A stretch of 48,403 bases of DNA from Pseudoflavonifractor sp. An184. GTDB lineage: Bacteria > Bacillota > Clostridia > Oscillospirales > Oscillospiraceae. Location of the stretch: positions 1 through 48,403 of the forward strand of contig NZ_NFKI01000026.1 in NCBI RefSeq assembly GCF_002160305.1, read 5' to 3'. A model generated the notes under the pieces. That model made no database searches, was not told the origin of the DNA, and saw only the letters and a list, made by a program, of their open reading frames with translations. Position numbers and translations under genes: made by a program. Numbering within the stretch: position 1 is the stretch's first letter; each line of letters begins with the position of its first letter. This document shows, piece by piece, positions 1 to 48,403 of the stretch.

Positions 1-43
1 CCGCCCGCAGGCGGCGAAATCCCCCGCGAAAAACCGCCGAAAC

Positions 44-136
44 GGCGCGCCGAGGTCGTCGCGCCCTACAAGGTATCCGAAATCTGCCCCCTCATCCGGC
101 CCCTTCGGGACCACCTTCCCCCCAGGGGGAAGGCTT
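44..136. repeat. Intergenic repeat units at the left edge
   Basis: Bases 44-69 are a GC hairpin ending in CCCTAC and are identical over 26 bases to 27961-27986. Bases 87-136 form a two-hairpin unit (CCCCTCATCCG, then a GGCC...TTCGG...CC hairpin, then a CCTTCCCC/GGGGAAGG hairpin) that recurs at 28014-28067 and inverted at 19210-19258. No coding signal is seen in 1-178. Confidence 0.8.
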
Positions 137-178
137 TAAGGGGGCGGTGAAATCCCCCTGCCTAATGAAAAAAACGGC

Positions 179-967
179 TCACTCCAACAGATCCACCCGC
201 CTCACCTCCACGCACTGATGCGTCTCGGTGTCGATGACAAATTTGCAGGCGTTGATCTTACAGGGGCCCTCCGCCTCCTCGTACCGCTTGGGCAGGCCGC
301 CCAGAAACAGGTTCAGGGAGAGCTCCGGCTTCACCCCCAGAATGGACAGGCGTGGGCCGGTCATCCCCAGGTCGGAGAGAAACCCGGTCCCCTTGGGGAG
401 GATCTGCCCGTCCGCCGTGGGCACGTGGGTGTGGGTGCCCCAGACGGCCTCCACCCGCCCGTCCAGGTACCAGGCCATGGCCCCCTTCTCGCTGGTGGCC
501 TCGGCGTGGAAATCCACCAGCACCACGTCGCACTGCTGGATGTCCTCCCGGCGGAGGATCTGGTTGACCTGCTTGAAGGGGCTGTCCAGATTGGCGTTGA
601 GCTCCAGGCGGCCCATCAGGTTGATCACCCCGATTTTCAGCCCCCGGGGCCCGTCGTAGATCCCGAAGCCCCGGCCGGGCACCCGGCCGGCGTAGTTGGC
701 CGGGCGGAGAATGTACCGGTCCTTCTCCAGAAAATCCGCGATCTGAATGCGGTTCCAGGTGTGGTTGCCCAGGGTGATCACGTCGGCCCCGGCGTCATAG
801 AGCCCCCGGGCCTGCCGGGGGGTGATGCCCACCACCGAGGCGTTCTCCCCGTTGACCACGGTGAAGTGGATGTCCTCCGCCTCTCTCAGCTCCTTCAGGC
901 GGCGGGCCAGGATATCCTGGCCCCCCTCTCCGCACACGTCCCCCACCGCAAGCACATTCAGCAGCAT
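179..967 (-). CDS. ymdB: YmdB family metallophosphoesterase
   Basis: The 262-residue product matches the usual length of YmdB, a calcineurin-like phosphoesterase that hydrolyses 2',3'-cyclic nucleotides in Bacillus and affects sporulation and biofilm decisions. Metal-ligand motifs are visible: VGDV near the N-terminus, NGENAS, GNHTW, DFHAE and GTHTHVPTAD. There is no signal peptide, so it should act in the cytoplasm. The ATG at 967 has an AGGAGG site just upstream. In many Firmicutes ymdB lies downstream of rny, but the gene before it here is divergent. Family assignment is firm; the exact substrate in this organism is inferred. Confidence 0.95.
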   Translation of the reverse strand: MLLNVLAVGDVCGEGGQDILARRLKELREAEDIHFTVVNGENASVVGITPRQARGLYDAGADVITLGNHTWNRIQIADFLEKDRYILRPANYAGRVPGRGFGIYDGPRGLKIGVINLMGRLELNANLDSPFKQVNQILRREDIQQCDVVLVDFHAEATSEKGAMAWYLDGRVEAVWGTHTHVPTADGQILPKGTGFLSDLGMTGPRLSILGVKPELSLNLFLGGLPKRYEEAEGPCKINACKFVIDTETHQCVEVRRVDLLE

Positions 968-1136
968 GGTGCCTCTCCTCCTTGGAAATCGAAATCACAT
1001 CTCCCACCATTATAGTGTATCCAACGGGAAATCGCAAAGGCTTTTTGCTTCCGGCGGACATACCCCGCCAACCGGCAGCATATTCTGTCTGTGAGCGCGG
1101 CCCGGCGGCCGGCAATTTGAGAGAGGGGGCAGAGGG

Positions 1137-2195
1137 ATGGCATACCGGGATCGAAGAAGGGACTCTGGAAGCCGCGGGACAGGCTCCCCCGCCCGGCGGG
1201 CGGCTGGGACGGGACTCATCCTGTCTGTGGTCCTGTTCCTCCTGCCCCTGCTCACCGTACCGCCCCCCGGCTCCGGGGAGACGGCGGAGGAGCTGCCCAC
1301 CGGCACCCTCCCCATCCACCGGGCGGTGCAGACCGCCTCGGGGGAGCGGGACAAGAGCCGGATGGTGAAGCTCCAGCAGGCGGACAGCACGGTGGCGGAG
1401 CTGTCCATGTCCGACTACCTGTTCGGGGTGGTGGCGGCGGAGATGCCCGCCGCCTTTGAGGAGGAGGCCCTGAAGGCCCAGGCCTGCGCCGCCCGCACCT
1501 ACACCGTCCGGAAACAGGAGCACACCACCGGCGCCCACCCGGAGGCCGACGTGTGCACCGACGTCAACTGCTGCCAGGCCTACGTCCCCCGGGAGACGGC
1601 GGAGAGCCGCTGGGGAGTGAGCGCCCAGACCTACGCCCAGAAAATCGAGGAGGCCATCGCCGGGACCGACGGCCTGGGGGTCCTCTATCAGGGGGAGCCC
1701 ATCCAGGCGGTGTTCTTCTCCTCCGCCCCGGGCCGCACCGTGGATGCGGTGGAGGTGTGGGGGAACCAGGTGGACTACCTCCAGAGCGTGGAGAGCCCCG
1801 AGGGGGAGGAGGTCCCTAACTACCACAGTCAGGCGGTCCTCTCCGCCGCCCAGGTGCGGGAGACGGTGCTGGCCTCCTACCCCGGGGCAGACCTGTCCGG
1901 CGACCCCTCCGTCTGGTTCGGAACTCCCGCCGTCAACGAAGGGGGCACGGTGTCCAGCGTCCTGGTGGGGGGCGTCACCCTCACCGGAGGTCAGGTGCGC
2001 ACCCTGTTCGGCCTGCGCTCCGCCTGCTTCACCGTGGGCTGGGACGGGACCAACTTCACCTTCTCGGTCACCGGCTACGGCCACGGGGTGGGCATGAGCC
2101 AGTACGGGGCCAACGCCATGGCCAAGGCGGGCAGCTCCTTTGAGGAGATCCTCACCTGGTACTACACCGGCACCCAGGTGGAGCAGCTGTGGTGA
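1137..2195 (+). CDS. spoIID: SpoIID/LytB domain protein, stage II sporulation protein D-like
   Basis: The 352-residue protein has an N-terminal membrane anchor (about residues 25-45) followed by the SpoIID domain. The expected motif SDYLFGVVAAEMP contains the catalytic-type Glu, AQACAARTYTV follows, and the C-terminal GHGVGMSQYGANAMAKAG and WYYTGTQV blocks are intact. SpoIID is a peptidoglycan lytic transglycosylase that works with SpoIIP during engulfment; LytB homologues enhance amidases. The length fits SpoIID. No SpoIIP or SpoIIQ gene is adjacent, so a related vegetative role cannot be excluded. The ATG at 1137 follows a GAGAGGGGG-type ribosome site. Confidence 0.85.
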   Translation: MAYRDRRRDSGSRGTGSPARRAAGTGLILSVVLFLLPLLTVPPPGSGETAEELPTGTLPIHRAVQTASGERDKSRMVKLQQADSTVAELSMSDYLFGVVAAEMPAAFEEEALKAQACAARTYTVRKQEHTTGAHPEADVCTDVNCCQAYVPRETAESRWGVSAQTYAQKIEEAIAGTDGLGVLYQGEPIQAVFFSSAPGRTVDAVEVWGNQVDYLQSVESPEGEEVPNYHSQAVLSAAQVRETVLASYPGADLSGDPSVWFGTPAVNEGGTVSSVLVGGVTLTGGQVRTLFGLRSACFTVGWDGTNFTFSVTGYGHGVGMSQYGANAMAKAGSSFEEILTWYYTGTQVEQLW

Positions 2196-2213
2196 AACCG
2201 GTTCCCAGGATAG

Positions 2214-2247
2214 AAAACCGCCGGAGCAAATCGCTCCGGCGGTTTTT
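2214..2247. terminator. Bidirectional terminator between spoIID-like gene and zinc-ribbon gene
   Basis: A 14-bp perfect stem (AAAACCGCCGGAGC and its complement) with a 5-base loop is followed by T5. The A-run on the left arm gives a T-tract on the other strand, so it can end both convergent genes. Confidence 0.9.
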
Positions 2248-2254
2248 GTGGTAT

Positions 2255-2650
2255 TCAGCTTTTTTCCTCAAAAACGGCGCCGCAGCTGCGGCAGGTGACG
2301 GTGATCTTCCCCTTGCCCCGGGGCACCCGGAGCTGCTGGCCGCAGTTGGGGCACTTGAAGTAGCAGTGCTCCTTGTCCCGGTGGATGGTGCGGCGCAGCC
2401 GGAACCACTGGATGGCCGGTCCGGCCACCTTTAGGAATTTGGCGTTCTCCGCCCGGCGGCGGGCCGGGTTCCGGGAGAGCATCCGAAACAGCGCAAACAG
2501 GATCGCCACAAAGGAGATCCAGTAGAACAGTTCAATCCTGGTGAGGAAATAGAGCACATACAGCGCCACATATAAAATCAGCAGGGCGGTATTCAGCTGA
2601 TCATTTCCATAGCGGCCGTACATAAACCGCTGAAGTGCATTGCGGATCAT
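2255..2650 (-). CDS. Small membrane protein with C-terminal zinc ribbon
   Basis: The 131-residue protein has one long hydrophobic region (about residues 20-57, enough for one or two membrane helices), a basic linker, and a C-terminal zinc ribbon made of CPNC and CRSC pairs about 20 residues apart. I do not recognise a named family. It is probably an inner-membrane protein with a cytoplasmic zinc-binding tail. It is monocistronic and convergent with the spoIID-like gene. Confidence 0.75.
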   Translation of the reverse strand: MIRNALQRFMYGRYGNDQLNTALLILYVALYVLYFLTRIELFYWISFVAILFALFRMLSRNPARRRAENAKFLKVAGPAIQWFRLRRTIHRDKEHCYFKCPNCGQQLRVPRGKGKITVTCRSCGAVFEEKS

Positions 2651-2841
2651 AGAGAGCCTCCTCGCGCGGGGTAAGCGGAACAGACACCCGGCTCAACCAT
2701 TTCTTTTTCTGAAAAATATGATACTGCGCAAATAAAAACTCGTCAAGAAATCAATCGTAAACAAAGTGTAAATTGTGCCCCGGAGGGGGACAATTCCCCT
2801 CAAAATGTTCCACCCGGGCGGATAGCCCCTCGGCTCCCCCC

Positions 2842-2870
2842 TTGCCTTTCGGAGGGAAATCCGGTATACT
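2842..2870 (+). promoter_or_regulatory. Sigma-A-type promoter of the dCMP deaminase gene
   Basis: TTGCCT and TATACT are separated by exactly 17 bases, ending 33 bases before the ATG at 2904. A GGGAGGG ribosome site lies between. Confidence 0.8.
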
Positions 2871-2903
2871 TAGGGCAAAAAACAAGGCTGGGAGGGCCCT
2901 TCC

Positions 2904-3386
2904 ATGAAGCGCATCGACAAAGAGAATTACTATCTGGACATCGCCGAGACGGTGCTGGAGCGGTCCACCTGCCTGCGCCGGTGCTACGGAGCCATCATCG
3001 TGAAAAACGATGAGATCGTCTCCACCGGCTACAACGGCGCCCCCCGGGGGCGGAAGAACTGCATGGACCTGGGCTGCTGCACCCGGGAGGCCATGCAGGT
3101 GCCCAGCGGCGAGCGGTACGAGCTGTGCCGCTCCGTCCACGCGGAGATGAACGCCATCATCTCCGCCGCCCGTCGGGACACCCTGGGGGCCACCCTGTAC
3201 CTGGCGGGCCGGGAGGCCAAGAGCGGCGAGCTCCTCCACGACGCCACCTCCTGCTCCATGTGCCGGAGGGTCATCATCAACGCGGGCATCGACCGGGTGG
3301 TCATCCGCAGCGGCGAGCGGGACTACCGGGTGGTCCATGTGGAGGACTGGGTGCGGGAGGACGACTCCCTGCCTGCAAAAGTATAA
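2904..3386 (+). CDS. Deoxycytidylate (dCMP) deaminase family protein
   Basis: The 160-residue protein is the length of ComEB-type dCMP deaminases, which convert dCMP to dUMP for dTMP synthesis. The zinc site is intact: HAEMNAI supplies His and the proton-shuttle Glu, and CSMCRRVIINAG supplies the two Cys ligands. The extra Cys residues around residues 25-60 (CLRRC, CMDLGCC) are common in this family. The gene stands alone between its own promoter and terminator. Substrate choice between dCMP and free cytidine is inferred from family similarity. Confidence 0.92.
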   Translation: MKRIDKENYYLDIAETVLERSTCLRRCYGAIIVKNDEIVSTGYNGAPRGRKNCMDLGCCTREAMQVPSGERYELCRSVHAEMNAIISAARRDTLGATLYLAGREAKSGELLHDATSCSMCRRVIINAGIDRVVIRSGERDYRVVHVEDWVREDDSLPAKV

Positions 3387-3398
3387 GCATAAAGCAGC

Positions 3399-3437
3399 GG
3401 GGGCTCAGACCGAACGTCTGAGCCCCCCGATTTTTTT
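3399..3437 (+). terminator. Terminator of the dCMP deaminase gene
   Basis: A 12-bp perfect stem GGGGGCTCAGAC with a 5-base loop is followed by CGATTTTTTT. Confidence 0.9.
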
Positions 3438-4047
3438 ACACCCATTTGACCCCCAGCAGGGCGGCCACGTCCGGGGCCTGCTCCAGGGCCAGGACGGCCC
3501 CCCGCAGCTCCTGGTGGTCCTGGGAGAGGGTCAGCCCCCGGATCTCGCAGGTGGACAGGTCCACCCCCCGCAGGGAGGTCTGGAAGAAGTCCGCCCCGGT
3601 GAGGTCCGCCCGGCGGAAGGCCAGGTTCCGGTGCCGCACCTGGGAGAATACCCCCTGGGTCAGGCGGCAGTCCTGAAAGAGTCCCGTCTTCCAGCTGGTC
3701 TTGGCAAAGTTGGCGTACCGCCAGGAGCCCTCCTCCACCCGGGTGTGGGAGAAGGCGCTCTGGGCGAAGGCGCACCCCTCCCCCCGGCAGTCCAGAAAGA
3801 CCGCCTCCCGGAAGGAGCACTCGGAAAAGCGGCAGCCGGACAGGTCGCACCGCTCCCAGCGCACCCGGTCAAAAAAGCTGCGGCTGAAGTCCACTCCCAT
3901 CAACCGGCAGCCACGGAACACCACCTGCACGCAGTCCAGGTGGGAGAAATCGCCCCCGGCCAGCACCTGAGCGGCGTACTCCCGCTCCCGCAGCTCCCCC
4001 TCCCCCTGGAGGCACCGGGTCAGATCCCGCTCCAGCGAATCGCTCAC
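3436..4047 (-). CDS. Pentapeptide repeat protein
   Basis: The 203-residue product is built from A(D/N)Lxx-like five-residue repeats from about residue 32 to 185 (for example LDCVQVVFRGCRLMGVDFSR and CDLSGCRFSECSFREAVF). These should fold as a right-handed quadrilateral beta helix. The size resembles the Qnr/MfpA group that mimics DNA and protects gyrase, but size alone does not assign that function. The start overlaps the preceding metalloprotease stop by 4 bases, so the two are translationally coupled. Confidence 0.85.
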   Translation of the reverse strand: MSDSLERDLTRCLQGEGELREREYAAQVLAGGDFSHLDCVQVVFRGCRLMGVDFSRSFFDRVRWERCDLSGCRFSECSFREAVFLDCRGEGCAFAQSAFSHTRVEEGSWRYANFAKTSWKTGLFQDCRLTQGVFSQVRHRNLAFRRADLTGADFFQTSLRGVDLSTCEIRGLTLSQDHQELRGAVLALEQAPDVAALLGVKWV

Positions 4048-4427
4048 GGCTCCCCCTCCCCGTACGCCTCCCGGGCCTGGCGGAGGAACTCCGTGTCCTT
4101 GTCGTCCAGTGCGTGGAGGCCGGCGGTGTCCTCCATGTGGTGGGTGAACTCGTGGGCCACGGTGGCGAAGATCTCGTCCTTCCAGGTCTCCTCGTCCTCG
4201 CCGGCCAGGAGGGCGGCAAAGGAGCCGTAGTACAATACGATGTACCGCCCCAGCATGTCGTGGCAGTACTCCCCCATAATGTACATCTCTCCCGGGGGAA
4301 ACTCCGGGTCGGGGAGGGCCTGCTCCTCCAGCTGGATGCCCCCGTCCAACTCCTCAAAAAACGCGTCCGGGAATTTTTGGGAGATCTCCTCCAGCCAGTC
4401 CCCCATGGTCTCATAGCTGGGCACCAT
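4044..4427 (-). CDS. Metallopeptidase family protein, minimal zincin (DUF1025-like)
   Basis: The product is 127 residues when started at the ATG at 4427, which has AGGAGG eight bases upstream; an upstream TTG in frame lacks such spacing. The motif TVAHEFTHHMED is an HExxH zinc-protease signature with the third-ligand region close by, as in the short zincin-like family PF06262. Length fits. No signal peptide is seen, so it should be cytoplasmic. It is first in a two-gene operon with the pentapeptide-repeat protein. Substrate unknown. Confidence 0.85.
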   Translation of the reverse strand: MVPSYETMGDWLEEISQKFPDAFFEELDGGIQLEEQALPDPEFPPGEMYIMGEYCHDMLGRYIVLYYGSFAALLAGEDEETWKDEIFATVAHEFTHHMEDTAGLHALDDKDTEFLRQAREAYGEGEP

Positions 4428-4465
4428 ATCGTCCGCCTCCTGTCTCAAGCTGTTCTGGCGCCGCC

Positions 4466-4474
4466 ATTATACCA
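4466..4474 (-). promoter_or_regulatory. Extended -10 promoter for the metallopeptidase operon
   Basis: On the minus strand TGGTATAAT forms an extended -10 about 40 bases upstream of the start. No convincing -35 box is seen. Confidence 0.6.
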
Positions 4475-4485
4475 CGCCGGGCGGG

Positions 4486-5031
4486 CTACTGCCAGCCCAA
4501 AACGCCGAAACACAGCAGCCCCAGCAGGGCGCTGATCCCGATGACCACCGGGACGCTCTGCTTTCCCTTCAGGAGCAATACCAGATCCAGCACCCCGATG
4601 CCCACCGCCGGCAGGCTCACCTGGCCGGAGGCCCCCAGGTAGTTGGTGAGCATGGAGCAGGTCACCCCCACCACCATGCCCAGGCAGGCGGGGCGGACCC
4701 CCACCAGGATGTGCTCCATGTACTTGTTGCCCTTCACCCGCTCAAAAAATACGGCGGCCCCGGCGCACAGGGTGAGGGTGGGGGACATGACCCCCAGATT
4801 GGCGGCGATGGCCCCGGGGATGCCCGCCGCCTGAATGCCCGCGAAGGTGGCGCAGTTGAAGCCCAGGGGGCCCGGGGTCATCTCGGCGATGGCCACAATG
4901 TCGGCCACCTCGCTGGCGGTCATCCAGCCGTGGGAGAGCACCTCGTCGTTGATAAGGGGGATCATGGACAGCCCGCCGAAGCTGGTGAACCCGATTTTCA
5001 GAAAGCTCCAGAACAGCTCAAGCAGCACCAT
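4486..5031 (-). CDS. Chromate transporter (CHR) family protein, second half-size subunit
   Basis: The protein has 181 residues and about five to six hydrophobic segments. The N-terminal FWSFLKIGFTSFGGLSMIPL and the downstream AIAEMTPGPLGFN are the CHR-domain signature (FxxFGG and PGP). The ATG at 5031 is preferred over upstream ones because GGAGAGGG precedes it. It overlaps the upstream partner by 14 bases. Paired half-size CHR proteins assemble as heterodimers in Bacillus. Whether the natural substrate is chromate, sulfate or another anion is not shown here. Confidence 0.88.
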   Translation of the reverse strand: MVLLELFWSFLKIGFTSFGGLSMIPLINDEVLSHGWMTASEVADIVAIAEMTPGPLGFNCATFAGIQAAGIPGAIAANLGVMSPTLTLCAGAAVFFERVKGNKYMEHILVGVRPACLGMVVGVTCSMLTNYLGASGQVSLPAVGIGVLDLVLLLKGKQSVPVVIGISALLGLLCFGVLGWQ

Positions 5032-5590
5032 CGCCGTTCCCTCCTCTCCGCTCATATACTTCGCAGATGGCCAGTCCGGCGGCAATGCCCATCAGCACCA
5101 GGAACACACAGTTCACGTCCCAGATCAGGTACAGGGCGAAGGAGGCCGCCGCCACCGCCACACAGGGTGGATACCGGAAGGCACCCTTCACCAGATTCAG
5201 GGCGGCGGAGGCCATGATGGGCACGATGGCGGCCCGCACCCCGGTCATGGCCGCCATCACCCAGTAGTTGTCCCGCACGGCGGTGTAGCAGAGGGTGAGC
5301 ACGCTCAGAATCATAAACGGGGGCAGGATCATAGCCACCAGACACACCACGCCCCCGGCCAGCCCCGCCGCGTGGTTGCCGTACAGCATGGCCACGTTGC
5401 CGATCATGGTGCCGGGCAGGCTGCGGCCCACGCTGGTGATGTCCAGCAGCTCCTCCCCGGTGATGGTCTTTCGCTTCTCCACATACAGCCGCTGCATTTG
5501 GGCCACAATGCCCCAGCCGCCCCCAAAGGTAAAACTGCCGAACTGAAAAAATTCCCAAAACAGGGCCAGCAGCGTCTTTCCTCGCTTCAT
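5018..5590 (-). CDS. Chromate transporter (CHR) family protein, first half-size subunit
   Basis: This 190-residue membrane protein carries the CHR signature FWEFFQFGSFTFGGG near residue 10 and TSVGRSLPGTMIGN near residue 52, the equivalent of the PGP motif in its partner. It has five to six hydrophobic spans. It is first in a two-gene operon and its stop overlaps the start of the second subunit, as expected of subunits made in equal amounts. The family exports chromate in some bacteria, but gut anaerobes may use it for other anions. Confidence 0.88.
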   Translation of the reverse strand: MKRGKTLLALFWEFFQFGSFTFGGGWGIVAQMQRLYVEKRKTITGEELLDITSVGRSLPGTMIGNVAMLYGNHAAGLAGGVVCLVAMILPPFMILSVLTLCYTAVRDNYWVMAAMTGVRAAIVPIMASAALNLVKGAFRYPPCVAVAAASFALYLIWDVNCVFLVLMGIAAGLAICEVYERRGGNGDGAA

Positions 5591-5681
5591 GCCGCCGCCT
5601 CCTTTTCTGTTTTCACCGGATTATCATACACCCATCCCCGGGCACGGGCAAGTCCCCTCCCCATTCGGGCCCGCCCCCCAC

Positions 5682-5716
5682 AAAAACCGCCCCGGACGCA
5701 CAGACGTCCAGGGCGG
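5682..5716 (-). terminator. Terminator of the catabolic cluster
   Basis: On the minus strand the stem CCGCCCTGGACG pairs imperfectly with CGTCCGGGGCGG and is followed by TTTTT. Confidence 0.8.
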
Positions 5717-5741
5717 CTTCTCTTTTGCAATATCAGGCGTT

Positions 5742-6593
5742 TTACTTCTCAATGCCCCGGCGCTTCATCCAGTCGGGGAGGGGTTTATTGTTGTACTTAC
5801 AGCCGGGGTAGCGGCAGTTGGAGCAGTTGCCCTTGTTGCCGGGAATGGCGGGCTCGCCCTTGACGTTCCGCTCCAGGTAGTCCACCAGGGCCTTGATGTC
5901 GGCCTCCTCGCCGTCCACCGCCCAGTAGTGGGCCCCCTCGTTGCCGCCGATGCCGCCGGCGCACACCACCTTGGCCTCACAGCGGAACATCATCCGGATG
6001 GCCTCCGCCTCGGTGACGATGTCCGCGCTGGACAGGCAGTACATGCCCGGGTCGGCCCCCAGGGAGATGTCGATGCGGCTGGCCCCGCCCAGGGCCCGGC
6101 TGGCCGCCGGCACGGAGGACACCAGCTTGTCATAGCCCACCGGGCAGATCCACTTCAGGCCCTTGGAGGTCATGTACCCGATGAAGTTGGGCACCGTGCC
6201 CCCGTTGAAGCCGCTGGTGATGACGCCCACGTGGCCCTCCAGGTCGAAGGCGTTGGCCCCCTTGAGGATGACGGTGTCGGCGTGGTAGTCCTGCAGGGCC
6301 TCGTCGATCTTCTTGTCCACAGGCTGCCCCTTGTAGAACACGTTGGGGAAGCTCTTGCGGCTCTCCGGCTCGGTGACGCACAGCAGCCCCTCACAGCTCA
6401 GGCCCACGGTGCAGCGGCCGGGCTCGATGGACGGGTCGTTCAGCAGCTCCTGGGCGATGAAGGCGTTGGTGGTGCCGCCGGCCAGAATCACGTAGGCGTC
6501 CTTCCATGCCCTCTGGAACTCGGGCATCTGGATCACGGCCTTGGCAATCAGGCGGCGGGCCTCCGCCGGGGTCAGAACAAACGTCGCTTTCAT
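5742..6593 (-). CDS. Conserved protein of unknown function with C-terminal Cys cluster
   Basis: I do not recognise this 283-residue protein. It is soluble, with glycine-rich segments (LAGGTTNAF near residue 38, VCAGGIGGNEGAH near residue 215) that suggest an alpha/beta ligand-binding fold. It ends in a compact CSNCRYPGC cluster (Cys-x2-Cys-x4-Cys) that could bind zinc or an iron-sulfur centre. It starts 31 bases after the fumarylacetoacetate-hydrolase-like gene, behind a strong GAGGAGG site, so it is very likely in the same operon and pathway. A catabolic role is inferred only from these neighbours. Confidence 0.7.
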   Translation of the reverse strand: MKATFVLTPAEARRLIAKAVIQMPEFQRAWKDAYVILAGGTTNAFIAQELLNDPSIEPGRCTVGLSCEGLLCVTEPESRKSFPNVFYKGQPVDKKIDEALQDYHADTVILKGANAFDLEGHVGVITSGFNGGTVPNFIGYMTSKGLKWICPVGYDKLVSSVPAASRALGGASRIDISLGADPGMYCLSSADIVTEAEAIRMMFRCEAKVVCAGGIGGNEGAHYWAVDGEEADIKALVDYLERNVKGEPAIPGNKGNCSNCRYPGCKYNNKPLPDWMKRRGIEK

Positions 6594-6624
6594 AGTAAAA
6601 ACCTCCTCACAAAAGGTAACAGTA

Positions 6625-7551
6625 TCACGCTTTTTCCGGGTGCTTCTTCAAATCCACCACCGGGTTCACCAGGGGCTCCATGGCGAATCCGTCCGGACCC
6701 ACGATGCGGCACTCGGCCACGTCCCCGTCCTGGATGGGGAAGGCCCGGGGGGTGCCGGTGGCCAGCACGTCGCCGGCGTACCAGCCCTGGATACTGCTGT
6801 GGAGGGACACCAGCCGGTCCGGCTTGTGGGTCATGTGGTCCACGGTGTTCTTGGCGTGGATCTCCCCGTTGTGCACCGACTGGACCTCCAGCTTCAGCAC
6901 GTCGGGCACCTCGTCGGGGGTGACCAGCTGGGGACCGAAGGAGAAGAAGGTGGGGAAGTTCTTCACGATGCACAGGTACCGGGGGTTGCCGCTGAGGTAG
7001 TCGTTCCCCTTCAGGATGGACTCCTCGGTCATGTCCAGGATGGTGGTGTAGCCCACGATGGCGCTCTGCCAGTCCTCCTGGGCCACGTCCCGGCAGTCCC
7101 GGCCCATGATGACGCCCAGCTCCGCCTCGGCTGTGGTCTTCTGGGCCTCCTTCAGGGTGGGCAGCTTGATCTCGTCCCCCGGGCCGATGAGGGTGTCCGC
7201 CATTTTAAAGAAGCTGCCGGGGAAGCCCTGGGGAGGGGCGTTGCCGATGTCCCCCGCGTGCTCGGCGTAGTTCAGGCCGATCCCGAAGATTCGCCGGGGG
7301 TTCCGGTACAGGGGGGCGTACTCCACCTGGTCCTGGGGCACCAGGCCGGGGATGGTCTCCAGCTCGTCCTTCCCGCCCTCGTTGTACCACCTGGTGAGGC
7401 CGGGCACCTGCTGGGCGCAGATCAGCTCGTACATCTCCTCTCTCCAGGCGGTGCCCTTGGCCGCGTTCAGGGCCGCGATGGGCAGGATGCCGGACTCCGT
7501 GACGATACCGGCAATTTCTTTGCCGTTTAACTTGATGGTTGCCAGACGCAT
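6625..7551 (-). CDS. Fumarylacetoacetate hydrolase family protein
   Basis: The 308-residue protein has the FAH C-terminal fold. Family motifs are FGIGLNYAEHAGD, KTTAEAELGVIMGRD (ExE-type metal ligands), GYTTILDMTEE, and the C-terminal GDVLATGTPRAFPIQDGD. These enzymes use Mg2+ or Mn2+ to cleave or tautomerise beta-diketo or oxaloacetate-like acids. FAH-fold members act in aromatic and sugar-acid breakdown as well as oxaloacetate decarboxylation, so the substrate is open. It lies between the aminotransferase and the unknown Cys-cluster protein, which suggests catabolism of an amino-acid-derived 2-oxo acid. AAGGAG precedes the ATG at 7551. Confidence 0.9.
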   Translation of the reverse strand: MRLATIKLNGKEIAGIVTESGILPIAALNAAKGTAWREEMYELICAQQVPGLTRWYNEGGKDELETIPGLVPQDQVEYAPLYRNPRRIFGIGLNYAEHAGDIGNAPPQGFPGSFFKMADTLIGPGDEIKLPTLKEAQKTTAEAELGVIMGRDCRDVAQEDWQSAIVGYTTILDMTEESILKGNDYLSGNPRYLCIVKNFPTFFSFGPQLVTPDEVPDVLKLEVQSVHNGEIHAKNTVDHMTHKPDRLVSLHSSIQGWYAGDVLATGTPRAFPIQDGDVAECRIVGPDGFAMEPLVNPVVDLKKHPEKA

Positions 7552-7662
7552 AACGATTCTCCTTTTTCAGCCGTCCGGCGGGGCGGGGGTCCCCCGCCGC
7601 CGGGCGAAGTCCTCTGTTTTTATCTTACCACCCCGGCCGCGCCGGGGCAATGGAGAAGTTCC

Positions 7663-8847
7663 TCACTTTTTCAAGTTCTCCACCGCCTGCTTCAGGCGCT
7701 GGCACCCCTCCACGATGCTCTCATAGCTGGCGGCGAAGGACATGCGCAGATAGCCCTCCCCGCCGGGGCCGAACACGTCGCCGGGCACCAGGGCGATCTT
7801 GGCCTCCTCCAGGAAATACTGGGACAGCTCCGCCGAGGACTTTCCCAGCTCCTTGCAGTTGATGAAGATGTAGAAGGCGCCCTTGGGGCACAGGCAGCGG
7901 ATGCCGTCGATGTCGTTGATGGCCTTCACTGCGTAGTCCCGGCGGCGCTGGTACTCCTTCACCATCTCCTGCACCTCGTCCCCCTCCTGGGTGAGGGCGG
8001 CCACGGCGGCCGCCTGGACAAAGCTGGGAGCGCAGGTGGTGTTGTGCTGGTGGAACTTGTTCATCACAGTGATGTACTCCTCCGGAGCGGCCACATAGCC
8101 CAGCCGCCAGCCGTCCATGGCGTAGGCCTTGGACATGCCGTTCATGGTGAAGGTGCGCTCCTTCATGCCGGGGAGGGAGGCGATGCTCACGTGCTTGGCC
8201 CCATCGTATACCAGCCGCTCGTAGATCTCGTCGGCAATCACCATCAGGTCGTGCTCCTGGACAATGGAGGCCAGCTCCTTGAGCACATCCTCCTCCAGCA
8301 CGCCGCCGGTGGGGTTGTTGGGGGTGACGATGACCACGGCCCGGGTCCTGGGGGTGATCTTGGCCCGAATCTCCCCGAAATCCATCTGGTAGCCGTTCTC
8401 CTCTTTCAGGCTGTAAGTGACGGCCCTGGCCCCCAGCAGGTTGGGCACATTGATGTAGTTGAGCCACACCGGGTCGGGCACCAGGATCTCGTCCCCCTCG
8501 TCCAGCAGAGCGGCCAGCACGGCGAACACCGCCTCGGACAATCCCACGGTAACCAGCACCTCGGAGGCCGTATAGTCGATGTGGTTCTCCCGCTTGAGCT
8601 TGCCGGCGATGGCCTGGCGCAGCTCCATGGTGCCGAAGTTGGAGGTGTAATGGACCTTTCCCTGGGCCAGGGCCTCGTTGGCCGCCTTTTTGATGTACTC
8701 CGGGGTGTCGAAGTCGGGGCGGCCGATCTCAAAGTGGAGCACCCGCTCCCCCGCCCGCTCCATGGCCAGGGCCTTCTCGTTTACCTTCCGGATGCCCGAG
8801 GGGGCCATCCGGTCCATCCGGGCTGCAATGTGATAGTTCATACGCAT
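7663..8847 (-). CDS. Pyridoxal-phosphate-dependent aminotransferase, class I/II
   Basis: This 394-residue fold-type I aminotransferase has the expected landmarks: EIGRPDFDTP near residue 40, NNPTGG near residue 176, ADEIYERLVYDG near residue 208, the PLP-lysine in NGMSKAYAMDGWRLGY near residue 240, and the carboxylate-binding Arg in YLRMSFA near residue 370. It is an AspC/aromatic-type enzyme; the amino donor cannot be read from sequence. It is the first gene of the minus-strand cluster and is divergent from a LysR regulator, the classic arrangement for regulator and target. Confidence 0.92.
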   Translation of the reverse strand: MRMNYHIAARMDRMAPSGIRKVNEKALAMERAGERVLHFEIGRPDFDTPEYIKKAANEALAQGKVHYTSNFGTMELRQAIAGKLKRENHIDYTASEVLVTVGLSEAVFAVLAALLDEGDEILVPDPVWLNYINVPNLLGARAVTYSLKEENGYQMDFGEIRAKITPRTRAVVIVTPNNPTGGVLEEDVLKELASIVQEHDLMVIADEIYERLVYDGAKHVSIASLPGMKERTFTMNGMSKAYAMDGWRLGYVAAPEEYITVMNKFHQHNTTCAPSFVQAAAVAALTQEGDEVQEMVKEYQRRRDYAVKAINDIDGIRCLCPKGAFYIFINCKELGKSSAELSQYFLEEAKIALVPGDVFGPGGEGYLRMSFAASYESIVEGCQRLKQAVENLKK

Positions 8848-8928
8848 TCCGCTTCCTTTCCTGACGCCTGCGCGCAGATATAACCGACGGATACCGGACG
8901 GTCCCGCGGCCGCTTCAGGGCGGACGCC

Positions 8929-8957
8929 TTGCCGCTTGTCCGGCTTTCTGCTATAAT
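8929..8957 (+). promoter_or_regulatory. Promoter of the LysR gene at 9036
   Basis: TTGCCG and TATAAT are spaced by 17 bases, about 78 bases before the ATG. The same intergenic space must hold the divergent aminotransferase promoter, so LysR binding here could control both. Confidence 0.8.
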
Positions 8958-9035
8958 TTTACCGGAACCCGCCGGATTTGTAAAATTCGTAAGTGTTTAA
9001 GAGCTCATATCGTTTTGCTTATAGGGGGCGCGCTC

Positions 9036-9998
9036 ATGCTGAACTACAAGGAGTACATCTACGCCATCTACCAGGAGCACAGCTTCTCCAAGGCCGCCCA
9101 AAAACTCTTCGTCTCCCAGCCCTGGCTCAGCTCGGTGGTGAAGAAAGTGGAGCAGGAGATCAAGACCCCCCTCTTTGACCGGAGCACCAACCCCATCTCC
9201 CTGACCCCCGCCGGAGAGTACTACATCCATCAGGTGGAGAAGGTCATGGCCATTGAGGAGGACATGCGGGAGCACTTCGCCGCCCTCAGCGGCCCGGACA
9301 CCCAACTGCACATCGGCAGCTCCATGTTCTTCTGCACCTATGTGCTCCCCCGGCTGTTCCAGGAGTTCCGGGAGCAGAACCCTCAGATCACCCTGACCCT
9401 CACCGAGGGGAGCAGCGCCGCCCTGTCGGAGAAGCTGCTGGAGCGAAAGCTGGACTTCTTCCTGGAGGCGGAGCCCCTCCAGGACCCCAAGATCCAGTCG
9501 GTGGCCTGGTGTACCGAGGAGATCGTGCTGGCAGTCCCGGCCCGCCTCCCCATCAACCGGGAACTGGCGGAGTACCGCTACTCCTTTGATGAACTGCTCA
9601 AGCGCAACGAGCCCGGCCGCAAAAAGCCCCCGGTCCCCCTCCAGGCCTTCCGGGAGGAGCCCTTCCTGCTCCTCCAGAGGGGCAACGACCTCTACGACCG
9701 GAGCATGGAGCTGTGCCGGAACGCGGGCTTCACCCCCAAGACCTCGGTCTTTCTCACCCAGATGATGACCGCCTACTACCTGGTCTGTGAAGGACAGGGG
9801 GTTTCCTTCCTGCGCTCCACCATCCCCGAGTATGTGACGCCCACCGACAGCGTGGTCTTTTACCAGCTCCGCGACCCCATGGCCACGCGCCCCATCTATC
9901 TGTCCTACTTGAAGCGCCGCGCCAATCCCGTACAGCAGAAGCTCATTGACTTCATGTGGAGCCGCAGCCTGCTGGGGGACCGGCCCGGCGAGCGGTAA
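9036..9998 (+). CDS. LysR family transcriptional regulator
   Basis: The 320-residue protein has an N-terminal winged helix (YIYAIYQEHSFSKAAQKLFVSQPWLSSVVKKVEQ, read in two adjoining parts at residues 6-40) and a C-terminal substrate-binding-like effector domain. The ATG at 9036 is chosen because AGGGGG lies seven bases upstream and the LysR alignment begins there; an in-frame TTG further upstream has no ribosome site. Divergent placement suggests it controls the aminotransferase/FAH cluster in response to a pathway intermediate. The effector is unknown. Confidence 0.9.
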   Translation: MLNYKEYIYAIYQEHSFSKAAQKLFVSQPWLSSVVKKVEQEIKTPLFDRSTNPISLTPAGEYYIHQVEKVMAIEEDMREHFAALSGPDTQLHIGSSMFFCTYVLPRLFQEFREQNPQITLTLTEGSSAALSEKLLERKLDFFLEAEPLQDPKIQSVAWCTEEIVLAVPARLPINRELAEYRYSFDELLKRNEPGRKKPPVPLQAFREEPFLLLQRGNDLYDRSMELCRNAGFTPKTSVFLTQMMTAYYLVCEGQGVSFLRSTIPEYVTPTDSVVFYQLRDPMATRPIYLSYLKRRANPVQQKLIDFMWSRSLLGDRPGER

Positions 9999-10047
9999 GT
10001 CCCGTCCAGACTCAAACAGATTCTGTTCCGCACAGGTTTTCCACCGG

Positions 10048-10092
10048 CGAAACGCGGACCCTGGAACATCCAAGGTCCGCGTTTCGTTTTTT
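10048..10092. terminator. Terminator between LysR gene and pepD
   Basis: A 13-bp perfect stem CGAAACGCGGACC with a 13-base loop is followed by T6. The right side touches the pepD stop codon, so the two convergent genes are very tightly packed. Confidence 0.9.
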
Positions 10093-11530
10093 ATTTGCTC
10101 CGCTTCAAAACTTCCAGCAGGAAGGCCCACACCCGCTGGACGGAGGAGATGCTCATCCGCTCCCGAGGGGTGTGGATCTCCAGCAGGTCGGGGCCGATGG
10201 ACACGCAGTCCAGGCCCGGGATCTTCCCCGCCAGCAGGCCGCACTCCACCCCGGCGTGGATGGCCTCCACCTTGGGCTCGTGCCCGTACTGCTCCCGGAA
10301 CACCTGGACCATCCGGTCCCGGAGGGGCGATTCCTCCCGGTACTCCCAGGCCGGATAGTCCCCGGAGTATTGGGTCCTGCCCCCCAGGGCCTGGGTGAGG
10401 CAGGTGAGCCGGTCCTTCAGGGCCTCCTTCTGGGACCCCAGGGAGCTGCGCACCGAGAAGCAGGCCCGCAGCTCCTCCGCCCCAGTGGTGAGGATGCCCA
10501 GGTTCAGGGAGGTCTGCACCAGGCCGGGGATGTCCCCGCTCATGGCCTGCACCCCGTTGGGCAGGCAGGTGAGGAGGCACACCGCCCGCTCTGTACTGGC
10601 CCGGTCCATGGGACTCCCCTCCCACTGGGAGGGCTCCGCCCGGAGAAACAGCTCCGGGTCGGTGGTCCGGTACTCCCGCCGCAGGTTGGCCTCCAGCTCC
10701 CGGAGGGCGGCCCGGGCAGCCGCCTCATCGGACACCACGATCTGGGCCCGGCTCTCGGTGGGGATGGCGTTGTCCTTGCTGCCCCCTGCCGCCTCTCCCA
10801 GGCGCAGCTCGGTCCGGGCGGACACCGCCCGCAGGCAGCGGCCCAGGAGGACGTTGGCGTTGGCCCGGCCCCGGTGGATCTCAGTCCCCGAGTGTCCCCC
10901 CGTCAGGCCGCCCATCGAAATGGTCATCCTCGTTCCTGCAAAGGGTTCTCGCTTTACAGGAAGAACACACTCAGTCCGGTTTCCCCCGGCGCAGCTGACG
11001 GTGAACACCCCCTCCTCCTCCGAGTCCAGATTGATGAGGGTCCTGCCCCGCAGGGGGGACGCGTCCAGGGCGGCCGCCCCCAGCATGCCCACCTCCTCGT
11101 CCACGGTGAGGACCACCTCCAGGCGGGGGTGGTGGATGTCTTGGGCGTCCAGCAGGGCCAGGGCCATGGCCACGGCGATGCCGTCGTCGCCCCCCAGAGT
11201 GGTCCCCCGGGCGGTGACAAAGTCCCCGTCCACCTCCAGGTCCAGCCCCTCCCGCTCCAGGTCTTTGGGGCAGCCCGGCTCCTTCTCGCACACCATGTCC
11301 AGGTGGCCCTGGAGGATCACCGGCTCCGCCCCCTCATAGCCGGGGGCCGCCTCCTTGATGATGATGATATTGTTGAGGGCGTCCTGGTGGTACTCCAGCC
11401 CCCGGGCCTTGGCAAAGGCGGCGCACCAGTCGCTCACCGCCTTGGTGTTCCCCGAGCCGTGGGGGATGGCGCACAGCTCCTCGAAATAATGAAATACAGC
11501 CCTGGGCTGCAATGGGGATAGCACTTCCAT
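10091..11530 (-). CDS. pepD: Aminoacyl-histidine dipeptidase (PepD, M20 family)
   Basis: The 479-residue protein is the usual size of PepD/PepV-like M20C di-zinc dipeptidases, which hydrolyse Xaa-His and other dipeptides in the cytoplasm. Metal motifs are visible: LQGHLDMVCEK (first His and Asp), LGGDDGIAVAMALAL, and VDEEVGMLGA (catalytic Glu pair), with MGGLTGGHSGTEIHRGRANAN as the dimerisation-domain signature and HAGVECGLLAGK near the C-terminus. The gene is monocistronic. Function is well supported by family; the exact peptide preference is not. Confidence 0.95.
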   Translation of the reverse strand: MEVLSPLQPRAVFHYFEELCAIPHGSGNTKAVSDWCAAFAKARGLEYHQDALNNIIIIKEAAPGYEGAEPVILQGHLDMVCEKEPGCPKDLEREGLDLEVDGDFVTARGTTLGGDDGIAVAMALALLDAQDIHHPRLEVVLTVDEEVGMLGAAALDASPLRGRTLINLDSEEEGVFTVSCAGGNRTECVLPVKREPFAGTRMTISMGGLTGGHSGTEIHRGRANANVLLGRCLRAVSARTELRLGEAAGGSKDNAIPTESRAQIVVSDEAAARAALRELEANLRREYRTTDPELFLRAEPSQWEGSPMDRASTERAVCLLTCLPNGVQAMSGDIPGLVQTSLNLGILTTGAEELRACFSVRSSLGSQKEALKDRLTCLTQALGGRTQYSGDYPAWEYREESPLRDRMVQVFREQYGHEPKVEAIHAGVECGLLAGKIPGLDCVSIGPDLLEIHTPRERMSISSVQRVWAFLLEVLKRSK

Positions 11531-11616
11531 ACTGCGCTCGCTCCTTTTCTCGCTTCTGCCGTTATCTTACCCCGGGCGGCCCCCTTTGACAAGGTCTTTT
11601 TCTTTTTCTGACCCCG

Positions 11617-11625
11617 TGGTACAAT
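11617..11625 (+). promoter_or_regulatory. Extended -10 promoter of the two-component operon
   Basis: TGGTACAAT sits 33 bases before the GTG start. A TTGACA at 11586 is 28 bases away from the -10 and so is unlikely to be its partner. Confidence 0.6.
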
Positions 11626-11657
11626 ACGGACATCTGATTGGAAGCGAGGTGGGTCCC

Positions 11658-12314
11658 GTGGACCATATTTTGATTGTGGAGGACGACCGGGCCCTGAGCC
11701 AGGGCATCCGCCTGGCCCTGGACCAGGCGGGGCGGCAGTTCACCCAGTGCCACACCCTCCGGGAGGCGGAGGAGGCCCTGGCCGCCCATCCGCCCCAGCT
11801 GGTCATCCTGGACCTGAACCTGCCCGACGGCAATGGGCTGGACCTGCTCCGGCGGCTGCGGGCGGCCTCCCCCCTGCCGGTGCTCATCCTCACCGCCAAC
11901 GACCTGGAGGTGGACCAGGTGCTGGGGCTGGAGCTGGGGGCGGACGACTATGTGACCAAGCCCTGTTCCCTGGCGGTGCTCCGGGCCCGGGTGAACAACC
12001 TGCTGCGGCGCTCCCGGCCCGCCGCCCCGGTACTGGAGCTGCCCCCCTACGTCTTTGACTTCGGGCGGATGGTCTACACCAAAAACGGGGTCCCCCTGGA
12101 CCTGTCCAAGACGGAGCAGCGGCTGCTGCGGCTGCTGGCGGAGCACCGGGGCCAGACCCTCACCCGGGAGCAGCTGCTGGACCGGGTGTGGGACGGGGGA
12201 GAGTTTGTGGACGAGAACGCCCTGTCGGTGGCGGTGAACCGGCTGCGCCGGAAGCTGGGGGAGGCCCCCATCCGCACGGTGTACGGGGTGGGCTACGTGT
12301 GGGCGGAGGGTTGA
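11658..12314 (+). CDS. Response regulator transcription factor, OmpR/PhoB family
   Basis: The protein has 218 residues from the GTG at 11658, which follows GAGGTGGG. The N-terminal receiver domain has the acidic pair in VEDD, the phospho-acceptor Asp in LVILDLNLPDGNG, the Thr in LILTAND and the Lys in YVTKPCS. The C-terminal winged helix contains LSKTEQRLLRLLAEH and TLTREQLLDRVW. It overlaps the histidine kinase start, so they form one operon. The short receiver linker and intramembrane-type partner kinase resemble envelope-stress systems of the BceR/VncR type. Targets are unknown. Confidence 0.93.
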   Translation: MDHILIVEDDRALSQGIRLALDQAGRQFTQCHTLREAEEALAAHPPQLVILDLNLPDGNGLDLLRRLRAASPLPVLILTANDLEVDQVLGLELGADDYVTKPCSLAVLRARVNNLLRRSRPAAPVLELPPYVFDFGRMVYTKNGVPLDLSKTEQRLLRLLAEHRGQTLTREQLLDRVWDGGEFVDENALSVAVNRLRRKLGEAPIRTVYGVGYVWAEG

Positions 12315-13219
12315 TGATGGACGGATTTTCCGTGTTCTTCCTGCTCCTGGCCGGGGGCGGGGTGCTCTTCGGGCTGATCCAGCGGCTCCGGGCCCGGCGG
12401 CAGCTGGTCCAGATGGACCGCATGCTGGACCGGGCCCTGGAGGGACAGTTTCAGGAGACCACCTTCGACGAGTCGGCCCCCTCCGCCCTGGAGGCCAAGC
12501 TGGCCCGGTTTCTGAACGGCTCCGCCGCCTCCGCCCGCGGCCTGGCGGAGGAGCGGGGCAAGATCGCCGCCCTCATCGCGGACATCTCCCACCAGACCAA
12601 GACCCCCATCGCCGCCCTGCTGCTGTACTCCTCCCTGCTGGCGGAGAGCCCTCTCCCTCCCGAGCAGCGGGAGCAGGCCCGGGCGGTCCAGGCCCAGGCG
12701 GAAAAGCTGCGGTTTCTCATCGAAACCCTGGTGAAGTCCTCCCGGCTGGACAGCGGGATTCTCATCCTCACCCCCGCCCTCCACCCGGTGGGCCCCCTGC
12801 TGGAGGAGGCGGCCGCCCAGTACGCTGGGGCAGCTGCGGAGAAAAATATCTCCCTCACCGTGCAGCCCGCCCAGGGCAGCGCCCGGTTCGACCAGAAGTG
12901 GACCGCCGAGGCCCTGGGCAACGTGGTGGACAACGCGGTGAAGTACACGCCCCCCGGGGGCTCGGTGGCCCTGTCCGCCGTCTTTTACGAGCTGTTCTGC
13001 TGCATCCAGGTGTCCGACACCGGCCCCGGCGTCCCCGAGGGGGAGCAGGCCCGGATCTTTAGCCGCTTCTACCGGGGAGAGGGGGTGCGGGACCAGGAGG
13101 GGTTAGGACTAGGGCTCTTTCTCACCCGGAGCATCCTCACCCGGGAGGGGGGCTATGTGAAGCTGTCCTCCAAATCCGGGAAGGGCAGCACCTTCTCCCT
13201 CTACCTGCCTCTGGAATAA
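12314..13219 (+). CDS. Sensor histidine kinase, short intramembrane-type
   Basis: The protein is about 301 residues. Two adjacent ATGs (12314 and 12317) are possible; GGAGG at 12305-12309 is best spaced for 12317. A single N-terminal hydrophobic helix with almost no extracytoplasmic loop is followed by a dimerisation/phosphoacceptor helix ADISHQTKTPIAALLLYSSLL (H is the phospho-site), an N-box NVVDNAVKYTP, and G-boxes DTGPGVPEGE and GLGLGLFLTRSI. Lack of an external sensor domain suggests it senses through the membrane or a partner protein. It pairs with the adjacent regulator. Confidence 0.92.
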   Translation: MMDGFSVFFLLLAGGGVLFGLIQRLRARRQLVQMDRMLDRALEGQFQETTFDESAPSALEAKLARFLNGSAASARGLAEERGKIAALIADISHQTKTPIAALLLYSSLLAESPLPPEQREQARAVQAQAEKLRFLIETLVKSSRLDSGILILTPALHPVGPLLEEAAAQYAGAAAEKNISLTVQPAQGSARFDQKWTAEALGNVVDNAVKYTPPGGSVALSAVFYELFCCIQVSDTGPGVPEGEQARIFSRFYRGEGVRDQEGLGLGLFLTRSILTREGGYVKLSSKSGKGSTFSLYLPLE

Positions 13220-13221
13220 AC

Positions 13222-13254
13222 AGCGGCCCCGCCGGTTGAACCGGCGGGGCCGCT
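13222..13254 (+). terminator. Terminator-like hairpin after the kinase gene
   Basis: A 16-bp perfect palindrome arm (AGCGGCCCCGCCGGTT) with a single central base lies three bases after the stop. It lacks its own T-tract: the expected downstream sequence is interrupted by an inserted element whose far end repeats the right arm. Confidence 0.75.
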
Positions 13255-13490
13255 CAGGCTGTCAAAAAAGTCCAAGGACTTTTCCGACAGCCTGCAAAAA
13301 TGCCGTTACTTTTGCGCCCCGCAGCGGCGCAAAAGTCCTCGCTGCGCTCGCTGAACGCCTTGCTGTGCAAGGCATTCAGGGCATTCAATCCCACTCGAGG
13401 CGGGCTGCCGCCCCCTCGAGCTCCCCCGCCAAAACTGAGGCGAGTTCTACTCAACAGCGTTTTTTGACAAGCTGAGCCGGCGGGGCCGCT
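13241..13490. repeat. Hairpin-rich insertion (element A) with 14-bp direct repeats
   Basis: The 14 bases CCGGCGGGGCCGCT occur at 13241-13254 and again at 13477-13490. Between them are 222 bases with imperfect inverted ends (13253-13269 against 13460-13476, 15 of 17 matching, CTCAGGCTGTCAAAAAA type) and several internal hairpins, including a 19-bp arm pair at 13255-13294 and an ACTTTTGCGCC stem near 13310. No open frame of note lies inside. It behaves like a small non-autonomous insertion into the kinase terminator. Confidence 0.75.
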
Positions 13491-13521
13491 ACTGTTGGGG
13501 TGTTCAGGAAATGCCGGGGCG

Positions 13522-14901
13522 TTACCGCCGCAGGTCGTGGTCGTCCTCCCGGGCCATCTTGGCTACCACGCCGGACAGGGCCAGCAGGGCGATCAGGTTG
13601 GGGAACACCATCAGGGCGTTGAACAGATCGGACAGGTTCCACACCAGGGGGGCCTCCAGCATGGAGCCCAGGGCCACGCACACCACCGCGATGCAGGCGT
13701 ACACCTTCACCGCCTTGACGCCGAACAGGTACTTCACGTTCTGGGCGCCGAAGAAGTACCAGCCGATGACGGTGGAGAAGGCGAAGAACAGCAGGCAGAT
13801 GGCCACGTACAGGTTGCCGAAGCCCTGGAACACGGTGGTGAAGGCCACCTGGGCCATGTTCTCGGCGGCGGGGTTCTCCGCCATGTTGTTCACGTTCAGG
13901 GCGCCGCTGGTGAGCATCACCAGGGCGGTCATGGTGAGGACAATGAAGGTGTCGATGAACACGCAGATCATAGCTACAATGCCCTGATCCTGGGGTTTCT
14001 CTACCTTGGCCATGGCGTGGGCGTGGGGGGTGGAGCCCATGCCCGCCTCGTTGGAGAACAGGCCCCGGGCCACGCCGAAGCGCATGGCCTCCCGCACGCC
14101 GATGCCGGCGGCGCCGCCCACAATGGCCTGGGGATCAAAGGCGCCTACCACGATCATCCGCAGGGCGTTGGGCAGGGCGGTGATGTTGGCGATGAGGAGG
14201 ACCAGGCCGCCCACCAGATAGAAGGCGGCCATGATGGGCACCAGCTTCTCGGTGACCGAGGCGATGCGGGTGACGCCGCCCAGGAAGATGAAGGCGGCCA
14301 CCAGGGCCAGAATCACGCCCACGATCCAGGTGGGCACGTTCAGGGCCTCCCGGAAGGCGTTGCTGATGGCGTTGGACTGGACCATGTTGCCGGTGAAGCC
14401 CAGGGCGAAGATGATGGCCAGGGCGAAGAAGCCCGCCAGGATCTTGCCGAAGGTCCCCTTGAAGGCCTGCCGGATGTAGTACACCGGGCCGCCGATCACA
14501 TGGCCGGTCTCGTCGGTGGTCTTGTACTTCTGGGCCAGGCAGGCCTCGCCGTAGATGGTGGCCATGCCGAAGAAGGCGGCCACCCACATCCAGAAGATGG
14601 CCCCCGGTCCGCCGGAGATCATGGCGGTGGCGCAGCCGGTGATATTGCCGGTGCCCACCTGGGCGGCGATGGAGGTGGCCACGGCCTGGAAGGAGCTCAT
14701 GCCCTCCTTGCCCGCCTTCTCTCCGTTGAGGTTGATGCTGCCGAACAGGCGCTTAAAGCCGGTCCCGAACTTGCGCACCTGAATGAAACGGGTGCGGATG
14801 GTGAAAATAATGCCGGTGCCCACCAGCAGGTAGAGCAGCAGGCCGTTCCACACAAAGTCTGCCAGATTGCTGACCTGATCGGCCAACTGGTTCATGTCCA
14901 T
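13522..14901 (-). CDS. Alanine/glycine:cation symporter (AGCS) family protein
   Basis: The 459-residue protein starts at the ATG at 14901, with AAGGAG nine bases upstream; longer in-frame starts would run back through the riboswitch and are rejected. It has about 11 membrane helices and the AGCS signatures [19 protein letters not shown] and [11 protein letters not shown]. The family takes up alanine or glycine with Na+ or H+. A tandem glycine riboswitch and terminator lie just upstream, so glycine is the likely substrate or signal. Confidence 0.95.
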
Positions 14902-14930
14902 ATCTCTCTTCTCCTTTTCCTTTCCCGGAC

Positions 14931-14962
14931 AAAAAACGGACCGCGGGTGGCTCCGCGGTCCG
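14931..14962 (-). terminator. Riboswitch expression-platform terminator
   Basis: On the minus strand a 10-bp perfect stem CGGACCGCGG with a 6-base loop is followed by T6, between the glycine aptamers and the symporter start. Glycine binding is expected to favour read-through, as in known glycine ON switches. Confidence 0.88.
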
Positions 14963-15028
14963 GTCGTTGGGCGAAAAAACACGCGCCCGCCCGCGTCAAA
15001 GACGCGCACAGGGGCGTTTTGCTTCCTC

Positions 15029-15210
15029 GTCTCTGTCCTTTTGCCTGAGAGATTGGCGGCCTGTACCCAAGACCGCGTTGCACCTTCGGCACCCGAATCG
15101 TCGAGCTTCTCCAGAGTCACATCCACGCACAGTCCTCGTTCCAGGGGAACGCCTGAGAGTGTTACTCCTTCGGCAAGCGGGCTGACGCCCTGCTGTTTTC
15201 CTGCGCGCTT
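15029..15210 (-). ncRNA. Tandem glycine riboswitch
   Basis: Reading the minus strand, aptamer 1 has GCCGAAGGAGTAACACTCTC then AGGC, and aptamer 2 has ACTCTGGAGAAGC, GTGCCGAAGGTGCAA and ATCTCTCAGGCAAAAGGACA. These are the conserved cores of the two glycine aptamers, in the usual order with a short linker. It controls the AGCS symporter 130 bases downstream through the terminator at 14931-14962. The exact ends are approximate. Confidence 0.93.
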
Positions 15211-15379
15211 CCTTTGTTCGGTTCACTTGTCTCTGATACGGTACCACAGCGGGCAAAGTTTGTCAACCCCTGGCGAACATTTATACATCTCCGGTGGAAA
15301 ATCCGGAGTTCTCCCCTGGAAAATTGGAAATTGTGTGGGGGAAAGTTTACAATTTACTCTTTTTTCTCCCAGTGGGATG

Positions 15380-15388
15380 TGGTATACT
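15380..15388 (+). promoter_or_regulatory. Extended -10 promoter of secA
   Basis: TGGTATACT lies about 78 bases before the secA start; the -35 region is a plain T-run, so the extended -10 probably carries the activity. The remaining divergent space (15211-15466) shows no gene. Confidence 0.65.
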
Positions 15389-15466
15389 AAGATGATCGTG
15401 CGCGGAAGCGCCGTTTTTCCCCGATATATTGGACAAATCAGCATCAGCATTGAGGTGTATCGCGAT

Positions 15467-18223
15467 ATGAACGTATTCAAAAAGATCTTCGGCACCAGCT
15501 CCCAGCGGGAGGTCAAGGCCATCATGCCTCTGGTGGACAAGGTCCTGGCTCTGGAGGAGGAGTACAAGGCCCTCAGCGACCACGAGCTCCAGGCCAAGAC
15601 CGGTGAATTCAAGGAGCGCCTCCAGAAGGGCGAGACTCTGGACGACATCCTGCCCGAGGCCTTCGCCGCCTGCCGGGAGGCCGACTGGCGGGTGCTGGGC
15701 ATGCGCCCCTACCCGGTGCAGATCATCGGCGGCATCATCCTGCACCAGGGCCGCATCGCCGAGATGAAGACCGGCGAAGGCAAGACCCTGGTGGCCACCC
15801 TGCCCGCCTACCTGAACGCCCTGTCGGGCAAGGGCGTGCACATCGTCACCGTCAACGACTACCTGGCCAAGCGCGACTCGGAGTGGATGGGCAAGGTGTA
15901 CCGCTTCATGGGCCTCACTGTGGGCCTGGTCATCCACGGGGTGATGGGACAGGCCAAGAAGGACGCCTACGCCGCCGACATCACCTACGGCACCAACAAT
16001 GAGTTCGGCTTTGACTACCTGCGGGACAACATGGCCATCTACGCCCAGGAGCTGGTCCAGCGGGGCCACTCCTTCGCCATCGTGGACGAGGTGGACTCCA
16101 TCCTCATCGACGAGGCCCGCACCCCCCTGATTATCTCCGGCCAGGGGGAGAAGTCCACCCAGCTCTACACCCTGGTGGACCAGTTCGTCTCCCGCCTGAA
16201 GTGCCAGCGCATCGCCAAGGTGGACGCCAAGGAGGAGGAGGACCCGGACATCGACGCGGACTACATCGTGGATGAGAAGGCCCGCACCGCCACCCTCACC
16301 GCCCGGGGCATCGCCAAGGCCGAGCAGGCCTTCAACATCGAGAACCTGGCCGACCCGGAGAACACCACCCTCTCCCACCACATCAACCAGGCCATCAAGG
16401 CCCACGGGGTGATGAAGAAGGACATCGACTATGTGGTGAAGGACGGACAGGTCATCATCGTGGACGAGTTTACCGGCCGCCTCATGTTCGGCCGCCGGTA
16501 TAACGAGGGCCTCCACCAGGCCATCGAGGCCAAGGAGCACGTGGAGGTGGCCAACGAGTCCAAGACCCTGGCCACCATCACCTTCCAGAACTACTTCCGC
16601 CTGTACGACAAGCTCTCCGGCATGACGGGCACCGCCATGACCGAGGAGGAGGAGTTCGGCACCATCTATGAGCTGGACATCGTGGAGATCCCCACCAACA
16701 AGCCGGTGCAGCGCGTGGACCACCACGACGTGGTGTACAAGACCGAGGCCGGCAAGCTCCGTGCGGTGGTCAACCAGATCGCCGAGTGCCACGAGAAGGG
16801 GCAGCCCGTGCTGGTGGGCACCGTGTCCATCGAGAAGTCGGAGCAGCTCTCCGACATGCTCAAGAAGCGGGGCATACGCCACAACGTCCTGAACGCCAAG
16901 AACCACGAGAAGGAAGCGGAGATCGTGGCCCAGGCCGGCAAGCTGGGGGCCGTCACCGTGGCCACCAACATGGCCGGCCGCGGCACCGACATCATGCTGG
17001 GCGGCAACGCGGAGTACCTGGCCAAGGCCGACCTGCGGAAGGCGGGGATGAGCGACGAGCTCATCGCCGAGGCCACCGGCTACGCCGACACCGACAACCA
17101 GGAGATCCTGGACGCCCGGAAGCAGTACGCCGACGCGGAGGCCAAGTACAAGGAGTCCATCAAGGCGGAGGCGGACAAGGTCCGTGAGGTGGGCGGCCTG
17201 TTCATCCTGGGCACCGAGCGCCACGAGTCCCGCCGCATCGACAACCAGCTGCGCGGCCGTGCCGGCCGTCAGGGCGACCCGGGCGAGAGCCGCTTCTACC
17301 TGTCCCTGGAGGACGACATCATGCGCCTGTTCGGCTCTGAGCGGGTGATGGGCATGATGGAGAAGCTGGGTGTGGACGAGGACACCCCCATCGAGCAGAA
17401 GATGCTCACCAACGCCATTGAGAACGCCCAGAAGCAGGTGGAGTCCCGGAACTTCCAGACCCGGAAGAACGTGCTCCAGTACGACGACGTGATGAACACC
17501 CAGCGCGAGGTCATCTACAAGGAGCGCCGGAAGGTGCTGGACGGGGAGGACCTGCAGGATTCCATCCAGAACATGCTCCACAACACGGTGGAAAACGCCA
17601 TCCGGGGCCACCTGGGCGAGCAGAAGCACATGTCCGCCGAGGACTTCCGGGAGGCCACCGCCCAGTTCCGGAACATGTTCCTGAAGCCCGGCGAGCTGGA
17701 GCTCACCGACGAGGAGCTGCAGCAGTACGACGAGGACGGGCTGGTGGACCTGGTGGTGGGCAAGGCCAAGGAGGTCTACGCCGCCCGGGAGCAGGAGTTC
17801 GGCTCCCCCCTCATGCGGGAGCTGGAGCGGGTGCTCATGCTCCGGGTGGTGGACGAGTACTGGATGGACCAGATCGACGCCATGAACGACCTGAAGCAGG
17901 GCATCGGCCTGCGGGGCTACGCCCAGACCGACCCGGTGGTGGCCTACAAAAAGGAAGGCTACGAGATGTTCGAGCAGATGATCGCCGCCATCCAGGAGGA
18001 GACCCTCCGCCGCCTGTTCCTGGTGCGCCTGCGCCAGAACCAAGAGGTCAAGCGGGAGCGGGTGGCCAAGGTCACCGGCGAGTCCGGCGCCGGCGACGGC
18101 ACCGTCCAGCAGCGGCCCCAGCGGAAGGTCATCAAGATCGGCCGCAACGATCCCTGCCCCTGCGGAAGCGGCCTGAAGTGGAAAAAGTGTACCTGTAAGC
18201 AGTTCCACCCGGATGTGAAGTAA
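15467..18223 (+). CDS. secA: Preprotein translocase ATPase SecA
   Basis: The 918-residue SecA starts at the ATG at 15467 (MNVFKKIFG), where SecA proteins begin; the upstream in-frame extension has no homology. Walker A MKTGEGKT is at residues 100-107, the DEAD-type [15 protein letters not shown] is near 207, and motifs [10 protein letters not shown] and [14 protein letters not shown] are intact. The C-terminus has the SEC-C zinc motif [14 protein letters not shown]. SecA drives protein export through SecYEG. The last 32 coding bases before the final codons are repeated 157 bases downstream (see element B). Confidence 0.98.
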
Positions 18224-18373
18224 AAATCTCCCGTCCCCTGGTCGAGTGGAGGGGGGCCTCCGGGGGGAACTAGTGCCCCCCGGAAGGCGCGGCCTGGCGC
18301 GAAGCGCCGCGTTTTCCGCAGAAAACGCCCGCGCCTTGAAGAAGTGTACCTGTAAGCAGTTCCACCCGGATGT
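18185..18373. repeat. Structured insertion (element B) with 32-bp direct repeat of the secA 3' end
   Basis: Bases 18185-18216, inside secA, are repeated exactly at 18342-18373. The second copy still reads to a stop in the secA frame, giving the same last residues. The 125 bases between hold a GC hairpin (CCGGGGGG...CCCCCCGG) and a nested hairpin built on AAGGCGCGG...CCGCGCCTT with an inner GTTTTC/GAAAAC stem. The secA terminator lies after the second copy, so the element separates gene from terminator. Confidence 0.85.
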
Positions 18374-18400
18374 CAAATAATTTGATTGTAAAATGAAAAT

Positions 18401-18442
18401 GGAGAGGGCTGCCCCCTGCGGGCGGTCCTCTCCTTATATTTT
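18401..18442 (+). terminator. Terminator of secA
   Basis: GGAGAGG...CCTCTCC stem with an inner GCCC/GGGC pairing, followed by TTATATTTT. It is the original secA terminator, now 180 bases from the stop codon. Confidence 0.85.
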
Positions 18443-18933
18443 GCGCTCCGGCGTAGTTAGAAATAGGCGGGCGGGAAACGAGAGATTCGGTTTCTCCGTA
18501 GGGTGCGAGAAGATGAATTGCCCAGCAGGGTCAAAGAAGCTGGCCTGGGCCACGACTCGGTGCCCGCTTCGCAGGGGGCTTCGTTTCATAGGGGATTTCG
18601 CCGCCTGCGGACGGCGACCTACTTTGCCCATGGCGGCTCGTCGTCGCAAAGTCCACTCCACTCCGTTTCCGCCTGGCGGCGAAAACTGCGTTCGTTCCCT
18701 TGCTCCTCCTCTTCCCGGCGAACCCGCTTCGCTGGGCTTCGCCGGGAGTAACGAGGGATTGGGCAAAACGCCCCGGGGCCGACTCCCCTTATCAAGGGGA
18801 GATGTCCCGAAGGGACAGAGGGGATAGGGACCGGCTCCAGATGAGCACTTCGTGCTCATAGTCGCCTTTCCCCGGACCCCATTTACGTGGGTTACCCCTT
18901 GAAGTAGGCAAAATATTTCCGGCGCGCAAAATC
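18437..18933. repeat. Non-coding block bounded by inverted TTTTGCGC-CCGG ends
   Basis: The 15 bases at 18437-18451 and the complement of 18919-18933 match at 13 positions (TTTTGCGCxCCGG). Inside are palindromic GC stretches, including a CTCCCC...GGGGAG hairpin with a TCCCGAAGGGA hairpin at 18783-18823. A related TTTTGCGCGCCGG end recurs at 27780. Reading frames here run on both strands without ribosome sites and look spurious. Confidence 0.5.
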
Positions 18934-19042
18934 AGGAGTGCTTGGGTGCGTTTGAATCCGGGCCCACTGGGGCCCTGGGTGTACAAAATTTGATTTTACT
19001 GCGGTTTTCAGACTGCGCCTGGGTTTCCCAGCCAACGCTCTC

Positions 19043-19337
19043 GGTGTAAATCCTGGCGGGAGGCCCAAGGGCCTCCCCTACCCAAACCATGAGAGGTATT
19101 CTTAAACCCCGTAGGGGAGGGGCTTGCCCCTCCCGTCGTATCTCGGAAGGGGCCGTGGTTCGCCGTAGGGGCGACCCTTGCGGTCGCTCGCATGCGCCTT
19201 CCCCGCAAAAAGCCTTCCCCTTTAGGGGAAGGTGGCCCCGAAGGGGCCGGATGAGGGGAATGGTCCCAGCTATGAAGACGGTTTGTTTATGCCGTATGGG
19301 CGGGTGCCCTCACCCGCCTGCGGGGCCTCTGCCCTAC
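19043..19337. repeat. Cluster of GC-hairpin plus CCCTAC repeats
   Basis: Units at 19056-19081, 19111-19136, 19164-19187, 19293-19317 and 19320-19337 each consist of a short palindrome joined to (C)CCCTAC or its complement. The unit at 19043-19088 matches the inverse of 27623-27668 at 43 of 46 bases. A two-hairpin CTCATCC unit lies inverted at 19210-19258. No gene is seen between 18224 and 19367. Confidence 0.85.
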
Positions 19338-19367
19338 GGGAGGGGCATCCCTGAAGCCCCCACAGTT

Positions 19368-20534
19368 CTACTCCTCCTTGCGGGGCGGGCGCTCCCGGAG
19401 GACGGCCATGATGTCCTCGGCGGCGGCGGCCAGGTCCAGGCGCACCCCCTCGAAGATGCCCAGCCGGATCAGGTTCAGGGCGATCAGGGCGATGGTGGGC
19501 CCCAGGATCATGCCCAGCACCCCGGCCAGCCGCCAGCCGATGTAGATGCTGATGAGGGAGGCGATGGGGGACAGCCCGGTCTGGTCGCCCACAAACTTGG
19601 GCTCCCCCACCCGGCGGAACAGGGCGATGGCGCCCCAGATGACCATGAGCTGGACGGCGTGGAAGTAGTTCCCCATAAACAGGTCGACGACCGCCCAGGG
19701 GACCATCACCGTCCCGGCCCCGATGATGGGGATGAAGTCCATGACGGCCAGCACCAGGGCCAGAAGCAGGCCGTAGGGCTGCCCGATGACAAAGAAGCCC
19801 ACCAGCAGGATGAAGAACACCACCACCGACAGCAGGAATTCCGCCCGGAGATAGCCGCCAAAGGCGGCCAGGGCGGTGTCCCGCACCTGCTTCAAAAAAT
19901 GGAGCAGCCGCTGGTGGGTGTGCTGGACCGCCTGGCTGCGGAGATAGGGGTAGTCCACCGTGAGCATGTAGCAGGCCATAATATAGATGATCAGGGCCAG
20001 CACCACATCCGGCACCCCTCTGGCCTTGTCGGTGGTATACTCCACCGCCGCGTTGAGTAGGTTGGGCATCGCGCTGCTCAGCCACTCCATGAACCCCTGG
20101 GTCACCGACTCCACCGCGGCGGTGAGCTGGGCCGGCACCAGCCTCCACAGCTGGGCGGACATGATCTCGATCTGATCCAGGGTGCTCTGCAGGTTCTCCA
20201 GCAGGCCGTTCCAGTTCTGCACCAGGGCCACCAGCTCCACGCCCCCGGCGTACCCCAGATAGCCGATCCCCGCCCCCAGCAGGCCGAACAGCAGCAGCAG
20301 AATCAGCAGGGTGGAAAATTTCCGGGGCACGCCCAGCCGCCGCTGCAGCCACCGGATGGGGGGATGCAGAATGGCCGCCGTGATGAGGGCGGCCACAAAG
20401 GGTGCGAACAGAGAGAGCAGGGGCAGCCCCACCGCCTGCAGCAGCCACAGGGCCAGCACCAGCAGGGCCAACCGGATTCCCAGCCTGGCCCACAGCTTGC
20501 CCCGCTCCGGCCAGGAGAGCTTCCTTTCCTCCAT
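19368..20534 (-). CDS. AI-2E family transporter (YtvI/PerM-like membrane protein)
   Basis: The 388-residue protein has about eight membrane helices: two to three at the N-terminus, an amphipathic loop (residues 100-165), then a helix-rich C-terminal half. The conserved PF01594 blocks ALVLAVMDFIPIIGAGTVMVPWA and GDQTGLSPIASLISIYIGW are clear. Sporulation protein YtvI of Bacillus belongs to this family, and the SpoIID/SigI context fits a spore former, but YtvI identity is not proven. Some members are AI-2 exporters or Na+/H+ antiporters. The gene is monocistronic with GGAAG before the ATG at 20534. Confidence 0.88.
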   Translation of the reverse strand: MEERKLSWPERGKLWARLGIRLALLVLALWLLQAVGLPLLSLFAPFVAALITAAILHPPIRWLQRRLGVPRKFSTLLILLLLFGLLGAGIGYLGYAGGVELVALVQNWNGLLENLQSTLDQIEIMSAQLWRLVPAQLTAAVESVTQGFMEWLSSAMPNLLNAAVEYTTDKARGVPDVVLALIIYIMACYMLTVDYPYLRSQAVQHTHQRLLHFLKQVRDTALAAFGGYLRAEFLLSVVVFFILLVGFFVIGQPYGLLLALVLAVMDFIPIIGAGTVMVPWAVVDLFMGNYFHAVQLMVIWGAIALFRRVGEPKFVGDQTGLSPIASLISIYIGWRLAGVLGMILGPTIALIALNLIRLGIFEGVRLDLAAAAEDIMAVLRERPPRKEE

Positions 20535-20636
20535 TGGGATCTGACTTCCTTTCTATCCGGCGGACGCACCGCCGGCCCGGCATGCAGACCGGCCCCGTCC
20601 CGAAAACTCCGGGCCGGGGCCGCTGTATCGCTTGGC

Positions 20637-21503
20637 TTACTCTTCCCGATAGACCAGGCCGATGAGATTGGGCCCGGCGTTGATGGCGATGACGCCGCCG
20701 ATGGAATAGGTCATCTCGGCGCTTTCGCCCAGCGCCTTCCCGCTCTCCGCCTCCAGGCGGGCGGCCTGCTCCCGGTTGTTCCCCTCGATAACCAGATAGG
20801 GGGTCCCGGGCTTCCGGGTCTTCCGGCACAGCTCCAGCAGGGCGGGGACCACATTTTTCTCCCCCCGCACCTTGGAGAGGACCTTGGAGTCCCCGTTCTC
20901 AAAGGTCATGATGGGCTTGAGCCCCAGGGCGTCCCCCATAAAGGCGGCCGCCGCGGACACCCGGCCCGACTTCTTGGCGAAGCGCAGGTCCAGGGGGGCG
21001 AAGATCACCCGGGCGTGATCGATCCAGTCCTGGATATAGGCCACGACCTCCCCCTCGTCCGCACCGTCCCGGGCCATTCTGGCCCCCTGGACCACCGCCC
21101 AGCCGTAGCCCATGGTGTAGGTACGGGAGTCCAGAATATGGATGTGAAAGGTCTCTTTTGCCTCCGGATAGTCCTCATAGAACTCCTCCCGGGCCTGCGC
21201 GGCGTTCTGATAAGTAGCAGAGCCCTTGGCGTTGATGGCGGTATAGATCAGGCAGCGGCACCCCTCCTGAAACGCCTCCTGAAAGCACTGGCTGAAGACA
21301 AAGGGGTTGAGCTGGGCGTGGGTGGGAATCTGAGCCGCCGAGAGGAGCATGGGATAAAACTCCTCAGGGGTAAAATCATAGCCGTCCTGGAGCTCCTTGT
21401 TCCCCATGGCGATGGGGAAGGGGAGCACCTGAATGCCCAGTTCCTCCCGCAGGGCGCGGGGGATGTCGGCGGCGGAGTCTGTGACAAATTTGATCGGTAG
21501 CAT
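20637..21503 (-). CDS. DegV family fatty-acid-binding protein
   Basis: The 288-residue protein starts at the ATG at 21503, with AGGAGG six bases upstream; a start eight codons earlier has none. The N-terminal KFVTDSAADIPRAL and the mid-protein DSRTYTMGYGWAVVQGARMA are DegV hallmarks. DegV/FakB proteins bind a fatty acid and present it to the FakA kinase for phosphorylation and membrane lipid synthesis. No FakA gene is nearby. Cytoplasmic; the bound lipid is unknown. Confidence 0.92.
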   Translation of the reverse strand: MLPIKFVTDSAADIPRALREELGIQVLPFPIAMGNKELQDGYDFTPEEFYPMLLSAAQIPTHAQLNPFVFSQCFQEAFQEGCRCLIYTAINAKGSATYQNAAQAREEFYEDYPEAKETFHIHILDSRTYTMGYGWAVVQGARMARDGADEGEVVAYIQDWIDHARVIFAPLDLRFAKKSGRVSAAAAFMGDALGLKPIMTFENGDSKVLSKVRGEKNVVPALLELCRKTRKPGTPYLVIEGNNREQAARLEAESGKALGESAEMTYSIGGVIAINAGPNLIGLVYREE

Positions 21504-21582
21504 GGCGGTCCTCCTGAAATGCTTCATTTCAAAGGGTCTAACCCCATTATTGCAGACCCAGAGAGAATTGTCAATGAACGTG

Positions 21583-21785
21583 AGATTAAGAATCTTCCTC
21601 CACGCATCAAAATACTTCCGGGTGACAGGTCTCGGAAGGAAAGATAGTGTGAAAGAAAACCATCAGGGTTTTCTTTCACGCGCAATCAAACAACGTTTGA
21701 AACTTTTTCGAAAGTTTCAAACGCTTGGCAGCGTGTTAAAAAGCTCTCACGAGCTTTTTGACATGCTGCGGAAGATTAAGAATCT
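21583..21785. repeat. Hairpin-rich insertion (element C) with 13-bp direct repeats
   Basis: AGATTAAGAATCT occurs at 21583-21595 and 21773-21785. The 177 bases between hold three consecutive hairpins: a 13-bp stem GTGAAAGAAAACC, a 13-bp stem CGTTTGAAACTTT, and a 19-bp near-perfect arm pair around 21729-21770 ending GAGCTTTTTGACATGCTGC. There is no coding frame. The last hairpin shares sequence and layout with element A. The right copy abuts the DUF896 stop codon. Confidence 0.75.
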
Positions 21786-21994
21786 CAGTCTTTCCGCTTT
21801 TTCATGGGCACCCGGGTGCCGTCGGGCCGCTGGAGGTAGGTGTGCTCCAGCTGGCTCTCCAGGTTGGCTTTCACGGCGTCCAGGTACTCCCGGCGGAGCA
21901 GGGCCCGCTCGTGCTTCTCCTCCTCCGTCAGCCCCTCCGGGGTCTTGGCCTTCCGGGCCAGGGCGTTGATCCGGTCGATTTTTGCTTGTTCCAT
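21785..21994 (-). CDS. DUF896 family protein (YnzC-like)
   Basis: The 69-residue protein begins MEQAKIDRINALARKAKTPE and continues with the GLTEEEKHERALLRREYLDA core of DUF896. This is a two-helix cytoplasmic protein represented by B. subtilis YnzC and SOS-linked YneB-type genes. Length matches. The C-terminus is basic (MKKRKD). AGGAGG precedes the ATG at 21994. It follows the DUF4177 gene by nine bases, so they are co-transcribed. No molecular function is established. Confidence 0.9.
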   Translation of the reverse strand: MEQAKIDRINALARKAKTPEGLTEEEKHERALLRREYLDAVKANLESQLEHTYLQRPDGTRVPMKKRKD

Positions 21995-22003
21995 AGCTTC
22001 CTC

Positions 22004-22234
22004 CTACTGTCCCGTCCCTCTGGGGATGGGGCGCTCAAAGATCAGTTCGACGGCCTCGATGTGGCCGGTGGCCCGCTGCTCCACAGGCAGAAAGCCCGCA
22101 TACCGCCAGCCCTCCCGGCCCCGGCGGCAGATCCGCTCCTGGTGGCCCTCCAGCTGGATGCCCACTCCGCCAAACAAGCTGTACCCGCCGGCCGAGAGCT
22201 CCAGCCGCTCAAATTCGTATTCATAGCTTGGCAT
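22004..22234 (-). CDS. DUF4177-like small protein
   Basis: The 76-residue protein begins MPSYEYEFERLEL and contains REGWRYAGFLP, the pattern of DUF4177 proteins. The ATG at 22234 is preferred (AGGTGG upstream); a GTG four codons earlier is an alternative. Soluble, no catalytic motif visible. It lies between ylmH and the DUF896 gene in one operon. Function unknown. Confidence 0.75.
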   Translation of the reverse strand: MPSYEYEFERLELSAGGYSLFGGVGIQLEGHQERICRRGREGWRYAGFLPVEQRATGHIEAVELIFERPIPRGTGQ

Positions 22235-22255
22235 ATCCTGCACCACCTGTTCTCG

Positions 22256-23053
22256 TCATTGATACCGCTCCAGCACCAGCATGATCCGTCCTTTTCTGGA
22301 GGCCCCCAGGACCTCCTTCACCACGCACTTGCCCAGGCCGCGGCAGGTGAGCACGTCCCCCTCATTCACCGTCCGGTCCCCCTTCATGCACTCCCGGTGG
22401 TTGATGGACACCCGCCCGGCGGAGATGAGGTCCGCCGCCTTGGACCGGGAGGTGGAGAAGCCCGCCGCCAGCACCGCGTCCAGCCGCAGGGCGGACACCG
22501 TGTCCCGGAGGGTCTTGACGGTGGGGGGCCTGGGGGTGAGGGCGGAGAGGGGGATCTCCCCCACCGACACCTTCCACCGGCCGGCGGACTCCCACTGGCT
22601 CAGGAGGATGGGCAGGGCCTCCCGCAGGGCGACCACCTGGCACTTCCCCTCTAACATCAAAATGTCCCCCAGCTTCTCCCGGGTGATGCCCAGGCCCATG
22701 AGGGACCCCAGAATGTCCCGGTGGGTGAGGGAGGCCCCGTTTGGGAATGTCCCCTCCAGGGCGGCCAGGGGGCCCTCCGGGTCGGAGAGGGCGTCCTCCG
22801 GCTCCTGCCAGTCGGGGGGAAAATAGAGGATGTTCCGCTCCGAGCCCTCATAGCCCCCGAAGGCGGCGTACCGGGGGTTCCCCCAGGCGGTAAGCAGATC
22901 GGCGGCGGAGGCCTGCTCCCCCGGGGTCAGGAAGGGGGTGTGGGCGGGGACGCCCCGGTTCTGGGCCAGCTCCAGCTTGTCCAGCACCCGGGCCAGCAGG
23001 GTCCGCTCCTCCCCGCTGCGGGCGCAGCGGTCCAGCAGTTCGGTCTTGTTCAC
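22256..23053 (-). CDS. ylmH: YlmH family S4-domain RNA-binding protein
   Basis: The product is 265 residues from the GTG at 23053, which has AGGAGG seven bases upstream. A longer in-frame frame upstream has no homology. The N-terminal half matches the YlmH core (AFGGYEGSERNILYFPPDW, HRDILGSLMGLGITREKLGDI). The C-terminal S4 domain contains LRLDAVLAAGFSTSRSKAADLISAGRVSINH. YlmH is encoded near division genes in Bacillus and has been linked to ribosome quality control with RqcH. Here it heads a small operon with DUF4177 and DUF896. Confidence 0.93.
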   Translation of the reverse strand: MNKTELLDRCARSGEERTLLARVLDKLELAQNRGVPAHTPFLTPGEQASAADLLTAWGNPRYAAFGGYEGSERNILYFPPDWQEPEDALSDPEGPLAALEGTFPNGASLTHRDILGSLMGLGITREKLGDILMLEGKCQVVALREALPILLSQWESAGRWKVSVGEIPLSALTPRPPTVKTLRDTVSALRLDAVLAAGFSTSRSKAADLISAGRVSINHRECMKGDRTVNEGDVLTCRGLGKCVVKEVLGASRKGRIMLVLERYQ

Positions 23054-23166
23054 TCTCCCGCCTCCTCTCGTGCAGCGCGTTTTCTCTAGTATACCAGGAA
23101 ACTCCGGCCGGAACAAGGAGAATCGAGGGACCGCGTCTGGGAATCCGGCCCTTCCAAGAAACAGCA

Positions 23167-23194
23167 GGCCCGGCACTCTTGCGAATGCCGGGCC
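23167..23194 (-). terminator. Terminator of the hydroxyacid dehydrogenase gene
   Basis: A 9-bp stem GGCCCGGCA/TGCCGGGCC with a 10-base loop, followed on the minus strand by TGCTGTTTCTT, which is a weak T-tract. Confidence 0.6.
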
Positions 23195-23250
23195 GCTGCC
23201 GCTCATATAAAATCCTTTGCTGCTCGATTTCCAGAAAAGGAGGAAAACGC

Positions 23251-24192
23251 TTACTTCAGGTCCAGGGCCTCTTTCACCTTGGCGATGATGTGGGCGCCGA
23301 TATCCCGGGAGGCGTCCACGGTCTGGGCGCCCAGGTGGGGAGTGACGATGAAGTTGTCGCACTCAAACAGGGGGGAGTCGAAGCCAGCGCCCTCGGTCAG
23401 GCCGCCGGCAGCCAGCTCGTTCTCCATAACGTCGGAGCCGTAGCCGCCCAGCTTGCCGGACTTCAGGGCCTCGTACATATCCTTCTCGTTGACGATGCCG
23501 CCGCGGGCCATGTTCAGCACCACCGCGCCGTCCTTCATCTCGGCGATGGACTTGGCGTTGAACAGGTTTCTGGTCTCGTCGGTGAGGGGCATGTGGATGG
23601 TCACATAGTCGGACACCTTCAGCACCTCGTCGATGGACAGGCTCTTGGCGTGCTGCTCCTCAAACACATGGGCGGGCAGGTAGGGGTCATAGGCCACCAC
23701 GTCCATCTTGAAGGCGCGGGCCAGCTCGCCCACGCGCTGGCCGATGCGGCCGAAGCCCAGAACGCCCAGGGTCTTGCCCCGCAGCTCGGAGCCCACGAAC
23801 TTATACTTGTCCCAGGTCTTGTTCACCTTCACGTCGTAGCAGGCGGGAATGGTGTGGCGGGCGATGTCCAGCATCTTGGCGATGGTCAGCTCGGCCACGG
23901 CGTTGCCGTTGAGGCCGGGGGCGTTGATGACCTGGATGCCCTTCTCCTTGGCGGTGTCCAGATCGATGTGGTTCAGGCCCACGGAGCACACGCCGATGAC
24001 CTTCAGGTTCTTGGCGGCGTCCAGAATCTCCTTGTTGATGGCGGGGTCGACCCGCATGATGAGCACGTCATAATCGGGGATCAGCTTGGCCAGCTCCTCC
24101 TGGGTGGGCAGCATGTGGGTATCCACCTGCATGTACTTGCTGAACTCCTCGGCGATGCTGCTGTGGACGGCGTCGATGATCAAACACTTCAT
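23251..24192 (-). CDS. D-isomer-specific 2-hydroxyacid dehydrogenase
   Basis: The 313-residue NAD-dependent enzyme has the Rossmann fingerprint VLGFGRIGQRVGELARAF with the acidic YDPY after it, the substrate/catalytic Arg in NMARGGIVNEKD, a Glu in DVMENEL and the catalytic His in VTPHLGAQTVDA. It resembles phosphoglycerate and glycerate/hydroxypyruvate dehydrogenases but lacks the C-terminal ACT domain of long SerA. It likely interconverts a 2-oxo acid and a D-2-hydroxy acid. Divergent from a LysR regulator that probably controls it. Confidence 0.93.
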   Translation of the reverse strand: MKCLIIDAVHSSIAEEFSKYMQVDTHMLPTQEELAKLIPDYDVLIMRVDPAINKEILDAAKNLKVIGVCSVGLNHIDLDTAKEKGIQVINAPGLNGNAVAELTIAKMLDIARHTIPACYDVKVNKTWDKYKFVGSELRGKTLGVLGFGRIGQRVGELARAFKMDVVAYDPYLPAHVFEEQHAKSLSIDEVLKVSDYVTIHMPLTDETRNLFNAKSIAEMKDGAVVLNMARGGIVNEKDMYEALKSGKLGGYGSDVMENELAAGGLTEGAGFDSPLFECDNFIVTPHLGAQTVDASRDIGAHIIAKVKEALDLK

Positions 24193-24409
24193 GGCGATCC
24201 ATCTTCCTTTCTCTTCATTTCACAATTTCTGGTATGGTCCACGGGGTTGTCCCCGCAATGCCATTCGTCTTTTGCATGCTTCAAAGATTTCCCAGTCAAA
24301 AACAGCATACATTTTAAACCGGAACCGCGCTCTTTTTTCCAATTCGTCCTAGTTTTAATACTATTAAAGCATAAAATCGGCAATTCGAACAGCAGATTTT
24401 TGCTGATGG

Positions 24410-24438
24410 TTGCCACAGCCTTTTCATTGTGGTATACT
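24410..24438 (+). promoter_or_regulatory. Promoter of the LysR gene at 24493
   Basis: TTGCCA and TATACT are spaced by 17 bases, and the -10 also has the upstream TG extension. The 300-base divergent space (24193-24492) shows no gene and should contain the regulator's operator. Confidence 0.85.
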
Positions 24439-24492
24439 GGGCTTATCCCAATGGAAATGAAGGATATCATTCAAAAGCCGGAAGGAGCATCT

Positions 24493-25455
24493 ATGAATTT
24501 TCTGCACCTGAAATATTTCCTGCTTGTAGCCGAGGAGCTGAACATCACCCGGGCGGCGGAGCGCCTGTTCATCTCCCAGCAGTCCCTGAGCAACCACATC
24601 AGCAACATGGAGAAGGAGCTGGACGTGAAGCTGTTCACCCGCTCCCCCAAGCTGTCCCTCACCTACGCCGGCGACCTGCTGGTGGAGACGGCCACCCAGA
24701 TCCTGGACCTGCACAGCCAGTTTCTGGCCAAGGTGGGCGACATCAACCGCCACTACATGGGTGTCCTCCGGGTGGGCATCTCCCACACCTGCGGCCTGGC
24801 CCTCCTGCCGGAGATCCTGCCCCAGTTCCAGGCGGAGTTCCCCATGGTGGAGTTCTCCCTGTTTGAGGGCAACTCCACCCACCTGGAGGACGAGCTGGCC
24901 CACGGCCGGGTGGACCTGATCGTCTGCTTCCAGCCCATTATGATGGAGGGGGTGGAGGTGGTCCCCCTCACCGAAGAGAAGCTGATGATGGTGGTCCCAA
25001 AGTCCTTCACCGACGAGATCTTCGGGGAGCGGGCCGGCGAGATTCGGGAGCAGTTCTCCTCCGGGGCGGACATCGACTCCTTCCAGCACATGCCCTTCAT
25101 CCTCATCAAGCGGGGCAACCGCACCCGCAGCACGGTGGACCAGTATTTCAGCCGCCACTTCTTCAAGCCCAAGCTGATTCTGGAGACCGAGAACACCATC
25201 ACCACCCTGGCCATGGCGGAGGCGGGCATCGGCATCACCATCTGCCCGGAGCTGTTTTTGAAGACCATCCACGTGACCTCCTCCCGCTCCGCCTCCGACC
25301 CCCTGGACTTCTTCCCCCTCACCGACCCCTCCACCATCTGCAAGCTGGTGGTTGGCTACCGCCGGGACCGGTACCTGTCCCACTTCGGCGAGCGGTTCAT
25401 CCAGCTGGCGCAAAACGTTCTGGGGACTGCCGAGGACCAGCCCGCCGGTGCATGA
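24493..25455 (+). CDS. LysR family transcriptional regulator
   Basis: The protein has 320 residues from the ATG at 24493, with GGAAGGAG before it. The N-terminal winged helix is canonical (LNITRAAERLFISQQSLSNH followed by MEKELDVKLFTRS), and residues 95-300 form the effector-binding domain. A much longer open frame extends upstream over the dehydrogenase gene but is out of register with any homology. Placement back-to-back with the D-2-hydroxyacid dehydrogenase suggests that gene is its target. The inducer is unknown. Confidence 0.92.
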   Translation: MNFLHLKYFLLVAEELNITRAAERLFISQQSLSNHISNMEKELDVKLFTRSPKLSLTYAGDLLVETATQILDLHSQFLAKVGDINRHYMGVLRVGISHTCGLALLPEILPQFQAEFPMVEFSLFEGNSTHLEDELAHGRVDLIVCFQPIMMEGVEVVPLTEEKLMMVVPKSFTDEIFGERAGEIREQFSSGADIDSFQHMPFILIKRGNRTRSTVDQYFSRHFFKPKLILETENTITTLAMAEAGIGITICPELFLKTIHVTSSRSASDPLDFFPLTDPSTICKLVVGYRRDRYLSHFGERFIQLAQNVLGTAEDQPAGA

Positions 25456-25484
25456 CCCCCTCCTTCCGCACACCGCATCCACAG

Positions 25485-25518
25485 CGGCGGCCCCTCTGCG
25501 GGGCCGTCTTTATTATTT
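25485..25518 (+). terminator. Terminator of the second LysR gene
   Basis: GGCCCC/GGGGCC stem, extended imperfectly outward, with a 5-base loop, then GTCTTTATTATTT. Confidence 0.75.
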
Positions 25519-25530
25519 CCCGAAAAAGTC

Positions 25531-25559
25531 TGTCACGATCCGGGCCGCTGATTCGTATA
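25531..25559 (+). promoter_or_regulatory. Candidate ECF-type autoregulatory promoter
   Basis: TGTCAC and CGTATA are spaced by 17 bases, 24 bases before the sigma-factor start. A CGTA -10 is typical of some ECF promoters; a single copy makes this a weak call. Confidence 0.35.
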
Positions 25560-25582
25560 CCCGGTGAAAGGAGGATGAGGCC

Positions 25583-26071
25583 ATGACGGAATGGAGCCAG
25601 CCGGACCAGGCGGAGCGCTTCGTCCGGGAGTACGCCGACCCCATCCTGCGGGTGTGCGCCGCCTACTCCCTGGGCCGCTCGGACGCCCAGGACATCTGCC
25701 AGGACATTTTTCTCACCCTGCTGGAGGAAACACGGACCTTTGACACCCCGGGCCACGAGCGGGCCTTTATCCTGCGGTGCGCCATCAATGCCTGCAAGGA
25801 CATCCTGAAAAGCAGCCGGTTCCGCCGCACCGCCCCATTAGAGGAGGCGGAGCGGGTGGCCGCCCCGGCGCCGGGGGAGGAGCATGCGGTGTGGCAGGCG
25901 GTGGCGGAGCTGCCCGCCAAGGAGCGCATCTTAGTGTATCTGTTTTACTGCGAGGGCTACGGCCTGGAGGAGGCCGCCCGGATGTGCGGCTGCTCCTACG
26001 CCGCCGCCCGGCAGCGGCTGAGCCGGGCCAGAAAACGCCTGCGGACGGAATTGGAGGTGTACCATGGGTGA
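25583..26071 (+). CDS. ECF-type RNA polymerase sigma factor
   Basis: The 162-residue protein has region 2 (YSLGRSDAQDICQDIFLTLLE with the downstream FILRCAINACKDIL) and region 4 (LPAKERILVYLFYCEGYGLEEAARMCGCSYAAARQRLSRARKRL). Both are standard for ECF sigma-70 factors. AAAGGAGG precedes the ATG. It overlaps the next gene, a membrane protein, by 8 bases, the arrangement of a sigma factor with its anti-sigma partner. Confidence 0.93.
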   Translation: MTEWSQPDQAERFVREYADPILRVCAAYSLGRSDAQDICQDIFLTLLEETRTFDTPGHERAFILRCAINACKDILKSSRFRRTAPLEEAERVAAPAPGEEHAVWQAVAELPAKERILVYLFYCEGYGLEEAARMCGCSYAAARQRLSRARKRLRTELEVYHG

Positions 26072-27269
26072 TTTGAGACATTCCTTCGACCCCGTCTTCT
26101 TTACCCAGGAAGAAAAGGAACAGCTGACAGCCCGCCTGCGTCAGGCGGCGGAACAGGAGGACAACATGAAAGATTCCACCAAACGCGCCATCCGGCACAC
26201 CAGCCACCGCCTCATCATCGGGGTGGCCGTGGCGGCCGCCCTCACCACCGGGGCCCTGGCCGCCGCCGTGGGGGGCGGCCTGATGGGCTACTTCGAGGCC
26301 CGCACCCCCGAGGACCAGAGCACTCTGGAGGAGGGCATCTACCAGTTAAACCGCAGCGAGACCTACAACGGCTGGACCGTGGAGCTCACCGACTGTATCG
26401 GGGACGATTCCAACGTCTACCTGTGGGTGGACGTGACCGCCCCGGAGGGGACGGCCCTGACCCCGCCGGAAGGAGGATGGATCAGCTCCAGCTTTCAGGC
26501 GGAACTGCCCGAGGATGTCTCCGCGGCAATGATGACCAGCCTGACTGCCCTGCCGGACGAGGACGCCGGAGACAACCGCATTTCCTTCTGCATTATGATC
26601 AACGCCGTCTCGGGGGACCTGCGGGGAAAGCAGGTGGACATCACCATCGAGCCCATCACGGAGAGCTGGGTGACCACGGGGGAGAATGGGGACCTTGTAT
26701 TCCATGAAGGAGGCACGCTCACCGAGGCCATCCGGGACCACAAGTGGGTGTTTGAGGATGTGATGCTGGATTACCCCGACCAGACCATCCGCCTGGAGCC
26801 CCATGTGGAGGTCCCCTATCTGGACGGCACCGCCACCCTCACAAAAGTGGAGATCTCCCCCCTGAATACCCTGGTGCGCATTGAGGGCGGCTCCTGCTAC
26901 GATCACCACAACCGCCTGGAGGATTCCCCTGCTGTGGACTCCAGCGGCACAGAGGAGGTCATCGAGGTGGACGGCTTCACTATCACCGTGGACGACGGCT
27001 CCGGGGCGGATGCCTACTGGAATGACTTCATCTGCTGGGACGCCCTAGAGACCGCGCTGGTGATGAAGGACGGCGCCATCGTGGAGCCCTCGAAGAACGG
27101 AGGAGGCTCCGGCTGTCAGGACGGAGTCAGCAACGACGTCTACCAGGGACCGCCCTATGTGGAGAGAAAGTTTCAGTATGCCGAGAGCAGCAATGCCCCC
27201 CGGGTCATTGATCCCAGCCAGGTGGACTATATCCTGGTGTGCGGCGTGCGCATCGACCTGCCCCAGTAA
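26064..27269 (+). CDS. Membrane-anchored putative anti-sigma factor (DUF4179-like)
   Basis: The 401-residue protein has a short acidic cytoplasmic N-terminus (residues 1-45, FTQEEKEQLTARLRQAAEQE), one membrane helix near residues 52-72 (LIIGVAVAAALTTGALAAAV), and a large extracytoplasmic beta-rich domain. Its layout and 8-base overlap with the ECF sigma gene fit a transmembrane anti-sigma factor of the DUF4179 type. The cytoplasmic part lacks the zinc-binding HxxxCxxC motif. Ligand sensed is unknown; the anti-sigma role is inferred from position and topology. Confidence 0.75.
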   Translation: MGDLRHSFDPVFFTQEEKEQLTARLRQAAEQEDNMKDSTKRAIRHTSHRLIIGVAVAAALTTGALAAAVGGGLMGYFEARTPEDQSTLEEGIYQLNRSETYNGWTVELTDCIGDDSNVYLWVDVTAPEGTALTPPEGGWISSSFQAELPEDVSAAMMTSLTALPDEDAGDNRISFCIMINAVSGDLRGKQVDITIEPITESWVTTGENGDLVFHEGGTLTEAIRDHKWVFEDVMLDYPDQTIRLEPHVEVPYLDGTATLTKVEISPLNTLVRIEGGSCYDHHNRLEDSPAVDSSGTEEVIEVDGFTITVDDGSGADAYWNDFICWDALETALVMKDGAIVEPSKNGGGSGCQDGVSNDVYQGPPYVERKFQYAESSNAPRVIDPSQVDYILVCGVRIDLPQ

Positions 27270-27279
27270 ATATGCGGAA

Positions 27280-27306
27280 AGCGGCCCCAGGCGGGGCCGC
27301 TTTTTT
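27280..27306 (+). terminator. Terminator of the ECF sigma operon
   Basis: A 9-bp perfect stem AGCGGCCCC/GGGGCCGCT with a 4-base loop, followed by T5. Confidence 0.92.
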
Positions 27307-27313
27307 GCGCGGA

Positions 27314-28108
27314 GGCGGGTCTGGGACCCGCCCCTACAAAAAATGGGGACGTATCAGGTATGCCGTAGGGGCCGGACACTGGCCGGCCCGGAAACGGGCG
27401 GCCCGGTGTGCCGCCCCTACAAAAATACGGAAACCTGTCCGGTGAACGCCGTAGGGGCCGGTCCCAGACCGGCCCGCAGATGTACGCGGCGCGCCGAGGC
27501 CGTCGCGCCCTACGGTCCTGTAACCTCCGAAGCGGGCGGCCAAAGGCCGCCCCTACGGCGGATTTCGGGAAACCGGCGGGAGGGACAAGCCCCTCCCCTA
27601 CGATAAAAACGTAGCGGTTTGGGGTTTGCGTAGGGGAGGCCCTTGGGCCTCCCGCCGGGATTTGCACCAGTCCACGCCTGCTCGGCAAAGCCAGGCGCGG
27701 CGGCGGAACCGCGCCAGTCACAATTTTCCACTCGGCCAGGGCCCAGTGGCCCGGCGGGAATTTAGACACTCACTCAGATTTTGCGCGCCGGAAGGGCTTT
27801 AATGCGAGACAGGAGCGCCCCCCGTAAAGGGGGCCCGGGGGAAAGCCGTCATTGGCGAACAAAGTTCGCCTCTGCGGCGTCCCCCGGCGGCGTTTTGGTT
27901 ACTTTGCCGCCGCGGGCAAAGTAACCCGCCGTCCGCAGACGGCGGAATTCCCTGCAATACGGCGCGCCGAGGTCGTCGCGCCCTACGCCCGGAAAAAGGC
28001 TGTTCCCTCATCGCCCCCTCATCCGTCTGGCCTTCGGCCAGCCACCTTCCCCCCAGGGGGAAGGCTTTTGCGGGGGAAGGCTTACAGGCGGCTGATAGCC
28101 GCCCCTAC
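27314..28108. repeat. Dense cluster of GC-hairpin plus CCCCTAC repeats
   Basis: At least ten units occur at 27314, 27365, 27396, 27451, 27488, 27533, 27576, 27630, 27961 and 28087. Each is a palindrome of about 18 bases whose outer edge continues into CCCCTAC or, inverted, GTAGGGG. Arm sequences differ between units while the CCCCTAC tail is constant. The segment 27780-27960 holds a TTTTGCGCGCCGG end and a GGTTACTTTGCC/GGCAAAGTAACC hairpin; 28014-28067 is a CTCATCC two-hairpin unit. No gene is seen in 27270-28248. Confidence 0.88.
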
Positions 28109-28163
28109 ACAGAAGAACGGCGGTGAAATACCCCGCCTTCATAAAATCTTAAGAGGTTCTTAA

Positions 28164-28207
28164 TTGATTTTCCTTCCTCCCCGGCATATACTCAGTGTAC
28201 TAATACA
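28164..28207 (+). promoter_or_regulatory. Promoter and operator of the GntR/ABC operon
   Basis: TTGATT (28164-28169) and TATACT (28187-28192) are spaced by 17 bases. Directly after lies the inverted repeat TGTACTAATACA (28196-28207), the shape of a YtrA-type GntR operator, overlapping the expected transcription start. This predicts autorepression. Confidence 0.78.
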
Positions 28208-28248
28208 GTTCATACAGATATCAGATATAAGCGGAAAGGAGGAAGCGC

Positions 28249-28620
28249 ATGCTGAATCTGGACTATCGGGACGCCCGGCCCATCTATGAGCAGGTGCGGG
28301 ACGGCCTGCGCCGCCTGATGGTCACCGGGGCCATTCAGGAGGGGGAGAAGCTGCCCTCGGTGCGGTCCCTGGCCAGCCGCCTGGCCATCAACCCCAACAC
28401 CATTCAGCGGGCCTACGAGTCCCTGGAGGCGGAGGGCTATCTGTACTCCGTGCCGGGGAAGGGCTCCTTCGCCGCCCCCCACACGGGGGTGGACCAGGGG
28501 CGGAAGGAGGAGCTGCTGGGCCGCTTTGACGCGGTGGCGGCGGAGCTGCTGTTCCTGGGCGTGGGAGGAGAGACGCTGGTGGAGCGGGTGCACCGGCTGG
28601 AAGGAGGAGAAACGGCGTGA
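28249..28620 (+). CDS. GntR family transcriptional regulator, YtrA subfamily
   Basis: The 123-residue protein has the GntR winged helix (PIYEQVRDGLRRLMVTGAIQ, LPSVRSLASRLAINPNTIQR, AYESLEAEGYLYSVPGKGSF) and only a short C-terminal helical tail, as in the YtrA subfamily that represses adjacent ABC exporter operons. Its stop overlaps the ATPase start by 4 bases. An AAAGGAGG site precedes the ATG. Its likely operator lies in its own promoter. Confidence 0.93.
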   Translation: MLNLDYRDARPIYEQVRDGLRRLMVTGAIQEGEKLPSVRSLASRLAINPNTIQRAYESLEAEGYLYSVPGKGSFAAPHTGVDQGRKEELLGRFDAVAAELLFLGVGGETLVERVHRLEGGETA

Positions 28621-29519
28621 TCCAAGTCAACAACGTGGTAAAAACCTTCGACGGGTTCCGGGCCCTGGACGGCCTGACCATGTCGGTGGAGGGGGGCTCC
28701 ATTTACGGCCTGGTGGGCCCCAACGGAGCGGGCAAGTCCACCATCCTGCGGCATATCATGGGGGTGTACCGGCCCGACTCGGGCTCCATTCTGGTGGACG
28801 GCCAGCCGGTGTATGAAAATCCGGCGGTGAAGGGCCGCATGGCCTGGATTCCCGACGACCTCTACTACTTTCTGTCCGCCTCCACCCGGGACATGATGCG
28901 GTTCTACCGGGGGCTGTATCCCCAGTTTGACGACAAGCGGTACCAGGCCCTGCGGGACGCCTTCCCTGCCGTGGACGAGGCGCAGCCCATCCGGAGGCTG
29001 TCCAAGGGCATGCAGAAGCAGTCCGCCTTCTGGCTGTCCCTGTGCTGCATGCCGGACATCATGGTGCTGGATGAGCCGGTGGACGGCCTGGACCCGGTGA
29101 TGCGGCGGCAGGTGTGGTCCCTGCTCATGGGGGACGTGGCCCAGCGGGGGACCACCGTGCTGGTGTCCTCCCACAACCTGCGGGAGCTGGAGGACGTGTG
29201 CGACCACGTGGGCATTCTCTCCCACGGCAAGGTCCTGCTGGAGCGCTCTCTCACCGATCTCCAGGACAACATCCTGAAATTGCAGGTGGCCTTCCGGGAC
29301 GGGGAGCTGCCCAGGCTGCCGGAGGAGCTGAACGTGCTCCACGTGACCCAGGTGGGCCGGGTGCACACCCTCATCGTCCGGGGCAGCCCGGAGGAGATCA
29401 AGGGCCGGGTGGCCGCCCTGGACCCCCTGTTCCTGGAGGCCCTGCCCCTGTCGTTGGAGGAGATCTTTATTTATGAGCTGGGAGGTGAGGACTATGCGGT
29501 CCGGGACATCGTTCTTTAA
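28617..29519 (+). CDS. ABC transporter ATP-binding protein
   Basis: The 300-residue ATPase has Walker A GPNGAGKST, signature-type RLSKGMQKQ, Walker B IMVLDEPVDGLD and the H-loop SSHNL. The start is a GTG inside the GntR stop region. The last 80 residues form a C-terminal domain common in drug or bacteriocin exporters of the YtrB type. It partners with the following permease, with which it overlaps by 26 bases. Likely responds to cell-envelope stress through the GntR regulator; substrate unknown. Confidence 0.93.
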   Translation: MIQVNNVVKTFDGFRALDGLTMSVEGGSIYGLVGPNGAGKSTILRHIMGVYRPDSGSILVDGQPVYENPAVKGRMAWIPDDLYYFLSASTRDMMRFYRGLYPQFDDKRYQALRDAFPAVDEAQPIRRLSKGMQKQSAFWLSLCCMPDIMVLDEPVDGLDPVMRRQVWSLLMGDVAQRGTTVLVSSHNLRELEDVCDHVGILSHGKVLLERSLTDLQDNILKLQVAFRDGELPRLPEELNVLHVTQVGRVHTLIVRGSPEEIKGRVAALDPLFLEALPLSLEEIFIYELGGEDYAVRDIVL

Positions 29520-31458
29520 CGGCACCCTGTACCGGAAGGCGTTTTTCCGGTTCTGGCCCATCTGGGCTATCTACGGGATACAGTGGCTGCTGCTGATTCC
29601 CATGCCTCTTCTGACCACCGCCCTTCAGGGCCGGAATCCCGGCGCCACCAGCATGGCCGACTATCTGTTCATGATGGCCCAGGAAACGCCGCCTTCCCTT
29701 CTGGTCTTTGGCTCCATGTCCGCGGCGGTGGCGGGCGTCATCTGCGCCATGGCTGTGTTTGCCTATCTGTACTCCAGCCGGTCGGCCTGTACCATGCACG
29801 CCCTTCCTCTTCGGAGAGAGACTCTGTTTGTCTCCCACTACCTGGCCGGGCTGTCCTTCCTGCTGCTGCCCCACCTGGCGGTGTACGCCCTGACGGTGGC
29901 GGTGGAGGCCGCCCTGGGGTGTCTGGGGCTGTGGCCCCTGACTCAGTGGCTGCTGTGCCAAAGCGGGATGTGCCTGTTCTTCTACTCCTTCGCCGTGTTC
30001 TGCGCCATGTTTACCGGCAATCTGGTGGCCCTTCCCCTGTTTTACGGCATTCTGAACTTTCTGGCGTATGCTCTCACCAGCCTGGCGGAAAACGTGTGCT
30101 ATGCGTTTCTGTTCGGCTTCCAGCGCTTCCCCAGCGCCCTGTGGGAGGCGGTAGCCTGGCTGACCCCCTGGCTGAGTCTGGCCGATGCCCTCCACATTGA
30201 CCACTATGTAGATGCAGGTCCGGTTTTGGCGGCACCCTCCACCACGGCGATTTATGCCGCCGCCGGGCTGGTCTTTGCCGCGGCCGCCCTGCTGGTATAC
30301 CGGGTGCGGCATGTGGAGTCCGCCGGAGACGTGGTGGCCGTGAAGGTGGTCCGTCCTGTGTTCCGGTACGGCTTCGCCCTGTGTGCCGGTCTCACCGGCG
30401 GGGTATGGACCTCCTCTCTTCTCATGCAGGACAGTACCACCGCCCTCACCTTCTGGGTGGTCTTCTGGGGCGTGGTTGGCTGCTTTGCGGCAGAAATGCT
30501 GTTGAAAAAATCCTTCCGGGTCCTGAATGCCTGGAAGGGGAGCGTGGCCCTGGGGGCGGTGATGCTGCTCCTGTGCCTGAGCGTGAGCCTGGACTGGTAC
30601 GGCTATGAGGACCGGGTGCCCGCATCGGACCAGGTGGAGTCGATAGAGATCTACGGCCTGTCCTCCGCCCCCTACGACGGTGCCGACAGCAGCATAACCT
30701 TAACCACCCCGGAGAATATCCAGCGGGTCATTCAGTTCCACCAGATGGCCGTCCAGATGGAGGACCAGCAGTACGACGGCCAGAACACAGACGGATACCT
30801 GTATGTTCATCTGACCTATACCCTGGCCGACGGCCGGGTGATGGAGCGGGTCTATAACAATCTGCCCCTCCGTGAGGACGATCTGGGGACCGAGGGCACC
30901 TTTGCCAATTTGGCCAATCAACTTTTGTCCGACCGGGAGCTTGTGGCGGAGATGTACGATTTTGAAACCGTGGAGCAGGGCCGCCTGGTGGAGGCCTATC
31001 TGGATTCGGTGTGGAACACCCGAACCCAGGGCTATGAGACGGTATACATTGACGGCTCCACCCAGGCGCTGTATGACGCGGTGAAGCAGGACTTCGCCGA
31101 GGGCACCATTGGAATTCGTTATCTGCTGGACAACAGCCAGGCGCGGCTGGACAACACCTGCGTCACCGACCTGCACTTCACTGTGGAGGTACCCCAGACC
31201 GCCTCCACCCCCGGAACCGGGGACCGGGCCGCCTCGGAGATGGTGAGCTATGACTGGTATATCACCCTCACCCCCAACGCCTCCCACACCCTGGCCCTGC
31301 TCCGGGAGTTGGGTGCCCTGGATGAGACCCACATCGCCCCCACCTATGGGGAATACCTGTCGGATACGGAGACCACCTATGACGGCTACCGCAATCCGGA
31401 CGGGAGCATCCCCGAGGACATCCTCTACGACGCCCCCGCCACCCGGACGGTGTCCTGA
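29494..31458 (+). CDS. ABC transporter permease with extracytoplasmic domain
   Basis: The 654-residue protein starts at the ATG at 29494, seven bases after GGAGGT. The N-terminal part has about eight membrane helices in two groups (residues 15-240 and 285-375). Residues from about 385 to the end form a soluble, probably external domain with acidic loops and no Cys. The layout resembles DUF6449-type permeases paired with YtrB-like ATPases. The large outer domain may bind the exported compound. Third gene of the GntR operon. Confidence 0.85.
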   Translation: MRSGTSFFNGTLYRKAFFRFWPIWAIYGIQWLLLIPMPLLTTALQGRNPGATSMADYLFMMAQETPPSLLVFGSMSAAVAGVICAMAVFAYLYSSRSACTMHALPLRRETLFVSHYLAGLSFLLLPHLAVYALTVAVEAALGCLGLWPLTQWLLCQSGMCLFFYSFAVFCAMFTGNLVALPLFYGILNFLAYALTSLAENVCYAFLFGFQRFPSALWEAVAWLTPWLSLADALHIDHYVDAGPVLAAPSTTAIYAAAGLVFAAAALLVYRVRHVESAGDVVAVKVVRPVFRYGFALCAGLTGGVWTSSLLMQDSTTALTFWVVFWGVVGCFAAEMLLKKSFRVLNAWKGSVALGAVMLLLCLSVSLDWYGYEDRVPASDQVESIEIYGLSSAPYDGADSSITLTTPENIQRVIQFHQMAVQMEDQQYDGQNTDGYLYVHLTYTLADGRVMERVYNNLPLREDDLGTEGTFANLANQLLSDRELVAEMYDFETVEQGRLVEAYLDSVWNTRTQGYETVYIDGSTQALYDAVKQDFAEGTIGIRYLLDNSQARLDNTCVTDLHFTVEVPQTASTPGTGDRAASEMVSYDWYITLTPNASHTLALLRELGALDETHIAPTYGEYLSDTETTYDGYRNPDGSIPEDILYDAPATRTVS

Positions 31459-31467
31459 AAAACGCAG

Positions 31468-31507
31468 CCGGCCCCGGACCACAAAAATGGTCCGGGGCCG
31501 GTTTTCC
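31468..31507. terminator. Terminator between the ABC operon and the LytTR operon
   Basis: A 14-bp perfect stem CCGGCCCCGGACCA with a 6-base loop followed by TTTTCCTTTT; the left side has only a short A-run for the convergent operon. Confidence 0.88.
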
Positions 31508-31509
31508 TT

Positions 31510-32307
31510 TTATTTCCGTTTGACCCGTCTCCACGCCCCGCCCGCGGCGTTTCCCGCCAGGGCCGGGAGGGCGAACAGCAGGCTGTGGAACAGGGCCGTA
31601 TGGTTGTAGGCGATCAGGGCCACCGGGACATAGAGGAGCCCCCCCGCCAGGGGGTACAGGGGACAGAAGCCCGCCCTCCGCCCCAGGGAGAAGCCGGAGC
31701 AGAACCCCGCCGCCGGCAGCACTGCAAAGGGGAACAGCAGCCCGGAAAAGACGGGCACATCCACCACAAAGGTCCCATCCACCCACCGGGCCAGCAGGGG
31801 GGCCGCCACACAGATGAGGGCCAGCAGGGGCAGATAGGGCAGCGTCTCCCGCCATTTCAAGGGGCTGGGCCCCGGGGAGAGGCCCAGGCGGCGGCGCAGG
31901 TCGGCCACCTCCCAGTACCAGCCCACATACCGCCCCAGCCACACCAGCAGGTACAGCAGGGCCAGGATGCCCAGCCAGCCCGCCAGATAGTCCGGGCGCT
32001 TCACCTGGAAGCACAGCCGCAGCAGGAGTAGCACCTCCAGGGCGGTGAGGGCGAAGTGGGCCAGGGACCGGACCACTAGCGCGGGGCCCTCCCCGGCAAA
32101 GGGGAGGGCCGCCGTCCCCACCGTGGCCCCCAGGGCGGCGCACAGGGCCAGGAGCACAACTCCCGCTCCCCCCTGCCCCAGTGCCAGGACCAGGGGCTGT
32201 CCCGCCCCGCCCTCTCCCAGCAGGGGCCCCCACAGGACCGCCCCCAGCAGCAGGCCGGCCAGCCCACCCAGGGCGGCCAGCAGCACCCCCGTTCTCCTCT
32301 CGTTCAC
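31510..32307 (-). CDS. Membrane protein, DUF3021-like partner of LytTR regulator
   Basis: The protein has 265 residues from the GTG at 32307 (AGGAGG upstream), with about seven hydrophobic helices. The segment SLAHFALTALEVLLLLRLCF and the nearby aromatic-rich YVGWYWEVADLRRRL resemble DUF3021, a family almost always encoded next to LytTR regulators. It is longer than typical DUF3021 proteins (about 140 residues), having an added C-terminal four-helix part. It overlaps the LytTR gene by 4 bases. A role in controlling LytTR activity at the membrane is inferred. Confidence 0.7.
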   Translation of the reverse strand: MNERRTGVLLAALGGLAGLLLGAVLWGPLLGEGGAGQPLVLALGQGGAGVVLLALCAALGATVGTAALPFAGEGPALVVRSLAHFALTALEVLLLLRLCFQVKRPDYLAGWLGILALLYLLVWLGRYVGWYWEVADLRRRLGLSPGPSPLKWRETLPYLPLLALICVAAPLLARWVDGTFVVDVPVFSGLLFPFAVLPAAGFCSGFSLGRRAGFCPLYPLAGGLLYVPVALIAYNHTALFHSLLFALPALAGNAAGGAWRRVKRK

Positions 32308-32762
32308 AGGGCCCCCTCCTCTCCCAACAGCGCCTGCTTGATGCGCTTCACATACCGCCGGGACACATAGCACACCGCCGCCCCGTCCCCCAGGGTCATG
32401 CGGATGGTCCCCGTGAGGGACAGGTCCAGGGCCGTGATCTTCCGGCTGTTCACCAGCTCCGAGTGGGACACCCGGAGAAACCCCCGGCGGACCAGCCGCT
32501 CCTCCAGCTCATACAGCCGCAGGCGGACGGCGTAGACCCCGGCCTCCGTCTGGGCGGACACCCCCTTGCCGTCGGTGTAGAAGCGGTAGACCTCCCCCGG
32601 CTCCAGCAGCACCGCCCGCTCCCCCCGGAAGGCGGGCACCGGCCCCAGGAACACCCCGGACAGGCGCTGGGCCAGCTCTTGCAGCTCCGGGGTGTCCGCC
32701 CCGGCGTAAATCACCGCCCGGGGCTCCTTCCGCCCGGGCTCCAGTCGGATCTCCACCTCCAC
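32304..32762 (-). CDS. LytTR family DNA-binding regulator
   Basis: The protein has 152 residues from the GTG at 32762, behind GGGAGGGAG. The C-terminal 100 residues are a LytTR domain (GEVYRFYTDGKGVSAQTEAG, LYELEERLVRRGFLRVSHSE, VNSRKITALDLSLTGTIRM, SRRYVKRIKQAL). There is no receiver domain, so it belongs to the small LytTR group that works with a membrane partner (DUF3021). That partner is encoded immediately downstream with a 4-base overlap. Targets are unknown; autoregulation is usual. Confidence 0.9.
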   Translation of the reverse strand: MEVEIRLEPGRKEPRAVIYAGADTPELQELAQRLSGVFLGPVPAFRGERAVLLEPGEVYRFYTDGKGVSAQTEAGVYAVRLRLYELEERLVRRGFLRVSHSELVNSRKITALDLSLTGTIRMTLGDGAAVCYVSRRYVKRIKQALLGEEGAL

Positions 32763-32882
32763 GGCGCTCCCTCCCCTCCTGATTTCCTTGGCCCCAGTAT
32801 ACCCGCCTTTTCCGCCCCCGTCCACACTTTCGGGACAGCCGGTCGTTTTCTCCGCCTACTCGGCGGGAGGCCTCGTACAGAC

Positions 32883-32914
32883 AAAAAAATCCCGGGCCGC
32901 AGGCGGCTCGGGAA
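32883..32914 (-). terminator. Terminator of hsp20
   Basis: On the minus strand TCCCGAGCCGC and GCGGCCCGGGA form a near-perfect stem followed by T7. Confidence 0.9.
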
Positions 32915-32928
32915 TTTCAGCTTGGTTA

Positions 32929-33372
32929 TCAGCCGATGGCGATGGTCGTGCTCTTGGGCAGCTCCTTCTTCTCCTGCTTGGGCAGGGAGATCTTCAGGAT
33001 GCCGTCCTCGTACTTGGCCGAGATCTGCTCGGGCTGGATATCGCCCACGTAGAAGCTCCGGCTCATGGCGCCGGCGTAGCGCTCCTGACGGATATACTTG
33101 CCCTCCTTGTCCTTCTGGTCCTTGTCCAGGCCCTTGGAGGCGCTGATGGTCAGGTAGCCGTCCTTCAGGTCCACGTCGATCTCGTCCTTCTTGAAGCCGG
33201 GCAGGTCGATGTCCACCTCATAGGTGTTCTCGGTCTCCCGCACGTCGGTCTTCATCAGGTTCTTGGCGTGCTTGCCATACAGAGGATTGCGGCCGCCCCA
33301 CACGGGGAAGCGCATAAAGTCATCGTCAAAGAAATCATCAAACAAACTTTCACCAAACATGCTGGGCAACAT
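32929..33372 (-). CDS. hsp20: Small heat shock protein, Hsp20/alpha-crystallin family
   Basis: The 147-residue chaperone has an Asp/Phe-rich N-terminus (FDDFFDDDFMRFP), an alpha-crystallin domain (TDVRETENTYEVDIDLPGFK through KYEDGILKISLPK) and a C-terminal tail with the TIAI variant of the I-x-I/V anchor. It binds unfolding proteins to stop aggregation. A CIRCE element overlaps its promoter, so HrcA should repress it. The ATG at 33372 lies about 85 bases after the predicted transcription start. Confidence 0.95.
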   Translation of the reverse strand: MLPSMFGESLFDDFFDDDFMRFPVWGGRNPLYGKHAKNLMKTDVRETENTYEVDIDLPGFKKDEIDVDLKDGYLTISASKGLDKDQKDKEGKYIRQERYAGAMSRSFYVGDIQPEQISAKYEDGILKISLPKQEKKELPKSTTIAIG

Positions 33373-33461
33373 AAGTCATTCCTCCATTCTTCGCACTTAT
33401 TTCTTGCCCTGCGGGGGGAGCCGCATCTTCTCATCCGGCCCCTCTCTCTTGGAACAACTAT

Positions 33462-33504
33462 GTTATAGCACGTTGAATTAGCACTGTCAAGCGGAGAGTG
33501 CTAA
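33462..33504 (-). promoter_or_regulatory. CIRCE operator over the hsp20 promoter
   Basis: TTAGCACTG, 9 bases, GAGTGCTAA at 33478-33504 is a CIRCE element with one mismatch to the 9-9-9 consensus. On the minus strand TTGACA (33485-33490) and TATAAC (33462-33467) are spaced by 17 bases, so bound HrcA would cover the -35. Confidence 0.95.
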
Positions 33505-33579
33505 AATTCATAAAAGAAGCAAAGTTTGTTCACAAATTATACGATTTTTCCAACTGTGCCTTATATCTTTCCCCTTTTT

Positions 33580-35040
33580 TTACATTTCTTCCCGCGCCGC
33601 GCCCCCCGCCGCGGCGGCCAGCGCGGCGTCCTGCCGCCCCTCCGCGCGCTCCAGGTCCTCAAAGTCCCCCAGGGCCCGCAGGTCCACATGGGAGGCGTCC
33701 ACCCCTGCGTCCGGGTGCTCCGCCCGCTGGGCCAGGGTGGAGGGGAAGGTCCCCTCCAGCTGTCCCCGGACGCTTTCGGAGCGCAGGCGGCACACCTCCA
33801 GCAGGGTATCCACCGCCAGCAGGTGGTCCTCATAGGAGCAGAAGGCAGTGGGGTCGGCCTCCACATAGGGGGCGATGAGGGCCTGCGTCTCCCGGATGAC
33901 CGCCTCACACCGTCCGCTCTCCAGGTACTCCGCCAGGAACTGGCCGAAATAGGCGTGGTACCGGGCAAAATATTCGTCGTTCTTCATCAGGTTGTGGTAG
34001 AGGGGCCGCTCCAGCATGGTCTCTCCCCGGGCGGGGGTGTTGATGGGCCAGTTGAGGAGCACGTCGGGGTCCCGGATGGGGTCGGTCATCCCCAGGGCGT
34101 AGGTGCCGAAGGCCAGATTGTAGTCCCAGGGCAGGATGGAGAGCACCCCGTCCTCCTCATAGAGGAAGTAGTTGTGGCCCGTGTGACCCAGATAGCTGTC
34201 CCAGTTCATCACGAACACCTGCACCACAAAGTACCGCAGCACCTCGTCCACATTCACCGCCGTCTCCAGGTCCTCCCCGGAGGCCAGAGTCTTCAGGGCC
34301 TGGATGAGCCGGGCCTGGTCCGCCCCGTCCACATCGAACTTGGCGTTGTCGAAAATGTTGGGATAGCGCTCCGGGCCGCCGCCCGCATAGCGCAGGGCCA
34401 CGTCGGCGTTCTCGGCGTTCAGGGAGGTGTAGTCCGGCTTGTAGAGCTGCCCGTGGTCCGCCCCGAAATTCCGCCGGGCAAAGGCCTCCTCTGGCTCCTC
34501 AATGGCCAGGAACAGCCCCCAGGGGGAGCCGTTCACCGTCACCCACACGAAGCTCCGCAGGGGGGCGGGCACCCCCATGTACTCCATCATGTCGTAGACC
34601 AGATAGGTTTTCAGATAGCTGTTGTCCTGAAAGGAGGCGTCCAGGGAGAATTTGTCCAGGCCGTGGTAATTTCCCCCGTCCACATAGTGGTCAAACTCCA
34701 GCTTCAGGCTGTGCCGGGCAAGGCCGTACTCCTCCGTCAGCCGCAGGGAGTTGTTCCCCTTGGCCCGCAGGCCCACCTGGCGGAACTCCTCCCCGTCCAC
34801 GGACACCGTACAGGGGATGTACTCCTCCTCCGGCGCCTCCGCGATAAACTGCGCCCAGTCCTCCGCCTGAATGTCCACGGTGTGGACCCGGCTGTCATCG
34901 AACAGGCGGTATGCATATTCCGGGGCGGCGGAGGCGGGCTGGAGGCCCAGGGCCTCCCCGAAGAAGAGCAGGCCGGTGAGGACCAGGGCCAGTACCATGG
35001 CCAGGGCGCACAGCCGGTCGATCTGTCTGTGGCGGATCAT
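33580..35040 (-). CDS. CotH kinase family protein
   Basis: The 486-residue protein has an N-terminal signal anchor (residues 9-33) and then the CotH fold: VGLRAKGNNSLR near residue 92, LKLEFDHY, the DNSYLKTYLVYDMMEYMGVPAP block, VWVTVNGSPWGLFLAIEE, YKPDY, and the catalytic/metal-binding LSILPWDYNLAFG. CotH is an atypical kinase that phosphorylates spore-coat protein CotB in Bacillus. This copy is outside the membrane by topology. It is the last gene of the SigI operon and starts only five bases after DUF4956. Confidence 0.93.
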   Translation of the reverse strand: MIRHRQIDRLCALAMVLALVLTGLLFFGEALGLQPASAAPEYAYRLFDDSRVHTVDIQAEDWAQFIAEAPEEEYIPCTVSVDGEEFRQVGLRAKGNNSLRLTEEYGLARHSLKLEFDHYVDGGNYHGLDKFSLDASFQDNSYLKTYLVYDMMEYMGVPAPLRSFVWVTVNGSPWGLFLAIEEPEEAFARRNFGADHGQLYKPDYTSLNAENADVALRYAGGGPERYPNIFDNAKFDVDGADQARLIQALKTLASGEDLETAVNVDEVLRYFVVQVFVMNWDSYLGHTGHNYFLYEEDGVLSILPWDYNLAFGTYALGMTDPIRDPDVLLNWPINTPARGETMLERPLYHNLMKNDEYFARYHAYFGQFLAEYLESGRCEAVIRETQALIAPYVEADPTAFCSYEDHLLAVDTLLEVCRLRSESVRGQLEGTFPSTLAQRAEHPDAGVDASHVDLRALGDFEDLERAEGRQDAALAAAAGGAAREEM

Positions 35041-35044
35041 GGTC

Positions 35045-35719
35045 TCAGCCCATGTAGTCCCCGTTGTAGGAGACCAGGACCACGTGGTCCACCCCCGACA
35101 TGGCCCCCAGCTCGTTGACGAAGCCGGTGTCCGCCTCCCGCAGGCGCACCTCGAAGTTCAGCTCGATCTCCCCCGGGGAGACCGCCTTGCTCTTCAGGTT
35201 CAGGCGGCGCACCCGGGCCTCCACCAGGGCGCGGACCTGCTCCTCCTCCCGGGGGGAGGCGCAGCGCACCACCAGAATATAGGGGGACTCCCCGTTCTTC
35301 TGCCGGGAGAACACCAGCAGCACCGCCCCCACAAAGAGGCTCCCCAGCACCGCCAGGGGGATGAGTCCCGCCGCCAGCACGATGCCCGCCGCGATGGACC
35401 AGAACAGGAAGGCGATGTCCATGGGCTCCTTGATGGCGGTGCGGAACCGGACGATGGACAGGGCGCCCACCATGCCCAGGGAGAGGACGATGTTGCTGGT
35501 CACCGCCAGAATGAGCAGGGTGGTGATGAGGGTGAGGGCGATGAGAGTCACCCCGAAGCTGGGGGAGTACATGACCCCGCTGTAACTTCTCTTGTACACC
35601 AGGAAGATGAACAGCCCCAGAAGAAAGGCCAGCACAAGGGCCAGAGCGGTGTCCAGCAGGGAGACGCTGTCCAGCCGCTCCAGAAAGCTGGATTTGAAGA
35701 TGTCCTGAAAGGTGGTCAT
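35045..35719 (-). CDS. DUF4956 membrane protein
   Basis: The 224-residue protein has four to five membrane helices in residues 25-140, with the signature GMVGALSIVRFRTAIKEPMDIAFLFWSIAAG typical of DUF4956 (quoted here across two adjoining halves), and a C-terminal cytoplasmic alpha/beta domain. DUF4956 genes often lie next to VTC polyphosphate-polymerase and CotH genes in bacteria, exactly as here. Molecular role unknown; a membrane link for polyphosphate or phosphate transfer is a guess. AAGGAG precedes the ATG at 35719. Confidence 0.9.
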   Translation of the reverse strand: MTTFQDIFKSSFLERLDSVSLLDTALALVLAFLLGLFIFLVYKRSYSGVMYSPSFGVTLIALTLITTLLILAVTSNIVLSLGMVGALSIVRFRTAIKEPMDIAFLFWSIAAGIVLAAGLIPLAVLGSLFVGAVLLVFSRQKNGESPYILVVRCASPREEEQVRALVEARVRRLNLKSKAVSPGEIELNFEVRLREADTGFVNELGAMSGVDHVVLVSYNGDYMG

Positions 35720-35743
35720 GGGAAGGCCACTCCTTACCTTAAT

Positions 35744-36412
35744 TTAGTCGTACCGGCGGCACAGGGCGTACTTGGAACAGGCGGCCGCCCTGCGGTTGGG
35801 GATCTGGACGGCCATACGCACCAGATCGGGCAGAAAGGCGTCGTACTTGACCTCCAGCACCGTGAGGCCGGAGAGGGGCTTGAGGAAGAACCGCTCCGGG
35901 CGGAAAAAATCCAGCGGGCTCAGCCCGGTGCGGACCTCCCGGTCCAGGGTGATGCGCACATTGCCGGGGGCGTACAGAAATGCCTCCCGGTCGTAGCAGA
36001 CCGCCGTCCGGGGGGCCAGGAGGCTCCCCCGCAGCTTGTGGTACAGCTCGGCCAGCAGGGGCTCCTCCCGCTCCAGAAGGAAGTCCGGCTCTCCGGCCAG
36101 CAGCCGCTCCCCCTCCTCCCGGGAGAGGCGGGCGGAGCGCTTGCCGCACAGGCCGTTCACCTTGAACTTCTTCTCCAGCTTCAGCCAGTTGGGATCATCT
36201 CCGTAGTACCGCAGGCGGAACTTCTCCCGGCGGTCCACCCCGTCCAGCTTCTCCCGGAGGGCGGCGTCATAGGGGGTGTCCAAATACAGGCTGGTCACCC
36301 GGTAGGAGCCGTCCGCCCCCGCGTGCTTATCGTGGGGAAACAGGCGGCGCAGCCGCCCGGAGAGCACCAGATCCTCCGGGGGAGAGATCTGGTGCTTGAG
36401 CTCGTGGCGCAT
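35744..36412 (-). CDS. VTC domain polyphosphate polymerase-like protein
   Basis: The protein has 222 residues from the ATG at 36412; the longer upstream frame reads into the Asp-rich gene in another frame and is rejected. The VTC tunnel-fold motifs are present: RHELKHQ at the start, TSLYLDTPYD, KFRLRYYG, KLEKKFKVNGLCGKRSA (basic residues that bind polyphosphate), ITLDREVRTG, and LEVKYDAFLP (metal-ligand Glu). In yeast Vtc4 this domain makes polyphosphate from ATP. The start is 11 bases after the lipoprotein stop with no strong ribosome site, so coupling is likely. Confidence 0.9.
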   Translation of the reverse strand: MRHELKHQISPPEDLVLSGRLRRLFPHDKHAGADGSYRVTSLYLDTPYDAALREKLDGVDRREKFRLRYYGDDPNWLKLEKKFKVNGLCGKRSARLSREEGERLLAGEPDFLLEREEPLLAELYHKLRGSLLAPRTAVCYDREAFLYAPGNVRITLDREVRTGLSPLDFFRPERFFLKPLSGLTVLEVKYDAFLPDLVRMAVQIPNRRAAACSKYALCRRYD

Positions 36413-36422
36413 TGGGGCGGGC

Positions 36423-37673
36423 TCAGTCGTCCCAGTCATCGTCGTCGTCATCGTCGTCCCAATCGTCGTCGTCATCATCGTCCCAGTCGTCGCTGTCACT
36501 GGGGTAGTCGGAGCCGGTGGGGTCCCCGTACCAGTCGTCGTCATCGTAATCGGTGACGCCGTCCGCATTCGGGCCGTAGTCCGTGTCGTCATAGTCGGTC
36601 ACCCCGTCCGCGTTGGGACCGTAGTCGGTGTCGTCGTAGTCAGTGACGCCGTCGTTGTTGGGGCCGTAGTCGGTGTCATCGTAGTCGGTGACCCCGTCGG
36701 CGTTGGGGCCGTAGTCCGTGTCGTCGTAGTCGGTCACCCCGTCGGCGTTGGGGCCATAGTCCGTGTCGTCGTAGTCGGTCACCCCGTCGGCGTTGGGGCC
36801 GTAGTCCGTGTCGTCATAGTCGGTCACCCCGTCCGCGTTGGGGCCGTAATCGGTGTCGTCATAGTTGGCGGCGGGGACAGCGGTCCCGGCAGAGGCATTG
36901 TAGTCGGTGACGCCGTCCCCATAGGGACCGTAGTCGGTGTCGTCGTAGTCCTGGTATTCGGCGTCCATCTCGGTGACCTTGCCGGTGACGGCGTTCACCT
37001 CGTACTCGTACTCCACGCCGTCCATGACAAACTCCACCTCGTACTCCCCGTCGTCCAGGTCGTACTCCTTCTCCACAAACTGGATGTCATCCCGGCCCAG
37101 CTGAGTGGAGAGGATATTCTGGGCGGCGGCGGCGTTGATGTAGCCCTTGTCCCCGTAGGTATCGTCGTAGTCGTCGCTGTCCAGGGCCACGGTCTGGGAG
37201 CCGATCTGGTCGGCCTCCACCACCAGGCGGACGGCCTCGGCCAGCTCGTTCAGGAACTGGTCATTGGGGTAGGCGGAGCCCCGCTCCAGCTTGAGCACGA
37301 TGTTCTTCTCGTGCCCGTCGATGGTGGCGTCAAAGTAGCCCCCGGCGTTGATCTCATCCACCAGCTCCCCCACCACGGTGGCGCAGGGCTTTCCCTCATA
37401 GCCGGTGTAGGAGGCCAGCACCGCTTTTCCGTCCTCATTGAGGCCGGTGAGGGCCACCACATTGCCCACCTTGTCGTAGTCCATCTCGATCTCCGGGTTG
37501 ACGCTGAGCAGCACGGTGCCCACGCTGCCGCCGTCCCCGCTCTGGAGGGCGGACCCGGAGGCGGTTCCGGAGGAGGCCGCCGCTCCGCCGTTCCCACAGG
37601 CGGTCAGAGTGGTCAGGGTCAGGGCGGTCACCAGGGTCAGTCCAAACAGCTTGGCGGTGAAGTTCGTTTTCAT
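36423..37673 (-). CDS. Lipoprotein with RsgI-like domain, PepSY-like segment and Asp-rich repeats
   Basis: The protein has 416 residues from the ATG at 37673 (AAGGAG nine bases upstream). A lipoprotein signal ends LTTLTAC, lipidated Cys26. Residues 50-135 resemble the RsgI extracytoplasmic domain, including the Asn59-Pro60 pair in LLSVNPEIEMDYDKVG and GLNEDGKAVL. A PepSY-like segment (YEVEFVMDGVEYEYEVNAVT) lies near 205-225. Residues about 241-376 hold eight copies of a 15-residue repeat, DTDYGPNADGVTDYD, and the tail is almost pure Asp/Trp. It lacks the RsgI cytoplasmic domain. A SigI-like promoter precedes it. Confidence 0.85.
   Translation of the reverse strand: MKTNFTAKLFGLTLVTALTLTTLTACGNGGAAASSGTASGSALQSGDGGSVGTVLLSVNPEIEMDYDKVGNVVALTGLNEDGKAVLASYTGYEGKPCATVVGELVDEINAGGYFDATIDGHEKNIVLKLERGSAYPNDQFLNELAEAVRLVVEADQIGSQTVALDSDDYDDTYGDKGYINAAAAQNILSTQLGRDDIQFVEKEYDLDDGEYEVEFVMDGVEYEYEVNAVTGKVTEMDAEYQDYDDTDYGPYGDGVTDYNASAGTAVPAANYDDTDYGPNADGVTDYDDTDYGPNADGVTDYDDTDYGPNADGVTDYDDTDYGPNADGVTDYDDTDYGPNNDGVTDYDDTDYGPNADGVTDYDDTDYGPNADGVTDYDDDDWYGDPTGSDYPSDSDDWDDDDDDDWDDDDDDDDWDD
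36547..36951 (-). repeat. Tandem 45-bp coding repeats in the lipoprotein gene
   Basis: Seven contiguous 45-base units plus one separated unit encode DTDYGPNADGVTDYD-type repeats. The units are nearly identical in protein but vary at third positions, suggesting selection on the protein sequence. Confidence 0.9.
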
Positions 37674-37784
37674 AACATTCATCTCCTTAAATTTGTCATG
37701 TCTGTATGAGCTGCCGGTTCCGGGCCAGGGATGGCTCCGCACACGGCGCGCCGGGAATTTCCCGTCTCTCTTTGTTTTACATCC

Positions 37785-37818
37785 GAAGAATACGGGGGCC
37801 GGAGGGAAAAACCGGGGT
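37785..37818 (-). promoter_or_regulatory. Candidate SigI promoter of the lipoprotein gene
   Basis: On the minus strand ACCCC, 19 bases, CGTATTCTTC. The site before sigI has the same two blocks and the same spacing. ACCCC and CGTA resemble the -35 and -10 of SigI promoters known from Bacillus and Clostridium thermocellum. Confidence 0.75.
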
Positions 37819-37846
37819 CGCTGGAAAAAACTTTTTATTTTTTCTG

Positions 37847-38941
37847 TCAGTCGTCATCGTCCCCATCATCGTCGTTTTCGCCGTCATCATCGCGGTCGTC
37901 ATCGTCATCGTCATCCCCGCCGTCGTCCTCCCGGTCCTCATAGTCGGTCACGCCGTCATAGTAGGGGCCGGAGGACGGTTCCGTGTAGTCGGTGATTCCG
38001 TCCGCATTGGGGCCGTAGTCCGTGTCCGCGTAGTCGGTGACCCCGTCCGCGTTGGGGCCGTAGTCCGTGTCGTCGTAGTCGGTCACCCCGTCCGCGTTGG
38101 GGCCGTAGTCCGTGTCCGCATAGTCGGTGACCCCGTCGGCGTTGGGGCCGTAGTCGGTGTCCGCGTAGTCGGTGACCCCGTCGGCGTTGGGGCCGTAATC
38201 TGTGTCATCGTAGTCGGTGATCCCATCCGCACCGGGGCCGTAGTCCGTGTCCTCCTGCCCGCCGGAACCGGCGCTGGGGTCCGCCGCCGTCCCCGGGGTC
38301 TGCTCGGGGACCTGGGGCGTGACCGGCACCACCACCTCCGCCGGCTCCTCCGGAGAGCCGGCGGGCTGCGTCTGATCTGCCGCGCCGCCCAGCTGAATGA
38401 CGATGGCCGCGCCGTACCGCTCCTCCAGCTGAGCCTGGACCTGGGCCTCCTCCCGGGCCTGCCAGTCCGCGTCCGAGCTGCTGACGGTGATGGAGATGGT
38501 GTCCCCATCGGAGAGATAGCCCATGTCGATGGCCCGCTCCACCAGCTCGCCGGCGGCGGTCTCCCGGTCCTTGCCCCGATAGTCGTACCCCTCGATCAGA
38601 TCCTCGCCGTCGGCGTTGAGCCCCTCCAGGTCCAGCACCCGGTCGGTGCGGCTGACGGTCATCTCCACGTCCGGGTTGATCTGGATGCGCAGGGTGCCGT
38701 AGGCGGTGTAGTTGGGCTGGTAGTACCCAAAGAACACCAGGCAGAGGCAGGCGGCCGCGGCGGCCAGCCCGGACAGGGGCTTCCACAGGGCGGGGGCCCT
38801 GGGCCTCGCCTGCCGGAGCTCCACGATGTGCTGGACGGTGTCGCCCACCCGGTATTGCAGGTTGGCCGCCTTGAGGAACCGGCCCTCCTCGTCCAGCACC
38901 ACCGCGTAGGCGGGGTGGGTCTCCATGACCAGATACTTCAT
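37847..38941 (-). CDS. rsgI: RsgI-type anti-sigma factor with Asp-rich repeats
   Basis: The protein has 364 residues from the ATG at 38941 (GGAGGGG upstream). Residues 1-45 form the RsgI N-terminal domain that binds SigI (MKYLVMETHPAYAVVLDEEG). Residues 56-74 are a membrane helix. Residues 82-165 form the conserved extracytoplasmic domain with Asn89-Pro90 in IQINPDVEM, the site of self-cleavage reported for RsgI proteins. Residues about 230-335 carry seven copies of the DTDYGPNADGVTDY repeat, and the end is poly-Asp. It overlaps sigI by 4 bases. Cellulolytic clostridia have carbohydrate-binding modules in place of these repeats. Confidence 0.93.
   Translation of the reverse strand: MKYLVMETHPAYAVVLDEEGRFLKAANLQYRVGDTVQHIVELRQARPRAPALWKPLSGLAAAAACLCLVFFGYYQPNYTAYGTLRIQINPDVEMTVSRTDRVLDLEGLNADGEDLIEGYDYRGKDRETAAGELVERAIDMGYLSDGDTISITVSSSDADWQAREEAQVQAQLEERYGAAIVIQLGGAADQTQPAGSPEEPAEVVVPVTPQVPEQTPGTAADPSAGSGGQEDTDYGPGADGITDYDDTDYGPNADGVTDYADTDYGPNADGVTDYADTDYGPNADGVTDYDDTDYGPNADGVTDYADTDYGPNADGITDYTEPSSGPYYDGVTDYEDREDDGGDDDDDDDRDDDGENDDDGDDDD
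37936..38254 (-). repeat. Tandem 45-bp coding repeats in rsgI
   Basis: Six good and one degenerate unit encode DTDYGPNADGVTDY(A/D). They match the lipoprotein repeats closely, so the two tracts probably arose by duplication or are kept alike by recombination. Confidence 0.9.
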
Positions 38942-39678
38942 TTCCGTTCCCCTCCTCTCCCGGGGCCGATTTGACACAGGTGCCCCCGAATGATTTCATA
39001 TCCGTTGGTGAAGGCCAGCAAAATGGCCACCAGGTACTTCCGGTGCCGCTCCAGGGTCTTCCGCTCCGTACCCGAGCCAAGGGCCAGTTCGTTCATGGGC
39101 AGCTTTCCGGTCTCCGCCACCTTGTTCAGCAGCTCCGGGTTCGCCCGGGCGTAGTCCAGCACCCGGCGGCAGGCGGCCAGCGTCCGGTCCTGGCGTGGGC
39201 AGTTGTCCGCCACATCGGAGAAGGAGAGCCCGAACCGGGCCAGCTGGGCGCCGAACTCCTGGATCTCCGCCTGGCTGGCGGTGCGCTGCTCATAGGCGCC
39301 GATCTCGTCCCGGTGGTCCGGCAGGGCGTCCAGCAGATGCCCGCTCTCCTCGTCGCCCCCGGCGGGCGCGTGGAGGGAGATCACATTCCCGTGGCGGCGC
39401 TCGGTCCGGTAGTGGTCGATGAGCCGGTTTTTGATGGCCCGGGCCGCGTAGGGGAGAAAGGCCCCCCGGTGCTTCTCATAGCTCAGGACCGCCTCGTAAA
39501 AAGCCAGCATGGCGATGCTCAGCTCGTCCTCGTGTCCGTCCTCCGGGGCGGCGTGGATGAATTTTACCGTCTCGCTGCGGATGAACCCCATGTACTGCCC
39601 GATCAGGGCGTCCGCCGCCTCCGGGTCCGTCTTCGCCGCGTACACCTGTCCCACGATGCTGTGTTCCGTGCCTACCAT
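38938..39678 (-). CDS. sigI: RNA polymerase sigma factor SigI
   Basis: The 246-residue protein matches SigI in length and layout. Region 2 is MGFIRSETVKFI with ELSIAMLAFYEAVLSYEKHRGAFLPYAARAIKNRLIDHYR (cited in parts). The C-terminal SigI-specific DNA-binding part includes LPMNELALGSGTERKTLERHRKYLVAILLAFTNGYE (cited in parts). SigI is held at the membrane by RsgI and released by cleavage of RsgI. A promoter of SigI type lies 28-61 bases upstream, so it should amplify its own synthesis. Confidence 0.94.
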   Translation of the reverse strand: MVGTEHSIVGQVYAAKTDPEAADALIGQYMGFIRSETVKFIHAAPEDGHEDELSIAMLAFYEAVLSYEKHRGAFLPYAARAIKNRLIDHYRTERRHGNVISLHAPAGGDEESGHLLDALPDHRDEIGAYEQRTASQAEIQEFGAQLARFGLSFSDVADNCPRQDRTLAACRRVLDYARANPELLNKVAETGKLPMNELALGSGTERKTLERHRKYLVAILLAFTNGYEIIRGHLCQIGPGRGGERK

Positions 39679-39705
39679 ACCCTATCCCTCCATCCCCCTC
39701 CAGCA

Positions 39706-39739
39706 GAAGAATACGGAGCCTCCGCCGGATATTCGGGGT
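39706..39739 (-). promoter_or_regulatory. Candidate autoregulatory SigI promoter
   Basis: On the minus strand ACCCC (39735-39739), 19 bases, CGTATTCTTC (39706-39715). Predicted transcription would start about 25 bases before the sigI ATG. The match with 37785-37818 in both blocks and spacing is the main support. Confidence 0.78.
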
Positions 39740-39933
39740 GGCGCCCTGAAATTTTTCTCAGGGGCGCAACAACCTATTATGACAGTATAGCAGAGCGGGG
39801 ACCGGCCCGCGCTCCTCTCCCTGTCAAATTTTTGTAAAATGTATGTAAAAATGGATGTCGGCATGGGCCGCTGTCCCCCGAGCCCCCCGCCCTGTCTCAG
39901 GCGGATCTGATTCTGCGCAGGTTTTTCCACAAA

Positions 39934-39977
39934 CTGAGCGCCGGACGGAAAGATCAATCTTCCCGTCCGGCGCTCAG
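39934..39977 (-). terminator. Terminator-like hairpin after yitT
   Basis: A 15-bp perfect stem CTGAGCGCCGGACGG with an AT-rich loop. The T-tract on the minus side is poor (TTTGTGG), so efficiency is uncertain. Confidence 0.65.
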
Positions 39978-40040
39978 TCCGTTCCGGTCCTCCCCAGAGG
40001 GAGTCCTCAAATATATCTTTCTCCGCAGGCCCGGGCCGGA

Positions 40041-40898
40041 TTAAATGGCCTCCGCAAAGCCCTTGAAGCCCAGTCCCAGCACCTCCGTCGTCTCATTGAC
40101 CATGACAAAGGCGTTGGGATCGCACTGGCCGATGATGCGCTTCAGCCGGACAAATTCCGACTTGCGCACCGTGCACAGCACCACATTGGTGGGGCTCCCG
40201 CTGTACGCCCCTCTGGCCGGGAGCACGGTGGTCGTGCGCTCCAGCTCCTGGATCACCCGCTGGGAAATCTTCTGTGGATGCTGGGTAATAATGACCGCCT
40301 GGCTGCCCGCGTCGCTGCCGTAGAGGATCATGTCGATGACCTTGGTCTGCACGTAAACGCTGATCAGGCCAAACAGACCGGCGTCCACGTCCTGAAAGAC
40401 AAAAATGGACATCAGGAGGATGATCCCCTCAATGATCATCAGGGCGTGTCCAATGGAGTAGTGGGGAAATTTCTTCTGGAGCAGATACCCGGCGATGTCG
40501 GTGCCGCCGGTGGTGAAGCCGGCCTGAAAGATCAGGGCCATGCCGACGCCCACCACAATGCCGCCGTACACGCTGCTCAGCAGCCGGTCCCCGCCGTACA
40601 TGGGACAGATGGGGGTGACCAAAAAGTCCAGGACCACGCTCACCAGCACCGTGGCGACCGCCGTGCGGACCGTGAACCGGTGGCTGAGGTAAAACCAGGC
40701 CAGCACCAGCAGGGGCAGATTGATCAGCAGGGTCAGCGTACCGATGGGCAGGCTGGTCAGGTGATTGATCATCAGGGCGATACCTACGGCTCCGCCGGGG
40801 GCAATCTGTGCCGGGACGATAAAGTACTGGGTTCCAACACTGTACACAAATGCGCCCGCCAACAGCAGCAGCACATTTTTGACCGATTCTTGTTTCAT
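40041..40898 (-). CDS. YitT family membrane protein (DUF161/DUF2179)
   Basis: The protein has 285 residues from the ATG at 40898, with AGGAGAG upstream. Six membrane helices fill residues 8-180, with the family motifs FIVPAQIAPGGAVGIALM and GTDIAGYLLQKKFPHYSIG. A C-terminal cytoplasmic DUF2179 domain ends in CTVRKSEFVRLKRIIGQCDPNAFVMV (cited in part). Transport substrate of the family is unknown. It is 207 bases downstream of the sigma-54 activator and may be read from the same transcript, or from its own promoter. Confidence 0.9.
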   Translation of the reverse strand: MKQESVKNVLLLLAGAFVYSVGTQYFIVPAQIAPGGAVGIALMINHLTSLPIGTLTLLINLPLLVLAWFYLSHRFTVRTAVATVLVSVVLDFLVTPICPMYGGDRLLSSVYGGIVVGVGMALIFQAGFTTGGTDIAGYLLQKKFPHYSIGHALMIIEGIILLMSIFVFQDVDAGLFGLISVYVQTKVIDMILYGSDAGSQAVIITQHPQKISQRVIQELERTTTVLPARGAYSGSPTNVVLCTVRKSEFVRLKRIIGQCDPNAFVMVNETTEVLGLGFKGFAEAI

Positions 40899-41088
40899 GG
40901 CAGCTCTCCTAACCGGCGCAACCCTCCGGCGAGCCTCACACGCCAGGCCCTGTTTGAAAATTGGAAATGTGTCCAACGGCAAGGAATCTTTTCGCCAGAC
41001 CAGGCGATTTGACGCGGCAACACTTTGTGTATTGCAAGGAAAATCAACGCAGTATGGCGGAAAAAGACCCGCCGTTTGGGCATATTGA

Positions 41089-41103
41089 CATGTTTCAAAC
41101 ATG
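41089..41103. promoter_or_regulatory. Short palindrome upstream of yitT
   Basis: CATGTTT and AAACATG flank a single C, giving 7-bp perfect arms just after the activator's stop codon. It could be an operator; there is only one copy. Confidence 0.3.
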
Positions 41104-41105
41104 GC

Positions 41106-42548
41106 CTAGGAGCTCCGGCGGCCTCCGGGCCGCAGGCCGTATTCCTGAATCCTCCGGCAGAGCGTCTGCCTCGGAATGTCCAGAAGCTGGGCGGCCCGGG
41201 AGACGTTCCCGCCCGCTGCCCCCAGCGCCCTTTGAATCAGCCCGCGCTCATATTCCTGCACCGCCTGGCGCAGGGGGCGGAGGGTTGGGATGGACTCCGG
41301 CCGCGCCCCCTCCTCCGCCAGGGGGAAGGGCGGCTGGGCGCCGGACGCGGGAAGCTCCTCCAGAGCCTCCAGGCCCAGAACCTGGGAGGAGGGCTCCACC
41401 CGGCTCATGGCCGATACGATCCGGTGCTCCAGCTCCCGCACATTTCCGGGCCAGTCGTATGCCTCCATCCACTCCGCCAGCTCCCCGGAAATATACTGAA
41501 TGTGCTTGTGGAAGGTTGCGTTATGCTTGTTGACATATAGATTGATGAAGGGACGAATATCCCCCTTGCGCTCCCGCAGGGGCGGGATGCGGATGGACAT
41601 CATGCTCAGGCGGTAGTAGATGTCCTGGCGCAGCTGGCCGCTGCGGATGGCCTGGAGGGGGTCCACATTGATGGCGGCGATGACCTTCACGTCCACGCAC
41701 TTGGTCCGCCGCCCGCCCAGACTGCGGAAGCGTCCGTCCTGAAGGACCCGGAGCAGCTTGGACTGAAGCTGGACCGGCATGGCGTTGATCTCGTCCAAAA
41801 AGAGAGTCCCGCCGTCCGCCAGCTCAAAGAGCCCTTTGTTTTCCTCCGCGCCGGTGAACGCCCCCTTGGCCGTGCCGAAGAGGATGCTCTCCAGCAGGGT
41901 CTCCGGCAGAGCGGCGCAGTTCTGGGCAATGAACGGCTTGGCGCTGCGTCGGCTGGCATTGTGAATGGCCTGCGCCACCACTTCCTTTCCGGTGCCGGTT
42001 TCCCCGTAAATCATAACCGGAAGGTCGCAGGACGCCGCCACCGGAATATAGTCCCGCACCCGCTTCATGGCCGCGTCCTCCGCAATCAGGTCGTCCAGTG
42101 TGAATACGGCGGCGTCCCGCATGGCCATTTTTCGGGTGTCCCCGTGAAAATAGCCGGAGACGTCCACCTGGAGCAGCCCCTCCGTGGCCTCCGGACGGAC
42201 GCCCGGCTCCTGGGTGGACAGGTCGATGGCCCCCACAATCCGCCCCCCGCATTTGATGGGGATGGACAAGGAGGTGATGGTGATTCCGTCCCGCCCCCTG
42301 GTCTTTAGAAACTGGTTTTCCACGTAGGCCGGGGCGCCCCGCTCCATCGCCTTGATGGTGGTGCTGGTCTGTGGGGTCAGGTTCTCATAGACGTCCAGGA
42401 AATTCTTCCCCACCAGCTCCTCTGAGCCCTGGTCCTGGCCCAGCTTGTTGTTGAACTTGGCGGTGAACAGAATCTCCCCCTCCAGGTTGATGATGGTGAT
42501 TCCGTCAATATAGCCCTTTCCGTGAAACAGCTCCTGCAAAAACTTCAT
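41106..42548 (-). CDS. Sigma-54-dependent transcriptional activator
   Basis: The 480-residue protein has an N-terminal PAS/GAF-like sensor domain (residues 1-135, with YIDGITIINLEGEILFTAKF), a sigma-54 AAA+ domain and a Fis-type helix-turn-helix. AAA+ motifs are Walker A GETGTGKE, the sigma-54-contacting GAFTGAEENKGLFE, Walker B GGTLFLDEI and the R-finger region RQDIYYRLSMMSIRIPPLRER. The C-terminal helix is GGNVSRAAQLLDIPRQTLCRRI. It has no receiver domain, so a small molecule probably signals to it. Its likely target is the promoter at 45301 in the same cluster. Confidence 0.93.
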   Translation of the reverse strand: MKFLQELFHGKGYIDGITIINLEGEILFTAKFNNKLGQDQGSEELVGKNFLDVYENLTPQTSTTIKAMERGAPAYVENQFLKTRGRDGITITSLSIPIKCGGRIVGAIDLSTQEPGVRPEATEGLLQVDVSGYFHGDTRKMAMRDAAVFTLDDLIAEDAAMKRVRDYIPVAASCDLPVMIYGETGTGKEVVAQAIHNASRRSAKPFIAQNCAALPETLLESILFGTAKGAFTGAEENKGLFELADGGTLFLDEINAMPVQLQSKLLRVLQDGRFRSLGGRRTKCVDVKVIAAINVDPLQAIRSGQLRQDIYYRLSMMSIRIPPLRERKGDIRPFINLYVNKHNATFHKHIQYISGELAEWMEAYDWPGNVRELEHRIVSAMSRVEPSSQVLGLEALEELPASGAQPPFPLAEEGARPESIPTLRPLRQAVQEYERGLIQRALGAAGGNVSRAAQLLDIPRQTLCRRIQEYGLRPGGRRSS

Positions 42549-42617
42549 TGCCGCCCGCCGCCTTTCTGATGGACCTGTTTTCTCCTATCATATCAGACGG
42601 AGCGCGGAACCACAAGA

Positions 42618-43988
42618 TTACTTCAGCTCCCCCTCCGCCGGGCGGTTCAGAGGCAGCTTGATCCACCACCACTTGAAGATCAGGTTGACGACGATGCAGG
42701 CCGCGAAAATTACCAGGTACAGCCCGATGAACTGCCAGTGCTGCCCGTGGAGCAGCATGCCGGGGGCCATGGACCAGGCGAACATCTCGAAGGGGGTGGT
42801 GAGAGGGCCGGTCAGGGCCGTGTCGTTGAGGGTCTTGGACTTGTTCTCCGGGTCCACAATGCGCAGCAGGATAAAGCCGATGGCAAATACGCCGGTGGAG
42901 TAGCCCCACACAAAGAGGGAGCGCTCAAACCAGCTGCCCTTGTTCATGGCCGGGCCGAAGTACATGAGGGTTAGCACCACCAGCACCATGCCGAATACCA
43001 ACAGCATCAGCAGAGGGACGGCGTACTCCACAATTACGGAGATCTTGATGGAGGCGATGCCGAAAAACACCAGGTAGTCGGTGGCTGTGCCGGAAATACG
43101 GCTGATCACCGTATTGTCGATATAATGCCCCACTCCCGTCTTTTGAAAACACAGGAACATGACAATGGCGATGATAAAGGCCAGCAGATAACTGGGCAGA
43201 TCCAGCCCCGTGGCGTTTTTGATCCAGCCGTTGGCCAAAAATCCGGCGCCGGAGGCCACCAGCAGCAGGGCCAGGTGCCAGGCCAGGGGGTCCAGCACCA
43301 CGGATGCCACCGTCTCCCTGCCCATGGAGCCGCGCTTGTCCTCATCCCGGATCAGGCCGGTCTTCAGGTCGCCGGAGATGTACTGGAAGCTCTCGATATA
43401 CTTGGTCCAGCCCCGCTTTGTACCGATCTTGATGAAGAACAGCCCGCCGAAGATCCCCGAGAGGATTCCCACCGTGGCGCAGGTCATGCCGATGTCGGTG
43501 GCGTCGGTGAAGCCCAGCTCCGCCATTTTAGAGCCCACCGCGGCGGCGGTGCCGTGGCCGCCGGAGAAGCCGGAGGCCAGCAGGAATCCGAAGCCGTAGT
43601 TGATCTCCGGGAACAGCCGGGAGATCACCAGCACCCCGAACAGGGGCGCAAAGGCGAACTGGATCGCCTGGGCCAGCACTTTATAGGAGAAGTAGGAGCC
43701 CACCCGGTCCAGCTCCGACTTGAACTCCTTCTTGGAGAAGGAGAAGCCGTTCATGCCCACGGCGGCAAAGATCAGGATGATCAGAGCGCCGGGGTAGTCC
43801 CCGATGGAACCGGAGAAGGGCAGGATATTCAGACCCTGGTTGCCCAGGGCCAGGGCGATAAAGCCGGCAATCATGCTGGCGGGGACAAAGAACTTCTGAA
43901 CCAGGCCCACCTTGGCCCGGATCAGCTGTCCCACCATAATAAAGAGAGAGGCAATGGCAAAATCGAGCAGAAAATCGTTGACAGTCAC
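42618..43988 (-). CDS. GltS-type sodium/glutamate symporter family protein
   Basis: The protein has 456 residues from a GTG at 43988 (AGGAGG upstream), with about ten helices in two inverted halves. The first half ends with GFSGGHGTAAAVGSKMAELG, the GGHG re-entrant loop of GltS transporters. The second half has matching helices but a less conserved loop. It takes up an amino or dicarboxylic acid with Na+. It lies between the alanine-dehydrogenase-like gene and the sigma-54 activator, suggesting uptake of the substrate that the enzyme oxidises. Substrate not certain. Confidence 0.85.
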   Translation of the reverse strand: MTVNDFLLDFAIASLFIMVGQLIRAKVGLVQKFFVPASMIAGFIALALGNQGLNILPFSGSIGDYPGALIILIFAAVGMNGFSFSKKEFKSELDRVGSYFSYKVLAQAIQFAFAPLFGVLVISRLFPEINYGFGFLLASGFSGGHGTAAAVGSKMAELGFTDATDIGMTCATVGILSGIFGGLFFIKIGTKRGWTKYIESFQYISGDLKTGLIRDEDKRGSMGRETVASVVLDPLAWHLALLLVASGAGFLANGWIKNATGLDLPSYLLAFIIAIVMFLCFQKTGVGHYIDNTVISRISGTATDYLVFFGIASIKISVIVEYAVPLLMLLVFGMVLVVLTLMYFGPAMNKGSWFERSLFVWGYSTGVFAIGFILLRIVDPENKSKTLNDTALTGPLTTPFEMFAWSMAPGMLLHGQHWQFIGLYLVIFAACIVVNLIFKWWWIKLPLNRPAEGELK

Positions 43989-44014
43989 TTGAGTTCCTCC
44001 TAAAGTTCCCCCAT

Positions 44015-44043
44015 CCCCTCCGGCGGAGGACCCGCCGGAGGGG
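44015..44043 (-). other. Hairpin between dehydrogenase and symporter genes
   Basis: A 12-bp perfect stem CCCCTCCGGCGG with a 5-base loop but no T-tract. It may stabilise or attenuate the transcript rather than end it. Confidence 0.5.
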
Positions 44044-44050
44044 CACAGGA

Positions 44051-45214
44051 TCAGAGTTGGATAAAGTTGCTGGACTTGGTGCCGGTGGCGGCGGGAGCCG
44101 GGTCCAGCTTCTCCCCGGCGATTCCCAGAATGTCCTCCGGACGAATCCAGGGCCGGTTCTGGATGGCGCTGGTCTCCTCGTGGGTCAGATAGCCCCGGTA
44201 GGCGGTGAGGCTGCGGCGGAGGAAGCCGTCCTTGGCGCAGGCGGCGGCCACCCCGTTGTTGAGGATGGAGCGGAAATGGGGCAGCATGGAGGCCGCGTAG
44301 GCGATGGAGGTGGACTGGGCGATGGCGCCGGGGATGTTGCTGACACAGTAGTGGACCACGCCCTCCTCAATGTAGCGGGGATCGTCATGGGTGGTCTCAT
44401 GGAAAGTTTCGATGGCCCCCACGTCGTTGCTGATGTCCACAATGACGGAGCCCTTCTCCATGGAGCGGACCATCTCCCGGTCGATCATAAACTCGGTGGC
44501 GTCCTTGGGCCAGCGCACGCAGTTATAGACCACATCGATCTCCGGCAGCAGCTTTTTCAAGTTGTAGCGGTTGGAGATCTGGGTGTTGACCTCCTCGTTG
44601 AACTGCTTGCCGATATCCCGCAGCGTGCCGATGTTGATATCCATAACCGTCACCCAGGCCCCCAGGGCGTGGAGCACGGACACACAGGCCCGGCCCACGG
44701 TGCCGCCGCCGATGACCAGGGCCTTGACGCCGGGCGCTCCGCCCAGTCCACTGACAAATTTTCCTTTTCCTCCATGGATGGACAGCAGGGAGTCCAGCCC
44801 CATCAGCGCCCCCAGCTTGCCGGCCGCCTCGCAGTTGGGGGAGCCGTACCGGTGGGCGTCCTCGGCGGTAAACGCGATGCACTTGCTGTCCAGCAGCGCC
44901 TGCACCTCCTGGGGGTGGGCGGCGGGGTGGATGCAGGTGAGCACAATCTGATTCTCCCGCAGCAGGGGGAATTCACAGGGCTCCAGCTCCTTCACCTTGG
45001 TGACAAAGTCGCAGGTCCCATAGATCTCCTCCATGGTGTCCACCAGCTTGGCGCCCTCCTGAGCGTACTGCTCGTCCGCGAACCCGGCGCCCGCGCCCGC
45101 GCCCCGCTGCACATAGACCTCGTGGCCGTCGCGCGCAATGGCCTCCACTTCCGCGGGAGTCACGATGGTGCGGTACTCGCCCGGCTTAATATCCTTTAAC
45201 AGTCCAAATTTCAT
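44051..45214 (-). CDS. Alanine dehydrogenase / PNT family protein
   Basis: The protein has 387 residues from the ATG at 45214 (GGAGGGA upstream). It shows N-terminal TPAEVEAIARDGHEVYVQ, TKVKELEP (substrate Lys), CIHPAAH (equivalent of the catalytic His), the NAD-binding VIGGGTVGRACVSVLHALGA and HDDPRYIEEGVVHYCVSNIP. Alanine dehydrogenase makes pyruvate, ammonia and NADH. Several positions differ from classic Ald, so a related amino acid is possible. First gene after a sigma-54 promoter, ahead of the symporter and the activator. Confidence 0.85.
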   Translation of the reverse strand: MKFGLLKDIKPGEYRTIVTPAEVEAIARDGHEVYVQRGAGAGAGFADEQYAQEGAKLVDTMEEIYGTCDFVTKVKELEPCEFPLLRENQIVLTCIHPAAHPQEVQALLDSKCIAFTAEDAHRYGSPNCEAAGKLGALMGLDSLLSIHGGKGKFVSGLGGAPGVKALVIGGGTVGRACVSVLHALGAWVTVMDINIGTLRDIGKQFNEEVNTQISNRYNLKKLLPEIDVVYNCVRWPKDATEFMIDREMVRSMEKGSVIVDISNDVGAIETFHETTHDDPRYIEEGVVHYCVSNIPGAIAQSTSIAYAASMLPHFRSILNNGVAAACAKDGFLRRSLTAYRGYLTHEETSAIQNRPWIRPEDILGIAGEKLDPAPAATGTKSSNFIQL

Positions 45215-45300
45215 AGGGAATCCCTCCATTTTTCTTTGCCGCGGCCTGCCGCAAGCAGCGTTTACCGTGTGGCCGCCTTGGCGTTCTGCTTTCCATAGCG

Positions 45301-45316
45301 TGCAAATTTCATACCA
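45301..45316 (-). promoter_or_regulatory. Sigma-54 (-24/-12) promoter
   Basis: On the minus strand TGGTATGAAATTTGCA matches the consensus TGGCACG-N4-TTGCW at all positions except two C-to-T changes. The invariant GG and GC are spaced by 10 bases. It lies about 87 bases before the alanine-dehydrogenase-like start. Confidence 0.82.
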
Positions 45317-45401
45317 ACTTCAGACCAGCCGTCTTGCCCGCCCCAGAGGAGTCCCAGGCCCATTGCAGGCCCGGAATTCTCCCAGGCGGCCGGGAACTGC
45401 C

Positions 45402-45433
45402 CATAATTGAGGCAAGCAAAGCGCTCAATTATG
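45402..45433. promoter_or_regulatory. Candidate upstream activator site (enhancer)
   Basis: CATAATTGAG and CTCAATTATG form a perfect 10-bp inverted repeat around a 12-base spacer, about 86 bases upstream of the -24 box. A further TCTCAATTTT half-site follows at 45441. This is the expected place for the sigma-54 activator to bind. The rest of 45215-45757 holds no gene. Confidence 0.7.
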
Positions 45434-45757
45434 AGGATTTTCTCAATTTTGGTCATTCGGGGGGCATTCCCCCGGACACTCCGGGCGGGCGCGTCCCTTG
45501 GAAGCCGGAGCACTCCATGTCAAATTTTTGCCTTCCGATTTTACCATAACATCCGCAAGAATACAAATCCAAATCCGGCGGAAGGACCGGCTCGCGCCGC
45601 AGTTTCCGCGGCTTCCAACGGTCCCAGGAGGACCGCGCCCGTACATCAGAGCCGCCGCGTCCGAGGCGCAGGCCGGAAAAATTATGTGTTTCGCTTTCAG
45701 TATTTTTTCTCTACATGGGCAAAATAAGAATCACTTTGACCGTTGGAGGGAAATTAC

Positions 45758-46489
45758 ATGGACAAACGGAGCATCACGAGCACGGAGCTGGCCGCCTTTG
45801 CCCGGCAGCTGCGGGAGCAGGAGCGCGCCCCCGGCACCATTGAAAAATACATTCGGGACGTATCCGCGGCGTCCGCCTGGCTGCGCGGAGCGGAGGTCAC
45901 CCGGGACGGGGCGGCGGCCTGGCGGGACAGTCTGCTGGAGCGGGGATACGCCCCCGTCACCGTCAATTCCATGGTGGCGGCGGTAAATCAGTTTTTCACC
46001 TTTCTGGGCTGGGAAGACTGTAAAATCAAGTCCCTGAAAATTCAGCGCAGGCTGTTCCGGGACGACCGGCGGGAGCTCACCCGGGAGGAGTACCAGCGGC
46101 TTCTGGACGCCGCCCACGGGCTGGGGCGGGAGCGGCTGGCCCTGCTGCTGGAGACCATCTGCTCCACCGGCGTCCGGGTGAGCGAGGTGAAGTATATCAC
46201 CGTGGAGGCGGCGAACTCCGGGAAGGCGGAGATTTCCCTGAAGGGGAAGCTGCGGACGATTCTGCTGCCCGGCAGGCTGTGCCGGAAGCTGAAAAAGTAC
46301 GCCAAAGCGCAAAAAACCGCCTCCGGCGAAATTTTTCGAACCAGAAGCGGAAAGGGCCTGTCCAGAAGGCAGATTTGGGGCGAGATGAAGCGGCTGTGCA
46401 AGGCGGCGGGGGTAGCGCCCTCAAAGGTGTTTCCTCACAACCTGCGCCACTTGTTTGCGCGGACCTTTTACAAAGTGTGCCGGGATGTG
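45758..46489 (+). pseudogene. Tyrosine recombinase (XerD-like), truncated C-terminus
   Basis: Start is the ATG at 45758, seven bases after GGAGGG. It has an N-terminal core-binding domain (residues 1-100) and a catalytic domain with Arg in TGVRVSEV, Lys in KGKLRTILLP and HNLRH (HxxR). It then loses the final His/Trp and Tyr motifs: after FYKVCRDVV the frame continues, without a stop, into relaxase sequence. Without the nucleophile Tyr it cannot recombine DNA. The open frame runs to 47338. Confidence 0.85.
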
Positions 46490-47100
46490 GTGATCCTGAA
46501 AAGCCCTTATCTCAAGTGCGGAGAAGGAAACTCTGTCAGTGGCTACATGCGGCACATCGGAATCAGAGAGCGAGTGGAACTGCTCCCGGATAATCGTCCT
46601 CCCACCAGAAAACAGGAGCAGTTGATTAGAAAACTGGTGAAGGATTTCCCTTCCTCCAAAAAGTTGGACGAGTATTTTGACTACGAAACCAAACCCACCA
46701 AGGCTCATGCCTCGGCTTTTATCGCCCGAGCATTGGAGGAAAACTGGCCGGAGATCCAACAGTCAGAGGGCTACATGAAGTACATTGCCACCCGCCCCAG
46801 AGCAGAGCGGCTGGGAGATCACGGGCTATTTGATGATGAAGATGCTGTGGATTTGGAACAGGCCATGCGGGAGTTGGATCAGTACACCGGCAACGTGTGG
46901 ACGCACATCATCTCCCTGAAACGGGAGGACGCGGCCCGTCTTGGCTATGACAACGCCAGGGCGTGGAGGAACTTGCTCCGGGCAAATTGCAACGACATCG
47001 CCGCCGCCATGAATATCCCGCCGAATCATTTCCGCTGGTACGCCGCCTACCACGACGAGGGGGATCACCCCCATGTCCACATAATGGCGTGGTCAACGGT
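46487..47100 (+). pseudogene. MobP-type relaxase fragment fused to the recombinase
   Basis: From ILKSPYLKCGEGNSVSGY onward the frame matches MobP-family relaxases of mobilizable elements in gut Clostridia, through YMKYIATRPRAERLG and NVWTHIISLKREDA to the metal-binding HDEGDHPHVHIMAWS (HxxxxxHVH three-histidine motif). It has no start of its own and stops being recognisable soon after MAWS; beyond about 47100 the same frame reads across integrase sequence in the wrong register, ending at 47338. Relaxases nick the transfer origin during conjugation; this copy is a remnant. Confidence 0.82.
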
Positions 47101-47105
47101 GCCCG

Positions 47106-48222
47106 GTGAGGCATATCATCCCCGATCTGGGACAGTTCCAGTTAGACAAGCTGACCACCGGGGACATTCAGGGATTCTACACCGATCTCAAGAAAAACGG
47201 CAGGCTGCTTCGCACCGAGCTCTATGGCGAGGGCCTGTCCGACCAGACCATCCGGGGCATCCACACCACTCTCCACGCCGCACTGAACAAGGCAGTGGAG
47301 GAGAAACTGATCTTCCGCAACCCTGCGGACAGCTGTAAACTCCCGCCCGCAAAATCCAGAGAAATGAAGGTACTTACTCCCGAGGAGATCCAGCGCCTGC
47401 TGATTCAGGCCAAGGAAGACGGCTGCTACGAGCTTCTGCTGCTGGAGTTGGCCACCGGCCTGCGCCGGGACGAGATCCTGGCGCTCCATTGGGATGACCT
47501 GAACTTCCGCACCGGGGCGCTGCGGGTAGAACGGCAGGTACACCGGGTAAAGGGCGAACTGGTAGTGTCTCCGCCCAAAACCAAGGCGGGCAACCGGACC
47601 GTGCTTCTCCCCGCCCCGGTTCTGAATGTGCTCCAAAGCTACAAGCAAACTGTCCGCTCCCGTTGGATGTTCCCCTCGTCAGTTAAGGAGGACGCCCCCA
47701 TGGACCCCGCCGCGGTAAGAAAAAGGCTCCAGACCGTGTTGGATCGGGCGGAGTGCAAGAGACTCCGCTTCCACGATTTAAGGCATACCTTCGCCACAGC
47801 CTCTCTGGAGCATGGGATGGATATCAAGACCCTGAGCACCATCATTGGCCACGACCCTGAACACATACGCTCACATCACTGACGCCATGCGGCAGAACGC
47901 GGCGGACAAGATCGACCAAGGAATCGGGAGAGCCGAACCGAAACCCAGGCGGGAAGCGGCACCCCAGAAACCAGCCCCCAGCACCTTCCAAGCCCACAAG
48001 GGACAGCGGCGCAAACCAGGCACCGGATGCGTTAGCCAAATCAATGACCACCTGTGGGAGGGCCGCTACTCCCCCATCGTCAACGGCCAGCGCATGGCCC
48101 GGAACGTCTACGCGAAAACGGAAGCCGAGTGTGAGAAAAAGCTGGCAGAACTGATCCGGGAAATGAAGGCAGAGATCGTCGCTGGAAAAAACCGTATGAA
48201 ACCGGAAAATATAGCAGGTTGA
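47106..48222 (+). pseudogene. Tn916-type integrase remnant, N-terminally truncated and frameshifted
   Basis: From RHIIPDLGQFQLDKLTTGDI the frame is a tyrosine integrase missing its N-terminal arm-binding region. Catalytic Arg (ATGLRRDEILALHW), Lys region (PPKTKAGNRTVLL) and HDLRHTFA are present. At about 47862, inside TIIGH, the frame shifts; the other frame continues with TTLNTYAHITDAMRQNAADK, containing the Tyr nucleophile, and a basic tail (KGQRRKPGTGCVSQI, LAELIREMKAEI) typical of these integrases. A short deletion is the simplest cause. Confidence 0.85.
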
Positions 48223-48248
48223 CCAAGCGATACTGACGTATTGCACAA

Positions 48249-48290
48249 ACGGGCCTCCGAAGGCAAAATGCCCTCGGAGGCCCGTCTTTT
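48249..48290 (+). terminator. Terminator after the integrase remnant
   Basis: ACGGGCCTCCGA pairs with TCGGAGGCCCGT and is followed by CTTTTT. Confidence 0.88.
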
Positions 48291-48367
48291 TCCTGTCTGT
48301 GGCTGGTTATGTGGTCAAAGGCAAAAGCCGAAATTCGAACCATCAAAAATAGTTGCAAAAAGCAAAG

Positions 48368-48403
48368 AAAACACCCGCTTTTCGCCTGGAAAGCGGGTGT
48401 TTT
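48368..48403. terminator. Hairpin at the right edge
   Basis: A 14-bp perfect stem AAAACACCCGCTTT with an 8-base loop ends at the window edge. It is probably a bidirectional terminator for a gene outside. Confidence 0.65.

Follow-up and report, generated by a model that had tools for sequence, protein, structure and literature searches.

A SigI/RsgI-type locus of Pseudoflavonifractor sp. An184 with a CotH-like kinase and an RsgI-like lipoprotein: a candidate sigma-I circuit serving a putatively phosphorylated surface lipoprotein

The analyzed window is a 48,403-nucleotide stretch of contig NZ_NFKI01000026.1 from the gut bacterium Pseudoflavonifractor sp. An184. Within it, the genes sigI and rsgI, a lipoprotein gene, the genes for a VTC-domain and a DUF4956 protein, and cotH were found to be real, and all lie on the minus strand between positions 33580 and 39678 (Table 1). 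The sigI and rsgI genes overlap by 4 nt (ATGA), and the 173-nt gap between rsgI and the lipoprotein gene contains the own promoter of the lipoprotein unit. The subsequent gaps are 10 nt (lipoprotein to VTC), 24 nt (VTC to DUF4956), and 4 nt (DUF4956 to CotH). A 282-aa VTC reading frame begins within the lipoprotein repeats, in another frame; however, the true start is likely MRHELKH at position 36412, and therefore the VTC gene does not overlap the lipoprotein gene. The preliminary description had treated six overlapping or closely spaced minus-strand genes as one operon. The genes themselves were confirmed, but the VTC overlap disappeared, and the single six-gene operon was replaced by two units, sigI-rsgI and lipoprotein-VTC-DUF4956-cotH, with a promoter before each. 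No minus-strand terminator-like site was found between rsgI and the lipoprotein gene; thus, read-through between the units is possible.

Table 1. Features of the SigI/RsgI-type locus, in coordinates of the window
Feature	Position	Strand	Description
SigI-type promoter of sigI-rsgI	39712..39738	-	CCCCG-AATAT...CGTA, A-tract type; pattern conserved upstream of sigI in relatives
sigI	38938..39678	-	246-aa sigma factor of the SigI family; best matched by SigI models, though under their cut-offs; sigma-70 region 2 over its cut-off
rsgI	37847..38941	-	364-aa membrane anti-sigma factor with an RsgI_N-like start, an autocleavage-type domain (RsgI_M), and a tail of acidic repeats
Asn-Pro codons of rsgI	38672..38677	-	Residues 89-90, predicted autocleavage site; alignment with 8hep_B
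RsgI tail tandem repeats	37934..38252	-	45 bp = 15 aa, DTDYGPNADGVTDYA type; 7.1 copies, 83% matches
SigI-type promoter of lipoprotein unit	37791..37817	-	CCCCGGTTTT...CGTA, T-tract type; pattern conserved upstream of lipoprotein genes in relatives
Lipoprotein gene	36423..37673	-	416 aa; RsgI_M with Asn-Pro, PepSY, acidic repeat tail
Lipoprotein tail tandem repeats	36540..36865	-	45 bp = 15 aa, DTDYGPNADGVTDYD; 7.2 copies, 88% matches
VTC-domain protein gene	35744..36412	-	222 aa; distantly related to the yeast polyphosphate polymerase VTC4
DUF4956 protein gene	35045..35719	-	Membrane protein, 224 aa; Pfam match; low-confidence model
cotH	33580..35040	-	CotH/Fam20C-like kinase, 486 aa; PF08757; both catalytic Asp kept

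The ten best NCBIfam matches of the sigma factor were all SigI models, the best reaching 154 bits over residues 6-233; all lay under their own cut-offs (for TIGR02895, 132.5 against 185), and Sigma70_r2 was above its cut-off. The RsgI protein matched RsgI_M (PF23750, E = 2e-22) in Pfam, and its N-terminus matched RsgI_N (PF12791) at 20.5 bits (E = 4e-4), under the Pfam cut-off of 25. A single hydrophobic segment was discerned by eye. The solved RsgI1 chain 8hep_B starts at the Pro matching the Asn-Pro of RsgI, and a script found Asn-Pro in 49 of 49 rows of related RsgI proteins, of which 48 are clear and one (L155) is matched at a spurious place. By analogy, RsgI is predicted to be a SigI-inhibiting, self-cleaving anti-sigma factor. 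It does not resemble a cellulosome-type biomass sensor: no outer carbohydrate-binding module was matched in Pfam (E up to 0.1), and its tail is an acidic repeat. Brunet et al. (2022) reportedly describe the tail of B. subtilis RsgI as disordered.

The lipoprotein, with the lipobox LTAC identified by eye, proved to be a look-alike of RsgI. In Pfam it matched RsgI_M (3e-15) and PepSY (1e-7), with no other domain over the cut-off; a profile search matched B. subtilis RsgI 8t9n (7e-7), and the five best matches of a fold comparison were all RsgI domains. Asn-Pro is kept in all 36 related lipoproteins testable by script (42 in all). The sigma-binding domain RsgI_N had no Pfam match in this protein, which we therefore call RsgI-like rather than RsgI. 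The tails of both proteins are of low complexity and acidic. The preliminary description had seen a calcium-repeat sensor here; however, neither the lipoprotein nor RsgI had a Pfam match (E up to 0.1) to an EF-hand, dockerin, or thrombospondin-3 family, and weak matches to calcium-binding-protein-1 (E about 0.5-0.8) fell in the folded part of the lipoprotein, outside the tail. The RsgI-like character of the lipoprotein, the motif common to both tails, and the two promoters had been missed in that reading.

CotH was recognized by PF08757 (E = 3e-59) and has a hydrophobic N-terminus by eye. Its D280 and D305, 25 residues apart and invariant (14/14), are aligned with an Asp pair of 5jd9 spaced 23 apart; judged by this spacing, they would correspond to the catalytic Asp228 and Asp251 named for B. 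subtilis CotH in PMC7821199. DUF4956 was matched in Pfam (1e-11), and its model combines helices with an MgtC/ACT-like C-terminal domain; the MgtC-like fold match is a lead only, because the model is of low confidence (pLDDT 67). The VTC protein matched PF09359 (4e-28), and its alignment profile matched yeast VTC4 3g3q at E = 5e-4 (best stretch, i-E 0.008), with the R.R and E.K stretches aligned, while single-sequence phmmer gave no match among solved structures. This distant relationship, together with the presence of both VTC and DUF4956 in 27 of the 29 loci having CotH beside SigI, is consistent with a module that senses calcium or phosphate and places VTC-made, DUF4956-exported polyphosphate on an acidic surface protein, as was first proposed. 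We consider such a module improbable, as the calcium-binding families were unmatched and two loci (L153 and L156) keep the lipoprotein, CotH, and the tail motif without VTC and DUF4956 beside them, which argues against polyphosphate loading as the core function. Other VTC/DUF4956 copies occur elsewhere in these two genomes (L168 and L169), so polyphosphate may still be involved there. VTC plus DUF4956 probably serve as an optional accessory that synthesizes polyphosphate and exports it.

The SigI-type promoter pattern, CCCC-N18..20-CGTA, was defined after the two copies in the window had been seen. It occurs upstream of 48 of the 50 sigI genes compared, with the window included (null mean 0.40, maximum 3 in 200 shuffles), and upstream of all 43 lipoprotein genes compared, again with the window (null mean 0.36, maximum 3 in 200 shuffles); 25 of these 43 have two promoter copies. 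The sigI genes without the pattern are those of L153, in which sigI lies immediately after the end of cotH, and L146, where CCCT replaces CCCC. These counts take in near copies such as L120/L121, several loci being near-identical to each other, and leave out L140 for sigI (5' end cut) and L099 for the lipoprotein (start cut). Both promoters of the locus fit the published SigI consensus sequences ACCCCC..CGAA and CCCYYAAA..CGWA given in PMC4711584, and the sigI promoter, with a CCC-type -35 and a CGWA -10 element, is predicted to be autoregulated. The lipoprotein promoter has a T-tract, whereas SigI promoters are typically described with A-tracts. The sole match of a sigma-70 promoter scan was on the opposite strand. 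The conservation of SigI-type promoters before both units argues for the earlier proposal that SigI/RsgI controls the lipoprotein-VTC-DUF4956-CotH set.

Within the genome itself, a stricter pattern requiring three A/T bases, which looser sites would escape, gave six matches, two of them in this locus, and its reversed control likewise gave six. The four matches outside it, candidates for a wider SigI regulon, were set aside, the total being at the level of the reversed control. The regulon therefore looks local and appears confined to this locus in the strain's own genome.

The linkage of these genes recurs in Oscillospiraceae and, mostly in a divergent arrangement, in Lachnospiraceae. Thus, it is conserved outside the strain, and the grouping is beyond chance. 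The placement of the VTC-CotH genes under SigI had been called unusual, a judgment that has to be tempered: a set with SigI, VTC, and CotH was printed in 2010 (PMC2879425), and cseP, a cellulosomal CotH-dockerin gene of Clostridium thermocellum, was activated by SigI6 in a B. subtilis test system (PMC4711584). The C. thermocellum systems resemble the present locus in having a SigI-type factor, an RsgI autocleavage-type domain, autoregulated CCC..CGWA-type promoters, and a CotH target (PMC4711584). Unlike them, the system described here has an acidic [S/T]-x-Y tail with no carbohydrate-binding domain matched in Pfam, an apparent regulon of one locus, and a lipoprotein twin of RsgI.

The 2010 set is NELoc-2 of avian necrotic enteritis strains of C. 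perfringens, whose table lists SigI, a 348-aa predicted cell-wall protein, two VTC proteins, CotH, and two 222-226-aa membrane proteins named tubulin/FtsZ (PMC2879425). The latter may be DUF4956 proteins, equated by size and place. In contrast to the locus under study, the VTC pair of NELoc-2 is duplicated with a resolvase between, and there are extra genes including a glycosyltransferase; the accessible part of that article discusses no regulatory link. This glycosyltransferase, and the position of CotH, polyphosphate polymerase, and DUF4956 genes next to pel operons in streptococci, clostridia, and bifidobacteria (PMC7112168), would suit a locus that modifies an exopolysaccharide or biofilm matrix and not a protein, with CotH as a small-molecule or glycan kinase. 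However, no polysaccharide gene was present among the six genes and the four flanking ones scanned, and in L153 and L156 the set consists of the sigma factor, anti-sigma factor, lipoprotein, and kinase, so that we regard a matrix-directed role as unlikely.

In the same genus and order, VTC-DUF4956-CotH trios free of SigI have the same effectors, the closer ones showing about 64-70% identity in DUF4956; several are adjoined (by eye) by genes for a response regulator and/or histidine kinase in place of SigI-RsgI. The SigI-type promoter pattern was not found directly before VTC in the SigI-free trios. This control covered the region just before VTC; the 23 other loci are not necessarily VTC-first, and L049 is a contig edge, with the SigI set of its genome on another contig. 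Three SigI-linked VTC genes in the control also had no pattern, because their promoter precedes the lipoprotein gene. Plasmid carriage was rejected: a SigI protein search gave four plasmid records, at 25-32% identity and all with Bacillaceae-type names.

The acidic tails of the lipoprotein and RsgI have one motif in common, [S/T]-x-Y. Pooled over 24 CotH-bearing loci, 82-95% of the tail Tyr have Ser/Thr at -2, versus 0 of 41 in the four lipoprotein tails that have no adjacent CotH; Tyr residues inside one repeat array are not independent. The 24 were drawn from 30 loci with CotH beside SigI, the window included, leaving out near copies (L107, L120, L121, L128, and L135) and the run-on L152. 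When CotH and the motif were tabulated by locus, 39 loci had both, six had neither, three had the motif alone, and none had CotH alone. No CotH of this clade was found for the six loci whose RsgI tail is motif-free. The motif persists in L109 and L130, which share one bin, and in L118, although these draft bins yielded no such CotH either. The contigs of L132 and L145 end soon after rsgI. In scoring, L147 was dropped (contig end), L114 and L127 had no motif status (RsgI cut), and L125 and L137 were counted as CotH-bearing, since the same genomes carry CotH on other contigs (L099 and L049). The association amounts to about four changes on the tree, and an independent-pairs test on the starred branches gave two concordant, no contrary, and three undifferentiated pairs (p = 0.5; underpowered). 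In addition, the tails of loci without CotH consist of entirely different repeats, such as QYDDDWDD, and therefore the motif loss may be a by-product.

In B. subtilis, CotH polyphosphorylates the disordered Ser repeats of CotB and CotG (PMC7821199). As in that spore-coat module, the CotH kinase gene is here linked to a tandem-repeat protein, its predicted substrate, but the repeats are acidic and not rich in Ser/Lys/Arg, the promoters are of the SigI type, and the sensor itself bears repeats. The association of motif and CotH across loci, from few independent events, suggests that CotH phosphorylates the lipoprotein and RsgI tails and that RsgI thereby reads this output; to this extent the early idea of a kinase acting on an acidic repeat protein is indirectly supported.

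The tail of RsgI could also be a plain disordered envelope probe, with the acidic repeats as spacers, [S/T]-x-Y as an inherited unit, and CotH directed at something else. Both tails are indeed low-complexity and acidic, and B. subtilis RsgI (8t9n), which shares the autocleavage domain and whose outer part senses cell-wall defects, is described as cleaved constitutively, its pieces being joined until such a defect is sensed (review PMC10202637, on Brunet et al. 2022). The linked targets are a lipoprotein-kinase set here and cell-wall genes there. Against such a probe, the [S/T]-x-Y spacing is retained where the repeats otherwise differ (L138 and Lachnospiraceae), the motif is common to two proteins of one locus, and it is missing from six loci, none of which yielded a CotH of this clade. 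We thus consider this explanation rather doubtful.

We lean slightly towards a sigma-I circuit that is self-contained and serves a surface protein predicted to be phosphorylated, with the RsgI tail as a putative monitor of the lipoprotein. SigI would drive sigI-rsgI and lipoprotein-VTC-DUF4956-cotH from one promoter pattern, a step well supported by sequence. By homology, RsgI would hold SigI at the membrane and undergo extracellular self-cleavage at Asn-Pro without its pieces separating; after loss of the outer piece, cleavage by RseP and ClpXP would release SigI. Exported CotH may act on both the lipoprotein and the RsgI tail, phosphorylating Ser/Thr of their [S/T]-x-Y repeats, and the tail of RsgI may report whether the lipoprotein layer is bare, phosphorylated, or bound to something, and so set SigI output. 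The lipoprotein shares the autocleavage-type domain and the repeats with RsgI but does not have the part that binds sigma; it would act as the principal substrate and, at the surface, as a decoy or partner of RsgI. Since RsgI carries the repeats of the lipoprotein, the switch may sense what its own kinase has done. More tentatively, the sigma factor might itself be under extracellular phosphorylation, with CotH acting on the RsgI acceptor repeats, feedback through RsgI autocleavage on the kinase and substrate genes, and the lipoprotein as decoy or partner; this is possible, though we would not favor it.

If the circuit is true, it would provide a compact, culturable system joining extracellular Ser/Thr phosphorylation and transmembrane sigma control, with promoters and kinase defined and substrate and sites predicted. 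Two questions could then be tested together, namely, what CotH targets outside spores and what RsgI senses without carbohydrate-binding modules. Labels suggestive of poultry were present in 36 of 50 record titles, a count that stands without a host baseline; along with the similar set in avian C. perfringens, these poultry-gut labels hint at a niche role.

The six minus-strand genes recognized in the preliminary description were confirmed. Their products are a sigma factor of the SigI type and a membrane protein of the RsgI type, followed by a lipoprotein, a VTC-domain protein, a membrane protein with DUF4956, and a CotH kinase. The reading frames of sigI and rsgI share 4 nt, and the downstream genes are closely spaced (lipoprotein–VTC, 10 nt; VTC–DUF4956, 24 nt; DUF4956–cotH, 4 nt). 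The gap between rsgI and the lipoprotein gene is 173 nt, and no minus-strand terminator-like site was found in it. The long VTC frame that was called mechanically starts inside the repeat region of the lipoprotein gene, in a different frame, and a later start (36412) is more likely. In the related locus L152, the frame of the lipoprotein itself continues into VTC.

Coordinates of the locus and of neighboring or related features
Feature	Position	Strand	Remark
Six-gene locus	33580-39678	-	sigI to cotH
Lipoprotein repeats open in a second frame	36413-36592	-	Gives the VTC frame a spurious N-terminal stretch rich in Thr
VTC start	36412	-	MRHELKH, the likely true start judging from the sequence
TTAGCACTC-N9-CAGTGCTAA	33478-33504	-	Upstream of hsp20; presumably a CIRCE-like (HrcA) operator
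hsp20 gene	32929-33372		Comes after cotH
Sigma factor and following gene in L103 (same genus)	L103:2889-5191		193-aa ECF-type sigma factor, then a 574-aa protein (by eye)

Inspection by eye revealed CCCCG-...-CGTATTCTTC before both sigI and the lipoprotein gene. The available text of PMC4711584 gives ACCCCC..CGAA for the SigI promoters of Bacillales and CCCYYAAA..CGWA for SigI3 of C. thermocellum, and that of PMC10575876 also describes an A-tract with CGWA; the two promoter sequences of the window fit these patterns. The pattern CCCC-N18..20-CGTA was then sought in 330-nt upstream stretches, with 200 first-order Markov shuffles as the null. It was present upstream of sigI in 48 of 50 cases (the window and 49 loci; shuffle mean 0.40, maximum 3 in 200) and upstream of the lipoprotein gene in all 43 (the window and 42 loci; shuffle mean 0.36, maximum 3 in 200), some of the loci counted being near copies of each other. 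Since the pattern was picked after viewing the window, the window's own copies are not independent evidence. The exceptions were L153, where cotH ends right before sigI, and L146, where CCCT replaces CCCC. The sigI promoters mostly read CCCCGAAAAT and the lipoprotein promoters mostly CCCCGGTTTT or CCCCGTTTTT; the latter promoter is a tandem duplicate in 25 of the 43 loci and a single copy in the window. Across the 50 SigI loci (L107–L156), CCCCG is followed mostly by an A-tract before sigI and mostly by a T-tract before the lipoprotein gene, and the difference is systematic. Both promoters are presumed to be served by one sigma factor.

The comparison set comprised 23 VTC genes whose fetched stretch contains no SigI, and none had the pattern directly upstream; three SigI-linked VTC genes also have no pattern just upstream, because the promoter sits before the lipoprotein gene. 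In the strain's own genome, a stricter pattern gave six matches, the same number as the reversed control, and two of the six belong to the studied locus; therefore, within the limits of this pattern, the regulon looks local. The proposed SigI control is strongly supported by the conserved promoter pattern before both units.

The lipoprotein combines a lipobox (by eye), RsgI_M (3e-15) and PepSY domains, and a tail of acidic repeats, with no match to RsgI_N; in the Lachnospiraceae rows, its alignment ends ahead of the PepSY part. Its profile matched B. subtilis RsgI 8t9n (7e-7) from Asn-Pro onward, and the best five of 560 solved-structure matches to its model (pLDDT 75) were chains of the RsgI autocleavage domain, two of them at E <0.001. 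Asn-Pro was kept in all 36 script-testable lipoproteins (out of 42) and in four more (L144, L150, L154, and L155). It is also present in no fewer than 48 of the 49 RsgI rows, where the L155 match was spurious. By these domain and profile matches, the lipoprotein is an RsgI look-alike without a sigma-binding domain match. According to the portion of PMC12203970 available, the RsgI domain of C. thermocellum autocleaves and RseP and ClpXP complete the signal, RsgI8 being an exception; the cleaved pieces of B. subtilis RsgI stay associated as long as the cell wall is undisturbed (review PMC10202637, in extract). By eye, the 574-aa protein of L103 combines several PepSY-like stretches with an Asn-Pro domain resembling RsgI_M and a hydrophobic segment, suggesting that outer domains of the RsgI type may work with ECF sigma factors as well.

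The SigI alignment was used to scan a collection of 84,980 species, each match needing one of two 8-residue patterns, and this yielded the 50 loci. All had rsgI next to sigI (some rsgI cut), and 42 had the lipoprotein, the remaining eight contigs ending before that point. CotH adjoined the locus in 29; in 17 the contig was cut too early to tell, and in four (L141–L144; L143 has only ~1 kb following) CotH was not found beside it. VTC and DUF4956 accompanied CotH in 27 of the 29, while L153 and L156 held the lipoprotein and CotH only. The combination of SigI with VTC, DUF4956, and CotH thus recurs outside the strain, with 27 loci carrying the full set. Seven Lachnospiraceae loci have the lipoprotein unit oriented divergently to sigI-rsgI, with both promoters still in place (L146 as the CCCT variant). 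On the SigI + RsgI tree, most Lachnospiraceae rows were separate from Oscillospiraceae; L156, a long row, sat on the Oscillospiraceae side of a starred branch (99/96), its placement there being approximate.

Within the genus, a close lipoprotein (identity ≥78%) occurred in 6 of 64 genomes, the strain's own included, with two copies in G010. That genome holds the whole locus in two diverged copies (L045 and L046), whose SigI are ~78% and 91% identical to that of the window. The search for DUF4956 covered 60 genomes and found it in 29, the strain's own among them; 26 of 35 stretches fetched around DUF4956 genes had VTC above 60 bits, and three of these 26 held SigI of this clade. Several VTC–DUF4956–CotH trios without SigI adjoin response regulator or histidine kinase genes (by eye).

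The RsgI and lipoprotein tails have common acidic repeats with Ser/Thr two residues ahead of Tyr (the motif [S/T]-x-Y). In 14 Oscillospiraceae-type loci, pooled, the motif accounted for 82% of tail Tyr in RsgI (89 vs. a shuffled mean of 15.4) and 90% in the lipoprotein (223 vs. 30.5); the values were 83% (40 vs. 8.8) and 95% (171 vs. 30.9) in nine Lachnospiraceae loci, and 86% (6 vs. 0.8) and 86% (18 vs. 4.9) in L138. Individual RsgI tails differ (1/5 Tyr in L151, 2/4 in L150). In L141–L144, which have no adjoining CotH, the motif was at 0 of 41 Tyr in the lipoprotein tails; in the PF08757 search, the genomes of L141, L143, and L144 gave no CotH, and that of L142 gave an incomplete CotH of a different type. 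The same search found no CotH in the L132 genome, and the L132 RsgI tail is likewise without the motif; the sole CotH of motif-free L145 lies elsewhere and is 41% identical. Tails in CotH-less loci are made of wholly different repeats. Among 48 loci scored for both traits, window included, 39 combined the motif with a CotH of this clade, six had neither, and three had the motif alone (L118, plus L109 and L130, which share a draft bin); none had CotH without the motif. The motif changed at least four times on the SigI + RsgI tree. Of the supported independent pairs, only two show a difference in both traits, concordantly in each case, and three are undifferentiated (p = 0.5). The association is suggestive and not proof.

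Two CotH residues, D280 and D305 as numbered in the analyzed sequence (281 and 306 from ATG), were invariant in 14 of 14 CotH; in the solved CotH structure 5jd9, they line up with a pair of Asp. As the latter are 23 residues apart, like Asp228 and Asp251, changes at either of which inactivate B. subtilis CotH (available text of PMC7821199), D280/D305 were taken as their equivalents. According to the same text, disordered Ser repeats of CotB are polyphosphorylated by this enzyme, which also phosphorylates CotG. As judged from sequence comparison, the locus is most likely a sigma-I circuit dedicated to a repeat lipoprotein that CotH phosphorylates, the same acceptor repeats also being present on RsgI. 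In this reading, SigI/RsgI would drive the lipoprotein and CotH, CotH would phosphorylate the tail repeats, and RsgI possibly reads the outcome through its own tail.

VTC is, by its profile match to yeast VTC4 (E=5e-4), a distant relative of that protein, and DUF4956 may carry an MgtC-like ACT domain according to a low-confidence model. Since both are absent beside L153 and L156, they were treated as accessory; other copies occur elsewhere in these two genomes. The polyphosphate loading envisaged in the preliminary description was not supported, nor was a response to calcium. The part of PMC7112168 available reports CotH, polyphosphate polymerase, and DUF4956 next to pel operons.

The table of C. 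perfringens NELoc-2, as seen in part of PMC2879425, lists SigI, VTC, 222–226-aa membrane proteins, and CotH, so the gene association is already in print; that locus was found in strains from avian necrotic enteritis and in one strain of ovine origin. No paper in the literature searched treated RsgI and polyphosphate together. Neither the pair of promoters, the lipoprotein twin, nor the motif common to both tails is stated in the partial texts searched, though such statements may still exist in print. Poultry-suggestive labels, by our own name pattern and without a host baseline, were present in 36 of the 50 record titles of L107–L156 (Oscillospiraceae and Lachnospiraceae per submitters) and in none of the other 14. 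Four of the 36 read only 'Coassembly_mag', which we take to mean chicken, and outside six isolates the labels were read from names alone. Six of the locus-bearing strains, An10, An76, An82, An100, An196, and An306, are chicken caecum isolates according to the accessible part of PMC6069880.
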